56,709 bases of DNA from a virus. Position 1 is the stretch's first letter. Each line of letters opens with the position of its first letter. Location of the stretch: positions 1-56,709 of IMG/VR virus record IMGVR_UViG_3300048009_000562. The stretch is one strand, 5' to 3'. Made by a program: the position numbers and the translations under genes. A model generated the notes under the pieces. The model was not told the origin of the DNA. It worked only from the letters and a program-made list of their open reading frames with translations, and did not search any database. Of the stretch, positions 1 through 56,709 are shown one piece after another.

Positions 1-1
1 T

Positions 2-859
2 ATGCCTAGTCACCTTGCTATGCAATTTGTAGAACGTGTAAAAACTGAGATTCACCAAAGACGTATTCCAAGCCAATCAGGCGGGGGTACCAATGTTATA
101 GACAGTAGTTACAACCCGTTAAGTATTAATGAAGATTACTTCTTTCCGCAAACAGCAGAAGGACGTGGTTCTAAAGTAGAAACGTTACCCGGTGGTACAA
201 ATTTAGGAGAAATTGATGACCTTAGATATTTTACTAATAAGCTCGTACGCGGTTTACGAATTCCTAGCTCATACCTGCCTACAGGGGCTGAGGATGCAAG
301 TAGTCAGTACAATGATGGTAGAGTCGGAACAGCATACATTCAAGAATTAAGGTTTAATACTTACTGTGAGCGTTTACAAGGTATGCTCATTGAAGAATTT
401 GACAAAGAATTCAAAAAATACTTGTTAGAAAAGGGTATGAACGTTGATACATCAATGTTTGACCTTATTTTCCAACCACCACAGAACTTTGCATCGTATA
501 GACAAAGCGAAGTTGACAATGCTCGTGTACCAACATATACACAAATGAGTGCTATTCCTTATATTTCGAATAGATTTGCACTAAAACGTTTCTTAGGTAT
601 GACAGAAGAAGAGATTGCTGAGAACGAAAGACTGTGGAGAGAAGAAAATGACGAGAATCTTGAAACACCACCAACAGATGCCGCAGGCGAAATGCGTGGC
701 GGAGGTATTTCAGGAGCAGGTATGGAAGCAGACTTAGGTGGAGTAGAAGATGAAGATACTACTGTACCATCAGAAGATGGTGGAGATGCAACACCGCCAG
801 ATACAACAACAGGAACCGAACTAGGCTCGGGCGCACCAACAACTGACCAAACGGTATAA
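2..859 (+). CDS. 20: Portal vertex protein gp20, C-terminal part (5' end outside window)
   Basis: C-terminal 285 residues of a T4-type portal protein, the dodecameric ring at the head vertex through which DNA is packaged and to which the tail attaches. The stretch with YNPLSINEDYFFPQ, RGSKVETLPGG and DDLRYFTNKLVRGLRIPSSYLP is the strongly conserved core of the T4 gp20 family. T4 gp20 is about 520 residues, so roughly half the gene lies upstream. The Met at base 2 is internal, not the start. The tail after about residue 215 is low-complexity, rich in Glu, Gly and Thr, as is common at portal C-termini. It is the first gene of a head cluster in T4 order. Confidence 0.95.
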   Translation: MPSHLAMQFVERVKTEIHQRRIPSQSGGGTNVIDSSYNPLSINEDYFFPQTAEGRGSKVETLPGGTNLGEIDDLRYFTNKLVRGLRIPSSYLPTGAEDASSQYNDGRVGTAYIQELRFNTYCERLQGMLIEEFDKEFKKYLLEKGMNVDTSMFDLIFQPPQNFASYRQSEVDNARVPTYTQMSAIPYISNRFALKRFLGMTEEEIAENERLWREENDENLETPPTDAAGEMRGGGISGAGMEADLGGVEDEDTTVPSEDGGDATPPDTTTGTELGSGAPTTDQTV

Positions 860-862
860 ATA
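855..862 (+). promoter_or_regulatory. T4-type late promoter (TATAAATA)
   Basis: Exact match to the T4 late promoter -10 box TATAAATA, overlapping the portal stop codon. T4 late promoters are recognised by the gp55 sigma factor with the sliding clamp. The start codon of the next gene is only 5 bases further on, so a transcript from here would probably serve the genes after that one. Sequence match only. Confidence 0.6.
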
Positions 863-866
863 CAAT

Positions 867-1115
867 ATGATACTTAGAGAATTATTTTATTTTGATAGAG
901 AAACACTTGAGCCTGTAGAGGATAAAGTCTACGAGCCTGAGCATGATCAATCTCCAATCAAAGCATCCGACACAAGAAAAACTAGACTAACACTAGGTCA
1001 AATCAATAGAATAAGAAAAGCATCAGAAACACATCACGAAGAAATGCAAAATGAATTAGATTTTGTACGTCAAATGTATGGTATAGCATCGCAAGCGGAG
1101 GCCGGCGGTGTTTAA
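867..1115 (+). CDS. Small head-cluster protein of unknown function (82 aa)
   Basis: An 82-residue charged, mostly helical protein directly after the portal gene, where T4 carries the small prohead genes 67 and 68. It begins MILRELFYFDRETLEPVED and contains an Arg/Lys-rich helix (RLTLGQINRIRKASETHHEE). I recognise this type from the same place in marine T4-like phages but not a defined domain. No membrane segment or signal peptide. It ends 2 bases before the next ATG, so it is co-transcribed and probably translationally coupled. A prohead core or portal-associated role is inferred from position only. Confidence 0.75.
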   Translation: MILRELFYFDRETLEPVEDKVYEPEHDQSPIKASDTRKTRLTLGQINRIRKASETHHEEMQNELDFVRQMYGIASQAEAGGV

Positions 1116-1117
1116 TA

Positions 1118-1837
1118 ATGGCCAAAATTGATAAGTCTCTTTATACAAAAGAAGAATGGCTAGTAATACGCAACAGACGTAGACTAGATAAACAACTCAA
1201 AAAACAAAAACAACAAATAACACAGTCTATGAAGAACAAAGACACTAAAACTGCCTTTGTATTAGGCAATGGTGTAAGTAGAGCTTCTATAGATCCAGAG
1301 CAATTAGCAAAATTAGGTGCAACCTACGGATGTAATGCATTATATAGAACGTTTGCTCCGGATTATCTTATTGCTGTAGATGTAAAAATGATATTAGAGA
1401 TATCTAGAAGTGGTTATCCTGATAGAAACACTGTTTGGACTAATCATAACAAAGCATACACTGAATTAAAGAACATTAATTACTTTCAACCTAGCAAAGG
1501 ATGGTCAAGTGGTCCTACAGCATTATGGTTAGCGGCTGAACACGGTTATGATAATATCTATATTTTAGGATTTGATTATAAAGGTTTAGATGACCATAGT
1601 AAATTTAATAATCTATATGCTGACACTAAAAATTACAAAAGAAGCAACGAAGGCGCCACATTCTACGGTAATTGGCTAAGACAAACCAAAACAGTTATAA
1701 GAGATAATAAGCAAACTAACTTTACTAGAGTTATAGCACCAGATAATTATCAGCCAATTGAACTAAATAATTTTGAGAACTTTAATACAATAGAGCTTGG
1801 AAATTTCCAAGAAATCTTCCAAATCTCGCAATTCTAG
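1118..1837 (+). CDS. DUF115/sialyltransferase-like Rossmann-fold protein
   Basis: 239 residues. After a basic N-terminal helix (about 1-40, Lys/Gln rich) comes a Rossmann-like beginning, AFVLGNGVSRASIDPEQL, then TYGCNALYR and PDYLIAVD, followed by WSSGPTALWLAAEHGYDNIYILGFD. This succession (strand, GNGxS loop, 'CN' strand, 'D' strand, GxxAL helix, ILGxD) is that of DUF115/MptE-like proteins and of CstII-type sialyltransferases, which bind nucleotides or nucleotide sugars. Substrate unknown. It lies between the portal gene and the core-protein gene, a place where T4 has no such enzyme. A role in modifying virion or host glycans is possible but not shown. Confidence 0.6.
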   Translation: MAKIDKSLYTKEEWLVIRNRRRLDKQLKKQKQQITQSMKNKDTKTAFVLGNGVSRASIDPEQLAKLGATYGCNALYRTFAPDYLIAVDVKMILEISRSGYPDRNTVWTNHNKAYTELKNINYFQPSKGWSSGPTALWLAAEHGYDNIYILGFDYKGLDDHSKFNNLYADTKNYKRSNEGATFYGNWLRQTKTVIRDNKQTNFTRVIAPDNYQPIELNNFENFNTIELGNFQEIFQISQF

Positions 1838-1879
1838 CGAAAATGGCTCGTTTTGAGCCTATTTGTACATACATTTCCG

Positions 1880-1887
1880 TATAAATA
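1880..1887 (+). promoter_or_regulatory. T4-type late promoter (TATAAATA) before the core/capsid operon
   Basis: Exact TATAAATA in the 103-base gap between the Rossmann protein and the acidic core-protein gene, 54 bases before the ATG at 1941. The leader contains a short hairpin (TTACC-ATA-GGTAA, 1907-1919) and a strong ribosome site (ATAGGAG) before the ATG. It probably drives the gp67-like, gp21, gp22 and gp23 genes to the terminator at 5901. Confidence 0.75.
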
Positions 1888-1940
1888 GTAAATACAAATG
1901 ACAGCCTTACCATAGGTAAAACTTTTATAGGAGAAACGAA

Positions 1941-2942
1941 ATGGCAGATAAAAATAAGTTCGAAGAAATGCTCGAGCGTCTTGTTAATGAAGACAAAGCC
2001 GGTGCAGAAGAACTATTCCACGAAATTGTTGTAGAGAAGTCAAGAGACATCTACGCAAATCTAATTGAATCAGATATTGAAATTGAAGAAGAAGACAAAG
2101 AAGTCGAAGAAACAACTGACGAAGAAGTTGATGAAGCTACTGACGAAGAAGTAGATGAGTCAAGTGATGAAGAAGTTGATGAGTCAAGCGACGAAGAAGT
2201 AGACGAAAACTTTGATCTAGACGAATTTGAAGTTGAAGGCGAACCAGAAATTGGTGGCGATGCTGGAGACGACATGTTAGGTGACATCGAAATGGGTGGC
2301 GACGAAGAAGGTGAAGAAGGCGAAGAAGAGCTTGAAGACCGTGTTGTTGACTTAGAAGACGCACTTGACGACCTAAAAGCAGAATTTGAAAAAATGATGG
2401 GTGACGAAGAAGGCGAAGGCGATGACGAAGAAGGTGAAGAAGCACCTGAAGAAGAAGCGTTTGCGTTTGAAGCAACTGATGAAGAAGTAGACGAAGCAAC
2501 TGATGAAGAAGTTGACGAAGCTGCTGATGAAGAAGTTGACGAAGCTTCAGAAGAAGAAGTAGACGAGTCTACATCACAAAAATCAGACAGAGAACAAATG
2601 CGTGAGTACGTTGACAAAGTAGCAAGCGGACACGGCGCAGAAAAGAAAGGCACAGGCGACAATGGAGACGGCGGAAAGTCACCAGTAGCAAGTGCAAATA
2701 ACATGGGTGGTACTTCAGCTAACATCGTAAAAGGTGGAGAAGCAGGAAGTGGTGACCATGCTGGTCTAGGCGAACTGAACGCAAAAGACCAAGACGGCGG
2801 AAACATCAATGTACCAGGCGGTAAAGCGTCTAAAGCTGGTAAATCAGAACCAGGTCACGGTGCAGAGAAAAAAGGGAAGCCAGAACAAGCCGATAAGGGT
2901 GCAGGTTCACCACTAAACGGCGCTCCTAAAAGAGCAAAATAA
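1941..2942 (+). CDS. 67: Acidic prohead core protein, expanded gp67-like
   Basis: 333 residues, extremely acidic. Residues 1-45 (helical: LERLVNEDKAGAEELFHE, then VVEKSRDIYANLIESD) have the pattern of the T4 gp67 N-terminus, and as in gp67 a long Asp/Glu tract follows. T4 gp67 is a prohead core protein of only about 80 residues that gp21 degrades during maturation; this one is about four times longer. It has two blocks of an 8-residue repeat (core DEEVDEAT) at about residues 59-89 and 179-209, and a Gly/Lys-rich tail from about 220 with repeated GHGAEKKG. Order and the following gp21 and gp22 genes support a core role. The homology call rests on short N-terminal similarity and composition. 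Confidence 0.65.
   Translation: MADKNKFEEMLERLVNEDKAGAEELFHEIVVEKSRDIYANLIESDIEIEEEDKEVEETTDEEVDEATDEEVDESSDEEVDESSDEEVDENFDLDEFEVEGEPEIGGDAGDDMLGDIEMGGDEEGEEGEEELEDRVVDLEDALDDLKAEFEKMMGDEEGEGDDEEGEEAPEEEAFAFEATDEEVDEATDEEVDEAADEEVDEASEEEVDESTSQKSDREQMREYVDKVASGHGAEKKGTGDNGDGGKSPVASANNMGGTSANIVKGGEAGSGDHAGLGELNAKDQDGGNINVPGGKASKAGKSEPGHGAEKKGKPEQADKGAGSPLNGAPKRAK
2115..2207 (+). repeat. Coding tandem repeat block 1 (about 24-bp units) in the acidic core gene
   Basis: About four 24-base units encoding DEEVDE followed by AT or SS. Third positions vary freely (GTT/GTA, GAT/GAC), so the copies are diverged at synonymous sites while the peptide is kept. Confidence 0.85.
2475..2567 (+). repeat. 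Coding tandem repeat block 2 (about 24-bp units) in the acidic core gene
   Basis: Second block of about four units, with the same unit and the same 93-base length as the block at 2115-2207. The two are separated by a Gly/Glu-rich segment. Confidence 0.85.
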
Positions 2943-2951
2943 GGAAACTGA

Positions 2952-3587
2952 ATGCAAAACTTTCTAAGAGAGCATCTGACATTTGACCAAGCTAACATGG
3001 TCGTTGAGTCTGCTGAAAATTCCAATGGAGGAAAAGACTTATACCTAAAAGGTATTTGTATACAAGGCGGGGTGCGTAATGCTAACCAACGTGTATATCC
3101 TGTAGAAGAAATTGGCAGGGCTGTCAAAACTCTTAATGACCAAATCCAGGGAGGATATAGTGTTCTTGGAGAAGTTGATCATCCAGAAGGACTTAACATT
3201 AACTTAGACCGTGTATCACACATGATTACTGAAACGTGGATGGACGGACCTAATGGTTATGGTAAATTAAAAGTATTACCAACCCCAATGGGGCAACTAG
3301 TGCAAACAATGCTGGAAAGCGGAGTTAAACTAGGTGTCTCATCTAGGGGATCTGGTAACGTATCAGAAGACGGAAGCGGAAACGTTTCCGACTTTGAAAT
3401 TATTACAGTGGACGTAGTTGCACAACCTAGTGCTCCTGGAGCGTACCCAACGCCAATATACGAACACTTGATGAACACCCGCGGAGGGTACCAGGCATAC
3501 GAACTAGCACAGGCAACTAAAGAAGACCATAAGGCACAAAAATATTTAAAAGAGAGCTTATTAGGAATAATAAGCGGGCTCCGATAA
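2952..3587 (+). CDS. 21: Prohead core protease gp21
   Basis: 211-residue T4-type prohead maturation protease. It cleaves scaffold and capsid proteins inside the prohead, typically after (L/I)xE. The conserved features are GGVRNANQRVYP (about 39-50), the His motif GEVDHPEG (His77) and the Ser motif LGVSSRGSG (Ser130/131), followed by FEIITVDVVAQPSAPGA. These match the His and Ser of the catalytic site in the T4 gp21/herpes-type protease fold. Length equals T4 gp21 (about 212). AAGGA ribosome site; it lies 9 bases after the core protein gene and 16 before the scaffold gene. Confidence 0.95.
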   Translation: MQNFLREHLTFDQANMVVESAENSNGGKDLYLKGICIQGGVRNANQRVYPVEEIGRAVKTLNDQIQGGYSVLGEVDHPEGLNINLDRVSHMITETWMDGPNGYGKLKVLPTPMGQLVQTMLESGVKLGVSSRGSGNVSEDGSGNVSDFEIITVDVVAQPSAPGAYPTPIYEHLMNTRGGYQAYELAQATKEDHKAQKYLKESLLGIISGLR

Positions 3588-3603
3588 CTGAGGAGAATAT
3601 AAT

Positions 3604-4698
3604 ATGTTGGAAGCATTAAAATCACTCTTCGAGAGCAGCGCACTTTCAGAAGAAGTAAAAGCAGAAATACAAACGGCTTGGGACGCGAAGATCACTGAGA
3701 ATCGCCAACAAGTTACCGCTGAACTTCGTGAAGAATTTGCAAAGAAGTACGAACACGACAAGTCAACAATGGTGGAAGCCATTGATAGCATGTTATCTGA
3801 AAGATTAGCAGAAGAAATTGCTGAATTTTCAGAAGATCGTAAACAACTTGCAGAAGCTAAAGCAAAATATGCCATTGCAATGCGTGAAAACGCAGAGCTA
3901 ATGAAAGATTTTGTTTTAAATCAACTTTCAAAAGAAGTTGGTGAACTACACGAAGACAAGAAAGCAATGGCATCTAAGTATGCACAGCTTGAGGAATTTG
4001 TAGTTGAAGCTCTTTCATCTGAGATTGCAGAGTTCTATGAAGATAAGAAAGATTTAGCAGAAACAAAAGTACGTTTAGTACGTGAAGCTAAAGAACACTT
4101 CAAGAAAGTTAAAACTAACTTTGTTGAAAGAAGTGCTACGGCAGTATCAGAAACTGTTGATAAAGTTCTCAAAGGAGAAATTAGTCAACTTAAAGAAGAT
4201 ATTGAAGAAGCACGAAGAAACGATTTTGGTCGCAAAATATTTGAATCATTCAGCAATGAATATGCAAATAGCTACCTAAATGAAAAAAGCGAAAGTGCTA
4301 AGTTACTTAAAGTTATTGACCTTAAAGACCAACAACTTCAAGAAGCAAAAGCATTTGCTACTAAAGCTAAAACATTAGCAGAAGCTCAGGCAACTGAGAA
4401 GAAGCAATTAGTTGAAGCAGCAAACCGTGAAAAGATCATGCGCGATCTAATTGCTCCATTGAGCAGAGATCAGCAAGAGATTATGACAGACTTACTGGAA
4501 AGTGTACAAACCACTAGATTACAAAAATCTTTTGACAAGTACCTACCATCAGTTATTGATGGCCAGACTCCAGCAAAGCGTAAGGCAATATTATCAGAAG
4601 GCACAGAAGTAACAGGCAACAGAGAAAAAACAACGACACATGTCAAAGCAGACGAATCAAATGTACTTGATATACGCCGTCTTGCTGGATTAAATTAA
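3604..4698 (+). CDS. 22: Prohead core scaffold protein gp22
   Basis: 364 residues, almost entirely charged heptad-like helix (long coiled coil), with C-terminal motifs such as LIAPLSRDQQEIMTDLLE and SFDKYLPSVI that mark the T4 gp22 family. It forms the internal scaffold on which the capsid assembles and is digested by gp21. It is longer than T4 gp22 (about 270). Repeated acidic segments (EFSEDRKQLAEAK, ELHEDKKAMASK, EFYEDKKDLAETK at about 75, 114 and 138) suggest internal duplication of a helical unit. GAGGAG ribosome site; position between gp21 and gp23 confirms the call. Confidence 0.93.
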   Translation: MLEALKSLFESSALSEEVKAEIQTAWDAKITENRQQVTAELREEFAKKYEHDKSTMVEAIDSMLSERLAEEIAEFSEDRKQLAEAKAKYAIAMRENAELMKDFVLNQLSKEVGELHEDKKAMASKYAQLEEFVVEALSSEIAEFYEDKKDLAETKVRLVREAKEHFKKVKTNFVERSATAVSETVDKVLKGEISQLKEDIEEARRNDFGRKIFESFSNEYANSYLNEKSESAKLLKVIDLKDQQLQEAKAFATKAKTLAEAQATEKKQLVEAANREKIMRDLIAPLSRDQQEIMTDLLESVQTTRLQKSFDKYLPSVIDGQTPAKRKAILSEGTEVTGNREKTTTHVKADESNVLDIRRLAGLN

Positions 4699-4705
4699 GG
4701 AGAAA

Positions 4706-5884
4706 ATGATGTCAGAACTATTAGAAAGTCGCTGGACAGAAACCAAAGATGCTCTTCTTGAAGGCCTAGACGGTAACAAGAAAAGCGTAATGGCTGCCAC
4801 ACTAGAAAACACTCGCAAGTATTTGTCTGAGAGTGCAACAGCTGGAGCAACATCAGCTGGTAACGTAGCAACACTTAACCGTGTTATCCTACCAGTTATC
4901 AGACGTGTTATGCCAACTGTTATTGCTAACGAGCTAGTTGGTGTACAACCAATGACTGGCCCAGTTGGTCAAATTCACACGTTACGTGTACGTTACGCAG
5001 AAGGCTTTGATAGCACAAACGGAACAGACACAACAGCTGGTGAAGAGGCGTTAAGCCCATTCAAGATTGCTGAAGGCTATTCAGGCGCAGCGGACGATAA
5101 AGCAGCTACTACAGCAGCTTTAGAAGGCCAAGCTGGACGTAAGTTAAGCATTCAAATCTTGAAGCAAACTGTAGAAGCGAAGTCAAGAAAGCTATCAGCT
5201 CGCTGGACTTTTGAAGCTGCACAGGATGCACAATCAATGCACGGTATTGACGTTGAAGCAGAAATTATGGCTGCTTTAGCACAAGAAATTACCGCTGAGA
5301 TTGATCAGGAAGTTTTAGCAAGCCTATCTAGCCTAGCTGGTAATGCCGCTGAAACATATGACCAAGCTGCTGTATCAGGTACAGCTACATTCGTTGGTGA
5401 CGAGCATGCTGCATTAGCTGTTCAGATCAACCGTGTTGCTAACTTGATTGCACAGCGTACACGTAGAGGCGCAGGTAACTACGCCGTAGTTAGCCCATTT
5501 GCGTTAACAATTCTACAAAGTGCAACAACTTCAGCGTTCGCAAGAACAACTGAAGGTACATTCGAAGCACCAACTAACACTAAGATGGTTGGTACATTGA
5601 ATAATGCAATGAAAGTGTACGTTAACACTTACTCAGCAGATGGTGCTGATGTACTTGTTGGTTACAAAGGCGCAAGCGAATCAGACGCACCAGCGTTTTA
5701 TTGCCCATACATTCCATTGATGTCAAGTGGTGTTGTATTAGATCCATCAACATTCGAACCTACCGTATCATTTATGACACGTTATGGTTATGTTGAATTG
5801 TCTAACACAGCTTCATCGCTTGGTAACGCAGCTGATTACTTAGGTAAAGTTGCAATTACTAATGGTAATGTTAGCTTTAGCTAA
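4706..5884 (+). CDS. 23: Major capsid protein gp23
   Basis: 392-residue T4-type major capsid protein (HK97 fold). Diagnostic stretches are ILPVIRRVMPTVIANELVGV, QPMTGPVGQIHTLRVRY and EAKSRKLSARWTFEAAQDAQ. A gp21-type cleavage site, YLSE followed by SATAG, lies at residues 40-42; cleavage would leave about 350 residues. T4 gp23 is about 521. Most of the difference is between RVRYAEG and EAKSRKLSA (about 56 residues here, far longer in T4), where T4 has its insertion subdomain. Two adjacent ATGs occur (4706 and 4709); spacing from AAGGAG (4697-4702) favours the second. It is the last gene before a terminator. Confidence 0.96.
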   Translation: MMSELLESRWTETKDALLEGLDGNKKSVMAATLENTRKYLSESATAGATSAGNVATLNRVILPVIRRVMPTVIANELVGVQPMTGPVGQIHTLRVRYAEGFDSTNGTDTTAGEEALSPFKIAEGYSGAADDKAATTAALEGQAGRKLSIQILKQTVEAKSRKLSARWTFEAAQDAQSMHGIDVEAEIMAALAQEITAEIDQEVLASLSSLAGNAAETYDQAAVSGTATFVGDEHAALAVQINRVANLIAQRTRRGAGNYAVVSPFALTILQSATTSAFARTTEGTFEAPTNTKMVGTLNNAMKVYVNTYSADGADVLVGYKGASESDAPAFYCPYIPLMSSGVVLDPSTFEPTVSFMTRYGYVELSNTASSLGNAADYLGKVAITNGNVSFS

Positions 5885-5900
5885 GTTTTTATAAACTGAG

Positions 5901-5929
5901 AAAATAGGACCTTCGGGTCCTATTTTTTT
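5901..5929 (+). terminator. Strong intrinsic terminator after gp23
   Basis: Perfect stem AAAATAGGACC / GGTCCTATTTT with a TTCG tetraloop, running into seven Ts. It closes the head operon 16 bases after the gp23 stop. Confidence 0.95.
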
Positions 5930-5930
5930 G

Positions 5931-5981
5931 ACTAAATAATTTTAGTATAGTCCGCTTTAGAGACTCGCATAGGTTCATGCG
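5931..5981 (+). promoter_or_regulatory. Weak late-promoter-like box and hairpin leader of the 20-codon ORF
   Basis: ACTAAATA (5931-5938) resembles the late box with a weaker first half. Downstream is a hairpin CGCAT-AGGTTC-ATGCG (5966-5981), then the ribosome site of the small ORF at 6021. Because the upstream terminator is strong, the ORF probably needs its own promoter, or relies on read-through. Low certainty. Confidence 0.3.
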
Positions 5982-6020
5982 TTAAAAGAATCGTATATCT
6001 GTTATTATAGGAGAAATACG

Positions 6021-6083
6021 ATGACTAAAGAACTAACCTTTATATATCGCGGTGTTAAGTATGTTAAAACCGTAAGAGTATAA
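6021..6083 (+). CDS. 20-codon small ORF (YRGVKY peptide)
   Basis: A 20-residue ORF with a very good ribosome site (TAGGAGAAATACG directly before ATG), framed by one terminator upstream and one immediately downstream. The peptide contains LTFIYRGVKYVKTV, which resembles the YRGxxY core of DUF4278 small proteins found in cyanobacteria and their phages. It may be a real microprotein or a leader peptide. Support comes from the ribosome site, the isolated transcription unit and the motif; its short length keeps confidence moderate. Confidence 0.5.
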   Translation: MTKELTFIYRGVKYVKTVRV

Positions 6084-6090
6084 TTCACGT

Positions 6091-6111
6091 AGGACAAGGA
6101 TGTCCTTTTTT
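6091..6111 (+). terminator. Intrinsic terminator after the small ORF
   Basis: Stem AGGACA / TGTCCT with loop AGGA, followed by a run of Ts to 6111, 8 bases after the small ORF stop. Confidence 0.8.
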
Positions 6112-6123
6112 CAAATCTGTTTT

Positions 6124-6131
6124 GATAAATA
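6124..6131 (+). promoter_or_regulatory. Late promoter (GATAAATA) of the structural operon
   Basis: GATAAATA within TTGATAAATACTATT, a 15-mer repeated exactly before the second giant fibre gene (about 14658). It lies just after a terminator and about 100 bases before the ATG at 6230, so it probably starts the structural operon. Confidence 0.75.
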
Positions 6132-6137
6132 CTATTG

Positions 6138-6229
6138 TCAAATAGTGTGCCGCAAGGCGGACTTATGCTGTTTAACCCACAGCGTACCGGATAGAACCCG
6201 GATAGGACTACTTATATAGGAGAAAAAAA
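6138..6229 (+). promoter_or_regulatory. Structured 5' leader with two hairpins and a direct repeat
   Basis: The predicted leader holds hairpin CCGC-AAG-GCGG (6150-6160), hairpin GCTG...CAGC (6167-6183), and a direct repeat CCGGATAG (6187-6194 and 6198-6205), then TATAGGAG and the ATG. No known riboswitch is recognised. Its effect on translation is unknown. Confidence 0.4.
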
Positions 6230-6682
6230 ATGGGAAGACCAATTAACAAAAGATTTTTTGGACCAGCTACTGCAGGTGGTAATGAAATCAAAGTAGACTT
6301 TTATAACGGTGCAGCCGTTGTTGAAGGCTATATCGTAAAGCAATTAGGATCTAAAAAGTTTCGTGTAGCGGCTATCGGTACACCAGCAACAACTTACGAT
6401 CGTGTATTAACAACTGGTAAACTACCAGCTACGCTAACTGGCACAGAAATGGCTATTAGTGTAAAAGGTGATGACGGTGAAACTTACGGAGTTAGTAAAA
6501 TTTCAGGACGTAAGGCAACTATCGTTGCTCCAAATGCAACAGGTGCAAACGCATTAGACGGACAGTCAATTGCATGGAACTTTAGCACAAGCGCAGTTGA
6601 TGGTGCTGTTGAAATCGAAGAAGCTGGTGATGATGATACATTAATCGGCGTAGACGATACAGACTTCACTGAAGACGCATAA
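6230..6682 (+). CDS. Small virion-type protein of marine T4-like phages (150 aa)
   Basis: 150 residues, beta-rich, beginning MGRPINKRFFGP and continuing GNEIKVDFYNGAAVVEGYIVKQLGSKKF. This opening (MGRPxNKxxFG, then 'YIVKQ.G..KF') is one I associate with structural proteins next to the capsid genes in marine T4-like phages, but no function is established from sequence. The C-terminal 30 residues are very acidic (EEAGDDDTLIGVDDTDFTED). It is the first gene after a late promoter and structured leader, with TATAGGAG, implying high late expression. Head decoration or neck roles are possible; unproven. Confidence 0.7.
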   Translation: MGRPINKRFFGPATAGGNEIKVDFYNGAAVVEGYIVKQLGSKKFRVAAIGTPATTYDRVLTTGKLPATLTGTEMAISVKGDDGETYGVSKISGRKATIVAPNATGANALDGQSIAWNFSTSAVDGAVEIEEAGDDDTLIGVDDTDFTEDA

Positions 6683-6692
6683 GGAATAACTT

Positions 6693-7706
6693 ATGGACAA
6701 GTATTTAAGAGTAGCAGACGGAAACTATAGAGTATCTGTTAAAAGCGGTGGTAGAATTACACTAGACACAGGAACGGAAGTTGGTGACGTTTATGTTACT
6801 GGCAACCTTGTTGTAGAAGGAACGCAAACTACTCTTGATACTGTTAATACAACAGTTGAAGACAACATAATTGTACTAAACAAAGGCGAAACCGGGAACG
6901 GCATCACTAGAGATGGCGCTTCCGGTATTCGTGTTGACAGAGGCACAATAGAAGACGGCCAATGGGTATTTGTTGAAAGTTTAAACTGGACAGATACACA
7001 AAATAGTGGCACTACAGACTTAGGTGCATGGAGTGTAAGATCTCCAAGTGGTAGAGTTGGTGGTATTGAAACTGTTAGTATTGTTACTCCGGGTGTTGAT
7101 TTAAATTTAATGGGTCAATACAATTTATCAGGTAACGTAACACCTAACCCTGGTATGTTAACTGTTAAAGGAACATTTGAATACGAAACTCGAGTAAGTG
7201 ACGATGATCATATTCCAAACAAAAAATATGTTGACGATACTGTAACAAACTTTTTTGGTACCGTTGTTCCAAACAGAGTTCAAGTAGGCGACACCAAAGT
7301 ACAAGTGTATGATAATAGTGTTGCAGGTCCAAGTAGAGTTGAAGTAGAAATTGACGGTAACTTAATACAAGATATTCGTCCTACATATTCAGATCAATAC
7401 GGAATACGAATTGAGCAAACCCTATACGGTACAGAAATAAAAACACTTGGCACAAGTCAAGAAAATTTAATTTTAAGCGCAACAGGAACAGGACATGTTG
7501 TTGTTGACGATAATTTAAGACTAGGATATACACCGCATGAAGGCGTTGACGGTGTAACAGATCCTGCAGAACCCGACGATGGAATACTACTGTATGCTAA
7601 ACCATCACAGGCGGCAGGTACAGGAATGTATTTCGTTAATGCTGAAAGTCAACGCGATGAGATAATAAGTAAAAACAGAGCACTAGTTTTTAGTATGCTT
7701 TTTTAA
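6693..7706 (+). CDS. Fibre/neck-type virion structural protein (337 aa)
   Basis: 337 residues of beta-rich repeats. Near residue 30 is DVYVTGNLVVEGTQTTLDT, followed by VEDNIIVLNKGE, a module common in fibre proteins of marine T4-like phages. HIPNKKYVDDTV (about 174) is the typical linker between shaft and next domain. The late segment NLILSATGTGHVVVDDNLRL is the same kind of unit as the ~30-residue repeats in the two giant proteins downstream. Probably a trimeric fibre or tail appendage. Ribosome site AAGGA; 10 bases after the previous gene. Confidence 0.7.
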   Translation: MDKYLRVADGNYRVSVKSGGRITLDTGTEVGDVYVTGNLVVEGTQTTLDTVNTTVEDNIIVLNKGETGNGITRDGASGIRVDRGTIEDGQWVFVESLNWTDTQNSGTTDLGAWSVRSPSGRVGGIETVSIVTPGVDLNLMGQYNLSGNVTPNPGMLTVKGTFEYETRVSDDDHIPNKKYVDDTVTNFFGTVVPNRVQVGDTKVQVYDNSVAGPSRVEVEIDGNLIQDIRPTYSDQYGIRIEQTLYGTEIKTLGTSQENLILSATGTGHVVVDDNLRLGYTPHEGVDGVTDPAEPDDGILLYAKPSQAAGTGMYFVNAESQRDEIISKNRALVFSMLF

Positions 7707-7715
7707 GGAAACAAT

Positions 7716-8087
7716 ATGGCAATAGTAAACGAAGCAATTATTGATCAAGGTGGTGGCGACTACAGACACATTATGTTAACTGTGCCAGCAAATAAATCAT
7801 ATGCTATTACAAACATTTTAATATGCAATACGTATGACCCAAGTGCAGCAACTCCAGAGAATGAAACTTGCGAATTTGATTTGCACTTTGTTCCAGCATC
7901 TGGATCATACAGCGATACAGTTACTTCAGTAGTAAGAAGACTGTCATTACCAGCAGGTGAAACATTTACTTTAGACACAGAAAAAGTTGTGTTAGATGCA
8001 GGTGACAGTGTACAAGTTAACGGCGGACCTTCAGCAAGTGGTACAGGTAGACTAGCCTGTACAGTGAGTTATTTGGATATTACATAA
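7716..8087 (+). CDS. Small beta-sandwich structural protein (123 aa)
   Basis: 123 residues, predicted all-beta: alternating strands such as NKSYAITNILICNTYD, FDLHFVPASG, RRLSLPAGETFTLDTEKVVL and AGDSVQVNGG. The same layout (strand with N-T/N-R turn, xLPAxxS/T, 'L..GD.. V') recurs in the proteins at 20449 and 34327, which also sit between fibre genes. Probably a small adaptor or cap of the fibres; function inferred from context. The stop overlaps the next start (TAATG), so translation is coupled. Confidence 0.65.
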   Translation: MAIVNEAIIDQGGGDYRHIMLTVPANKSYAITNILICNTYDPSAATPENETCEFDLHFVPASGSYSDTVTSVVRRLSLPAGETFTLDTEKVVLDAGDSVQVNGGPSASGTGRLACTVSYLDIT

Positions 8088-8617
8088 TGAGATTACTCAA
8101 GGCACAAAATACAAATAGAAGAACTATCTATGGTAGAGGTGTACAGTTTGATGTAGATGATCAAGTGTATATGGAATCTACTAATAGTATACGTGTGCCT
8201 AAAGGTACAACAGCAGAACGTCCTGCTAATCCTGAAAATGGACACTTTAGATATAATACAACAGACAATAGATTTGAAGTTTATGAAGCTGGTGTATGGG
8301 CAGGCGTTAGAGGAGCAACACCTGTACTTGTTGGAATTACACAACAAGGTTTAGGTAATGGTGATGCATCAGAAACTGTATTTGGACCATTAGCAAGCGG
8401 AGATGCAGAATTTCCTGTTCCAGCAGCCGCACAAAACGTGTTGGTATTTGTTGAGAACGTATTTCAAATTAGCACAACAAACTACACACTAGAACAGAGC
8501 GTAAGCGGTAATCTTACTGGCCCTAACGCTCCATATGCCGACGGTTGGTATATTAAATTTTCTTCAGCACCAGACTTAGCAAAACCTATTACTGTACTAC
8601 ATAACTTCGACAAGTAA
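8087..8617 (+). CDS. Small fibre-associated structural protein (176 aa)
   Basis: 176 residues. The N-terminal half carries the module IRVPKGTTAERPANPENGHF followed by RYNTTDNRFEVYEAGVW. It also occurs at the ends of the giant proteins at 8647 and 14782 and at the start of 35600. The C-terminal half (about 85-176) is beta-rich, with FVENVFQISTTNYTLEQ and WYIKFSSAPDL, recalling small phage fibre domains. A tail fibre or adaptor component is likely. It overlaps the previous gene by one base. Confidence 0.65.
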   Translation: MRLLKAQNTNRRTIYGRGVQFDVDDQVYMESTNSIRVPKGTTAERPANPENGHFRYNTTDNRFEVYEAGVWAGVRGATPVLVGITQQGLGNGDASETVFGPLASGDAEFPVPAAAQNVLVFVENVFQISTTNYTLEQSVSGNLTGPNAPYADGWYIKFSSAPDLAKPITVLHNFDK

Positions 8618-8620
8618 TCC

Positions 8621-8628
8621 AATAAATA
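8621..8628 (+). promoter_or_regulatory. Late-promoter-like box (AATAAATA) before giant fibre 1
   Basis: AATAAATAC in the 29-base gap before the ATG at 8647, followed by AGTAGGAG. The first base differs from the T4 TATAAATA box. It would give a very short leader. Confidence 0.45.
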
Positions 8629-8646
8629 CAAGTAGGAGAACTTTAA

Positions 8647-11600
8647 ATGTCGCAAGTAGGTAGAATCTCAGGTCCGTTATTATTTGCCAATCTGGAAAGA
8701 AATGGTATTGATCTAGCCTTTGAAACAGACTTAATTTATCTTGATGTAACAGGCAACAAGATAGGTATACGCAATGCTTCACCTAGTAATGAAATACAAA
8801 TTTTAGACACTACTAGAACAGTATCTTTAATTGCTGATACACAAGCAAACATAGCAAACTTCGATATACAAACCACTACAATACAACCGTTTCCGGGCGA
8901 TGTAATTCTTGATGCAAGATATAAAATTACTAGTAGCAATGTAAAAACCGACGATATTTTTATTGATGACAATTACATTAGTACAACAAATAATAACAGT
9001 ATTTTAGAACTACGTCCTAACGGAACAGGACAAGTTGAAGTATTTTCAAACTTAGAAGTAGACGGAGATATACATGCCGATGGTAATATTACACTAGAAG
9101 GTAATATTACATTTGGTGATGCATTGTCTCAAGACACAGTTACATTTGATACTGATGTTACTAGTGATATTAATCCAAATACTACTGTAAATTATGCTCC
9201 ATATGATTTAGGTAAAGCTGATAAACGTTGGCTAGAAACTAATACAAGACTAGCAAACGTATCTAGAATAAATGCTACAGACTTTGCATTGGGCGGAGTT
9301 GACCTTACACTATCGCCTGGTAAAACTTTTTATGTTGCAAAAAATGGAGACAACGATAGTAACGGTGAACATATACAAGCACCATTTGAAACTATTGATT
9401 ATGCACTAACGCAAGTATCAGCAGGCGACACTGTTTATGTATTACCCGGCGAATACGAAGAGTCGTGTCCTTTAGTTGTACCAGCAGGAGTAACTGTTAC
9501 AGGTCATGACATAAGAAATACAATTATTACTCCTCCAAGTAGTTCAAGTTCAAGAGATATATTTCATCTTAACGGCGAAACTACTGTTCAAAATTTTACA
9601 ATAAAAGATTTCTTTTATGATAGCGGTAATGACGTAGGTTATGCATTTAGATTTGCTCCTAGTGCAACTGTAACATCACGTAGTCCGTATGTACAAAACA
9701 TCACAGTAAGCACACAAGGTAGCACAACTAGTGCAAGCGATCCAAGAGGATATGCAAGTGCAGATGCAGGTAAAGGTGCTCTTGTAGACGGTGCAAGTGT
9801 CCTTGGTACAAGTAACGAAGCAAGTATGTTATTTCATGCTGTAACATTTATTACACCAGGTGTTGATGCACTTACAATGACAAACGGAGTTAGGGTAGAA
9901 TGGCTCAACTCATTTACATATTTTGCCGACAAAGGAATGTATGCTGTAAATGGTTCAACAGGACATTTAAGTACAGACGGTTCAACAATATTATATGGTG
10001 CAGAATTAAGATCAATTGGATCAGCAAACGTATACGGAAACAAAGGTGCAGTAGCAGACGGCGATGACACACTAATGTACCTTATCCAACATAACTTTGG
10101 ATACATAGGTGCAGGCAAATTTGTCGACAATGATCCAAGTAGAGCAATACAAGCAAACGAAACTGAAGAATTAAATTCAGGTACAATTTACTTTAGTTCT
10201 ACAGACCATCTAGGAAATTTTAGAGTTGGTGAACAATTTTTTGTTGACTTAGACACAGGAAACAGTACACTTACTATTGACGAATCAACTGTAGATTCAC
10301 TTGCTGGATTAACTGTAACTACAAATGGTAACATTGCAATTATAGATGCAACAAAGATACAAAATCAAAATATCAGATTAAGCGGCAACACAATAGAAAG
10401 CCTAAGTGGCGGCATGACTATTGATAGTCCTGTGTCTACATTTATTAATCTAAATGGCGATACTAGTCTCACTGGTAACTTAGATATAACAAATAACTTT
10501 ACATTTGATGGAACACTTTCACTAGCAGGTAATCAGCCAACTGATACAGTTACATTTAATACAGAATTTAGTCAAGACTTAGAACCTAATCAACACGATA
10601 CTTTTACATTAGGTAAGGAAGACAAGCGTTGGAATTTTGCATATGTAAATGATGCAGATTTAAATGGTATAACAATTGAAACAAATGTTATTACTACAAC
10701 TGATAGCAATGCTGACTTAGAATTAAGACCTAATGGAACTGGCAAAGTAAACATTACCGACGATGTAGGAATTGGCAATGATATTACTGTTGGCGGTACG
10801 TCTACATTCCAAAACTTACAAGTTGCTACTATTGATGTTGATGCTGATATTACAGCAACAGACTTTACTATTAGAAACTTTGATATACAAGGTAACTTAG
10901 GTCAACTAGGTCGTACACAATTTGAAAATATAGTAATTGATGACAACTTTATTTCTACTACAGTAAGTAATAGTGATTTAGAATTACGTGCTGCCGGCAC
11001 AGGTGAAGTTACAACTGATGAATTTGTAAGAATTAATAATACACTATTTAATGAAAGTACAACTACAACTGGTCCTGTAACTATTTCAGGACAAACAACA
11101 TTTACTACTTTAACAACAGATGATATTACAATAAACAGTAATAGTATACAAGTTAACAATACTAATCAAGACCTTATTATAGAAACATTTCCACGTGAAA
11201 TATTTACTGGAACTATTGAAAGATGGGGCGGTGCTGTACAAACTGGCGGTACTATTAGCTATGGCTCCTATAGATGGGGATACGACGGATTCAATACCAA
11301 CGGAGTTTATCCAGACCCTCGTGATAGTTTAGTAGTAGGAAAGACGTACAATCTTACATTTACACAGTATAACACTGGAAAAATTATAAAAGTACCAAGG
11401 GTTTATAAAGGGTATAACTACTCAACGTCAGATATTGCTGATATAAACTCTTTTTGGTTTTTAAACACTAACTCAGGGACACCCGGACCAAATGATTTTG
11501 CAATACGAATTGGCTGGGGCTCAGAAGATGGTGTTAACGGCAACGCAGCTAATGGCGGAAGAAATCCCACAGGTTGGCGACCCTCTGGCGCCTGGATTGC

Positions 11601-14600
11601 ATATCCAGCAATAATAGAATTTTTTGAAGTTACTAATCAAGATGGTGATGTAAAAATTAACACTAGCGATGTTGTTATTGAAGAAAATCTTACAGTAGAA
11701 GGTAGTAGCAACTTTGCAGATTTAAACGTTATAGGTAGTTTGCAACACACTGGTGACAGAACACAAACCGGCAATTACAATATTGCAGGAGAAATAACTA
11801 ACGAAAAAATCTTAATAGAAGATAACTTTATTACAACCTACGGACCGTCATTAGATTTACAAATAAAAGCAAATGGCACAGGCGAAATTTACATTCCATC
11901 TAATGTTCAATTTGATAATGATCTAACAGTACAAGGTACAAGTACATTTAGTGATATGACGGTAAATGGTACATTCCAACCAGGATTTGCATATATTACT
12001 GGCGACAGAGGATTTACTGGAAATTTAACTATTACAGAAAATTTAACTGTTGATCAAAAAGCACAGTTTGAAGAAATATTAATTGATGATAATTTTATTA
12101 CAACGACTTCAAGTAATGCAGATTTAGAACTTCGTGCTCGCAATGCCGGCGTAGTATTAATACCAAACAACGATGTAGAAATTACAAATAATTTAAGTGT
12201 AGCAAATGCACAAGTTGTAAATGTTAATATTGCACAAGACTTAGTGTTAAATGAATTAATTATACCACCTAGCATTATAGAAATAGATGATAACTTTATT
12301 AGCACAAGAATATCAAACGCTGATTTAGATTTACGTGCAGACGGTAATGGAAATATTGTGTTCACTGATAATACTACTATTACTGACGCACTCAATGTTA
12401 ATACACTAAGCACTTTAGACGATGTTGAAATTACAGGCATTACAAATATTAATGGCAATACAACATTCACTAATGATTATACTGTTACAGGACAACTAAC
12501 AACTGATAAATTAGTCTTAACTGAAAATTATCAAGACTTTGAAAAAGTTGGTATATATGGCAATAAGATTATATCTCAAGAATCAAATACTGATTTAGAA
12601 TTACGTGCTAGTGGAACTGGCAGAGTTGTAATAGACGATGCTATATTTTCTCAAGGAACTACAGCAAAAGATTTAACAGCAACAAATATTGTTGCAGATC
12701 AAGACTTTTTTGCAGAAGTTATTGACGTAGGTGATATTGAAATATTTGATAATGTTATTACAACATCTACATCAAACAGTGATTTAGAATTACGTGCAAA
12801 CGCAGACGGTGAAGTTATTGTAGAGCAACCGCTTGATATAACCAATGGCCTAACTGTAAACGACACAGCAACACTTAATACTTTTGTTCAATTAGACGGA
12901 CAACTTGATATAACTGGCGATATAATACGCACAGGAAATACAGTAACACAACCTGGTCATACATACTCAGTAGATGGCGCCATTACAATTAATCCGGGTA
13001 ATCTTGACCTTGTTAAACTATCAAACTTTGCTTTCAATCAAAATCAAGTATTGTTACAAACTGCAAATGACCTTACATTAAATGCAATCGGAACTGGAAA
13101 TGTTGTTCTAACTGATACTATTGTAAGCCAAGATATGTCAGCAATCTCTGCGGCATTTGGAAGTTTGAGAATATTAGATAGTTTTGAATTAGAAAACATG
13201 GTTAGTTCAACTGACATTGAAATATTTGATAATGTTATAACAACAACTAACAGTAACAGCGATTTAGAATTACGTGCCCAAGGTAATGTAGAAATTGATA
13301 ACAATTTTAATGTTACAGGAAACACTGTTGTAACTGGCGCAACTAGTTTGCAAGATACTGATATTAATGCTAATCTTAATATAACAGCAAATGTAGTTCA
13401 AACAGGCAACAGGACTATTAGTAGCGATGTTTCAGTAACAAACTTAATTGTAGATAGACAAACAGATTTAGGCAATTTTACGTTTGAAGACAATACAATA
13501 ACAAATAATAATGCAGGCAATTTAACATTTACAGCACCAGGCACTGGCAATGTAATAATTGAACAAGGTAAAGTAGATAATAATTTATCTGCAGCGTCTG
13601 CTTCAGCATCAGACTTTGTAATTAATAATATTGTTACAGCAAATAAATTTGTGTCAACTGATGATATTGAAATATTCCAAAATGTTATTACAACAACTAA
13701 TAATAACAGCGATTTAGAGTTACGCACATCGGGTAGCGGCACAGTGTTTATTGAAGATTTAGAATTTGACGGGAGTTATTTAAAGTCAGCTTTTGATATT
13801 ACAATAGCATCTGATATTGTAGACTTTGATGCGGTACGTGCAATTAGATTACCGGCTGGTGATAGTTCACAACGTATAGTAGCATCTGTAGCATCGGTAG
13901 TACTAGATGGCGGTAATGGTGTAAATGATCCACAACCACTTACTGTAGATGGCGGAGATGCTGTTACAGTATTTGGCCCAACAGATACATTCTACGATGC
14001 AGGAACATCATTAGAACCAAATGGTAATCCAGGTGATATGCGATTTAATACTGATTTTAACTTATTTGAAGGATTTAGTCAAGCAAATAAATATTTTGGT
14101 GGTGTGTTCAGTGAAGATGCACAAACAAATGTACAAGCACTTAACGACGAGGTTGAGTTTAGGGTAGCAGGAACTAAAGTAGGTAGTGTAGCATATGACG
14201 GTGTAAACATTACTACAGCATTACAAACAACAAATATAACTATATCCGATAACATAGTTACATCTGAAAATAATACAGCATTACAACTAGTGCCAAATGG
14301 CGCAGGTAAAGTTAAGTTCTTTAACAATACAGCATTTGATGATAATAAAATACAAAATTTAGCAAACGACAATAGTTTAACACTAGCATCTACAGATGAC
14401 GGCTATATTAAAATTAACACAACTGTAAACGGATTTGTAATTCCTGTTGGTGACGACTCAAACAGGGGTGCAACTCCTGTTGTTGGTGAATTGCGTTATA
14501 ATACCGAAGCTGGCGACGAAGGCGGCGCTGAAGTGTACAATGGTACAGAATGGGTATCTGTTGCAGGCGATAATAGCCAAGCAGATGCACTTGTTATTGG

Positions 14601-14637
14601 TGAAGCCATTGACGAATGGACTCTTATACTAGGGTAA
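8647..14637 (+). CDS. Giant repeat fibre protein 1 (1996 aa)
   Basis: Probable tail fibre or adhesin. Domains in order: N-terminal module shared with the gene at 14782 (VGRISGPLLF, then NGIDLAFETDLIYLDV, 1-60); a first copy of the ~30-residue repeat (about 98); a beta-helix domain starting FYVAKNGDNDSNGEHIQAPF (about 228) with GDTVYVLPGEYEES (pectate-lyase/DUF1565 type); the module HLGNFRVGEQFFVDLDTG (about 520); then about a dozen more units of the type IDDNFISTTVSNSDLELRA-GTGEV to about 1880; and a C-terminal RYNT...W module. An unrelated block of about 150 residues (roughly 848-994, from REIFTGTIERWGG) interrupts the repeats. No signal peptide or catalytic site recognised. Paralogue of the next gene. 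Confidence 0.8.
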   Translation: MSQVGRISGPLLFANLERNGIDLAFETDLIYLDVTGNKIGIRNASPSNEIQILDTTRTVSLIADTQANIANFDIQTTTIQPFPGDVILDARYKITSSNVKTDDIFIDDNYISTTNNNSILELRPNGTGQVEVFSNLEVDGDIHADGNITLEGNITFGDALSQDTVTFDTDVTSDINPNTTVNYAPYDLGKADKRWLETNTRLANVSRINATDFALGGVDLTLSPGKTFYVAKNGDNDSNGEHIQAPFETIDYALTQVSAGDTVYVLPGEYEESCPLVVPAGVTVTGHDIRNTIITPPSSSSSRDIFHLNGETTVQNFTIKDFFYDSGNDVGYAFRFAPSATVTSRSPYVQNITVSTQGSTTSASDPRGYASADAGKGALVDGASVLGTSNEASMLFHAVTFITPGVDALTMTNGVRVEWLNSFTYFADKGMYAVNGSTGHLSTDGSTILYGAELRSIGSANVYGNKGAVADGDDTLMYLIQHNFGYIGAGKFVDNDPSRAIQANETEELNSGTIYFSSTDHLGNFRVGEQFFVDLDTGNSTLTIDESTVDSLAGLTVTTNGNIAIIDATKIQNQNIRLSGNTIESLSGGMTIDSPVSTFINLNGDTSLTGNLDITNNFTFDGTLSLAGNQPTDTVTFNTEFSQDLEPNQHDTFTLGKEDKRWNFAYVNDADLNGITIETNVITTTDSNADLELRPNGTGKVNITDDVGIGNDITVGGTSTFQNLQVATIDVDADITATDFTIRNFDIQGNLGQLGRTQFENIVIDDNFISTTVSNSDLELRAAGTGEVTTDEFVRINNTLFNESTTTTGPVTISGQTTFTTLTTDDITINSNSIQVNNTNQDLIIETFPREIFTGTIERWGGAVQTGGTISYGSYRWGYDGFNTNGVYPDPRDSLVVGKTYNLTFTQYNTGKIIKVPRVYKGYNYSTSDIADINSFWFLNTNSGTPGPNDFAIRIGWGSEDGVNGNAANGGRNPTGWRPSGAWIAYPAIIEFFEVTNQDGDVKINTSDVVIEENLTVEGSSNFADLNVIGSLQHTGDRTQTGNYNIAGEITNEKILIEDNFITTYGPSLDLQIKANGTGEIYIPSNVQFDNDLTVQGTSTFSDMTVNGTFQPGFAYITGDRGFTGNLTITENLTVDQKAQFEEILIDDNFITTTSSNADLELRARNAGVVLIPNNDVEITNNLSVANAQVVNVNIAQDLVLNELIIPPSIIEIDDNFISTRISNADLDLRADGNGNIVFTDNTTITDALNVNTLSTLDDVEITGITNINGNTTFTNDYTVTGQLTTDKLVLTENYQDFEKVGIYGNKIISQESNTDLELRASGTGRVVIDDAIFSQGTTAKDLTATNIVADQDFFAEVIDVGDIEIFDNVITTSTSNSDLELRANADGEVIVEQPLDITNGLTVNDTATLNTFVQLDGQLDITGDIIRTGNTVTQPGHTYSVDGAITINPGNLDLVKLSNFAFNQNQVLLQTANDLTLNAIGTGNVVLTDTIVSQDMSAISAAFGSLRILDSFELENMVSSTDIEIFDNVITTTNSNSDLELRAQGNVEIDNNFNVTGNTVVTGATSLQDTDINANLNITANVVQTGNRTISSDVSVTNLIVDRQTDLGNFTFEDNTITNNNAGNLTFTAPGTGNVIIEQGKVDNNLSAASASASDFVINNIVTANKFVSTDDIEIFQNVITTTNNNSDLELRTSGSGTVFIEDLEFDGSYLKSAFDITIASDIVDFDAVRAIRLPAGDSSQRIVASVASVVLDGGNGVNDPQPLTVDGGDAVTVFGPTDTFYDAGTSLEPNGNPGDMRFNTDFNLFEGFSQANKYFGGVFSEDAQTNVQALNDEVEFRVAGTKVGSVAYDGVNITTALQTTNITISDNIVTSENNTALQLVPNGAGKVKFFNNTAFDDNKIQNLANDNSLTLASTDDGYIKINTTVNGFVIPVGDDSNRGATPVVGELRYNTEAGDEGGAEVYNGTEWVSVAGDNSQADALVIGEAIDEWTLILG
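9004..9059 (+). repeat. 56-bp exact repeat, copy 1
   Basis: Identical to 15142-15197 in the next giant gene. It encodes the end of the first fibre repeat and the segment GTGQVEVFSNLEV. Exact nucleotide identity in otherwise diverged paralogues points to recent recombination or gene conversion. Confidence 0.9.
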
Positions 14638-14659
14638 CTCAACCCTTTTCTCTATAATT

Positions 14660-14667
14660 GATAAATA
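14660..14667 (+). promoter_or_regulatory. Late promoter (GATAAATA) before giant fibre 2
   Basis: GATAAATA within TTGATAAATACTATT, the same 15-mer as at 6122-6136. It lies 23 bases after the stop of giant fibre 1 and 114 bases before the next ATG. Confidence 0.75.
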
Positions 14668-14674
14668 CTATTAA

Positions 14675-14781
14675 TGCAATGTACGACCATACTTGCAGGG
14701 TCAAACTGTGGTTAGCCAGCAAAGAACCGAAAGGGCGAAAATTAGGCTAGAGGGACAGGATCCCCGTGTATAGGAGAGAAA
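14675..14781 (+). promoter_or_regulatory. Structured 5' leader of giant fibre 2
   Basis: About 107-base leader. TAGCC (14713-14717) can pair with GGCTA (14745-14749), enclosing CC-GAAA-GG (14727-14734), a GNRA-type loop. A second hairpin, GGGA-CAGGA-TCCC (14752-14764), stands just before TATAGGAG and the ATG at 14782. No known RNA family recognised. Other fibre genes here have leaders under 50 bases. Confidence 0.45.
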
Positions 14782-17700
14782 ATGGCTGTAGGTCGCATAT
14801 CGGGTCCACTCTTAAAATCGAATCTAATTCGTAATGGAATAGATTTAGCTTTTGAGACTGACTTATTATATTTAGATGTTAACAATCAGCGTATTGGTAT
14901 ACGAACTAATACTCCTTCACACGATTTACACGTAAACGGTACAGCACGTACAACAAATTTAATAGTAGATAATATAGCAGAAATTGCTGATATTACTATC
15001 TCTGGTAATACAATCCAAAGTGCTAACACACTAAATCTTCTTACAACAGGCCCAGACAGTGTTGTTTATCAACGTCGACTTGACATCCAAAGTATTTCAA
15101 TATTTGATAATGTAATTAATACAAATGATTCTAATGCAAACTTAGAACTACGTCCTAACGGAACAGGACAAGTTGAAGTATTTTCAAACTTAGAAGTTAA
15201 TGGCGATATACATGCAACTGGTAATATTAGTGCAGACGGCAATATTACACTTGGCGATGCAGACACTGATAACGTAACATTTAATGCAGAAGTAGCAAGT
15301 GATATTATACCTGATGTTACTGATACATATAGACTAGGTAATTCAACAAAGCGTTGGGACCAAGTTTGGTCAGATACAATTAATGCTGATACAATAGCAG
15401 CAGATAGTTTAGTTTTAGATGGCGTAGATATGACACTACGTCAAGGCAACATTTTTTATGTTGCAAAAAATGGTGATGATGCAAGAACAGGCACACACCC
15501 GCAAGATCCATTCTTAACAGTAGGACAAGCTCTTACACAAGCAAGCACAGGTGATACTGTTTACATTTATCCTGGTGCTTATGAAGAAACATTTCCTCTA
15601 ACAATACCAGTAGGAGTAACAGTAAAAGGTCACTCATTAAGAAGTGTTACAATTACTCCTACAGTTGGAACTAATACAAATGATGCGTTTTTATTAAACG
15701 GTGAAACAACTGTTGAAGACTTAACAATTAAAGACTTTTATAGTCCAGGTTATGCATTTAAATATGCAACTAATATGACGGTTACAAGTAGAAGTCCTTA
15801 CATTAAAAACATTACAGTTATTACAAAAGGTACAACACTTACAGCAGAAGATCCTAGAGGGTTTAACAGTGCAGATGCTGGTGCTGGTGCATACTTAGAT
15901 GGTAGTGTTGTAAATGCAAGTTCAAAAGAGGCAAGTTGTTTATTCCATGCTGTAACATTTATTACACCAGGCGTTGATACATTAATAGCAACAAATGGTG
16001 TTAGAATAGAATGGCTCAACTCATTTACATACTTTGCTAATAGAGGCTTGTACGCATTTGACGGTACAGCAGGAAAGTACAACGATGGTAAAACTCGTGT
16101 ACGTTTAGGCGGCATTGCTGGAGGAACATTTACAGCAGGCGACACAATTACATTTACATCTACAGATAGTTCTACAACTATTGCTGTAACAGCAGAAAGT
16201 GTTGACAATGATGTTATTGTAATTGATGGCAAAAATGTACAATTTATAGATTTTGATACAACACCGCAAAGCATATCAAACGGAAGCGGCGTAACAGCAA
16301 CAACAATTTTAAATCATGATGTAAGAGACTTTGGTGCTGAAATACGTATGATTGGTAGTGCTAGTGTATATGGTAACTACGGCTTATACGGTGATGGACC
16401 AGGCGTTATTGTTTATGCTATTGGACAAAACTTAGCATACATTGGTAATGGTAAAGAAGTTACTAATGATGCAGGCACGGTATTACAAGACAACGAAGTA
16501 ATAGAATTAAATGATGCTAAGATAAGATTTAACACAGTTGACCACAAAGGTGATTTTAGAGTAGGTGATCTATTTTACGTAAACCAAGATGACGGTACTG
16601 TAAACTTTGTTGCAAATGCACTTAATGTAGATTTAACACAAGGTGTTACGTTTACAAGTAATGGCAATTCAACTTTTGTAAGCGGCGATAGAATTGACAC
16701 TGGTAACTTAAGAATAAGTGGAAACACTATTGAAAGTTTAAGTGGAAATATTAATATTAGTCCGCTAACACAAACATTAAACTTAAACAGCGATGTAAAT
16801 GTTGATGGTAGTTTAGATGTAACAGGGAATGTTACAATAGGCGGCAACATTACAATAGGTGACGAAGCAAGTGATACAATACAAATTGTAGCAGGCATTG
16901 ATAGTGATCTAATACCAAACATTGATACAGCATACAACTTAGGTGCTGATAATAAAATGTGGAAGTGGTTGTATGCAAATGGCGCTGACATGGGCGACAT
17001 TAGAATTACAAACAACTTTATAGAAACTACAGTTTCAAATGCAGATTTAGAATTACGTGCTAGTGGAACAGGTAGAGTTTTAGTTCCTAGTGCAGACGTA
17101 GAAATATCAGGTGAGCTTTCAGTAGGCGGCGACAGTGTTTTACAAGATGTAGACATTCAAGGCGACCTAACTATTACAGGTAACATTGTACAAACAGGTG
17201 ACCAAACAGTTATTGGTGATGTTAACGTAGGTGCTGATCTTACTGTTACTGGACAAGCACAATTTGAAGAAATATTAATTAACGATAACTTTATTACAAC
17301 TACTTCAAGTAATACAGATTTAGAACTTCGTACTAATGGCACAGGCGAAATATTAATACCAAATGATAATTTTAGAATTAGCAATAATTTATTTGCTAAC
17401 GCTATAGAAGCAAACACATTAATTGGAACTACAATTGATGCGACAAACTTTACAAATAGCACAATTGATATTAATAACAATAATATTACTGTATTAACAC
17501 CAAATACAGATCTTAATATTGATGCGGCTGGCTCCGGTGATGTTAAAATTAATGGCAGTGATGTTGTTATAGAACAAAACTTAACAGTCAACGGCACAAC
17601 TAATTTAAAAGATACAACAATTATAGGATCAGTGGTACACACTGGTGATGTTACACAAACAGGTAACTTTAATATTGCTGGAGAAATTAGTAACGGTAAT

Positions 17701-20445
17701 ATTTTAATTGAAGATAATTTTATTACTACAACTGACAGTAACAGCGACTTAGAACTACGTGCTTCAGGTACTGGTAAAATAGTAATACCAGACAACAATG
17801 TTCAAATTAATGATGACCTTACAGTAGGTGGCGATACTGATTTACAAGACACTGTTGTTAATGGAACATTTACTTTAACTGGTGATTTTAACCAAACAGG
17901 CGACAGTAATATTACAGGTAATGTTACAGTAACACAAGACATTGATGTATCAGGGCAAGCACAGTTTGAAGAAATATTAATTGACGATAACTTTATCACA
18001 ACTACTACTTCAAACACTAATTTAGAATTACGTGCTGTAGGAACTGGCAAAGTTCTTGTACCAAATAATGATGTAGAGATTACTAATGATGTAACTGTAG
18101 GCGGCACACTAACTGTTAATGATATTACAAGTACAGGTACAATTACAGCAAATAGATTTACTACTGGTGATATTTTAATTGATGATAATTTTATTACCAC
18201 AACACAGAGTAATAGCAATTTAGAATTACGTGCAAACGGTACAGGCGAAATAATTGTACCTAGCAATGATGTAACATTTAATAATAACATAGATGTTATA
18301 GGTTTGTCAACACTTGCTGACACAACTATCAACGGAACACTACAAGTAACTGGTAATGTAACACACACCGGCAATATACAGGTACTTGGTACGTCAACAC
18401 TTGATAAAGTTATAGTAAATCAAACTCTACAACTTGAAGAAATATTAATTGATGATAACTTTATTACAACTACATCAAGTAATGCAGATTTAGAATTAGC
18501 AGCAAATGGAACAGGTAGAGTTTTAGTTCCTAATAATGATGTTGTAATAACAAATGATTTAACTGTAGAAGGAACGTTTGCTGTAAACAATATAAGTGCT
18601 ACAGGAACAATCACAGCAAACAGTTATTCAACTGGTGACATATTAATTGATGAAAACTTTATCACAACAACACTTAGTAATAGTGATTTAGAATTACGTG
18701 CAAGTGGTACAGGTAAAGTTCTAGTACCAAGTAACAACATGCAAGTAAATGGAACGTTGAATGTCGACGGCCAATCAAATCTTGCAGGCACAACAATTAA
18801 TGGTACGCTTAATCATGTAGGTGCTACAGTAATTGACGGCGACTTAACACAAACTGGTAACCAAGTAATTAATGGTGGATTACAAGCCTCTGGCACTGTC
18901 CAACTTGAAGATATTCAACTTGCTAATAATGTAATTCAAACAACTGAAAGTAACAGTGATTTAGAAATTAGAACACAAGCTGGTCAAAACATTTTAATAC
19001 CTAATAGTGATGTAAGTGTAACTGGTGACTTAACTGTTAGTGGTCAACTTACTGTTGGTGATATTCAAAGTACAGGTACTATCGAAGCAAATAACTTTAC
19101 TACTGGCGATGTATTAATTGACGATAATTTTATTACAACTACAACATCTAACAGCGACTTAGAGCTACGTGCAAATGGAACTGGTAGTGTAGTAGTCCAA
19201 GACGATTTAGACGCAACACAAGACCTTACAGTAAGCGGAACGACTACTTTAAACGACACTGTAGGTATTACTGGTACAGTTACTCATGTAGGTAATACTG
19301 TACAAACTGGTACATATACACAAACAGGTACAACTGATATTACAGGCGGATTAACTGTAACAGGCGATGCTGATTTTGAAGGTATTAGTATATCAGGCAA
19401 TACTATTAGTAGTACACAATCAAATGCAGATTTAGAAATAAAAACGTCTGGTACTGGAGATATATTATTTCCAAATAATGATTTACAAGTTACAAATGAC
19501 TTTGTAGTTGGCGGCACACTAACTATTGGCAATTTAACAGCATCAGGAACAATTGAAGCACAAAAGTTTTCAACTGGTGATATTTGTATTGATGATAATT
19601 TTATTACAACAACACAGAGTAATAGCAATTTAGAATTACGCACAGCAGGAACAGGCTCTGTTACTATTGATAATTTTAGTATTAGCGGATCAACATTAGA
19701 TAACAGCGGCACTTTACTGGTGGATGCAGCTACTGGTTATACAATATTCTCTGGCACAGGTGCAATTAATATTCCAGTTGGTTCAACTCTACAAAGACCA
19801 TTTATTGCTACACCATCACTAGCTACTGGTTTTATTAGATATAACAATGATACAAATAGATTTGAAGGCTATAACGGAACTAACTGGGTCATATTACAAG
19901 GTGTTGAAGATTTAGACGGTGATACAAAAGTTACAGCAGAACTTGTTGAAGGTCAAAATGATAACAAAATTAGATTTTATACACAAAATAATGTAAGAGC
20001 TGATATTGATTCAAATAGATTTTATGCAGATAGATTTGAAGTAGATGATGTACAAATAGAGCAAAACACGATTAGCACACTTACTACTGATCAAGATTTA
20101 GTTTTAAGTGCAGCAGGTACTGGTAGAGTACAAATAGAAAACTTTGCCTTCGATGGCAACAGGATAATAAATACAGTATCGAATAGTATAACTCAGTTTG
20201 AAAATACAAACAACGGTTATGTCAAGTTTGCTGGAACAGGTGGACTTGTTATACCAAGCGGTACTAGTGCAGAAAGACCTGCAGTTGCTTATAGAGAAAT
20301 AGGCATGACAAGGTTTAACACTGAAGACGACAGAGTTGAAATATTTGATGGCATAAACTGGGCATCTTCAGCTGGTGCAGGATCAGGAATTAATCCTGCA
20401 GACGCAGCAGATTTAGCAATTGAAACGGTTTTATACTTAGGATAA
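14782..20445 (+). CDS. Giant repeat fibre protein 2 (1887 aa)
   Basis: Paralogue of the protein encoded at 8647, same architecture: N-terminal module (VGRISGPLLKSNLIRNGIDL), beta-helix starting FYVAKNGDDARTG (about 222) with GDTVYIYPGAYEE, the HKGDFRVGDLFYVNQDDG module (about 590), then about a dozen ~30-residue units (e.g. IDDNFITTTQSNSNLELRA) separated by linkers such as THTGNIQVLGTSTLDKV, and C-terminal RYNN...W and RFNT...W modules, ending ETVLYLG. The repeats are more regular than in fibre 1. A segment of about 75 residues in the beta-helix region (about 430-510, from RVRLGGIAGGTFTAG) has no counterpart in fibre 1. Probable trimeric fibre; no catalytic motif seen. Confidence 0.8.
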   Translation: MAVGRISGPLLKSNLIRNGIDLAFETDLLYLDVNNQRIGIRTNTPSHDLHVNGTARTTNLIVDNIAEIADITISGNTIQSANTLNLLTTGPDSVVYQRRLDIQSISIFDNVINTNDSNANLELRPNGTGQVEVFSNLEVNGDIHATGNISADGNITLGDADTDNVTFNAEVASDIIPDVTDTYRLGNSTKRWDQVWSDTINADTIAADSLVLDGVDMTLRQGNIFYVAKNGDDARTGTHPQDPFLTVGQALTQASTGDTVYIYPGAYEETFPLTIPVGVTVKGHSLRSVTITPTVGTNTNDAFLLNGETTVEDLTIKDFYSPGYAFKYATNMTVTSRSPYIKNITVITKGTTLTAEDPRGFNSADAGAGAYLDGSVVNASSKEASCLFHAVTFITPGVDTLIATNGVRIEWLNSFTYFANRGLYAFDGTAGKYNDGKTRVRLGGIAGGTFTAGDTITFTSTDSSTTIAVTAESVDNDVIVIDGKNVQFIDFDTTPQSISNGSGVTATTILNHDVRDFGAEIRMIGSASVYGNYGLYGDGPGVIVYAIGQNLAYIGNGKEVTNDAGTVLQDNEVIELNDAKIRFNTVDHKGDFRVGDLFYVNQDDGTVNFVANALNVDLTQGVTFTSNGNSTFVSGDRIDTGNLRISGNTIESLSGNINISPLTQTLNLNSDVNVDGSLDVTGNVTIGGNITIGDEASDTIQIVAGIDSDLIPNIDTAYNLGADNKMWKWLYANGADMGDIRITNNFIETTVSNADLELRASGTGRVLVPSADVEISGELSVGGDSVLQDVDIQGDLTITGNIVQTGDQTVIGDVNVGADLTVTGQAQFEEILINDNFITTTSSNTDLELRTNGTGEILIPNDNFRISNNLFANAIEANTLIGTTIDATNFTNSTIDINNNNITVLTPNTDLNIDAAGSGDVKINGSDVVIEQNLTVNGTTNLKDTTIIGSVVHTGDVTQTGNFNIAGEISNGNILIEDNFITTTDSNSDLELRASGTGKIVIPDNNVQINDDLTVGGDTDLQDTVVNGTFTLTGDFNQTGDSNITGNVTVTQDIDVSGQAQFEEILIDDNFITTTTSNTNLELRAVGTGKVLVPNNDVEITNDVTVGGTLTVNDITSTGTITANRFTTGDILIDDNFITTTQSNSNLELRANGTGEIIVPSNDVTFNNNIDVIGLSTLADTTINGTLQVTGNVTHTGNIQVLGTSTLDKVIVNQTLQLEEILIDDNFITTTSSNADLELAANGTGRVLVPNNDVVITNDLTVEGTFAVNNISATGTITANSYSTGDILIDENFITTTLSNSDLELRASGTGKVLVPSNNMQVNGTLNVDGQSNLAGTTINGTLNHVGATVIDGDLTQTGNQVINGGLQASGTVQLEDIQLANNVIQTTESNSDLEIRTQAGQNILIPNSDVSVTGDLTVSGQLTVGDIQSTGTIEANNFTTGDVLIDDNFITTTTSNSDLELRANGTGSVVVQDDLDATQDLTVSGTTTLNDTVGITGTVTHVGNTVQTGTYTQTGTTDITGGLTVTGDADFEGISISGNTISSTQSNADLEIKTSGTGDILFPNNDLQVTNDFVVGGTLTIGNLTASGTIEAQKFSTGDICIDDNFITTTQSNSNLELRTAGTGSVTIDNFSISGSTLDNSGTLLVDAATGYTIFSGTGAINIPVGSTLQRPFIATPSLATGFIRYNNDTNRFEGYNGTNWVILQGVEDLDGDTKVTAELVEGQNDNKIRFYTQNNVRADIDSNRFYADRFEVDDVQIEQNTISTLTTDQDLVLSAAGTGRVQIENFAFDGNRIINTVSNSITQFENTNNGYVKFAGTGGLVIPSGTSAERPAVAYREIGMTRFNTEDDRVEIFDGINWASSAGAGSGINPADAADLAIETVLYLG
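15142..15197 (+). repeat. 56-bp exact repeat, copy 2
   Basis: Identical to 9004-9059 in giant fibre 1; see that entry. Confidence 0.9.
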
Positions 20446-20448
20446 TAA

Positions 20449-20778
20449 ATGGCAACGATATTTAAAAATAAAGTTATTAACAATGTAGGAACACAACCTA
20501 TAGACATTATAGAAACTAACTCAGCAACTCGAGTTACAGTAATAGGGTTAAGTTTAACTAATCTTACTGATAGTTTTGTGTACGTTAGTGTACTTCTAAA
20601 AGATGATACAAGCGTTACAGGACATTATATTAAAGATACGTTGCTTCCAGCAAATACAAGTTTGCGTGTTGTTGCAACAGGTGAAAAACTTATTGTTGCA
20701 CCTGATAATTGTGTGCAAGTAGTTGCAAGTACAGACGATGCTGTTGATGCTGTAGCAAGTTTTGTGGAGATAGTATAA
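20449..20778 (+). CDS. Small beta-sandwich structural protein (109 aa)
   Basis: 109 residues, all-beta: VTVIGLSLTNLTDSFVYVSV, KDTLLPANTSLRVVATGEKL and IVAPDNCVQVVASTDD. Same layout as the proteins at 7716 and 34327, placed between giant fibre 2 and the next fibre pair. Probably an adaptor or fibre-end protein. It starts 3 bases after the previous stop and its stop overlaps the next ATG (TAATG). Confidence 0.65.
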   Translation: MATIFKNKVINNVGTQPIDIIETNSATRVTVIGLSLTNLTDSFVYVSVLLKDDTSVTGHYIKDTLLPANTSLRVVATGEKLIVAPDNCVQVVASTDDAVDAVASFVEIV

Positions 20779-21221
20779 TGAGTCACTATATAGGAAGTAA
20801 CCCAACAGACGTACAAAACGGATTTATCAAAAGATATTTTTACGGTTTACGTAGAAATGACGATGGTGAATTATTTTTAGTTAGAGTTGATCAACTTGCA
20901 GGCGGAGATACAAACAGTATTACAATTAACGATTTAGGTATATCAGAAGAAAACTTTTTAGACTTTGAAGAAGGTATTGATTACTTAGACGGTATTGATG
21001 AAAATAAAGATATTGTTTATCCTAACTTACGTTATCCACAACTACGTTGGGACGGTAGAAGCTTAACATATTTCATTGAAGCAAGTACAGGACATTTTGT
21101 ACAAGCAGTTAGTGAAAAAGTAACATTTGAAAATAACATTAGTTCACCGGCATATGGCGAAGGTGTAGATGATACGGTATTAATTCCTGGAGAAACAGGT
21201 GGACCAGGACCGGGATACTAG
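20778..21221 (+). CDS. Small virion structural protein (147 aa)
   Basis: 147 residues beginning MSHYIGSNPTDVQNGFIKRYFYGLRR. The middle contains FLDFEEGIDYLDGIDENKDI and YPQLRWDGRSLTYFI, and it ends in a Gly/Pro tail (GETGGPGPGY). The type recurs in fibre operons of marine T4-like phages, but no named domain is recognised. It is coupled by TAATG overlap to the preceding gene and lies 11 bases before giant fibre 3. Likely an adaptor in the fibre complex (inference). Confidence 0.6.
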   Translation: MSHYIGSNPTDVQNGFIKRYFYGLRRNDDGELFLVRVDQLAGGDTNSITINDLGISEENFLDFEEGIDYLDGIDENKDIVYPNLRYPQLRWDGRSLTYFIEASTGHFVQAVSEKVTFENNISSPAYGEGVDDTVLIPGETGGPGPGY

Positions 21222-21232
21222 AGGAAAAATAA

Positions 21233-24200
21233 ATGGCAGAATTTAAATTAGAACGTTTTAAGTATACATGGCAAGGCGAATGGATTGCAGGCAATGTATA
21301 CAAACGTGATGACATTGTAAGAGTTGGCGGTAAGTCGTATGTGTGTTTAGAAGGACATACAGCAGATGCTAAATTTAAAGTTGACTTACTTGCGGTATTA
21401 CCAGAAAGTAATCCACCACAAGCGGCACCAAGATGGCGCTTAATGACAGATGGTAGATCATACAAAGGTCAATGGGTAACAGCAACAACATATGCAATTA
21501 GTGATATTGTTGAAAAAGATGGCTCACTTTGGGTTTGTATTAACGAACATGATTCTTCAGACTTTGTAATTAACAAAAATGATTGGTCATTACTAGTATC
21601 TCATATAAAATATACAACAGACTGGGAAACAGCAACTGACTACGGGCCGGGCGCACTAGTAAAATACAACGGTATAGTTTACAAGTGTATTGAACCTCAT
21701 GTATCAGGATTGTTCTTAGAAGATAACCTTATAACAACACCAACTACATTACAAGTTGCTGTTGTTAGAAATGCAGAAGATACAGCAAACATATACACAT
21801 TGAACGGCATTCCGCAAGCAGAGCTTACATTTGCTAAAGGCAAAACATATGTGTTTGATCAAAGTGCTCCTACAGATGGCACTGATGATACTAACAAATT
21901 TTTTGGCGGCGGTGAAGATTTAAACGGCGACCCAATAGCAAACCCGCATCCATTATTACTAAGTAATGAAGCTGACGGAACGTTTGGTGACCCAGCAGGA
22001 ACAATTTATAGTACTGGCGTAACATATCTGTTAGACGGTAACGAAGTAACACAACAAAATTATATTGCTAATTTTGGCACAGCAGAAATAAGACAACTTA
22101 GAATATCAGTTCCATATACAGCACCTGAAAACTTATATTACTATTGTAGGTATCATGCAGGAATGGGCAGCACACTTACAATAGATAATTCAGCAGATGT
22201 TGCTTGGGAAGTATTTCACAGTGGAATTGAATATACAGGTGCATGGGCAAGAGAAACATTATATAGAAAAAATGATCTTGTACTATACGGCGGCAGTATT
22301 TGGAGATGTACAGAAACACACCAATCAGCAGCTTTAGGTACATTAAATGCTGAAGGCAAACTTGCTGATCAGTTAGATATTACAAAATTTAACATAGAAC
22401 TACCTGGTTTTCAATATGAGTCAGAATGGTCTAACACAGCAGAATATCAACCAGGTGACGTTGTACGTTATGGTGGTTACTTATACTTTGCTTCTAAATA
22501 CAACAGAGACGACCAACCAGCACAATCACAAGATAGTACACAAAGTTGGGTAGAATTACAATACGGTTACAACTTTAGAGGTGACTGGGAAGATGGTGCT
22601 GTTTACAATCCGGGTGATATGGTATTACGTGGCGGCGAGCTTTATATGGCACTTGTGTCAATAGGTAGTACAGAAGTTGATGGAAGCACATCAGACTATT
22701 TACAATCAGAAAAATGGCAATTAGTTATTCCAAGTAAAACTTGGGGACAAGCATGGTTAACCGACTCAAGATATCATGTAGGCGAAGTTGTTTATCACTT
22801 TGGTAATGCATATGTTTGTAATACATCACACGTTGCATCAAATGATAATTTCCCAGGTGATAATGGTAGTGGTTATTTTTATTGGGACTTATTAATACAA
22901 GCAGGACAAGCATCTGGACTATCGTCATTAGGTGACTTACTTACATATAACCTAAGCAGAACTAACGTTGGTGACGGAAGTACAGTTGGACCAACATCAG
23001 TACCAATAGGCGAACAAGATAATTTACTTGGCATTGATGATGCTGATAATATATTCTGGAGAGATTATATTCGAACAGCAGGTGAAATATTTGTAGGCAT
23101 ACACGGATCAGATAGCAAAGGATACGGACTATCGCCTGATAAACCGTTTAGAACAATTAGACATGCTGCTGAATACATACTAGATACATTCCCAGCACTA
23201 ACGCCTATTAAAATTAAAGTTAACACAGGAAGATATCTAGAAATAGGACCAATTACTGTTCCTGCAGGTTGTGTTGTAATGGGCGACGAATTACGTTCTA
23301 CTACTATAGTTGCAAGTGGTGCAAAAGAAGAATACCAAAACGAAACAGAACAATTTGCGGCTATGTGGGACTATATAGAAAGTGTTTTATTAAGTCTTTA
23401 TTCTAATATTGACGTACCTGCACTACCAGGAAATACAACTGTACTAAACAAAACACCAGGAATATTAGGACTATCTGAAACAAACTTAACTCAAACATTG
23501 TTTACTATTATAAAACAAAAAATAAATTTTGTTGCAGAAAGTGGTGATGTTGATCCTGCTATAGTAGGAACAAACATACAAACAGCAGACGTACAAAGAC
23601 GTCAAACAGCAAGTAAGTTAGAAAGCGTAGCAGAATGGTTATCACAGCAAGTTGAAGCATGGGTAAGACAAAATTATCCAGATAAAGTTTTTAGAACAAA
23701 CAGAGTTGCTGAAGACTTTTTACACTTTTTCAAAGCTACGATATATGACTTGCGATATGAAGGTACTTATAGATCGATACTATCAGCAGAACGTTATGCT
23801 CTTTCAATAGTGGGAAGTAATTTAGTAGATTTATTTAGACATAGAGATACAACAGGTTTAAGACAATGCACAGTCGAAGGACTAGACGGAAATCTAAACC
23901 CACCAGGTGTTTACGACTTGTATCAAAGACCAACATCGGGTGCGTTTACAGCACTTGATCCAGGTTGGGGACCAAACGATGACAGTGCATGGATCAACCG
24001 TCGATCACCTTATATTCAAGGTGTAACAACAATTGGTAAAGCATGTACAGGAATGCGAGTAAACGGATTATTACACAACGGCGGTAATAAGTCTATGACA
24101 GCAAACGATTATACACAAGTGTTAAGTGATGGCATTGGAGCATGGATATCAGATAATGGTAGAGCAGAACTTGTGTCAGTGTTTACATATTATAACCAAG

Positions 24201-27200
24201 TTGGATACTTAGCTGAACGCGGCGGAGTTATACGTGCAACAAACGGTAACAACTCATATGGCGCTTATGGTTCAATTGCAGACGGCATTGACCCTAATGA
24301 AGTTCCTGTAGTGGCATCTGTGTTTAATAGAGACAACGAAGCAACTGTAGACGGCGTGTTTGCAGGAGCATTTGGTGATGAAATTTTTGTATACGAATAT
24401 GAAAATGCAGGTGAAAAATATACAACAGCAACTAGTACAATAGCTGGTGCAGGTGCAAACGCATCCGCACTTCATGAAGATATTAGACACGGATCATTAT
24501 TCCAATCAAGAATTATTAACCCTGCAGACAGTGGTGCAGTTGGGGGTGTAGGATACACTAACATTCAAAACCAAGCAACGCAAGGTGATACAACTTCGAT
24601 TACACTAAATCCAAACGATACAGCAACAGAAGATGATCTCATAGGACAAGCAATATATATTATTTCAGGTAAAGGTACAGGACAGTATGGTTACATACAA
24701 GCGTACAATGAGATAAACAGTACAGCAACAGTTTATAAAGAAAGCACTGAAACTCCAGGCTGGGATCATGTTCTTTCAGGAACACCAATTGAAGCAACAT
24801 TAGAATCTAATACTAGATATAAAATAGAACCAAGAATTATATCAAGTAAACCTGCATTTACATCAACTAACTACAACATTTTAAATGGTAGAGATATTAT
24901 TGATATTGCATTTAGTAATACTACTTTTGAATATACAGATGTTCAAGGTACTCCAGGTACAGGAGATGTTATTACACAAGATGGATTAGCAGCAGCAAAT
25001 GCAGTATTTGACATTACTAAGAACGGCCTAGTGTACGAAGTTACAGTTACAGACGGCGGATTAGGATATGCTGTTGGTGACTCTATTGTTATTTCAGGAA
25101 GTGTACTTGGTGGCGAAGATGTCACTAACGACTGTACTATTAAAGTTTCTGGTACTTCAGACGATAGTTCAAACTCTATTACAAGTATTGTTGTTACAGG
25201 TACAGGACGTAGTGGTAAGTTTGTTGCTATTGCAAAACCAAACTTTGCACTAACTAGTGATAATGGTCAAGGTTGGAGCGAATCATTACTACCAAACAAT
25301 ACAGCAATTGATTGGCTTAAAGTGCAAGCAGGTAACAATAGATTTGTTGCTATTGCAAAAGGCTCCGACGAAGCTGCATATAGTTTAGATGGCGAAAATT
25401 GGACAGAAGTTACATTACCATTTGTTGAAAACTGGATTGATATAGAATTTGGTGAAGGTAGATTTGTTGTTATTGCAGAAAACTCAACAACAGTAATTCA
25501 GTCAGCAGATGGTATAACCTGGACATCTAGTAACATGCCTAACGATGCTATTGGTGATAGTGCATCAGCAGAATGGCAAGCAATGACATATGGTAAAGGT
25601 AAATTTGTTGCTGTTGCAGGTAATGACGGTACTGTAGGACATAGTACAGACGGTACAACATGGACTTTTGATGCAGGATTTGTAAGTACTCCTAATATAC
25701 AAGTAGCAGGTCTTGCATACGGAAATAACAGATACTTAGCGTTACTACAAACAGGCGAAACATATTATAGTTTTGATGGCACAACATGGACACAAGGTGA
25801 AGACGTTCCTACGCAAGATGGATCAACTATAATGAAATGGAATGATATGAAATTTGCAGAAGGTGTGTTCTTTGCAATCTGTGATGCTGATAACCAAGTA
25901 GTTGGCGGTGAATTAAACGGTAACGACACAAACTTTGCGGCAACAACAGAAGACGGTTTAGTATGGGAAGGTAGACAATTAGAAGTAATGAATCCATATT
26001 ACGGTATAGGTTTTGGTGTTGTAAACGATATAGGTAGTTGGATTATAGGTTCAAAAAATATTGCTCTTAACGGTGTTTCAAAAGTAGAAACAGGAGCCCA
26101 AGTAAAAGTTAGAGCTAAACTTGGAAGCGGCGGCTTAATACAAACAATTAAAATATTAGATCCAGGTAGTGGTTACACACAAGAAAATCCTCCAGTATTT
26201 ACAGTTACTGATAATGCATTTACAGCTGGCATAGGTTGGGAAAACAGAGTAGGCTCAGGCGTACTTGCACAACCAAGTTGGGTAAACAGAGGTATTGGAT
26301 ATAGATCAAGTACTACTAAAGTTACTATAACAGGTGACGGTTATGCAGACTTTATACCAGATACAAATATTATTAAGATATCAGGATTACCTCGTATACC
26401 AACAATTGGTAGCCAGTTACTATTTCCAAATATTTTAGATGACGCAACAATAGATCCAAATGATTTAAAAAGTTATCGTGTAGCTATAGCAACAGATTTA
26501 GGTGACGATGGTACAGGTAATAATACAAGACTTGCACAATTCCAAATTAGTCCACGTATGCGTACTGAAAATGATTTAATTCATGGAACATCAGTTACAA
26601 TTAACGAAAACTTTAGTCAGTGTAGAATTACAGGACACGACTTCTTAGACATTGGTACAGGTAACTTTATAGAAACAAATTATCCAGACATTTATGCAGG
26701 CGGCAACTATTTTAGAAGTGCTCCTGAAAATGAAGTATACGAAACAGATGGCGGACGTATATTCTATGTAAGTACTGACCAAGATGGTAACTTTAGAGCA
26801 GGTGAACTGTTTAGTGTTCAACAGGCAACGGGTGTTGTTACTATTAGTGCTGAGTTCTTTGACTTAGATGGTCTTTCAGAACTATCACTAGGTGGTGTAA
26901 GATTAGGTGGCTCGGGTGCTGTTGTAAGAGAATTTAGTACTGATCCAACATTTTCCGAAGATTCAAATAATGTTATTCCAACACAAAGAGCTATTGCAAC
27001 ATTCCTTGCAGATAGATTAAGTGTTGGTGGATCAGACTTAGAATTAAACGCAATACAAGCAGGCCAAATTTATCTAGGCGGCGAATTTAACGAAATAGGC
27101 AACATACAAAACAAGATAATAAATGTTGCTGTTCCAGTACATATGGAAGGGTCAAATGCACTTGGTAATACCACAGGATTAGGTGGCTCATATGTCGGAC

Positions 27201-27241
27201 AAATGATGTTACTTCGAAACTTTGAAGAAGGCATGAAGTAA
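21233..27241 (+). CDS. Giant fibre protein 3 with CBM-like repeats, cupredoxin-like domain and beta-helix (2002 aa)
   Basis: N-terminus: seven short modules of the type W..G..Y..GDIVRYGGxxYxC...H (about 8-560), similar to CBM5/12 chitin-binding modules. Between modules 3 and 4 lies a cupredoxin-like domain (about 175-325) with His239 (NPHPLLLS), Cys305, His308 and Met311 (YYCRYHAGMG), a complete type-1 copper ligand pattern. A beta-helix starts at GEIFVGIHGSDSKG (about 617) and continues through RRSPYIQGVTTIGKA and NGRAELVSVFTYY. Propeller-like repeats (FVAIAKG...AYSLDGENW) span about 1323-1580. The module DGNFRAGELFSVQQATG stands at about 1850. The C-terminus has a fibre-type end (VIPTQRAIATFLADRL). 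Paralogue of the next gene, which lacks the cupredoxin. Likely a host-binding fibre; no catalytic site seen. Confidence 0.8.
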   Translation: MAEFKLERFKYTWQGEWIAGNVYKRDDIVRVGGKSYVCLEGHTADAKFKVDLLAVLPESNPPQAAPRWRLMTDGRSYKGQWVTATTYAISDIVEKDGSLWVCINEHDSSDFVINKNDWSLLVSHIKYTTDWETATDYGPGALVKYNGIVYKCIEPHVSGLFLEDNLITTPTTLQVAVVRNAEDTANIYTLNGIPQAELTFAKGKTYVFDQSAPTDGTDDTNKFFGGGEDLNGDPIANPHPLLLSNEADGTFGDPAGTIYSTGVTYLLDGNEVTQQNYIANFGTAEIRQLRISVPYTAPENLYYYCRYHAGMGSTLTIDNSADVAWEVFHSGIEYTGAWARETLYRKNDLVLYGGSIWRCTETHQSAALGTLNAEGKLADQLDITKFNIELPGFQYESEWSNTAEYQPGDVVRYGGYLYFASKYNRDDQPAQSQDSTQSWVELQYGYNFRGDWEDGAVYNPGDMVLRGGELYMALVSIGSTEVDGSTSDYLQSEKWQLVIPSKTWGQAWLTDSRYHVGEVVYHFGNAYVCNTSHVASNDNFPGDNGSGYFYWDLLIQAGQASGLSSLGDLLTYNLSRTNVGDGSTVGPTSVPIGEQDNLLGIDDADNIFWRDYIRTAGEIFVGIHGSDSKGYGLSPDKPFRTIRHAAEYILDTFPALTPIKIKVNTGRYLEIGPITVPAGCVVMGDELRSTTIVASGAKEEYQNETEQFAAMWDYIESVLLSLYSNIDVPALPGNTTVLNKTPGILGLSETNLTQTLFTIIKQKINFVAESGDVDPAIVGTNIQTADVQRRQTASKLESVAEWLSQQVEAWVRQNYPDKVFRTNRVAEDFLHFFKATIYDLRYEGTYRSILSAERYALSIVGSNLVDLFRHRDTTGLRQCTVEGLDGNLNPPGVYDLYQRPTSGAFTALDPGWGPNDDSAWINRRSPYIQGVTTIGKACTGMRVNGLLHNGGNKSMTANDYTQVLSDGIGAWISDNGRAELVSVFTYYNQVGYLAERGGVIRATNGNNSYGAYGSIADGIDPNEVPVVASVFNRDNEATVDGVFAGAFGDEIFVYEYENAGEKYTTATSTIAGAGANASALHEDIRHGSLFQSRIINPADSGAVGGVGYTNIQNQATQGDTTSITLNPNDTATEDDLIGQAIYIISGKGTGQYGYIQAYNEINSTATVYKESTETPGWDHVLSGTPIEATLESNTRYKIEPRIISSKPAFTSTNYNILNGRDIIDIAFSNTTFEYTDVQGTPGTGDVITQDGLAAANAVFDITKNGLVYEVTVTDGGLGYAVGDSIVISGSVLGGEDVTNDCTIKVSGTSDDSSNSITSIVVTGTGRSGKFVAIAKPNFALTSDNGQGWSESLLPNNTAIDWLKVQAGNNRFVAIAKGSDEAAYSLDGENWTEVTLPFVENWIDIEFGEGRFVVIAENSTTVIQSADGITWTSSNMPNDAIGDSASAEWQAMTYGKGKFVAVAGNDGTVGHSTDGTTWTFDAGFVSTPNIQVAGLAYGNNRYLALLQTGETYYSFDGTTWTQGEDVPTQDGSTIMKWNDMKFAEGVFFAICDADNQVVGGELNGNDTNFAATTEDGLVWEGRQLEVMNPYYGIGFGVVNDIGSWIIGSKNIALNGVSKVETGAQVKVRAKLGSGGLIQTIKILDPGSGYTQENPPVFTVTDNAFTAGIGWENRVGSGVLAQPSWVNRGIGYRSSTTKVTITGDGYADFIPDTNIIKISGLPRIPTIGSQLLFPNILDDATIDPNDLKSYRVAIATDLGDDGTGNNTRLAQFQISPRMRTENDLIHGTSVTINENFSQCRITGHDFLDIGTGNFIETNYPDIYAGGNYFRSAPENEVYETDGGRIFYVSTDQDGNFRAGELFSVQQATGVVTISAEFFDLDGLSELSLGGVRLGGSGAVVREFSTDPTFSEDSNNVIPTQRAIATFLADRLSVGGSDLELNAIQAGQIYLGGEFNEIGNIQNKIINVAVPVHMEGSNALGNTTGLGGSYVGQMMLLRNFEEGMK

Positions 27242-27263
27242 TTTTAAAGGAACAATAAAAATG

Positions 27264-27271
27264 TATAAATA
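27264..27271 (+). promoter_or_regulatory. Late promoter (TATAAATA) before giant fibre 4
   Basis: Exact TATAAATA in the 50-base gap between giant fibres 3 and 4, 20 bases before the ATG at 27292. ACGGAG is the ribosome site. Confidence 0.7.
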
Positions 27272-27291
27272 CAATAACGGAGCATTACAAA

Positions 27292-30200
27292 ATGGCAGAA
27301 TTTAAACTAGGTAGAATTAGGTTTGTGTGGAAAGACGCATGGACTTCTGCCAACACATATTATAAAGACGATGTTGTAAGGTTCGGAGGCAAAGTATATA
27401 TTTGTGTGATTGGTCATACAAGTGCTTCGGAATTCTTTACAGACTTCGAAATAGTACCACCTAAATGGAACTTGGTGAGTGACGGTCAAACTTGGAAAGG
27501 TGACTGGACTATATCAACAGGTTATGTTTATGGCGACATTGTACAATATGGTGCAAGATTATATATTTGTAAAGTTGTTCATACATCACAAGCAACAGTA
27601 GCAGCAGGCCTAGAAACTGATATTGCTAACTGGGACGTGTATGCAGAAGGACTTGACTGGAAAGGTGAATGGACTGTAGATACAAAATATCTAATTAATG
27701 ATATTGTAAAATATGGTGGACAAACTTATGTTTGTAAAGTTTACCATACATCTGCTGCAACCGAAGCTGACGGGCTAGAAGTTAACCAAGCAAACTGGGA
27801 TGTCTTTAATGCTGGCATCGAATACAAAAGTTCTTGGACATCCGGTACTAGATATAAAGTTAATGACGTAGCACAGTATGGCGCTGCACTTTGGATTTGT
27901 ACAGCAGAACATACAGCTGCTACATTGTTTAGCACAGACAATGCAAACTGGGAACAGTTTGTAAGAGGCTTCCAATTTGAATCAGATTGGGAAGCATTAA
28001 GAAATTATCAAAAGGGTGATATTGTACGTTACGGTGGTAACCAATATATTGCTTTAACAAATCATGCAGAAAAGAATCCAGTAGTTGAATCAACAGACTG
28101 GCAATTATTTTCACAAGGATTAAGATTTTTAGGAGACTGGCAAGATGACAGTACTCTACAAGATTATAGAGTGGGCGAAGTTGTTAGATACGGTGGATAT
28201 ACATATCTTTGTATTCAAGATCACCAAGATCAAACACCAACTAATACATCTTACTGGCAACGACTAAACACTGGTTTACGTTGGAGAGGCGCATGGGTAG
28301 ATGATGTAGAATACTTACAAGGTGATGTTGCACGTTATGGTGATAACTCATATGTTTGTGTATTAGGTCACTTCTCAGAAGGTGATGACTTTTCAACTAT
28401 CCAAACACAACCAGGCGGCGGTGGAGCAGAAAATTCACGCCCAGATTTAGATGTATCAGGTACTTATTGGCAAGTAATTGCTATTGGTAATGAAGCAAGT
28501 GTACTTACTACCAAAGGCGATTTAGTTTATTATGCGGCTGGTGGACCTGCAAGATTACCAATTGGTGAAGAAGGACAATTTTTACAAGTAGGCGCAAACA
28601 ATGCTCCTGAATGGGCATACTCCGGTGTAGCAGATGACGTATACTATGTTGCTACTCATGGTAAAGATGAGGCAAGTCCTATTGCAGGTAGAACACTTGA
28701 TAGACCATGGAAGTCTATACGTTATGCTTGTGAACAAGTTGAAAACGGAGCAAAGAATCCGCATGCAAAAAAATTATTAGAACAAAATAGATACTTTATA
28801 CAACGTGAAATTGTAGAGTGGACTGATGCACAAATTACAAGTAACATAGCACCATTTGCAACAGGCTTTGATTACGATAGTGCAAAATGTGAAAGAGATA
28901 TGGGTTATATTGTTGATGCACTTATTCACGATGTTACCCACGGCGGCAATGTTAAATCAAGAGAAGCAGCGTTATCGTATGTTAATGATACAGTTGGCTC
29001 ACCTTATTTGACACAAAAAGCAGAAACTAAAGCAAGTATTAATTATGGTCTAACTGTTATACAAGCGGTATTAAATCAAACAGCACCAGCTGTAAATTAT
29101 CAAGTTAACAATGGTGATAATTCAACAGCAGTTGTTGCACAAATTTTTGATGCAAATATTACAGCAGAATCAGTATACAGTGATATTACAGGTCTTGTAA
29201 AAATTATTACAGATGCTATTGAGGCAGGCGTTGCAACAGGTATTCCAAATAGACTTATTTCTAGTACACTTATTAAAGTTGCAACCGGCAAATACTACGA
29301 AGTATTACCAATACGTGTTCCAGCAGAAACTTGTGTTATAGGTGACGAACTACGTGCAACTAATGTACAACCTAGAAAGTCTAACAATTCAACGTTAACT
29401 GATGCAGGCGACTACTTGTATAGTAATACAGCAATTGAAAGATTAGAAGCAATTATTGGTGACATTGTTGAAGGTGTTTCAGTAACAGCAACATCAACTA
29501 ATCCTACATCACAGTCTACACTATATCCATTAGCTAATAACGAAACAGGTTATGTAAGAAGTGCTGTTGAGCAACTAGCAAGACTATATAGACGTAGAAC
29601 TGATTGGGCGTTAGGTCGTAAAGAAGAAGCTATTGCAACATTCACACTAGCAGACGAAATGACAGATCCAAATGCAGGATATGCTAGAAACTTAATAATT
29701 GCAAACAGAGATTTCTTAAAAGCAGAACTAATTGGCTACATTACAGAAAATTATCCAGATTTAAAATATAGTAAAACAGCATGTAAAAAAGATGTTGGAT
29801 ACTTAATTGATGCAGTAGCATATGATTTAACATACGGTGGTAACTGGCAAACAGTTAATGCTGGTGAAGCATATCATGTTGGTGCAAGTTCAAACTTACC
29901 TGCGGCACAGAAAGCGGCAACACTAGCAGCTTATGGATACCTAAAAGGTATTATGCAAACTGTAGGTAGAAACATTACTGTTACTCCTGGTACACAATCT
30001 AGTGTAACACAATTAGTAGGAACAGCAGGCGATGCGACAAGTGCAACAACAGTAGGTGATTTACTAGATGACTTTATTAATATTGTTGACAACGGCACTG
30101 GTAGCGAAACTATAGTATATCCTAGTATTACTGGAGCGGCGGCAGGTTTACAAACTGACCACTCACTACTAGGATCAGCGGCTGCTACAATTAAAACAAA

Positions 30201-33200
30201 CACAACGAATTGGATCACAGCAAACTTTCCTAACTTAACATATGATAGTGCAAAGTGCGAAAGAGATGTTGGGTACTTACTAGACGCGGCAAGATACGAT
30301 TGGTGTTTAGGTACAACATTTGCATCAACTGTAGCGGCAATAAGTTACTTAAGAAAGCCAAGTGCTAAAGTAACAGGTGCTCAAAAAGATGCTACACTAG
30401 GAAGTTACGAGTTTGCAAGAAATGCAGCAAGAGCTGAAGTTTCAGAAGCAATAAGTTTAGCACAGATTAATAATACATTTGTTACAACTAATGATATTAT
30501 ATTAGGCGGAAGTAATGAAGGTACTAACAGAGCATCTGATCAGCAAGACGTTTATGCAGGTATACAGCAACTTGAACTTAATAAAGATTTTATTGCAAAA
30601 GAAGCTGTTGCATATGTAAATGAATACTATTCAGATATAGTTACAGCAACAACAGCATCAAGTGGTGCGTTAACTGTAACAAGCACAGCATGGTTAAGAC
30701 AAAATAGACCAATTAAGTTTACTGGGGTTGGTACTGAAGTTGGCGGATTAACTTTAGATACTACTTACTATGTAAAAAATATTTTAAGCTCAACAACATT
30801 TACTATTAGTGCAACTATTGGCGGCGCAGAGATTACTGTAACTGACGATACAGGCGCAATGAGTGTTGAAAAAGATTATGAATATAATGTAACACTTTGT
30901 GAAAGAGATATCAAATCAATCATAGATGCTATGAAATGGGATTTAAAATATGCTCCAAGTTATAGAAGAACATATACAGGCGGCATTAGTTTAACTATTC
31001 CAGCAACATATAAAACAAGATATGCTTCAAGATTTTATGTAAACAGCGTATTAGGATCACAAGAAGAAGACTTCTACTACTTACGTAATGGTACAGGTAT
31101 AAGACTACAAACACTTGAAGGTCTTAACGGTGACATGACAGCAGAAACATCTGCAGGTACAAGTAGAATGACAGCAGGTGCATATGCATCACTTGATCCA
31201 GGTTGGGGTCCAGACGATACTAGAGTGTGGATTACAGCACGTTCGCCATACGTACAAAACTGTACAACATTTGGTAATGCGGCAACTGGTCAAAGAATTG
31301 ACGGTGCATTGCACAACGGTGGTAACGATTCGATTGTTAGTAACGATTTTACACAGGTTATAAGTGACGGTATTGGCGCACACATTCTTAACAATGGTAG
31401 AGCAGAACTTGTGTCAGTGTTTACATACTACTCACACATTGGCTACCTTGCAGAAACAGGTGGACGTATACGTGCAACAAATGGTAACAACTCATATGGT
31501 GATTTTGGTTCAGTTGCTGAAGGCGTTGATCCAGATGAAACACCAACAACAGGTATTGTAGACAACAAAACACAATACAATGCTACAATAGCATCAGCTG
31601 TTACTGACCAAGATATGATACTTGCAGCAGAATTTACACATGCTGGTAATGATTATACTGAAGTAACATTTAACACATTTGGTCCAGGAAGCGGCGAAGT
31701 TTTAATTGGTGATGAATTTAGAGATGAAGCACTAATACAAGCTCGTGTTATTGATGATCAAGTAGATGGCGATGCTGGTGGTAGTGGTTACTTAACAGCA
31801 AGTAACACAGCACAGGCAGGCGATGCATCAAGTATTACATTATCTGCTACAGACGGTAACTTAAACAGCTCATACCCAGGTATGAAAGTTGTAATTGTTG
31901 GTGGCGCAGGTGCTGGACTTTATGCATTAATTGATACATATGACGCAGGTACAAAAGTAGCAACAGTTATTAAAGAATCAGATGGAACAGCAGGCTGGGA
32001 TCATTTTGTTCCAGGTACAACACTTGTTACACCAAATGCTTCGTCAACTTATGAAATTGAACCAGCTGTTTCATTTAGCGCACCGGCGAAAACAGCAACA
32101 GATGCAACAATAGGTTCAAACGTATATGTAGACTTTGATTACTTTGAAACATCACAGCAAGTTAACAACCAAGCAGCTACTACATACACAGGCGCAGGTT
32201 CAAACGCTACATTTAATATAGACAGAGTTGGATCTAAGTATTATGTAGCACTTAACAGTGCAGGTAGTGGTTATGTAAGATTAGAAACTATTACTGTAGC
32301 AGGTACATCATTAGGCGGAACAAGTCCTGCTAATGATCTTGTAATTACACTTACATCAATTGGCGTAAGTGGAGACGTAATTGATTTTGACTTTACAGGT
32401 ATTGGACGTAAAGGTGCATACGTAGCACTAAGTGATGATACATCAGTAGCAACAAGTTATGATACAACAACATGGGCTAGTGTAACACTTCCACAACAAT
32501 GTGATAAATTTACAACAGGTTTATTAGATGACGGAAGTTCACAGTTTAAATCAAGTGCATTTATTGCTGTAGCAACAGGATCAAGTACAGCGGTGTTAAG
32601 TGAAGACTTAGCAACATTTAGTACATCATCTTTACCAGCAGGGTTCGACACTTCAACTGGTGTTGATGTACAATACGGATACACTGGTGTAGGTACAAAT
32701 AGATTTGTTGCAATAGCACAAAATGATCAAGACGTTGCTTATTCAGATGATGCAGGTTCAAATTGGACACTAGCAAGTAGTGTATTACCTAATACAGGAT
32801 TTAGTAGTATTACTAGAGGTATGGGTTTATATGTTGCTGTACGCACAGGATCTAACCAAGCAACATATTCAGCAGATGGTATTAGTTGGACAGCAACATC
32901 ATTGCCGTCAAGTTTAAACTGGAGCAAAGTTGTTTGGGGTAATGGCAGATTTATTGCAATAGCAAACAACAGTGTTAACGCAGCTTATAGTTTAGACGGT
33001 GTTAACTGGACAGCAACTACAATTGGTACTGAGAGTGCAGCTCTTCCAACAGACATTGCATATGGACAAGGCATGTTTGCAGTAACAAGTGCAGACACTA
33101 ACAGCGTATGCTATAGTGAATACGGTCTAGTATGGGATAACATTACTGTTACAGCAAATGTAAGCGGATACAAATTAATAGCATTTGGTAATCCAAATAG

Positions 33201-34311
33201 AGAACCGTTCTTTGCATCAATAGCAGACGGCACAACAACACAAGTTGCAATAACTAAACTTGGTGCAAGAGCTAAAGGAAGGGTAAACATTGCAAGCGAG
33301 AAAATATTTGAAGTAAAACTATCAGAAGCAGGTAGTGGTTACGGATCAACGGCACCAACGATTACTATTACTGATCCAAACAACATTGATGATGTTGTAT
33401 TCCAAAATAGACTTGGAGACGGAGCATTAGGTAATCCTAGTTTTGCAAACAGAGGTACAGGCTTTAGTGCTGCAAGCATGGAAGTTGACGATCAAACATC
33501 AAATGGTAATGCAGACTTCTTGCAAAACGGATCATTTGTTGCTGTAAGACGTTTAACAGAAAGACCGGTAGCTGGTTCAAACATTACGTTTGCAAGTTTA
33601 CCAGGGCAGTTCTTTAAACTAGTTACTGTTGTTAGTTTCTTAGGAAGTAATCCAGGATCGCACACAGCATTCTTACAGTTAAGTCCATCAATGACAATTG
33701 GAGACGCACCTACTGACGGTGACGGAGTAACTTCAAGAATTAGATACTCTCAAGTACGTCTAACAGGACACGATTTCCTAGACATTGGTACAGGTAGTTT
33801 TGCAGAAACAAACTATCCTGGACAACCAACACAAACCCCAGATCAAACTAAAGAAACTTTTGATGTTGATGGAGGACGAGTGTTCTTTACATCAACTGAC
33901 CAAGATGGTAACTTTAGAGTTGGTGACTTGTTCCAAATTGAACAGGCAACTGGTGTTGCAAACTTGAATGCAGAAGCGTTTAACATTGCAGGTCTACAGG
34001 AACTTACATTAGGTGAAGTTACACTAGGTGGTAACTCAGCTGCTGTAAATGAATTTAGTACTGATCCATTCTTTACAGCCAACAGCGACAGTGTTGTGCC
34101 AACTCAACGTGCGATTAAAGCGTATATTGAAGCACAAATTGGTGGCGGTGGTGCCGCGTTGAACGTGAACAGTGTTACAGCTGGTGACATTTTTATTAGT
34201 TCAAACATAATTACAACGGCAAGTGGAGAGTTGATAAATATTACAGCAAACATGAACTTTACTGGACCTGTTACAGGGTATCCTTTAGCATACCAGTACT
34301 TTTTAAGATAA
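27292..34311 (+). CDS. Giant fibre protein 4 with CBM-like repeats and beta-helix (2339 aa)
   Basis: Largest protein in the window and paralogue of fibre 3. Seven CBM5/12-like modules (e.g. WKGEWTVDTKYLINDIVKYG) occupy about 8-390. A beta-helix begins at YYVATHGKDEASPIAG (about 447). A helical motif CERDVGYLLDAxxYD occurs four times (about 532, 830, 988, 1202). ARSPYVQNCTTFGNAA and NGRAELVSVFTYYSH match fibre 3. Propeller-like repeats (FVAIAQNDQDVAYSDDAG, FIAIANNSVNAAYSLDG) lie at about 1700-1960, then DGNFRVGDLFQIEQATG (about 2203). No cupredoxin domain. Presumably a host-contact fibre or baseplate appendage; binding specificity unknown. Confidence 0.8.
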   Translation: MAEFKLGRIRFVWKDAWTSANTYYKDDVVRFGGKVYICVIGHTSASEFFTDFEIVPPKWNLVSDGQTWKGDWTISTGYVYGDIVQYGARLYICKVVHTSQATVAAGLETDIANWDVYAEGLDWKGEWTVDTKYLINDIVKYGGQTYVCKVYHTSAATEADGLEVNQANWDVFNAGIEYKSSWTSGTRYKVNDVAQYGAALWICTAEHTAATLFSTDNANWEQFVRGFQFESDWEALRNYQKGDIVRYGGNQYIALTNHAEKNPVVESTDWQLFSQGLRFLGDWQDDSTLQDYRVGEVVRYGGYTYLCIQDHQDQTPTNTSYWQRLNTGLRWRGAWVDDVEYLQGDVARYGDNSYVCVLGHFSEGDDFSTIQTQPGGGGAENSRPDLDVSGTYWQVIAIGNEASVLTTKGDLVYYAAGGPARLPIGEEGQFLQVGANNAPEWAYSGVADDVYYVATHGKDEASPIAGRTLDRPWKSIRYACEQVENGAKNPHAKKLLEQNRYFIQREIVEWTDAQITSNIAPFATGFDYDSAKCERDMGYIVDALIHDVTHGGNVKSREAALSYVNDTVGSPYLTQKAETKASINYGLTVIQAVLNQTAPAVNYQVNNGDNSTAVVAQIFDANITAESVYSDITGLVKIITDAIEAGVATGIPNRLISSTLIKVATGKYYEVLPIRVPAETCVIGDELRATNVQPRKSNNSTLTDAGDYLYSNTAIERLEAIIGDIVEGVSVTATSTNPTSQSTLYPLANNETGYVRSAVEQLARLYRRRTDWALGRKEEAIATFTLADEMTDPNAGYARNLIIANRDFLKAELIGYITENYPDLKYSKTACKKDVGYLIDAVAYDLTYGGNWQTVNAGEAYHVGASSNLPAAQKAATLAAYGYLKGIMQTVGRNITVTPGTQSSVTQLVGTAGDATSATTVGDLLDDFINIVDNGTGSETIVYPSITGAAAGLQTDHSLLGSAAATIKTNTTNWITANFPNLTYDSAKCERDVGYLLDAARYDWCLGTTFASTVAAISYLRKPSAKVTGAQKDATLGSYEFARNAARAEVSEAISLAQINNTFVTTNDIILGGSNEGTNRASDQQDVYAGIQQLELNKDFIAKEAVAYVNEYYSDIVTATTASSGALTVTSTAWLRQNRPIKFTGVGTEVGGLTLDTTYYVKNILSSTTFTISATIGGAEITVTDDTGAMSVEKDYEYNVTLCERDIKSIIDAMKWDLKYAPSYRRTYTGGISLTIPATYKTRYASRFYVNSVLGSQEEDFYYLRNGTGIRLQTLEGLNGDMTAETSAGTSRMTAGAYASLDPGWGPDDTRVWITARSPYVQNCTTFGNAATGQRIDGALHNGGNDSIVSNDFTQVISDGIGAHILNNGRAELVSVFTYYSHIGYLAETGGRIRATNGNNSYGDFGSVAEGVDPDETPTTGIVDNKTQYNATIASAVTDQDMILAAEFTHAGNDYTEVTFNTFGPGSGEVLIGDEFRDEALIQARVIDDQVDGDAGGSGYLTASNTAQAGDASSITLSATDGNLNSSYPGMKVVIVGGAGAGLYALIDTYDAGTKVATVIKESDGTAGWDHFVPGTTLVTPNASSTYEIEPAVSFSAPAKTATDATIGSNVYVDFDYFETSQQVNNQAATTYTGAGSNATFNIDRVGSKYYVALNSAGSGYVRLETITVAGTSLGGTSPANDLVITLTSIGVSGDVIDFDFTGIGRKGAYVALSDDTSVATSYDTTTWASVTLPQQCDKFTTGLLDDGSSQFKSSAFIAVATGSSTAVLSEDLATFSTSSLPAGFDTSTGVDVQYGYTGVGTNRFVAIAQNDQDVAYSDDAGSNWTLASSVLPNTGFSSITRGMGLYVAVRTGSNQATYSADGISWTATSLPSSLNWSKVVWGNGRFIAIANNSVNAAYSLDGVNWTATTIGTESAALPTDIAYGQGMFAVTSADTNSVCYSEYGLVWDNITVTANVSGYKLIAFGNPNREPFFASIADGTTTQVAITKLGARAKGRVNIASEKIFEVKLSEAGSGYGSTAPTITITDPNNIDDVVFQNRLGDGALGNPSFANRGTGFSAASMEVDDQTSNGNADFLQNGSFVAVRRLTERPVAGSNITFASLPGQFFKLVTVVSFLGSNPGSHTAFLQLSPSMTIGDAPTDGDGVTSRIRYSQVRLTGHDFLDIGTGSFAETNYPGQPTQTPDQTKETFDVDGGRVFFTSTDQDGNFRVGDLFQIEQATGVANLNAEAFNIAGLQELTLGEVTLGGNSAAVNEFSTDPFFTANSDSVVPTQRAIKAYIEAQIGGGGAALNVNSVTAGDIFISSNIITTASGELINITANMNFTGPVTGYPLAYQYFLR

Positions 34312-34326
34312 TGGAGAAAAATTAAA

Positions 34327-34647
34327 ATGGCAAACGGAAGATTAGGAGTAGCAGATTTATTAGCTGCTACAAATACAACAGTATACGAGGTGCCTGCAGA
34401 TAATTTCGCTGTTGTTACACTTAGCGTATGTAATAGAGACGCAGGTAACAGAACGATTAGAGTTGCATTGGCAAGTGCTGATACACCAACTGGCGGAGAG
34501 TGGATTGAATACGATACTGAATTAGTAGGTAACGGTACACTAGAAAGATCAGGAATTGTATTAGATGCGGGAAAGAAAATTGTTGTATATAGCAATAGTT
34601 TAAATGTTTCAGCCGTAGTTTACGGTTTAGAAACATCAACAGTATAA
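34327..34647 (+). CDS. Small beta-sandwich structural protein (106 aa)
   Basis: 106 residues, all-beta: VPADNFAVVTLSVCNRDAGN, RVALASADTP, GTLERSGIVLDAGKKIVVYS. Same layout as the proteins at 7716 and 20449. It lies just after giant fibre 4 and before the S74 chaperone fibre. Probable adaptor; inferred from fold pattern and position. Confidence 0.65.
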   Translation: MANGRLGVADLLAATNTTVYEVPADNFAVVTLSVCNRDAGNRTIRVALASADTPTGGEWIEYDTELVGNGTLERSGIVLDAGKKIVVYSNSLNVSAVVYGLETSTV

Positions 34648-34657
34648 GGAAGAAATA

Positions 34658-35596
34658 ATGCGTAGAATAGGAATAGGAACAGCAGGTGATCCGGTACTAG
34701 GCAAAATGCTAGGCCTCGATAATACGATAACAACGTTGGATGTGGATACCGACCTAGTACTAGATCCTAACGGCGCTGGCGAAACTAAAGTATCTGGAAA
34801 CATGCAAATTACTACTGGATCAACACTTAAATTTGGTGATGACGACGATAGTAACTGGGTAGGATTAACAAGTCCTGCAAGTGTTAGTAGTGATATAACA
34901 TTTACTTTACCAGACGGTTACGGAAGCAATACACAGGTATTAACAACTAATGGCTCAGGAACATTAAGTTGGTCAACTCCTGGTATTAGCGTTACCAATG
35001 ATACTGGTACAGCAAATAATAATAACTACTTATTGTTTACAGCAACTGATAATGGTACAATTACAGGAGCAAGCGTAAGTAATAATAAACTTGCATATCA
35101 GCCAAGTACAGGCAACTTATTTGTTGGCTTTCTAACAGGCGGTGAAGGCAACGGCGGTAATCTAATACTTAGAAGTACTAGTGCAGGCACAAAAGGACAA
35201 GTATATGTTGATGAAAGTACAGCAAGTACTTCGTCAACAACGGGTGCATTTAGGGTTATAGGCGGTGTAGGCATAGGCGGAGCATGTTACGTTGGCGGCG
35301 CACTAACAGCGTCATCAATTACAGAAACATCAAGTATTGCACTTAAAGAAAATGTACAACCAATTGAAAATGCATTAGATAAAATTGTACAATTGGCTGG
35401 CGTTATATATGATAGAAAAGATGGTTCAACTACAAATGAACCTGGTTTGATTGCAGAAGATGTTAAAAAAGTAATACCAGAACTTGTTACAGAAAATGCA
35501 GAAAGCGTTTACTATACAAAAATTGGTGCATACTTAATTGAAGCAATTAAATCATTAAAAGAAGATCTCGATAATGTGAAGCAGAAGCTGGGGTAA
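34658..35596 (+). CDS. Tail fibre with C-terminal peptidase S74 (intramolecular chaperone) domain
   Basis: 312 residues. Residues 1-220 are fibre shaft/tip: LDLDxDL-type repeats (TTLDVDTDLVLDPNGAG) and ITFTLPDGYGSNTQVLTTNG. The last about 90 residues are a peptidase S74 / intramolecular chaperone domain: SSIALKENVQPIENALDKI, GVIYDRKDG, EPGLIAEDVKKVIPELV and a terminal helix. In this family the domain folds fibre trimers and then cuts itself off with a Ser-Lys dyad; the Ser and the Lys five residues on (S-S-I-A-L-K) are present, although the usual Asp after the Ser is not. Autocleavage is therefore likely but not certain. Confidence 0.88.
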   Translation: MRRIGIGTAGDPVLGKMLGLDNTITTLDVDTDLVLDPNGAGETKVSGNMQITTGSTLKFGDDDDSNWVGLTSPASVSSDITFTLPDGYGSNTQVLTTNGSGTLSWSTPGISVTNDTGTANNNNYLLFTATDNGTITGASVSNNKLAYQPSTGNLFVGFLTGGEGNGGNLILRSTSAGTKGQVYVDESTASTSSTTGAFRVIGGVGIGGACYVGGALTASSITETSSIALKENVQPIENALDKIVQLAGVIYDRKDGSTTNEPGLIAEDVKKVIPELVTENAESVYYTKIGAYLIEAIKSLKEDLDNVKQKLG

Positions 35597-35599
35597 TAC

Positions 35600-36475
35600 A
35601 TGGCTGATCTAAAGAACACAGTTATAAGTGATGTTGGGGCAATAACATTACCCAAAGGTGCGACTGCACAACGTCCTACAAATCCTCCAGAAGGAGCAAT
35701 GCGTTATAACACTGATTTAGGTTATACTGAATGTTACTGGAAGGGCTATTGGTTTGATTTAGCAACAGGTGCAGATAAACCTGTAATGCTAGATTTAGTT
35801 GCACACTTTGATGCAAATCACCCTGATAGTAATACCGGCTCTGGAAATATATGGTATGACATTTCTGCTAATAACAACGATGCAACTCTTGTAGGTATTA
35901 CTAGAACTACTAGCACTCCAGGAAGTGTGCTTCAAACAGCAGGTAACAGCAGTAGCTATATTGAAATGGATTCAAATGCAAACGGTGCATTTAATTTAAC
36001 TAATCCTCCAGAAGGATATACTGTTATTGTTTGTCAAAGATATAGCGGCGGCACTAGAGGCAGAATGTTAAATGGTCGTAGAAATAATTGGCTTATAGGA
36101 CATTGGAGTTCAGGCATGGTAGAACATTATGCTGAAGGTTGGATATATGGCGCAAGCGGTGGCGGAACTCGGTATCAAAACGATGAAGTTTGGCGTGTTC
36201 ATGCTGCAGTTGGAAGACCATCGGCTGACTTTTATGAATTTTGGTGTGACGGCCAGCGTCTAGCTGGACCGAGAGACACAGGTGGATCGCAAGGCCCTAA
36301 CGGGTTTGTAGTAGGTATATACGGTAACACTATGACCTCAGAACAATCAACAGGTCAAATTTCAGAAATATTAATCTACAACAGAGCAATGCGTCCAGAA
36401 GAAACAAAACAAAGTATGATGGCTATGATGAAGAAAAACAACATTGACTGCACTAGGTATTACAATCAAGGATAA
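35600..36475 (+). CDS. Adhesin with concanavalin A-like (LamG-type) domain
   Basis: 291 residues. N-terminal module (1-55): LKNTVISDVGAITLPKGATA, then EGAMRYNTDLGYTECYWKGYW, shared in part with the two following genes. From about 65 a jelly-roll lectin-like domain follows: DLVAHFDANHPDSNTGSGN, WYDISANNNDATLVG, and YTVIVCQRYSGG, ending SEILIYNRAMRPEE, the classic end of LamG/ConA-like domains. Likely a carbohydrate-binding tail adhesin. Follows the S74 fibre by 3 bases. Confidence 0.75.
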   Translation: MADLKNTVISDVGAITLPKGATAQRPTNPPEGAMRYNTDLGYTECYWKGYWFDLATGADKPVMLDLVAHFDANHPDSNTGSGNIWYDISANNNDATLVGITRTTSTPGSVLQTAGNSSSYIEMDSNANGAFNLTNPPEGYTVIVCQRYSGGTRGRMLNGRRNNWLIGHWSSGMVEHYAEGWIYGASGGGTRYQNDEVWRVHAAVGRPSADFYEFWCDGQRLAGPRDTGGSQGPNGFVVGIYGNTMTSEQSTGQISEILIYNRAMRPEETKQSMMAMMKKNNIDCTRYYNQG

Positions 36476-36481
36476 TAAAGA

Positions 36482-38440
36482 ATGGCTATACTAAAAAGTA
36501 CAATAATAAACGACACAGGGTATTTAAGTTTACCTACAGGAACAACTGCACAAAGATTATCAACGGTTGCAGGAACGCTTGTATACTTTACTAGTGTAGG
36601 TTCTACCCAATGGACTGTACCTGCTAACGTAGATAGTGTTGAAATATTAGTTGTAGGCGGCGGCGGAGGCGGCGGCTCGGATATGGGCGGTGGCGGCGGA
36701 GCCGGTGGTGTAATTTATGATGGTACATATCCGACAGTACCAGGTCAGGCTATAGATGTTACAGTAGGCGGAGGTGGCGTAGGTGCATCCGCAGGTGTAG
36801 GTCAAGCAAAAGGTAGCGGCGGCGGAGACTCACGTTTTGGAACTGCCATAGCATATGGTGGCGGTGGTGGTGCAAGTGCTCACGATAGATCAACTTCACC
36901 AGCAGGTGATGGAGCATCAGGTGGCGGAGCATCAGGTGGTGCTGTTCCTCCAAGTGGTGGCGCAAACACTGATATTAATAATAACGGACTTATCGGTAAC
37001 GGCGGTTATGGCGGCGGCTCAAGAGGTAGATCAATATATCCAGAACAAGGACACGATGGTTCATGGGGCTCAGGACATTGGTATCCAGGTGGAGGCGGCG
37101 GCGCTGGCGAACCAGGTAAGTCATATCCAAGACCACATGGTGGTAAAGGTGCAGAAATTAAAATCACTGGAGAAACTATTTTCTTTGGTGGAGGCGGAGG
37201 TGGCTCTGGCTACTCAAACACTGGCGGCGATGGCGGCTTAGGTGGCGGTGGTGGCGGTGCTGTTGGATCTGCTTTCGGCGGCGTAGGTTATAATAACGGC
37301 GCAGACGGCGGTGGTGGCGGAACAAGTACTTGGGCAAATACACCAGGCGGTAACGCAGGCGCAAACACCGGCGGAGGTGGTGGCGGTGGTGCTCACTACA
37401 ACTCTAATAACTACGGCGGTAACGGCGGATCAGGTATTGTAATTGTTAAGTATAACACTACTACAGCAACTCAAGAGACACTTCAAGGTGCGTTGAGAAT
37501 GAATGCAGATACTGGTAACGCAGAATTTTTTAGTTCAGATGCTACATGGCAAAGTTTAGCAATACCATTTAAAGAAAGAACACATATTACAACTAACTAC
37601 ATGTTAGGCGGATACAAAAGCTCAAGTGCATGGAATAATGTTAACAGAACATCTATATCAACAGACACAACAGTTAATTTAGGCGACAATTCATTAGAAC
37701 GTTCGTTTAACTATCAAGCAGGTGCATGTAGTAAAAACGTAGCATGGGTATTTGGTGCTGGTAACGGACACGTTGTTACATCTAATTATGTTATAGGATT
37801 TAACATGCGTACTGATCAACAGTACACAGGAACATTTGACAGAAACCTTAGCGGCGGCAAACTACGAGACGGTACTATTTGGAGAGAACACTACATGGCA
37901 TGGACGTCAGGTAGTTCAGAACTTGACAGATATAATATGCAGACTGAAACACAATCAACTGTAGGTATTGGAGCTCCAGCAGGATCAACAGCTGACGCAT
38001 GGGGAGCAAGTTGGGAAAACGAAGGAATGTTTACTAGAAACAATACTGGTACTTTCTTTGATATGATTACAGAAACATATGGTTCTTGGGGAGGAACATT
38101 CCCAAGTAATCATCACCAACAAAAAACACTACATAGTAAATTAAACTTTACTTGGGCAGGCAACGAAGGTAGTTATGCAGGCGGAGCAAACTTCCGCAGA
38201 ACAAGCTGGATTACTAGAACTACTTCAGGCACTTATGCTAAACCAGTAAACGGCGGTGAAGAAAACTTTACAATGGGACAAGACCATGGTTATCAATTAG
38301 GGTGCTTTAACGGTTCCCAAAATAATTTAAGTTTCCGATGGAATTACGTAACAGAAGCAGGCTTCCAAGGAGGAACATCTATGGAACCAAAAGGTAAGGC
38401 AGGTTCAAGTTCAGGACTAGGCGCATGGAGAGATAATTAA
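36482..38440 (+). CDS. Glycine-rich adhesin (652 aa)
   Basis: N-terminal module LKSTIINDTGYLSLPTGTTA like its neighbours, then a phage glycine-rich domain: WTVPANVDSVEILVVGGG leads into a tract of about 270 residues (about 60-325) dominated by Gly, with GGxGG repeats. Such tracts can pack as polyglycine-II helices at fibre tips, as in some T4-like adhesins. Residues about 345-652 form a second domain (THITTNYMLGGYKSSSAWNN, WVFGAGNGHVVTSN, GGEENFTMGQDHGYQLGCF) that is nearly all of the next protein. Likely receptor-binding. The stop overlaps the next ATG (TAATG). Confidence 0.75.
   Translation: MAILKSTIINDTGYLSLPTGTTAQRLSTVAGTLVYFTSVGSTQWTVPANVDSVEILVVGGGGGGGSDMGGGGGAGGVIYDGTYPTVPGQAIDVTVGGGGVGASAGVGQAKGSGGGDSRFGTAIAYGGGGGASAHDRSTSPAGDGASGGGASGGAVPPSGGANTDINNNGLIGNGGYGGGSRGRSIYPEQGHDGSWGSGHWYPGGGGGAGEPGKSYPRPHGGKGAEIKITGETIFFGGGGGGSGYSNTGGDGGLGGGGGGAVGSAFGGVGYNNGADGGGGGTSTWANTPGGNAGANTGGGGGGGAHYNSNNYGGNGGSGIVIVKYNTTTATQETLQGALRMNADTGNAEFFSSDATWQSLAIPFKERTHITTNYMLGGYKSSSAWNNVNRTSISTDTTVNLGDNSLERSFNYQAGACSKNVAWVFGAGNGHVVTSNYVIGFNMRTDQQYTGTFDRNLSGGKLRDGTIWREHYMAWTSGSSELDRYNMQTETQSTVGIGAPAGSTADAWGASWENEGMFTRNNTGTFFDMITETYGSWGGTFPSNHHQQKTLHSKLNFTWAGNEGSYAGGANFRRTSWITRTTSGTYAKPVNGGEENFTMGQDHGYQLGCFNGSQNNLSFRWNYVTEAGFQGGTSMEPKGKAGSSSGLGAWRDN
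36651..37440 (+). repeat. Glycine-codon-rich tract
   Basis: About 790 bases of mostly GGC/GGT/GGA codons, locally much richer in G than the surrounding AT-rich DNA. Codons are mixed, so it is a peptide-level repeat rather than a simple DNA repeat. Confidence 0.8.
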
Positions 38441-39468
38441 TGGCTAATTTAAAGAACACAAATATTGATGATACTGGACACTTAACATTACCTGGTGCAG
38501 GAGACGGCGCACACGAAGCAGGCGATATAAGATACAACGGTAACTTTGGTAGGGTAGAAATTTATCACGATAAAGATGGTGCTACGTGGACCAACATGGC
38601 TATACCTTTCCTTACTAGACAAATTGTAACAGTAGGGTATATACATGGCGGATATGCTTCAAGTGTTGTTTGGGACGAAACAAACAAGACATATTTTGCT
38701 ACAGATACTACAGTTGACTTATCAGGAAAACAAGAAAAGGGTCACAACTACAAAGACAGCATGCACAACACAAACTTGTGTTGGACTGTAGGCGGAGCTG
38801 CTAACGGTCACTGTGTAAGTTCAAATGGTATTACTTGTTACAATCATAGAACAGAAAATAACTTAACAAGTGGATACACTAGAACACACACTTGGAGTAC
38901 CAACAATATTGGTATTATCCAGCAAGGATTAGAAACAGCATGGATTACAGGTGGCGGCAGTAGTCAAATTAGACGTTTCAATATGATTACTCAAACACTT
39001 GGTTCACAATACGGAAACTCAAGTACATCAGGTGGTATTTGGGGACTACAACACGAAAATTACGGCATATGGACAAACAATAACCAAGCGTTTAAATGGG
39101 CAACAGAAACACCAGTTGCTCGTAGTGCAACAGCACCACAAGGCGACAAACATCAACACTGTTTAATGTTTAAGCATGCTAACATGTATGGCGGACGTGA
39201 AAGCAATCCAAGTTCAAACTGGAGAGAAACAAACTTTTACAACGATACAACCCAAGACGTTATTGGTTCAAAGAGTTATTATGGCGGCGAAGAAAACATG
39301 ATTGCAGGGCAAGATTGGGGTTATGCTATTGGTTGGTATCAAGGCTCACACGTTGTAAGTAGTGCTAAATTTACATACACTACTAGATCAAGTATTACAG
39401 GCGGCTCAAGTCTTAATGCTAAAGGAGTTAATGGACAAAGTTCAGCAACGATGTCTTGGAGGGATTAA
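38440..39468 (+). CDS. Adhesin, paralogue of the C-terminal domain of the glycine-rich adhesin (342 aa)
   Basis: 342 residues. N-terminal module LKNTNIDDTGHLTLPGAGDG, RYNGNFGRVEIY (1-50), then a domain parallel to residues 345-652 of the previous protein: VTVGYIHGGYASSVVWDETN, CWTVGGAANGHCVSSNGI, YYGGEENMIAGQDWGYAIGW, and a similar end (GGSSLNAKGVNGQSS versus GGTSMEPKGKAGSS). It lacks the glycine-rich tract. Likely a receptor-binding protein of the same fibre set; duplication followed by domain loss or gain is inferred. Confidence 0.7.
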   Translation: MANLKNTNIDDTGHLTLPGAGDGAHEAGDIRYNGNFGRVEIYHDKDGATWTNMAIPFLTRQIVTVGYIHGGYASSVVWDETNKTYFATDTTVDLSGKQEKGHNYKDSMHNTNLCWTVGGAANGHCVSSNGITCYNHRTENNLTSGYTRTHTWSTNNIGIIQQGLETAWITGGGSSQIRRFNMITQTLGSQYGNSSTSGGIWGLQHENYGIWTNNNQAFKWATETPVARSATAPQGDKHQHCLMFKHANMYGGRESNPSSNWRETNFYNDTTQDVIGSKSYYGGEENMIAGQDWGYAIGWYQGSHVVSSAKFTYTTRSSITGGSSLNAKGVNGQSSATMSWRD

Positions 39469-39507
39469 CTTGGTAAATATTCATATATTAATATCAAGGA
39501 GTTTAAT

Positions 39508-40374
39508 ATGACAAATGATGTACAAAATGTCGATCGTAGAAAGCAGTACATGTCTGATCACAGATATGAAAGTTCTGTCAATACAGACACTTCAATGCTT
39601 AACGAACGCGAAAAGGGTGCAATTAGTTATGCAATTAACAAAGAATGGACCAACCCTAAGTACAAGCTAAGATGGTTTGTAGGTCAAGCTCAAATTACAC
39701 CGTATAGTAAATTAAGACAGTATCTATTAGAAATTAAATCTAAAGAAGAATCAATTGAAAACATAGAGTACGAAATTGCAAAGTATGACGTAGAAGTCAG
39801 ACGTTTCAAACGTATGGCCGAAGAAGCACATGACGAATTAGATAGAGAACTTGCAAGTGTCGAAGCATGGAATTCAGAACGTAATCATATTATGTCAAAA
39901 CGTAGATTGCAAGATTGGTATTTAGAAAGACAACACTTATTAGATCTCTTAGAAGAATTTTTAGAAAGCGAAGAAGCATTAGTACCAGACGGAAGTGGAC
40001 GTACTTTTATGGATATTCTTAATACTGACGAAGAAGATATTTACGAAGCACAGTATTGGACTAATAGACTTGCTAAACAAGCAGCAACAGACATGATTTT
40101 TTATGGACGTATTGGTACAGGTAACATGGATGCTATCCTAAGCACTGGACCTGAACAACAAGCAGATATCCTAGCATTAACAATGGACTATAGCACAAAA
40201 TTACAAAGTTACAACTTGCAATTACAAAGTGCTGCAGAAGAAAATTTAAGATTACAGGGCAAAGTTGATACTAAAGAGTTACTAGCACCGATAGATAAAT
40301 ACAGTAAGACAGAAAACCCAACACCAACAAACGGAGGCTCTGAGGAGACAATAAATGACATATATAATGTTTGA
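39508..40374 (+). CDS. Coiled-coil protein of unknown function (288 aa)
   Basis: 288 residues. Residues about 70-170 form a long charged helix (IENIEYEIAKYDVEVRRFKR, LEEFLESEEALV) suggesting a coiled coil. YEAQYWTNRLAKQAATDMIF and YGRIGTGNMDAILS follow. No enzyme motif, signal peptide or membrane segment. It sits between the adhesins and a terminator with AAGGAG before the ATG. It may be a fibre-assembly chaperone or tail protein, but I do not recognise a family. Confidence 0.6.
   Translation: MTNDVQNVDRRKQYMSDHRYESSVNTDTSMLNEREKGAISYAINKEWTNPKYKLRWFVGQAQITPYSKLRQYLLEIKSKEESIENIEYEIAKYDVEVRRFKRMAEEAHDELDRELASVEAWNSERNHIMSKRRLQDWYLERQHLLDLLEEFLESEEALVPDGSGRTFMDILNTDEEDIYEAQYWTNRLAKQAATDMIFYGRIGTGNMDAILSTGPEQQADILALTMDYSTKLQSYNLQLQSAAEENLRLQGKVDTKELLAPIDKYSKTENPTPTNGGSEETINDIYNV
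40294..40301 (+). promoter_or_regulatory. Possible internal late promoter (GATAAATA)
   Basis: GATAAATAC inside the coiled-coil gene, 53 bases before the ATG at 40355, a usual late-promoter distance. It is within coding sequence, so chance occurrence is possible. Confidence 0.3.
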
Positions 40375-40891
40375 AACAGTACCTAGTAATGATCCTAGGC
40401 TAGTTCCTGAAATTGATATAATAGGAAATGACTGGCACTTTAGTTTTGCTAGAGTAACAGGCACTCCTCAAATTGATTGGCTAAAACCTACGACTATTAC
40501 AGAAGATATGTTTCATGCACGTATGTTTACTAATGCTCTAAACGGGGAAGTTGCTATTATGCGTAGTACAACTAATCCTGCAGATATCCTTCAGCCAACT
40601 AGTTTTGGTGATAATGATTACGAAAAAGTTGCATATAGATTAACTTCAATTGACGAAGCAAACACTGTAGCACTATTAAAAGCACAAATGCTCAATTGGG
40701 CAGAAAATAATTTTGATAACGATGGCGGCCTAGTGCAAATTAGAGCTCAAGTTCCAGGGTTAGCAAGATTAGAAGAAACTCAAACATATATGGCAACATA
40801 TTTTGAATGGGATTGTGCTTTTACAGCAAATACAGAAAAAACTCCACAATTTGCAACAACAAAGTTTACACAAACACTTTATCCGGAATAA
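40355..40891 (+). CDS. Unknown protein (178 aa)
   Basis: 178 residues, starting MTYIMFETVPSNDPRLVPE; FSFARVTGTPQIDWLKPTTI and AIMRSTTNPADILQPTSFGD follow, and TYFEWDCAFTANTEKT near the end. No recognised domain. It overlaps the preceding gene by 20 bases with GAGGAG upstream, and is the last gene before a terminator. It may act with the preceding coiled-coil protein; no function is inferred. Confidence 0.6.
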   Translation: MTYIMFETVPSNDPRLVPEIDIIGNDWHFSFARVTGTPQIDWLKPTTITEDMFHARMFTNALNGEVAIMRSTTNPADILQPTSFGDNDYEKVAYRLTSIDEANTVALLKAQMLNWAENNFDNDGGLVQIRAQVPGLARLEETQTYMATYFEWDCAFTANTEKTPQFATTKFTQTLYPE

Positions 40892-40908
40892 TCACTTTAC
40901 TTTTTAAC

Positions 40909-40950
40909 AAAAAGGTGCTATACTAAGTATACAGTATAGTGCCTTTTTTT
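40909..40950 (+). terminator. Intrinsic terminator closing the fibre operon
   Basis: Sixteen-base arms AAAAAGGTGCTATACT (40909-40924) and AGTATAGTGCCTTTTT (40933-40948), with two G-T pairs, loop AAGTATAC, and T run to 40950. The flanking As and Ts could let it work in both directions. Confidence 0.9.
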
Positions 40951-40964
40951 ATGGAAGAGAATGA

Positions 40965-42677
40965 ATGAGAAAAATTTTTAGTATTCCTCTAAATCCTAAG
41001 TTATCAAACGAACAATATATAGAGTTTGTTAATTTTATTAGAGAGTACAAGGATCACATCAAAGACGTATATTTTACATGTAGAATTGCTCCATTTGCAC
41101 AAGATGCAATGGGCGATATCTTTGTAGAAGATGACGATTATAAGTTAGCAATTGAGCAAGCATTGTTTGTGCAACAGCAAACAGGCGTACCAGTGAGTGC
41201 TACATTTAATAATATACAAGTACCACCTAGTCAAAAAAACTTAGATACATTTATTAAAAACTTTAAGCCTGTTTACGATGCAGGTGTACGTATTGCAACT
41301 ATTCCGCATACACATTGGATGGCAACAGGACAAATTCAAAAAGCATTTCCTGAATTATACATAAAAAATACTATATTACGAGATGTTAGAGTAGCATCAG
41401 AAATTGTAAGTTTAGCAAAGTACGGATTTGATTATATTAACCTTGATAGAGATCTTATGCGTGATAGAGACACGTTGAAAAGATTACTTGAAGCAAAGGT
41501 TTGGATTAAAGAAAATTATGGCAAAGACATACACTATAGTTTGTTAGCAAACGAAGGATGTAAAGGCAACTGTCCAATGATGGTTGAACACTTTGAATAC
41601 AATAATACTAGAGCAGGTCGAGAACCACAATATTTCAATAATCCTATTAGTAGAGTAAGTTGTCCTAAGTGGGATGTTGATGATCCAAGTATACATTTAA
41701 AGACAGCTAATATTACTCCTTGGAGAGAAGACTGGGAAGAATATTTAGATGAGCTAGGTATTGATGTTTTTAAAATGCACGGTCGTGAAGCTGTAAGCAG
41801 ACTATATGAAACAATGAATATTGTAAAACGTTGGGCTTCAGGGGAACCGCTACTGTATGATAACTTTGAAAAATACTTAGTAAGTACAAATTTAAAAGAT
41901 AGACCAATTGATGCATGGCGTAAAAAAATTAAAAATTGTAAATTTGATTGTTGGGAATGTCATTTTTGCGATGATATTTACAAAGTTAAATCTAAAATTG
42001 AACACACAAATAAAGTAAAACACGTAGCAGAAAGTATATTGATAAGCGGTGTTCCAACTGTAAACACACGTATACCTGGATTAACAAGTCCTAGAGTACA
42101 AACAGTATTAAATCATATTGCTAGTGGATCTAAACATTATATGGAAGTAGGTGTAGCACAAGGAGCAACATTCTGTGGAGCAATTAAAGACAATAACTTA
42201 AATGCTGTAGCGATTGACAACTGGCAAGAAAACATACAACCTGCTGATCCAAATGTTCCTAAGTTACCAAATAATGAAAAACAAAACTTTTTAAATAATT
42301 TAGAATCGTATAAGAAAGACAACACTGTTGATGTAATTAATAATGATTTATTTGAAGCTGATGTATCACAATACAACGGTAAAATAGACATGTGGTTTTA
42401 TGACGGACCTCATGATGCAACAAGTACTGAGCAAGCTATACTTCACTACAAAAATGTATTCGCTAAAGAAGCTGTTTTAATATTTGATGATGCAAATTGG
42501 GATGGTGTTGTTGAAGGTGCAAGAAACGGCATTAACAAAGCAGGCTTTGAAGTTGCATATGAAAAAATGTTATTATGTGATGTAGAAGATATAGAAAGCT
42601 GGTGGAACGGGTTATATATTATTGTACTTGCTAAACCTGAAGAAGAATTAATATCAATAGAGGAAGTAGAATGGTAA
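40965..42677 (+). CDS. Two-domain protein: U32-like Cys-rich barrel fused to class I methyltransferase
   Basis: 570 residues. N-terminal part (about 1-350) is barrel-like: VPVSATFNNIQVPP, YGFDYINLDRDLMRDRDTL, then LLANEGCKGNCPMM. This order, with NEGCxxxCP, resembles the U32 peptidase/UbiU-UbiV/RlhA family, whose members hold a 4Fe-4S cluster in hydroxylation of ubiquinone precursors or RNA. Cysteines occur at 39, 199, 203, 233 and in CxxxCxxCxxC at 325-335. The C-terminal part (about 370-560) is a SAM methyltransferase: HYMEVGVAQGATFCGAI (motif I), AVAIDNW, IDMWFYDGPHD, AVLIFDDANW (Methyltransf_24 type). First gene of the modification cassette; it overlaps the halogenase gene by 7 bases. The methyltransferase call is firm, U32 is tentative, substrate unknown. 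Confidence 0.65.
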   Translation: MRKIFSIPLNPKLSNEQYIEFVNFIREYKDHIKDVYFTCRIAPFAQDAMGDIFVEDDDYKLAIEQALFVQQQTGVPVSATFNNIQVPPSQKNLDTFIKNFKPVYDAGVRIATIPHTHWMATGQIQKAFPELYIKNTILRDVRVASEIVSLAKYGFDYINLDRDLMRDRDTLKRLLEAKVWIKENYGKDIHYSLLANEGCKGNCPMMVEHFEYNNTRAGREPQYFNNPISRVSCPKWDVDDPSIHLKTANITPWREDWEEYLDELGIDVFKMHGREAVSRLYETMNIVKRWASGEPLLYDNFEKYLVSTNLKDRPIDAWRKKIKNCKFDCWECHFCDDIYKVKSKIEHTNKVKHVAESILISGVPTVNTRIPGLTSPRVQTVLNHIASGSKHYMEVGVAQGATFCGAIKDNNLNAVAIDNWQENIQPADPNVPKLPNNEKQNFLNNLESYKKDNTVDVINNDLFEADVSQYNGKIDMWFYDGPHDATSTEQAILHYKNVFAKEAVLIFDDANWDGVVEGARNGINKAGFEVAYEKMLLCDVEDIESWWNGLYIIVLAKPEEELISIEEVEW

Positions 42678-44179
42678 GAAAGATAGTTATATTTGGTGGT
42701 GGCACAAGTGGTTGGCTTACAGCTGCTTACTTGACTAATAATTTAACAGAGCCTGTTGAAATACAATTAATTGAAGATGCATCAAAAGGACCAATTGGTG
42801 TAGGAGAAGGCACACAACCTCTTACAGCTTCATTCCTTTACAAGTGTGGCATTACTGCAAAAGACTGGATGAAGCCTAGTAATGCTTCTTTTAAATATGG
42901 TGTAGAACTTACAGGTTGGAATGATGAACCTTATTTTGTTGACAATGACACTGTCAACAATGTTGTTCCAGCACCGCATATTCCTGTAAGCAAATACTTT
43001 ATAGACAAACCGTATTCAGAATTTGCAAAATGGCATCCTGCTTATAGATTAGCAAAAAGTAACACAGCAACAAAATTAGATAGCGAAATTGATGTAAACT
43101 TTAATGTTGGTTTAGATAGTTACGGTGCTGTACATTTTAGTGCGTACGATATTATCGATACAATCAAGAAACTTATACTAGATAGAATTAACTATGTTGA
43201 TACAAAAATTGTACAAGTTGGTACTGATGTTAGCGGTATTACAAAACTAATAGATGCTGATGGTAAAGAATATGCAGGTGATTTGTATATTGACTGTAGT
43301 GGATTTCAATCAATTTTATTAGGCAAAACTTTAAAAGAAGATTTTATTAGTTACAATAAATGGTTACTAAACGACAGTGCTGTTGCTATGCCAACACAAT
43401 ATACTAATCCAGAAGAAGAATGTTTTCCTTATACTAAAGCAACTACTATGAATGCTGGATGGCGTTGGACTATTCCTACGTATCATCGTGTTGGTAATGG
43501 ATATGTTTATAGTTCTAAACACATCACACCAGAAGAAGCAGAAGCAGAACTACGTGAATCAATTGGCGAGTATGATGCACCAGCAAACCATTTAAAAATG
43601 CGTATAGGATCTTATAAAAATATTGCTGTAAAAAATGTTGTAGGCGTTGGCTTAGCGGCAGGCTTTATAGAACCATTAGAAGCCACAGGTATAACTTTTA
43701 CTACAGCATTAGTAACATCATTAACTGAATTATTAAATCTTTCAGGTAACCAATGGACTGAGCAACCGCAAGCAATGATTAATAGAGGTTTTTACGAAAT
43801 GAACGTAGAAATACTTACTTTTATTTTTGCACACTATTATTTTAGTACTAGAAACGACACACCTTACTGGCAAGATGTGCGTAAACAACGTATTGAAGAC
43901 TTGCCAGATGATGCTAGAATGATTCTAAGTCAATATTATCCATATCCTAAGGATTTTATATTTTTTAGTCCTAACAGTATGTTTAATAGTGTCCAATGGT
44001 GGTCGATGTTACATGCTGGCGGCGCTTACCCAAATGCAAGATGTGATTTAACAGACGAACAAAAAAAGTATATTGAACACTTTATGAAAGTACAAGATGT
44101 AAGAGTTGATAGTTCTAAAGAGCTATTTGGCAATCACTATGAATTTCTAAAGAAATGGTACAAAGAATGGCAAGAGTAA
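42671..44179 (+). CDS. Flavin-dependent tryptophan-halogenase-family protein
   Basis: 502 residues with the full motif set of FADH2-dependent halogenases: FAD-binding GGGTSGW (9-15), GVGEGT (43-48), catalytic Lys75 in ASFKYGV (counterpart of PrnA Lys79), the halogenase signature WxWxIP as WRWTIP (264-269), and EPLEATG with Glu337 (counterpart of PrnA Glu346). The family forms hypohalous acid from halide and a flavin hydroperoxide and halogenates aromatic substrates, free or carrier-bound. A flavin-dependent halogenase from cyanophage Syn10 (VirX1) has been characterised, so phage members exist. The substrate here is unknown; a flavin reductase is not present in the window and the host may supply it. 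It overlaps the genes on both sides. Confidence 0.9.
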   Translation: MVRKIVIFGGGTSGWLTAAYLTNNLTEPVEIQLIEDASKGPIGVGEGTQPLTASFLYKCGITAKDWMKPSNASFKYGVELTGWNDEPYFVDNDTVNNVVPAPHIPVSKYFIDKPYSEFAKWHPAYRLAKSNTATKLDSEIDVNFNVGLDSYGAVHFSAYDIIDTIKKLILDRINYVDTKIVQVGTDVSGITKLIDADGKEYAGDLYIDCSGFQSILLGKTLKEDFISYNKWLLNDSAVAMPTQYTNPEEECFPYTKATTMNAGWRWTIPTYHRVGNGYVYSSKHITPEEAEAELRESIGEYDAPANHLKMRIGSYKNIAVKNVVGVGLAAGFIEPLEATGITFTTALVTSLTELLNLSGNQWTEQPQAMINRGFYEMNVEILTFIFAHYYFSTRNDTPYWQDVRKQRIEDLPDDARMILSQYYPYPKDFIFFSPNSMFNSVQWWSMLHAGGAYPNARCDLTDEQKKYIEHFMKVQDVRVDSSKELFGNHYEFLKKWYKEWQE

Positions 44180-44742
44180 ATTTATTTAGATCAGATTTTT
44201 TTGTTAGTAGAGTAGGTAATGAAGATCAAATTACTAATCTAAAACAACAAATGCTAGTAGCACAAGAAAATAATGTTGACAAAATTGCAAACAGCAATGA
44301 CCGTTGTTGGCGTAGTACTGTTAAGTATGACGGCATTGATTGGTTATTAGACGGTGTAAAGACACTTGCAGAAGAAGCAATAGATTACTATAGTAATTTA
44401 GATAGTACATTTAAAGAACATATAGTAGAGAGACATATTAACTTAGATTACTGGTCAAATATTAACAAGCCTGCAAGTAAAAATGTTTTGCATAGTCATG
44501 TAGCAGATAGTTTTGCCGCTGTGTATTATATACAAGGCACAAAAACAGGACCATTAAAATTTATAAATCCAGCAAATGTCTTAAATGATTGTAATACAAT
44601 TAGTCCGTTTGTACGTGAAGTTTTAGTACACCCCCACGACGGTGAGCTAATATTATGGCCTGCTTGGGTTCCGCATGAAGTAGAAGTAAACCAATCAGAT
44701 AGAGATAGAATGAATGTCGCATTTACATTACAGGTAACATGA
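44155..44742 (+). CDS. 2-oxoglutarate/Fe(II)-dependent oxygenase-like protein
   Basis: 195 residues of the phage 2OG-Fe(II) oxygenase type (2OG-FeII_Oxy_5/TIGR02466-like). Candidate iron ligands lie in VLHSHVADSFAAVYYI and WPAWVPHEVEV, and the 2OG-binding Arg in DRDRMNVAFTLQV; GELILWPAW is the typical strand before the last His. Such enzymes hydroxylate or otherwise oxidise small molecules, peptides or proteins. It overlaps the halogenase gene by 25 bases (or 13 if the second ATG at 44167 is used), and the next gene by 4. Substrate unknown; tight linkage with the halogenase suggests the same pathway. Confidence 0.75.
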   Translation: MVQRMARVNLFRSDFFVSRVGNEDQITNLKQQMLVAQENNVDKIANSNDRCWRSTVKYDGIDWLLDGVKTLAEEAIDYYSNLDSTFKEHIVERHINLDYWSNINKPASKNVLHSHVADSFAAVYYIQGTKTGPLKFINPANVLNDCNTISPFVREVLVHPHDGELILWPAWVPHEVEVNQSDRDRMNVAFTLQVT

Positions 44743-45479
44743 TGTTTAAGAAAAAAGATAAAATAGAATTTTTTAGTAAGATTGACGGAGTTGCAGAAGC
44801 ATATCCTATTATTCCTGCTAAAGATTTTAGACCTAAATGGATGTCTCGTTGTAAACAAAATTATGTAGATACTAAGGATAGAAACTTACCTAGTCACTTG
44901 TATCAGTGTCCTGGTATTTTTGATTTATACAATCACGGATTTATATTGCCTTTATGGCACGATGTTATTATTAAAACACAAGCAGGACAACAAGGGTTTC
45001 AGTATATAACTCCAAGCGAAACATTATCAAAATTATACGAAGGGGATACTGTAACTAGTCAACCGCCTGATGTAACTAAATGGATACCTAAGAGACCGCA
45101 TAGTATAGAAGCTATTGTAAAATTAAACACACCTTGGCATATAGTTACACCAAAAAATGTTAAGTTGTTAATTACGCCTGTTGCATACAGCGACCGCTAC
45201 GAGTTTGAATCTACAATTGGAGTATTAGACCCTGCAATTAATACTGAATTAAATATACAAGGGTATTGGAATATACCAAACGGAGAACGTAAACTTACAG
45301 CAGGTACACCGATTGCACATATTATTCCACTTACGGAAGAAAAATACGAACATGTTATTAGAGATATGACCGAAGCAGATTGGAGATTTTTTAAGAAGAG
45401 AATTTTTTGGAAAACACATTCTTTCAATCATAACAATTCGTTACTTAAACGTATGTATAAAAAGCACTTTAGGAGATAA
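44739..45479 (+). CDS. Unknown protein, paralogue A of a pair (246 aa)
   Basis: 246 residues starting MMFKKKDKIEFFSKIDGVAE. Recognisable order: AYPIIPAKDFRPKW, LYQCPGIFDLYNHGFILPLW, LNTPWHIVTPKNVKLLITPV, LTAGTPIAHIIPL. The gene at 45885 encodes the same series (IMPIVPAGKIKFNW, IARCPGIHKIMREGWVIRSW, VQSPWLVYVPKGYYLMSMPI, IPAGTPLAQYVLV), so the two are paralogues. Predicted mixed alpha/beta with a beta-rich, cupin-like second half; I think of the DUF6065 type but cannot verify. Conserved CPG and GTP(I/L)A motifs. Start overlaps the oxygenase stop (ATGATG). Function unknown. Confidence 0.65.
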   Translation: MMFKKKDKIEFFSKIDGVAEAYPIIPAKDFRPKWMSRCKQNYVDTKDRNLPSHLYQCPGIFDLYNHGFILPLWHDVIIKTQAGQQGFQYITPSETLSKLYEGDTVTSQPPDVTKWIPKRPHSIEAIVKLNTPWHIVTPKNVKLLITPVAYSDRYEFESTIGVLDPAINTELNIQGYWNIPNGERKLTAGTPIAHIIPLTEEKYEHVIRDMTEADWRFFKKRIFWKTHSFNHNNSLLKRMYKKHFRR

Positions 45480-45481
45480 CA

Positions 45482-45892
45482 ATGCCACTTACAGAATATC
45501 ATACAGATGAGTTTATAACTTATACACAGACTTTAAGAGAAGCAAAAGACCAATATACAGCACGTAAAGTGCAAAAAGACAGAGTAAAACATGTAGGTTG
45601 GTTCAATGCTGTATTATCACAAAAAGATATTATAATTACTTTTAAAGGCAAAGACACAACTTACATACAAGTAGTTGCAAGTAAACACGGGGATGAAATT
45701 TTACCAGAACCGCCTATTACTGTAGAAGATGTATTAGGCGAGGATGAAGAACAAATACAGCACATTGTATTTTATTCAAAGCCTGATGGCAAAATTCATG
45801 TAGTGCATATAGATGATGTATTATGCTGGTCTGTAACTAACTCTATGATGAATCAAATAGACACACTTTACAAAGGCAAGGTTCGTGTTTAA
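45482..45892 (+). CDS. Unknown small protein of the modification cassette (136 aa)
   Basis: 136 residues, charged, with FITYTQTLREAKDQYTARK, the strand-rich DIIITFKGKDTTYIQVVASK and IQHIVFYSKPDGKIHVVHID. No recognised family, no signal peptide. It lies 2 bases after paralogue A with GGAGATAAC as ribosome site, and overlaps paralogue B by 8 bases, i.e. between the two paralogues. Possibly a partner of them. Confidence 0.6.
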   Translation: MPLTEYHTDEFITYTQTLREAKDQYTARKVQKDRVKHVGWFNAVLSQKDIIITFKGKDTTYIQVVASKHGDEILPEPPITVEDVLGEDEEQIQHIVFYSKPDGKIHVVHIDDVLCWSVTNSMMNQIDTLYKGKVRV

Positions 45893-46643
45893 TTGGTTTA
45901 AGAAAAAACCTAAAATAGAGTTTGTATCTTTATTTCCAGAGATAACTCAAATTATGCCGATTGTTCCTGCTGGTAAAATAAAATTCAACTGGACTAAATC
46001 AGCAATTGAAGATTGGAAAACACAGCAAAAAAATACACAAAATTCTAAACTTACTCATATTGCACGATGCCCTGGTATACACAAAATTATGCGAGAAGGC
46101 TGGGTAATTCGTAGTTGGTGTGATTTTAATATAGAAACAAACGGCGATGGCGTATCTTATAAATGGGCAATGCCCGTAAGTCAAAGCACAATGGATGCCG
46201 ATCATATTTGGAAATGGGATTATATTTCACATCATTCAGAATCTATTTTTGGACAAACTAATAAAAAGAATACTTTAGATACAGTAATTAAAGTACAATC
46301 GCCATGGTTAGTTTATGTTCCTAAAGGATATTATTTAATGAGTATGCCTATTGCATATCCAGACAATCATAGTTTTACAGCTGCAACAGGTCTTATAGAC
46401 GGAGACGAAGGTCCTAATTTTTTAAATGTCCAATTATACTGGCACGAATTAAATAGTAATACAACAATTCCTGCAGGCACACCGTTAGCACAATATGTTT
46501 TAGTAAAAAAAGAAAAAATTGATTCTAATGTAAGATCTGTAGAGGATAAAGACATTAAAAATTTACGTTTAAGATCGACTATATTAGATAATCGTTTTAT
46601 TGTAGATTACAAACCGTTAAAGGAAGTAAAGTGGCATGAGTAG
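45885..46643 (+). CDS. Unknown protein, paralogue B of a pair (252 aa), GTG start
   Basis: 252 residues starting at GTG (MFNWFKKKPKIEFVSLFPE), parallel along its length to the protein at 44739 but diverged. Conserved CPGIHKI, SPWLVYVPKG and GTPLAQYV. The GTG is supported by alignment with paralogue A (both begin F-x-KK-x-KIEF) and by an upstream AAGG. It overlaps both neighbours by 8 bases. Function unknown. Confidence 0.65.
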   Translation: MFNWFKKKPKIEFVSLFPEITQIMPIVPAGKIKFNWTKSAIEDWKTQQKNTQNSKLTHIARCPGIHKIMREGWVIRSWCDFNIETNGDGVSYKWAMPVSQSTMDADHIWKWDYISHHSESIFGQTNKKNTLDTVIKVQSPWLVYVPKGYYLMSMPIAYPDNHSFTAATGLIDGDEGPNFLNVQLYWHELNSNTTIPAGTPLAQYVLVKKEKIDSNVRSVEDKDIKNLRLRSTILDNRFIVDYKPLKEVKWHE

Positions 46644-46860
46644 TTTTCATAAAGTAGAAATTAGTTTGTATGCAAATAAAGATACTAAAACAGCAAATGA
46701 TGCACATGCAAATTGGCTTAATTATTCTGTACAACATAGGCGCATGGCCGGCTTTAGAATTGTAATAAGTCACTGTAAACAGTTCGTAACAATGAATGAC
46801 GAAGAAGCATTTAATTATTTTTTAGATACCTGGAAACATTACAAGCGAGTTATATACTAA
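46636..46860 (+). CDS. Unknown small protein (74 aa)
   Basis: 74 residues: VEISLYANKDTKTANDAHAN, then WLNYSVQHRRMAGFRIVISH. One alpha/beta unit; no recognised family. It overlaps the previous gene by 8 bases and is the last gene of the cassette before the late promoter at 46867. No terminator is seen between this gene and the next operon. Confidence 0.55.
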   Translation: MSSFHKVEISLYANKDTKTANDAHANWLNYSVQHRRMAGFRIVISHCKQFVTMNDEEAFNYFLDTWKHYKRVIY

Positions 46861-46866
46861 ACTTCA

Positions 46867-46874
46867 GATAAATA
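46867..46874 (+). promoter_or_regulatory. Late promoter (GATAAATA) of the protease/cupredoxin operon
   Basis: GATAAATACTACT in the 37-base gap before the ATG at 46898, nearly the same extended sequence as the promoters at 6124 and 14660. Confidence 0.7.
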
Positions 46875-46897
46875 CTACTGTAGATTAGGATTATAAT

Positions 46898-48400
46898 ATG
46901 GCATCAAATACAGCACCAGTAGTAGATAGAATACGCATTATACCAAGACCTGACGATTTCTTAGATCGTAATGTAGGGTCAAGTGGTGAAGTCTTCTTTG
47001 ACAAGCAAGCAAACACCTTAAGAGTTTATAGCGGAAAACTAGCTGGAGGTTATTCTGTTGTTACTGAAAACAATTTAGCAAGGAATATTGCTAATGCTAA
47101 AGTTGCAACAGTAAACTATGCTGTTAGTGTTACATCAGCACAAGGTGACGATGTTGGTAACAAATATGTCCTTAATGGAGTTTACAAACCAGATCTAAAC
47201 CTTGTTATAGGTTACACATATGTATTTGATCAAACAGATTTAACAAACGTTCATTATCCAAATCCTAATGGTGGCGGACTTAACCAACATCAACTTGCAT
47301 TTTCAACTTCGCCTAACGGTGAGTTAGATCCAGGAGAAACAGCATATGAGGATAATGTAAGATATTACATAAATGATGATCCTGTAACAAGAGCTGTGTA
47401 TTACGACAGATTTAATGAAGCAATAACCCGCCAAGTACAAATTACAATTACAACAGACACGCCTACTACACTTTATTACTGGTGTAAAAATCATACCGGC
47501 ATGGGCGGATCAATTACTGTTGCTGAGCCCGGAACAGGTAGCGGATCAGGCGGTGCAAATGTAGAAGTATCAGACACAGCACCAAATGAACCAACACAAG
47601 GCACTATTTGGTTCGACAGTACTAATGGTAGAATATTTGTATACGTAGCAGACGAAGATAGTAGTCAGTGGGTACAACCTACAGTGCCATTGCCAGCGGT
47701 TAACACATTTAAAAATATTAATGTTGTTGACGGACTAGGGTTTTCTGCAAGTGGCAACAACGATACATTAAACTTTAAAGAAGGGTCTAACATCACTATA
47801 GATGTTAACACAATTACAAATACTTTAACTATTAACAGTTCAGGCGGAGGCGCCGGCGGTGGCTCCTACGATCAGAGCCTTAACACTACCGATGATGTAA
47901 CATTTGATGATTTAACAGCAACATCACTAACAGCAGATACTATAAATGCTACATCAATACAGAATACAGGAATAGGCGCTCCGACATTTACTAGTGCCAG
48001 CACAATATCGTTTAATGCCGCAGACGGTATTAATATAGAAAACATTTTACTAACAAATGAAGTTATCTCAAGATATGACTCCCCAAGTGATACTGTTAGT
48101 ATTAGTTACGACACTGGCCCAGTTTACTATCTTACAAATTTAACAGTTCCTACTAGTTTATCGATTAGTAATGTTCCTGAAACAGATGATAGAGCAAATA
48201 ACATAGCGGTAGTAGTAGATCAAACTAGTACTCCGCAAACATTACAATTCTTAAGCATTAATGGCAGTCAGGTGACAATCGACTGGTTAGACGGAACTTC
48301 CCCAGCTGGTGTAGCACTTAAAAAACAAGTGTTTTCTTTAAGTTTGTTGAAAGTAGCAGGTCTATGGATGGCGTTTGGTAGCTCAGCAGCTTATGGATAA
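46898..48400 (+). CDS. Virion-type protein with cupredoxin-like domain (500 aa)
   Basis: N-terminal module GSSGEVFFDKQANTLRVYSG (about 27-46) resembles the short fibre modules elsewhere here. A cupredoxin-like domain follows (about 85-215): YTYVFDQTDL, His131 (NQHQLAFS), and YYWCKNHTGMGG with Cys196, His199 and Met202, the complete type-1 copper ligand pattern in the short CxxHxxM loop of amicyanins. Then a Gly/Ser linker and a second YxxW module (GTIWFDSTNGRIFVYVADED), and a beta-rich C-terminus (about 265-500) with fibre-like VTFDDLTATSLTADTINATS. First gene of a late operon with a propeller protein and a protease. Copper binding is inferred from ligands only. Confidence 0.7.
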   Translation: MASNTAPVVDRIRIIPRPDDFLDRNVGSSGEVFFDKQANTLRVYSGKLAGGYSVVTENNLARNIANAKVATVNYAVSVTSAQGDDVGNKYVLNGVYKPDLNLVIGYTYVFDQTDLTNVHYPNPNGGGLNQHQLAFSTSPNGELDPGETAYEDNVRYYINDDPVTRAVYYDRFNEAITRQVQITITTDTPTTLYYWCKNHTGMGGSITVAEPGTGSGSGGANVEVSDTAPNEPTQGTIWFDSTNGRIFVYVADEDSSQWVQPTVPLPAVNTFKNINVVDGLGFSASGNNDTLNFKEGSNITIDVNTITNTLTINSSGGGAGGGSYDQSLNTTDDVTFDDLTATSLTADTINATSIQNTGIGAPTFTSASTISFNAADGINIENILLTNEVISRYDSPSDTVSISYDTGPVYYLTNLTVPTSLSISNVPETDDRANNIAVVVDQTSTPQTLQFLSINGSQVTIDWLDGTSPAGVALKKQVFSLSLLKVAGLWMAFGSSAAYG

Positions 48401-48405
48401 TTTCT

Positions 48406-49728
48406 ATGCCAAGATATAGTTCATTTAGTTCATCATTATATAATAAACCAACAGGTAAGAGCTTTACTCTTATTAGGACATTAGATAATCCTAATCCAAG
48501 AGGTATTGCTAATTCAGATGCATTTGGTACAAGTGTTGCTGTAGGTCCTAATCATATTGCTGTTGGTGCTCCAGGAGAAGACGGCGTACAAAATACACCG
48601 TCACAAGGTGCAGTTTATGTATACGATAAACAAGGATTTTATAGATTTACAGTTGAAAACCGTAATCTTTTACCACCACTAAATGCAGGTGATGGCGATA
48701 GATTTGGTACAAGTGTTGCACTTAATTCAAGGCATCTTTTAGTAGGAGCACCTGGCGAGAACCAAGTAGTAGGCAGTTCTACTGTAGACAATAATGGTAT
48801 GATTTATATTTACTCAGTCGATGATGCAACTCCAGGAACACTACTAATGAATTACGGAAGTCCAAATCCTGCTACAACTGCAGTTACGGCCAACGGTGAC
48901 GCATTTGGACAAACTGTTGCACTTAGTGAAAATTATATGTCTGCATCTGCTTATAGAGAAGACGCTGTAGGACTAGGTGATGATACAGGATACACATATA
49001 TTTACGATATAGCAGGAGTAAACATAACTGGCTGGCCACTAAGTGAAACACACAGTATAGAAAATCCTAACTTAGACACTGAAGACGAATACCCAGGCGA
49101 CCAAATTGGTGAAAAGATAAACACTTTAGCAATAACTGATACATACACAATGATAGGTAACTGGAGAGAAAACGAACCAGGAGCATTAGGACAAGGCGAT
49201 AGTGGTGCATTCTTTCTATTTAATAACAGCACAGGCGCAACAGACCAATCAATATATAATCCAAAAGATGATGCCGTTGACGCAGATGATAGATTTGGTT
49301 ATGCTGTAGACCTAAATGAAAATTTTGCAGCAGTTGGCTGTCCTGGAGAAGATACTGACGGTACTAACAGTGGCCGCGTATATGTTTACAATCCGTCAAC
49401 TGGTAATTTAGTAACAACTATTTCTAACCCAAATAATTACATCGGCAACAACAATGATAGATTTGGTGAGTCAATTGCAATTAATGATAATTATCTTGCT
49501 GTTGGAGCATTAGACGAAGACGACGATGACGGCTTCTCAAGCGGAGTAGTGTATATTTTTAACACATCGGATTGGACTTTAGTCACCACATTAACTAATC
49601 CAAATAAATACTCTACAAGTACTAACGATAAGTTTGGTTATACAATTAGAATGGACGATGAGGTTTTAGTAGTAGGTGTCCCTGCAGAAGAAGCAGGTAG
49701 TGGCGCTGTTTATATTTACAAGGTTTAA
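48406..49728 (+). CDS. FG-GAP-type beta-propeller protein (440 aa)
   Basis: 440 residues made of seven FG-GAP-like repeats: DAFGTSVAVGPNHIAVGAPG, DRFGTSVALNSRHLLVGAPG, DAFGQTVALSENYMSASAYR, DQIGEKINTLAITDTYTMIG, DRFGYAVDLNENFAAVGCPG, DRFGESIAINDNYLAVGALD, DKFGYTIRMDDEVLVVGVPA. Each is followed by a VYVY/YIY strand, as in integrin-alpha propellers; seven repeats fit a seven-bladed propeller. Acidic loops (GEDTDGTNSG, DEDDDDG) resemble calcium sites. No signal peptide. It lies 5 bases after the cupredoxin gene and 2 before the subtilase. A binding or structural virion role is likely. Confidence 0.85.
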   Translation: MPRYSSFSSSLYNKPTGKSFTLIRTLDNPNPRGIANSDAFGTSVAVGPNHIAVGAPGEDGVQNTPSQGAVYVYDKQGFYRFTVENRNLLPPLNAGDGDRFGTSVALNSRHLLVGAPGENQVVGSSTVDNNGMIYIYSVDDATPGTLLMNYGSPNPATTAVTANGDAFGQTVALSENYMSASAYREDAVGLGDDTGYTYIYDIAGVNITGWPLSETHSIENPNLDTEDEYPGDQIGEKINTLAITDTYTMIGNWRENEPGALGQGDSGAFFLFNNSTGATDQSIYNPKDDAVDADDRFGYAVDLNENFAAVGCPGEDTDGTNSGRVYVYNPSTGNLVTTISNPNNYIGNNNDRFGESIAINDNYLAVGALDEDDDDGFSSGVVYIFNTSDWTLVTTLTNPNKYSTSTNDKFGYTIRMDDEVLVVGVPAEEAGSGAVYIYKV

Positions 49729-49730
49729 GA

Positions 49731-51692
49731 ATGGAAAAAGAATATATTGTAGTTGTAAAAAGAGGTATAGACCTTGACGCATTTGATAGTGAATTAGCAG
49801 CAACTACCGGTATGGGTCCTATACCTAATAGAAGCGTTGAAGTAGCAAATCCTAGAATTGGCTCAAAGCGTATGACGCATTGGATGTTAACAGACGAAGA
49901 AGCAGAAGTACTCAAAGGAGACCTTAGAGTATTAAGCGTTGAAATACCACCTGATCAAAGAGATGATGTTATAATGATGCGTTCTGCGTCACAGTCAGGT
50001 ACATTTTACAGATCAATCGGCGGCACATCACCAACTGTAAATCAATATGTAAATTGGGGTCTAAGACGGTGTATCGAAAAAACTAATCCGTACGGTAATA
50101 ATAATACAATCGCAGGAAACTATGATTACGCACTAGACGGAACTGGTGTAGACGTAGTAATACAAGATAGCGGAATTGATCCTAATCATCCTGAATGGAA
50201 TAATACATCAATACAGCTCATTGATACTGTAAAAGGCGGAACTGCTACACTTAATTTTGTTGATAACAATAGAGCCACTTATGATTTATATGTACCATAT
50301 TTTGGTTTTGCTATTCCTAATTATCTTGCTTCAACAACAGGTGACCCGGCATGGGCAAGTGGACAATATGATGGCGCTGAATTTTTAATACGATTTGTTT
50401 TAGCAAACGGCGAAACCATAGAAAGAAATAGAATATTTGGCGGCGTTGGAACTGGTACAGTAACAACAGAAAAAAATACTTTTGAGATTGGTACAGATGG
50501 TACAATAGCAATTGAACAAACTAATGAAGATTTAAGACTTGAGTTAGCAACATCAGCTCAAAAAGGAGAAATACAGTTATGGTTACTGTCAGGCGGATCT
50601 AGACTACGTCAAATTGATTGGTATACTGTAAGTGGTATTTCTGGTACCCAATCTACTGAGCATTATAGAGATCGAGATGGCCATGGATCACATTGTGCTG
50701 GTATTGCTGCTGGCAGTACTTATGGCTGGGCAAAAGGCGCAAATATATACAGTCAAAAACTTGCAGGTTTAGAAACTTTATCAGGTAGCGACAATACTGG
50801 TATAGCAATTAGTGATGCATTTGATGCTATAAGACTATGGCATAATGGTAAAACATCCGGACGTCCTACAGTGGTTAATATGAGTTGGAATTATGGAACG
50901 GCAGTAATTGGTAATCCTGCATCAGGAATATACAGAGGTACTGCATGGACATATGGAGCCGACTACGATACTAGGGGCGCCTTAAATAATGCAACAGGCA
51001 TAGCACCGCCATATTTTGATGGTGGAACGCAAACTCGATTGCCTCTAAGAATCCCGTCAATTGATGCAGAGATTGAAGAAATGATAGATGCCGGTATACA
51101 TGTTTGTATTGCCGCAGGAAATAATTTTACAAAAGTTGATATAGTAGGCGGAGTCGACTATGACAATGAAGTTACATTTACTCCAGTTACAGCTAATTAT
51201 CATAGAGGAGCTTCTCCATATAGTGACGAAGCATACATAGTAGGCAATATTGACTCACAAGTTAATATAAATGTAGACAGACCTTCAGTGTCATCAAATA
51301 AAGGTCCTGGCGTAAATATTTTTGCACCTGGTGATAATATTATTAGTGCATCAAGTACTGAAGCAGATTCAAGTTATACACTTTTAGATTATCCTAGTAA
51401 TACTACATATAAAATTATGAGTATTGGCGGAACGTCGATGGCTTCGCCGCAAGTAGCAGGAGTATGTGCGTTATATTTGCAAGCAATGCCTAATCTTAGG
51501 CCAGAACAACTTAAAAATAAAATTGAAGCAGATTCTGCTAAAGATATAATATCGGACACAGGAAATAACAACGATTATTCAGCATATAATACAAGTCTGT
51601 TAGGAGGACCTAACAGACATTTATACAGTAAATATGGAATACCAACGCCTTGGGGCCTTGGCGGAACGATAAATATTAGCGGAGGCTCTTAA
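49731..51692 (+). CDS. Subtilisin-family (S8) serine protease
   Basis: 653 residues. N-terminus (1-85: EYIVVVKRGIDLDAFDSELA ... EVLKGDLRVLSVEIP) resembles an I9 propeptide. Catalytic residues are all present: Asp146 (VVIQDSGIDPNHPEW), His318 (RDGHGSHCAGIAAG), oxyanion Asn464 (CIAAGNN) and Ser569 (GGTSMASPQVAG). About 170 residues separate Asp and His, far more than in subtilisin; the extra is a beta-rich insert (about 165-300). No signal peptide, and the fibre operon context suggests a virion-borne enzyme acting on fibres or host surface. Its stop overlaps the next ATG (TAATG). Active protease is well supported; target unknown. Confidence 0.93.
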   Translation: MEKEYIVVVKRGIDLDAFDSELAATTGMGPIPNRSVEVANPRIGSKRMTHWMLTDEEAEVLKGDLRVLSVEIPPDQRDDVIMMRSASQSGTFYRSIGGTSPTVNQYVNWGLRRCIEKTNPYGNNNTIAGNYDYALDGTGVDVVIQDSGIDPNHPEWNNTSIQLIDTVKGGTATLNFVDNNRATYDLYVPYFGFAIPNYLASTTGDPAWASGQYDGAEFLIRFVLANGETIERNRIFGGVGTGTVTTEKNTFEIGTDGTIAIEQTNEDLRLELATSAQKGEIQLWLLSGGSRLRQIDWYTVSGISGTQSTEHYRDRDGHGSHCAGIAAGSTYGWAKGANIYSQKLAGLETLSGSDNTGIAISDAFDAIRLWHNGKTSGRPTVVNMSWNYGTAVIGNPASGIYRGTAWTYGADYDTRGALNNATGIAPPYFDGGTQTRLPLRIPSIDAEIEEMIDAGIHVCIAAGNNFTKVDIVGGVDYDNEVTFTPVTANYHRGASPYSDEAYIVGNIDSQVNINVDRPSVSSNKGPGVNIFAPGDNIISASSTEADSSYTLLDYPSNTTYKIMSIGGTSMASPQVAGVCALYLQAMPNLRPEQLKNKIEADSAKDIISDTGNNNDYSAYNTSLLGGPNRHLYSKYGIPTPWGLGGTINISGGS

Positions 51693-53272
51693 TGGCATTA
51701 AATTTTCCAGCAACACCAAATGTAGATGATACATTCACAGACGGTATAACTACGTGGGTTTGGGACGGTACTTCTTGGAACGTAGTTTCAAGTGGAGGTA
51801 TATCTGCTGAACAACCAGATGCATTTAAGACATTTACAGCAGACACTGGTACTACAACAGCAGATAATGAAAACGATTCATTTGCTATAACAGGCGGCAC
51901 TGGTATAGTAACAGCAATAACTAATGACGAAGTAAGTATTAGTTTTAACGGTGCAGTTGGCGATCCTGATCAAAATTTATTTTCTCAAATTGATGCAGAT
52001 GTAGGATCTATTTCAGCATCTACACCTACTAGTACAGTAACATTTGAAGGTGGAACTAACATAGCCACACAAATTGTAGGTAATACAGTAACTATAAATG
52101 GTACTACACCTACACTTAGTATAAACGATTTATCCGATGTTGATACTTCAAATACAACTCCTGTTGCAGGTAATGTGTTAAAATGGGATGGTGCTAAATG
52201 GTCACCAGGACTTGATTCTACAACAGGCGGCGGCGGTACAGACGCTGATACACTAGATGGACAAGACAGTGTTTACTTTTTAAATTATAATAACTTTATT
52301 AACACACCTACAATACCAGCAGACCTAAGCGACTTAACAGATACTACAAGTTTATTGTTTAGTGGCGATTTTGCAGATCTAACAAGTAAACCAACTACAA
52401 TAGCAGGTTACGGAATAACAGATGCATTTGACGGATCATTTTTAAACTTATCAAATGTACCTACTACAATAGCAGGATACGGTATTACTGATGCTGTAGA
52501 AGACTTTGCTGACTTAGGAACAACTCCAACAACACTTTCAGGATATGGTATTACTGATGCACTAAGCACAAGTTCTAATCTTGCAGACTTAGCAGATGTT
52601 GGTAGTGCTGTTCCTAGTACAGGCCAAGCATTAGTATGGTCAGGCAGTGAATGGGGACCAGATTCAATTAGTGGCGGTGGCGGTGATCCAGACCAAAATT
52701 TATGGCAAACATTCAACGGTGATGCAGGTAGTGTTTCTGCTAATACAACAACAGATACATTTACATTTACTGGTGGTACTAATATAAACACAACAGTTAC
52801 AGGCGATAGTGTGCGTATTGATATGCCGGCAACATTGGGTGTTAGTAAGTATGACGACTTAGAAGAAGTTGGTAGAACTGGTAGAACAATTGACAAAAGT
52901 TATATGCCAGCTTTTGCTATGATTAGATTAAATAATGCAGGTAATACAGCATATACAGTTGACAGTCACGGATACTCAGGAAACAATCCAACACTACATG
53001 CAATAGGTGGTATGACTATTGCTTTTGACTTAGACGAAATTGGTGGACATCCATTTGAAATACAAGATGGTACAGGAACAGCATATAATACTGGACTAGT
53101 GCATGTAGATATTATTGGTAATGTGACTACAGGTACAAACGCACAAGGTAAAGATGGCGGAACATTATATTGGGAAGTACCAGAAACAATTTCGGGTAAT
53201 TACAGATATCAATGTACATTGCACCCTGCAATGGTAGGTGCTATATCTGTTAAACGTATATCAGTTATTTAA
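51692..53272 (+). CDS. Fibre-like protein with C-terminal cupredoxin-like domain (526 aa)
   Basis: N-terminal module FPATPNVDDTFTDGITTWVW (1-35) and fibre repeats in the middle, including three copies of GYGITDA (about 230-290) with PTTIAG linkers, a phage tail-fibre hallmark. The C-terminal 110 residues form a cupredoxin-like domain with His453 (GGHPFEIQD) and YQCTLHPAMVG giving Cys508, His511 and Met514, the closest of the three to the amicyanin CTPHPFM loop. Its 3' end overlaps the convergent gene by 12 bases. Likely virion structural; copper binding is inferred. Confidence 0.75.
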   Translation: MALNFPATPNVDDTFTDGITTWVWDGTSWNVVSSGGISAEQPDAFKTFTADTGTTTADNENDSFAITGGTGIVTAITNDEVSISFNGAVGDPDQNLFSQIDADVGSISASTPTSTVTFEGGTNIATQIVGNTVTINGTTPTLSINDLSDVDTSNTTPVAGNVLKWDGAKWSPGLDSTTGGGGTDADTLDGQDSVYFLNYNNFINTPTIPADLSDLTDTTSLLFSGDFADLTSKPTTIAGYGITDAFDGSFLNLSNVPTTIAGYGITDAVEDFADLGTTPTTLSGYGITDALSTSSNLADLADVGSAVPSTGQALVWSGSEWGPDSISGGGGDPDQNLWQTFNGDAGSVSANTTTDTFTFTGGTNINTTVTGDSVRIDMPATLGVSKYDDLEEVGRTGRTIDKSYMPAFAMIRLNNAGNTAYTVDSHGYSGNNPTLHAIGGMTIAFDLDEIGGHPFEIQDGTGTAYNTGLVHVDIIGNVTTGTNAQGKDGGTLYWEVPETISGNYRYQCTLHPAMVGAISVKRISVI

Positions 53273-53527
53273 TTGCTTAATAATTACTTCTATTTTTTCT
53301 TTAGTTGTAAATAAATTATGTTTTATGTCTATTAGTTGCCGAGGCTTAATATAACCACCACTACCACTTTGGTGTCCTACGTCGATATCGTTACTTAAAC
53401 TTTCAAAAGTTTTAATATATAACCCTAATTTATCTTTAATAGTGCCTTCATCTAAATTACTATATACTGTTTGATACCTATTCATATCTTTAAGCCATTT
53501 TTCAGAAGTTGTTAATCTTGGAAACAT
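53261..53527 (-). CDS. Unknown small protein (88 aa)
   Basis: 88 residues, mostly helical and charged, with the motif IDVGHQSGSGGYIKPRQLID in the middle. I do not recognise a named family. Its last codons overlap the end of the convergent + strand gene by 12 bases, leaving no room for a terminator. It ends the minus-strand operon, 3 bases after the cupin gene. Confidence 0.6.
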   Translation of the reverse strand: MFPRLTTSEKWLKDMNRYQTVYSNLDEGTIKDKLGLYIKTFESLSNDIDVGHQSGSGGYIKPRQLIDIKHNLFTTKEKIEVIIKQLNN

Positions 53528-53530
53528 TGT

Positions 53531-53887
53531 TTATCCTATATTCTTAGAAGGCAATACAATAAACATATCGTTATCATAGTTACCGTTACTTGACTCGGTA
53601 ATTGAACAATCATCTTTTATTGCTTCTAAACAACACGGCATTAGTGGAGGTACGTGATGTGTTTGACCTTCTTGTAGTACTGTTTCAAATAACTGTCCAG
53701 TATCAGTATCAATCCATCTTAATTTAAAATGCCCTGTATTAACAAACCAAGTTTTTTCTTTTTTCACATTAAATGAAAAATTAGTTCTACTTCCGGGACC
53801 TGTAAATGCTAATATTTTTGTACAGTAATCATTTGTACTAGCAATAGTAAGTTCGTGTCCCCAGTCATATTTTTGTACATCACTCAT
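53531..53887 (-). CDS. Cupin-like protein lacking usual metal ligands (118 aa)
   Basis: 118 residues with the layout of small sugar-isomerase-type (mannose-6-phosphate isomerase type II) cupins: YDWGHELTIASTNDYCTKIL, then FSFNVKKEKTWFVNTGHFKL in the place of the usual HxH...E motif, and LQEGQTHHVPPLMPCCLEA in place of the second His motif, ending CSITESSNGNYDND. The first metal-binding His pair is replaced (SFN), so metal catalysis looks unlikely; a binding role is possible. Start overlaps the NUDIX gene by 8 bases. Confidence 0.65.
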   Translation of the reverse strand: MSDVQKYDWGHELTIASTNDYCTKILAFTGPGSRTNFSFNVKKEKTWFVNTGHFKLRWIDTDTGQLFETVLQEGQTHHVPPLMPCCLEAIKDDCSITESSNGNYDNDMFIVLPSKNIG

Positions 53888-54320
53888 TAGTGTCTATTAC
53901 CTTTAATACTTCAATAATTGTTGTTACCTTATTTTGAATAGTTTTATTTTGTAAAGTATTACGTAAGCCATGGTGCAATGGCTTAGGCCATTTTCCTATA
54001 CTAACCCATGCGTATCCGTCATGTTCTTTATTAAGTGTAGGTATAAATTCGTTGTCTACTACAATAAGATATGTATGAAAGAAAAAGTGGTTGTCATTAC
54101 TAACAAAACTTTCTAAAGGAACAACTTTTTTATATTCTGTTTTGCCGATCTCTTCTTGAATTTCTCTTTTAAGACCTTCCCACGGAGTTTCTTTATGTTC
54201 GTTAGTGCCGCCAACAAGGCCCCAAGAAACGTTAGACTTGTTTCCTGTTCTATGTAAAAATAAAAATCTTTCTGTGTTTAAGGAGTAGAATAATGCTCCG
54301 CTACAAACAATCTCTTTCAT
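53880..54320 (-). CDS. NUDIX hydrolase
   Basis: 146 residues with a perfect NUDIX box GTNEHKETPWEGLKREIQEE-IG (Gx5Ex7REUxEExGU), about residues 38-60, preceded by NVSWGLVGG. The family hydrolyses nucleoside diphosphates linked to another group (NDP-sugars, (d)NTPs, ADP-ribose derivatives). Aromatic strands HFFFHTYLIVVDNEF and YAWVSIGKWPKPLHHGL follow. Substrate not deducible. It overlaps the cupin gene, suggesting joint expression; T4 and marine relatives carry NUDIX enzymes elsewhere. Confidence 0.9.
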   Translation of the reverse strand: MKEIVCSGALFYSLNTERFLFLHRTGNKSNVSWGLVGGTNEHKETPWEGLKREIQEEIGKTEYKKVVPLESFVSNDNHFFFHTYLIVVDNEFIPTLNKEHDGYAWVSIGKWPKPLHHGLRNTLQNKTIQNKVTTIIEVLKVIDTNE

Positions 54321-54328
54321 ACTAATAA

Positions 54329-55855
54329 TTATGCATCAAGTAGTATGGTCCAGGTCGCTCCTGAGTATTCTCCTTCGTAGCTCTTAATCCAAAATTCGCC
54401 ATTCCATTTGTACTGAATACCTGTATTTAGATTACTAACATATGTTGCTGGTGAGCCTGTACTACCGTCATTAGCACCGCTTGCATCAAACACAACATGC
54501 CAATTAGTTCCGTCCCATTCTAGTATATCTGATTCGTTAGCAATAAAATCACTTCCGTCTGCATTTTTCCAAGCATCAGGACCGTCTTCATTATTGCTAT
54601 TACCAATATCACTTAAAATCAATAAACGTACACCTGCGCCCTTAATTTGATTTGGATCAAAACGTAATGGATCAATAATATAATCAATTGTTGTAAGACT
54701 ATTTGAACTTCTAGCAGGACCAGAAATAACTGTGTCGTCGGGTAACGTATCGCTATCAAAATCAATAACAATTTTTGTGTCATCTAAAGGATTAATTGTA
54801 AACGTACCTGTAATATAAGTATCACCATCATTAGATTTTAATAGTATTCTACTTACACCTGCTTGATATGTACCTGGATATGCTTCTACAAGTTCTGGCC
54901 AGCTAACGTCACCAACTTTATTTCTGTATACTAGTTGTGCAACGTCATTTTCTACACTTAGACCATAGTTTTGATATGTGCTACTAATACTTGTTTTATC
55001 AAATAAACGTTTAGTATTAAAGTCCATAAGTCCTGTACCTTGGTTTGGAAATTCGCCATCGTCTACAGACATTGTACTTCCGTCATTGATTCCATCAATA
55101 GGACCAGTGTTTACTCTTGTTACAAATGTAGGCTCAGTGCCGTCTATTTGTCCTGCAACAGTAGCACCTAAATTAATATCACCTTGTTGCTCATTAAATA
55201 TATTAGATATAATACTTGTTGTAACACCTAAACGTTTTACTTTAGCTGGAGGTGTTAAGTATATAGGTGTGCTAAACTGTAAATTAGCAACATCAATTTC
55301 GCTGTCTACACCGACAGGTATTGATCTAGAACTAAATGTAATACCTTCCATATTTACAACAGTTAAACTTGTCCAGTCTAAATAATTGTCTGTAGTTTGT
55401 ATTTCAAAACTAGGATTAAACAATACTAGTATTTGTTCTAATATTTGTAATTTTTGCTCTGTGTTAGAAGCCCAAATATCTGCACTTACTTTTAACGTAT
55501 AAGGTGCTGGCATATGTCTTTCTACAGTATAGTTTTTACCTTGTGTGTTAAGGTATTGTCCTGTAGCAGTATCGAATGTGCGTTCACGTACATGTCTTTT
55601 GCTTATTAGACTTGAGTCAGCTGTTCTGTCTCTATCCATTTCTAAACCAGTAACATATACAGCCATACGTGGTGCTGTGGGTATTTTATTTTCTGAGTTA
55701 TCTCTAATAATACTTGCAACCTGTCTTGTTAAGTCGCCGTACATAACAGGTACTTGTTTATCATTTCCGTGTGCATCTTGCACATTGAAATTACTCAACA
55801 TTCTTATAAGTTGTGTAATATATCTTCTAATTTGTGCATCATAAAAAAATTGCAT
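54329..55855 (-). CDS. 15: Tail sheath stabilizer gp15-like protein
   Basis: 508 residues. The first about 215 match the T4 gp15 plan: FFYDAQIRRYITQLIRMLSN (T4 begins with a FYN..FRRY sequence), QVPVMYGDLTRQVASIIRDN, MPAPYTLKVSADIWASNTEQ, KLQILEQILVLFNPSFEIQT, and SIPVGVDSEIDVANLQFSTP. gp15 caps the contracted-tail sheath and tube and joins the tail to the neck. T4 gp15 is about 272 residues; here an extra C-terminal region of about 250-290 residues (from about 225) contains beta-rich repeats such as DILEWDGTNWHVVFDASG and YKWNGEFWIKSYEGE. Start ATG shares a base with the preceding stop (TAATG). Confidence 0.75.
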   Translation of the reverse strand: MQFFYDAQIRRYITQLIRMLSNFNVQDAHGNDKQVPVMYGDLTRQVASIIRDNSENKIPTAPRMAVYVTGLEMDRDRTADSSLISKRHVRERTFDTATGQYLNTQGKNYTVERHMPAPYTLKVSADIWASNTEQKLQILEQILVLFNPSFEIQTTDNYLDWTSLTVVNMEGITFSSRSIPVGVDSEIDVANLQFSTPIYLTPPAKVKRLGVTTSIISNIFNEQQGDINLGATVAGQIDGTEPTFVTRVNTGPIDGINDGSTMSVDDGEFPNQGTGLMDFNTKRLFDKTSISSTYQNYGLSVENDVAQLVYRNKVGDVSWPELVEAYPGTYQAGVSRILLKSNDGDTYITGTFTINPLDDTKIVIDFDSDTLPDDTVISGPARSSNSLTTIDYIIDPLRFDPNQIKGAGVRLLILSDIGNSNNEDGPDAWKNADGSDFIANESDILEWDGTNWHVVFDASGANDGSTGSPATYVSNLNTGIQYKWNGEFWIKSYEGEYSGATWTILLDA

Positions 55856-56709
55856 TATACATCATCCGGTTTTGGTCTTAAGGCTTTACTTAGTGCCTGT
55901 CGTTCTGTTACAGTTTCGTCACCAATAACATCAGTGTTTGTGTTGTTAATGAATGTACCAATTTGATTCAATCTTTGATCGGTATTTGTCATTGTCATTC
56001 TAATATTATCTTGTACTTTAAGCCATCTGCTACCATCAAACTTAAATAACCTATTAGGTAAAAAGTCTGTACGCAAGAAGTAATCGCCTGCTTCATTAAT
56101 AACAGGAAAACTAGTGCCACTACCAAATGCTGCGCCGTTGGGTGGTTGTCCATCTTCTACTAAGTAACCAGCATAACCTGATCTGCTAGGCGAACTAGCA
56201 GTTGGATCTTCTACAGTGTTAACTCTAGTTTTACCTGAATCATCTGTATCTAATGTATAGTAATGTCCAGTGTCATAACCTGACTTAGGAGCATCAGCTT
56301 CTGCCTCAGCAAGCACAGCATCATTAATTGCTTTTTCTTTATCGTATGTGCTTAGTAAATCCCTTAAGGTGTTCTCAGTATACTCTGACCAATTAAAAAC
56401 GTCTGTAGGTGTGTTTCCTTGCGTCTGTGCTGTGGCTTGATATAGTTTGCCTTTATACTTTACAACTTGTCCAATTTCATAAGTTGTTGTAGTACTATAA
56501 TCGCCTATAAAGATATCTTCATCTTCCGGAGTTTCTAGTATATCTGCAAACTCTTGACTGTCAACAATTTGTTTTAATTTAATTCTATATAAGTGCGGAT
56601 ACCACGTTGGACTAAATCCTTCTGCAGCTCTGTTTACATCTTCTACAACATAATATCTTTTAAGACTAGTAGCAAAATCATTTTCTGCATACTCATCTTT
56701 TAAGTGTGG
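55855..56709 (-). CDS. Virion structural protein, 3' part (5' end outside window)
   Basis: The reading frame is open from the window edge (56709) to the TAA at 55855-55857: about 284 codons with no start needed inside. Visible: LKRYYVVEDVNRAAEGFSPT, WYPHLYRIKLKQIVDSQEF, a CBM-like unit YEIGQVVKYKGKLYQATAQT, LLSTYDKEKAINDAVLAEAE, FLPNRLFKFDGSRWLKVQDN. This type precedes the gp15-like gene in marine T4-like phages as a structural (neck/tail) protein; no T4 counterpart is recognised. A GTG at 56314-56316 falls in the middle of a continuous domain and is not the start. Confidence 0.75.
   Translation of the reverse strand, partial: PHLKDEYAENDFATSLKRYYVVEDVNRAAEGFSPTWYPHLYRIKLKQIVDSQEFADILETPEDEDIFIGDYSTTTTYEIGQVVKYKGKLYQATAQTQGNTPTDVFNWSEYTENTLRDLLSTYDKEKAINDAVLAEAEADAPKSGYDTGHYYTLDTDDSGKTRVNTVEDPTASSPSRSGYAGYLVEDGQPPNGAAFGSGTSFPVINEAGDYFLRTDFLPNRLFKFDGSRWLKVQDNIRMTMTNTDQRLNQIGTFINNTNTDVIGDETVTERQALSKALRPKPDDV

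Follow-up and report, generated by a model that had tools for sequence, protein, structure and literature searches.

A recurrent halogenase gene cassette beside phage fibre genes

A gene for a predicted flavin-dependent halogenase, on a fragment of the genome of a large uncultured T4-like phage that is nearest to jumbo phages by its capsid protein, belongs to a set of seven genes that very probably forms one functional unit. The seven genes (40965-46860, + strand) lie within the fibre region of the window, by which we mean the whole 56,709-nt stretch of DNA analysed, and their grouping is not due to chance. Our leading, if tentative, reading is of a mobile and probably late-expressed tailoring module, attached to the fibre operon and acting on a fibre or adhesin of the virion. 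Although known for years, phage halogenases have had no biological role assigned to them, and the published suggestions have been called speculative. If virion proteins were halogenated, phages would have a means of changing their receptor-binding surfaces, of which we found no report in the literature, and the enzymes would offer a source for late-stage protein halogenation.

Organization of the cassette and its boundaries

The sequence-only reading had described seven tightly packed genes, and all seven reading frames are indeed open (Table 1), with spacings between neighbours of -7, -25, -4, +2, -8 and -8 bases, such that the genes overlap except at the single gap of +2. The terminator it had placed upstream of the cassette also holds up, as a stem of 16 pairs spanning about 40909-40948 (-18.7 kcal/mol, z = -4.5, with none of the shuffles as good). 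A consensus terminator scanner makes no call on the 40909-40950 stem, probably because the T-run is drawn into the stem. Given this terminator, the cassette need not share a transcript with the fibre genes upstream. The late promoter proposed at the right end, GATAAATACTA, is plausible in that its core sits shortly 5' of a late gene, but the motif count is not above chance; the exact core ATAAATACTA is present in three copies in the window (6125, 14661 and 46868), each shortly 5' of a late gene. A search for structured RNAs and tRNAs found none. We considered and rejected an anti-phage defence reading of the cassette, since PADLOC models gave no match to any of its seven proteins.

Table 1. 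Coordinates of the cassette genes and of neighbouring features in the window
Feature	Position	Strand	Assignment	Basis or remark
ADH	38440..39468	+	Adhesin/fibre-like, phrog_1417	phrog_1417 at 2.8e-25; candidate substrate
F288	39508..40374	+	Fibre-region protein, phrog_1409	Almost always near MT
F178	40355..40891	+	Small conserved fibre-region protein	Lies between F288 and MT
Terminator	40909..40950	+	Intrinsic terminator	Between fibre genes and cassette; 16-pair stem
MT	40965..42677	+	N-terminal (beta-alpha)8 barrel + SAM methyltransferase domain (predicted), phrog_1458	PF13578, AF2, Foldseek
HAL	42671..44179	+	Flavin-dependent halogenase (predicted)	PF04820, PDB halogenase matches, invariant catalytic residues
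OXY	44155..44742	+	Putative 2OG-Fe oxygenase family, phrog_81	PF13759 5.8e-14
D1	44739..45479	+	dUTPase/dCTP-deaminase fold (predicted), phrog_7084	2.8e-39
S136	45482..45892	+	Conserved small protein	No family; conserved along length
D2	45885..46643	+	Second dUTPase-fold paralogue (predicted), phrog_7084	1.8e-48
S74	46636..46860	+	Conserved small protein	No family; conserved in alignment
Late promoter	46867..46877	+	Putative T4-type late promoter	Motif match; precedes next fibre gene

Predicted functions of the cassette proteins

By family and motifs HAL is a flavin-dependent (tryptophan-type) halogenase, for which halogenating activity is predicted. The PF04820 domain (1.2e-94; 318 bits against a cut-off of 21) spans most of the protein, and the features that had led to its description as intact are all kept: GxGxxG, Lys75, Glu337 and WxWxIP, which reads GWRWTIP, with no variation at K75, E337 or the glycines. 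Both catalytic residues, Lys and Glu, are kept in 58/58 phage representatives versus 35/40 bacterial ones, and the HAL tree separates phage and bacterial halogenases almost fully. The phage enzymes form three deep clades, one of which contains VirX1, and all three are found near D-family genes. No flavin reductase was recognised among the seven cassette genes by Pfam, PHROG or NCBIfam; a host reductase could serve HAL.

The proposal that OXY is an Fe/2OG oxygenase stands at the level of family, with a PF13759 score of 52.7 bits against a cut-off of 27, but the metal site has the form HxH...H...R (H113, H115, H174 and R185 being conserved) and not the canonical HxD...H. This pattern is seen in the OXY of the window and in most of 195 relatives, and the distant structure 3bvc also has HxH. 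Because it replaces the canonical HxD/E...H triad, 2OG dependence of OXY is not established.

MT had been read as a methyltransferase fusion, in keeping with which PF13578 is matched at residues 394-509. The domain at its N-terminus, which no Pfam or NCBIfam model recognises, is an eight-stranded barrel in the AF2 prediction (pLDDT 88.7), and since seven Cys of the barrel are invariant in the family alignment (C199, C203, C233, C325, C329, C332 and C335) it likely carries a metal site. Foldseek matches MT to SAM methyltransferases and to the U32 peptidase 5d88, one of the best solved matches (rank 7, 3.9 A over 250 columns of the barrel), and other barrels match too. MT may resemble the peptidase U32-type barrels in its predicted eight strands and clustered invariant Cys, but differs in its fusion to a SAM methyltransferase, and PF01136 (peptidase U32) is absent among the matches listed for the 49 members of the MT family. 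No MT was found in plasmids.

D1 and D2 both match phrog_7084, confirming that they are paralogues; the D tree identifies D1 as the orthologue of the D that adjoins HAL in the wider MT-HAL family, and confines D2 to the window's own phage group (a clade of seven rows). The suggestion that the pair act as carriers is unsupported given their predicted dUTPase fold. D2 was modelled by AF2 with a pLDDT of 84.7, and the best 50 Foldseek matches of the D model in the PDB are all dUTPases or dCTP deaminases (top E 1.5e-3, with modest TM-scores), so that on these models the family fold is dUTPase/dCTP-deaminase-like. D appears distantly related to DUF6065 (PF19541), whose members share this predicted fold; neither D1 nor D2 has a Pfam match to DUF6065, the only D homologue with one being haloviral (6.8e-07, above cut-off). 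The neighbourhoods of classical bacterial DUF6065 genes gave no HAL or OXY model matches, and these genes are therefore uninformative as to function. No D was found in plasmids, a D profile matched just 2 times across 369 genomes from a single class, that of G022, and a pattern scan of bacterial genomes gave no confirmed case of D. The diverse D alignment was too divergent to support pattern searches.

The fold invites the idea that D is a divergent dUTPase/dCTP-deaminase-type enzyme within a module that modifies bases or nucleotides. A motif-3-like stretch (GxxD, AGTPLxQ) aligns with dUTPases by profile and contains the invariant G169 and D172, the latter a motif-3-like Asp; a halovirus has its D gene close to thymidylate synthase, and S-CREM1 annotates its own D as a triphosphate nucleotidohydrolase. 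We consider the idea quite improbable nonetheless: neither dUTPase motif 2 (PRSS) nor the glycine-rich C-terminal motif 5 is evident in the D alignment, no base-modification enzyme was recognised in the cassette by Pfam or PHROG, and the cassette lies among late fibre genes, a setting unlike the early one usual for precursor-modifying enzymes. Even less probable, to the point of being remote, is that D serves in the virion or its assembly and has no part in the chemistry, being found near HAL because both adjoin fibre genes. One large-phage lineage does have D without HAL, close to genes resembling fibre genes and to one predicted to be glycosyltransferase-like, but a bacterial D homologue has a 2OG oxygenase and a TPR-sulfotransferase as neighbours, in a locus where phage structural genes were not seen, and the conserved pocket-like residues C62, K136, P140, W141, G169 and D172 suggest ligand binding.

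S136 and S74 belong to no Pfam, PHROG or NCBIfam family; a PDB profile search gave no convincing match for S136 and none for S74. Both are conserved over their whole length, with no carrier-protein or leader-core pattern, and the proposal that they are carriers is unsupported. A carrier-protein or RiPP-type tailoring cluster would have a carrier protein or precursor peptide among its small genes, and neither S136 nor S74 has a carrier motif or a variable core.

Co-occurrence and distribution of the genes

The order ADH, F288, F178, MT, HAL, OXY, D recurs in dozens of uncultured phage contigs; the chain, with its overlapping genes, is conserved among 127 non-redundant loci, the adjacency of ADH and F288 being recurrent, and shuffled or expanded versions are present in cyanophages and other large phages. 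Among loci retrieved with MT, HAL is accompanied by OXY in 44/45 and by D in 37/45 (Fisher p 2e-7, ignoring kinship of the loci), and HAL and OXY are both present in 57 of the 80 loci retrieved with D. The three deep HAL clades have different gene orders (MT-HAL-OXY-D; HAL-HAL-D-OXY; and D-OXY-(x)-OXY-HAL-HAL-HAL), and the D and HAL trees have broadly parallel splits. The position beside adhesin genes is conserved. In cyanophages the cluster sits between tail-fibre and neck genes, and a JmjC_2/Cupin_8 protein, of a class that includes known protein hydroxylases, is encoded in 30 of 36 such loci. Syn9, Syn10, P-TIM40 and S-RIM44 are cultured cyanophages that have both HAL and D. Location alone is weak evidence, since the fibre-to-neck interval gathers accessory genes.

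Could the genes then be independent accessories, hitchhiking in a permissive fibre-side hotspot with no joint pathway? MT occurs without other cassette genes in about 21/71 loci; in S-B64, S-PM2 and S-H38, HAL lacks D and is distant from the fibre genes; and D is present but HAL absent in one large-phage lineage, haloarchaeal viruses, Sf-CH8 and bacteria. Several OXY types are common in these phages, and the retrieved loci are related to one another, which inflates the co-occurrence counts. Nevertheless we regard such a pile-up as improbable, because tight overlaps and repeated adjacency are seen in three differing contexts and three deep HAL clades, and loci that have lost genes still pair HAL with OXY (44/45). 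The earlier proposal that the genes act together is thus upheld in part: ordered co-occurrence is far beyond chance, the adhesin-side site is conserved and the VirX1 gene lies in a version of the cassette, but some of the genes do occur independently in relatives. As MT is often alone and HAL can lack D, the modules are separable, and the functional unit is better supported than a single substrate; that the enzymes share one substrate, and that this is a virion protein, we infer.

Candidate targets and relationship to known systems

We consider a fibre or adhesin of the virion a likelier target than a host metabolite, although a virion protein in this role must be put forward tentatively. The cassette operon would be translated together, late in infection, with a host reductase supplying FADH2 to HAL. 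HAL would make hypohalous acid that passes to Lys75, with Glu337 helping to activate the aromatic substrate that is then halogenated; OXY may hydroxylate, and MT methylate, the same or neighbouring groups. D could bind the substrate or a nucleotide-like cofactor and so give the module its target, the most likely candidate being an adhesin or fibre protein that is rich in aromatic residues and whose gene lies just upstream, and the chemistry would alter or protect the receptor-binding surface of the virion. ADH is high in Trp (3.5%) and His (4.1%). Loci that carry HAL and loci that lack it show no significant difference in how much Trp the upstream adhesin contains (p = 0.11); with HAL, Tyr is lower, His higher (p = 0.013) and Pro lower (p = 0.003), kinship of the loci being ignored in these comparisons. 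In other marine phages, tail fibres are among the virion proteins that are methylated (PMC13288928). The broader proposition, that large T4-like phages halogenate, hydroxylate and methylate their own fibre or adhesin proteins by means of a dedicated, mobile cassette, with D providing target specificity, and that this is also the native role of VirX1, we hold to be rather doubtful.

A small-molecule pathway, in which the enzymes tailor a host or phage-directed secondary metabolite with a protective role for the infected cell or its envelope and D handles a nucleotide-like or activated intermediate, is possible but somewhat unlikely. Its product might, for instance, be a halogenated derivative of an aromatic amino acid or of a sugar. 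By PDB comparison HAL has kin among the free-tryptophan halogenases, and in vitro VirX1 accepts many free aromatics for halogenation (PMC8407142). A 2021 survey proposes halogenated metabolites or polysaccharide decoration for a different cyanophage cluster (PMC7824862), reviews propose host-metabolite or antibiotic roles (PMC10452541, PMC2984593), and bacterial HAL loci often include large ORFs and JmjC/cupin proteins (JmjC in 18/79 loci). Against this, no NRPS, PKS, amino-acid ligase or transporter was recognised in the cassette by Pfam, PHROG or NCBIfam, the position among virion genes is conserved, and we found no native VirX1 substrate reported in the literature.

Several known systems resemble parts of the cassette. 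Bacterial tryptophan-halogenase clusters (Sphingomonas, Caulobacter, Colwellia and others) have halogenases in tandem, in some cases beside JmjC/Cupin_8 or DUF6445 proteins, but unlike the cassette these HAL loci have neither MT nor D. The cluster of cyanophage S-SSM6a groups 2OG oxygenases, cupin-like proteins and a methylase with its halogenase, but the account of it centres on carbamoyltransferases and HAD phosphatases, which are absent from the cassette, and the passage concerned mentions neither the D family nor the MT barrel fusion (PMC7824862). As for the dUTPase/dCTP deaminase families and DUF6065, the predicted fold is common to D, but D1 and D2 have neither a DUF6065 match nor evident motifs 2 and 5.

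Among the closest counterparts is VirX1 of cyanophage Syn10 (PDB 6qgm), an active, iodinating halogenase (PMC8407142). It is of the same family as HAL (E 7.9e-58), with intact Lys and Glu, and its gene has fibre genes as neighbours and a D homologue directly downstream. The two differ in that HAL is in another deep clade, accompanied by MT and two D paralogues, and in that VirX1 is a cyanophage enzyme whereas the phage encoding HAL has a jumbo-like capsid protein. Through this comparison the phage halogenases, VirX1 included, gain a recurrent partner in the D family, a recurrent genomic place, and cultured phages in which to search for a substrate.

Setting of the cassette

The 56.7 kb virus record derives from a T4-like myophage, with genes for portal, protease, scaffold and capsid in its left part and fibre genes together with further large structural genes from ~8 to 53 kb. 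The nearest relatives of its capsid protein (67-70%) are those of jumbo phages of 349-469 kb, e.g. Vibrio phage 2.275.O and Serratia phage BF. All seven cassette reading frames proposed by the sequence-only reading are open at their coordinates, neighbours overlapping or almost so, and the claimed upstream terminator is present and strong; of the claimed late promoter, the T4-type motif downstream is there, but by count such motifs are not enriched. The fibre-like protein following the cassette contains YYWCKNHTGMGG, resembling a type-1 copper (cupredoxin) ligand motif; such stretches seem common in structural proteins of cyanophages.

Coordinates of cassette genes and of other features discussed
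Feature	Location	Position
MT, barrel and SAM methyltransferase fusion	window	40965..42677
HAL, halogenase	window	42671..44179
OXY, oxygenase-family protein	window	44155..44742
D1	window	44739..45479
D2	window	45885..46643
T4-type late motif	window	46867
Fibre-like protein	window	46898-48400
syn9 gp46-gp54	L003	10619-16079
D homologue, Synechococcus phage Sf-CH8	L311	4959-5753
D homologue and flanks, Alteromonas genome G022	L301	6872-9877

Predicted activities of the cassette proteins

HAL is a flavin-dependent halogenase, complete in length, and Lys75 and Glu337, previously described as intact, are kept by all 58 phage representatives but by 35 of 40 from bacteria, a pattern that speaks for selection on halogenation itself. 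MT is, as had been suggested, a fusion, of a SAM methyltransferase domain with a predicted barrel in which seven cysteines never vary; in structure searches it matched methyltransferases and, through the barrel, a U32 peptidase along with other barrels. OXY belongs to PF13759, in keeping with its assignment as an Fe/2OG oxygenase, and membership of this family makes 2-oxoglutarate-dependent hydroxylation likely; because its conserved site is HxH...H...R, that activity is not certain. Judged from their families, HAL would convert reduced flavin, oxygen and halide to hypohalous acid, OXY would catalyse an iron-dependent oxidation, and MT would use SAM.

D1 and D2 are indeed paralogues, both in phrog_7084; D1 is the orthologue of D in the wider MT-HAL group, and D2 is confined to the window's relatives. 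A PDB search with the family profile returned dUTPases only (including dUTPase-like Wsv112), every match weak, and the first 50 structure matches of an AF2 model of D2 (pLDDT 84.7) are all dUTPases or dCTP deaminases, with modest TM-scores; against a viral library, uncharacterised phage proteins rank first and dUTPases after. A haloviral D homologue matches DUF6065. With its motif-3-type Asp retained but no evident motif 2 or 5, D resembles a nucleotide-type pocket turned to another use, not an ordinary dUTPase.

Linkage and separability

Loci were collected with HAL, D2, the small cassette protein S136, a cyanophage D alignment and MT as queries. Among 71 MT loci long enough to judge, 37 contain HAL and D, eight HAL without D, five D without HAL and 21 neither (Fisher p = 2e-7 for co-occurrence, kinship ignored), OXY accompanies HAL in 44 of 45, and HAL and OXY are both present in 57 of 80 D loci; both sets are best-scoring matches only, relatives included, and percentages are not population estimates. 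More telling than these counts are three deep HAL clades with identical partners in three differing arrangements. The chain adhesin, F288 and F178 (fibre-region genes), MT, HAL, OXY and D recurs with genes overlapping.

HAL also occurs without the remaining cassette genes (S-B64, S-PM2, S-H38), or with oxygenases and no D within the stretch examined (P-SSM2, S-WAM1, Syn1, P-RSM6, Sf-CH11, HTVC008M), and D occurs without HAL; the module is thus assembled from separable parts. The joint action proposed earlier is favoured by recurrent linkage and weakened by independent occurrence.

Several D loci have other neighbours. In Sf-CH8, the genes around D are for photosynthesis and phosphate, and none in that stretch is annotated as a halogenase; the bacterial homologue, from Alteromonas, is flanked by a 2OG oxygenase and a TPR-sulfotransferase. 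One lineage without HAL (L095, L084, L124) has near D, by eye, genes like 2-keto-3-deoxy-octulosonate phosphate synthase and UV-damage endonuclease and a pyruvoyl-tetrahydropterin synthase homologue; L095 and L084 add a glycosyltransferase-like gene with no Pfam match. A 27.9 kb contig (L085, IMGVR_UViG_3300027759_000349) packs five halogenase and two D genes into <28 kb.

CPUG_00131 of cyanophage Syn10 matches the VirX1 structure sequence over its whole length (1271 bits), and its gene has a second halogenase on one side and a D gene on the other, with fibre genes adjoining. Iodide is the preferred halide of VirX1, and many aromatics serve as its substrates (PMC8407142). Genes that follow in the syn9 version encode, among others, OXY-type proteins, a JmjC_2/Cupin_8 protein (gp49 by Pfam) and a DUF6445 protein (gp52); database names within gp46-gp54 (minor coat protein, DNA endonuclease V, ferrochelatase) are unsupported by Pfam where tested. 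JmjC-type proteins occur in 30 of 36 phage loci of the syn9 kind and 18 of 79 bacterial halogenase loci.

Candidate target and relation to known systems

Because the genes are linked, HAL, OXY and MT may share one substrate. The main alternative to a virion protein is a metabolite, a role already proposed in the literature for a cyanophage cluster that is related to this one but distinct (PMC7824862). We favour a virion protein, since adhesin and fibre genes are the conserved surroundings and since protein hydroxylases occur in the JmjC class. Virion proteins are methylated in other marine phages, which points the same way (PMC13288928).

A literature search found no paper mentioning DUF6065, and the only one found combining halogenase, dUTPase and phage ties, in its available part, no dUTPase-fold protein to a halogenase. 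No cultured example of the MT-HAL-OXY-D cassette was seen; among isolates, MT was found in cyanophages only, and the MT neighbourhood of P-HM2, the one examined from an isolate, lacks a halogenase. Phage halogenases and cyanophage halogenase-oxygenase clusters are already known; the D-family fold and its linkage to HAL, the placing of VirX1 within that linkage, and the MT-HAL-OXY-D cassette are new.
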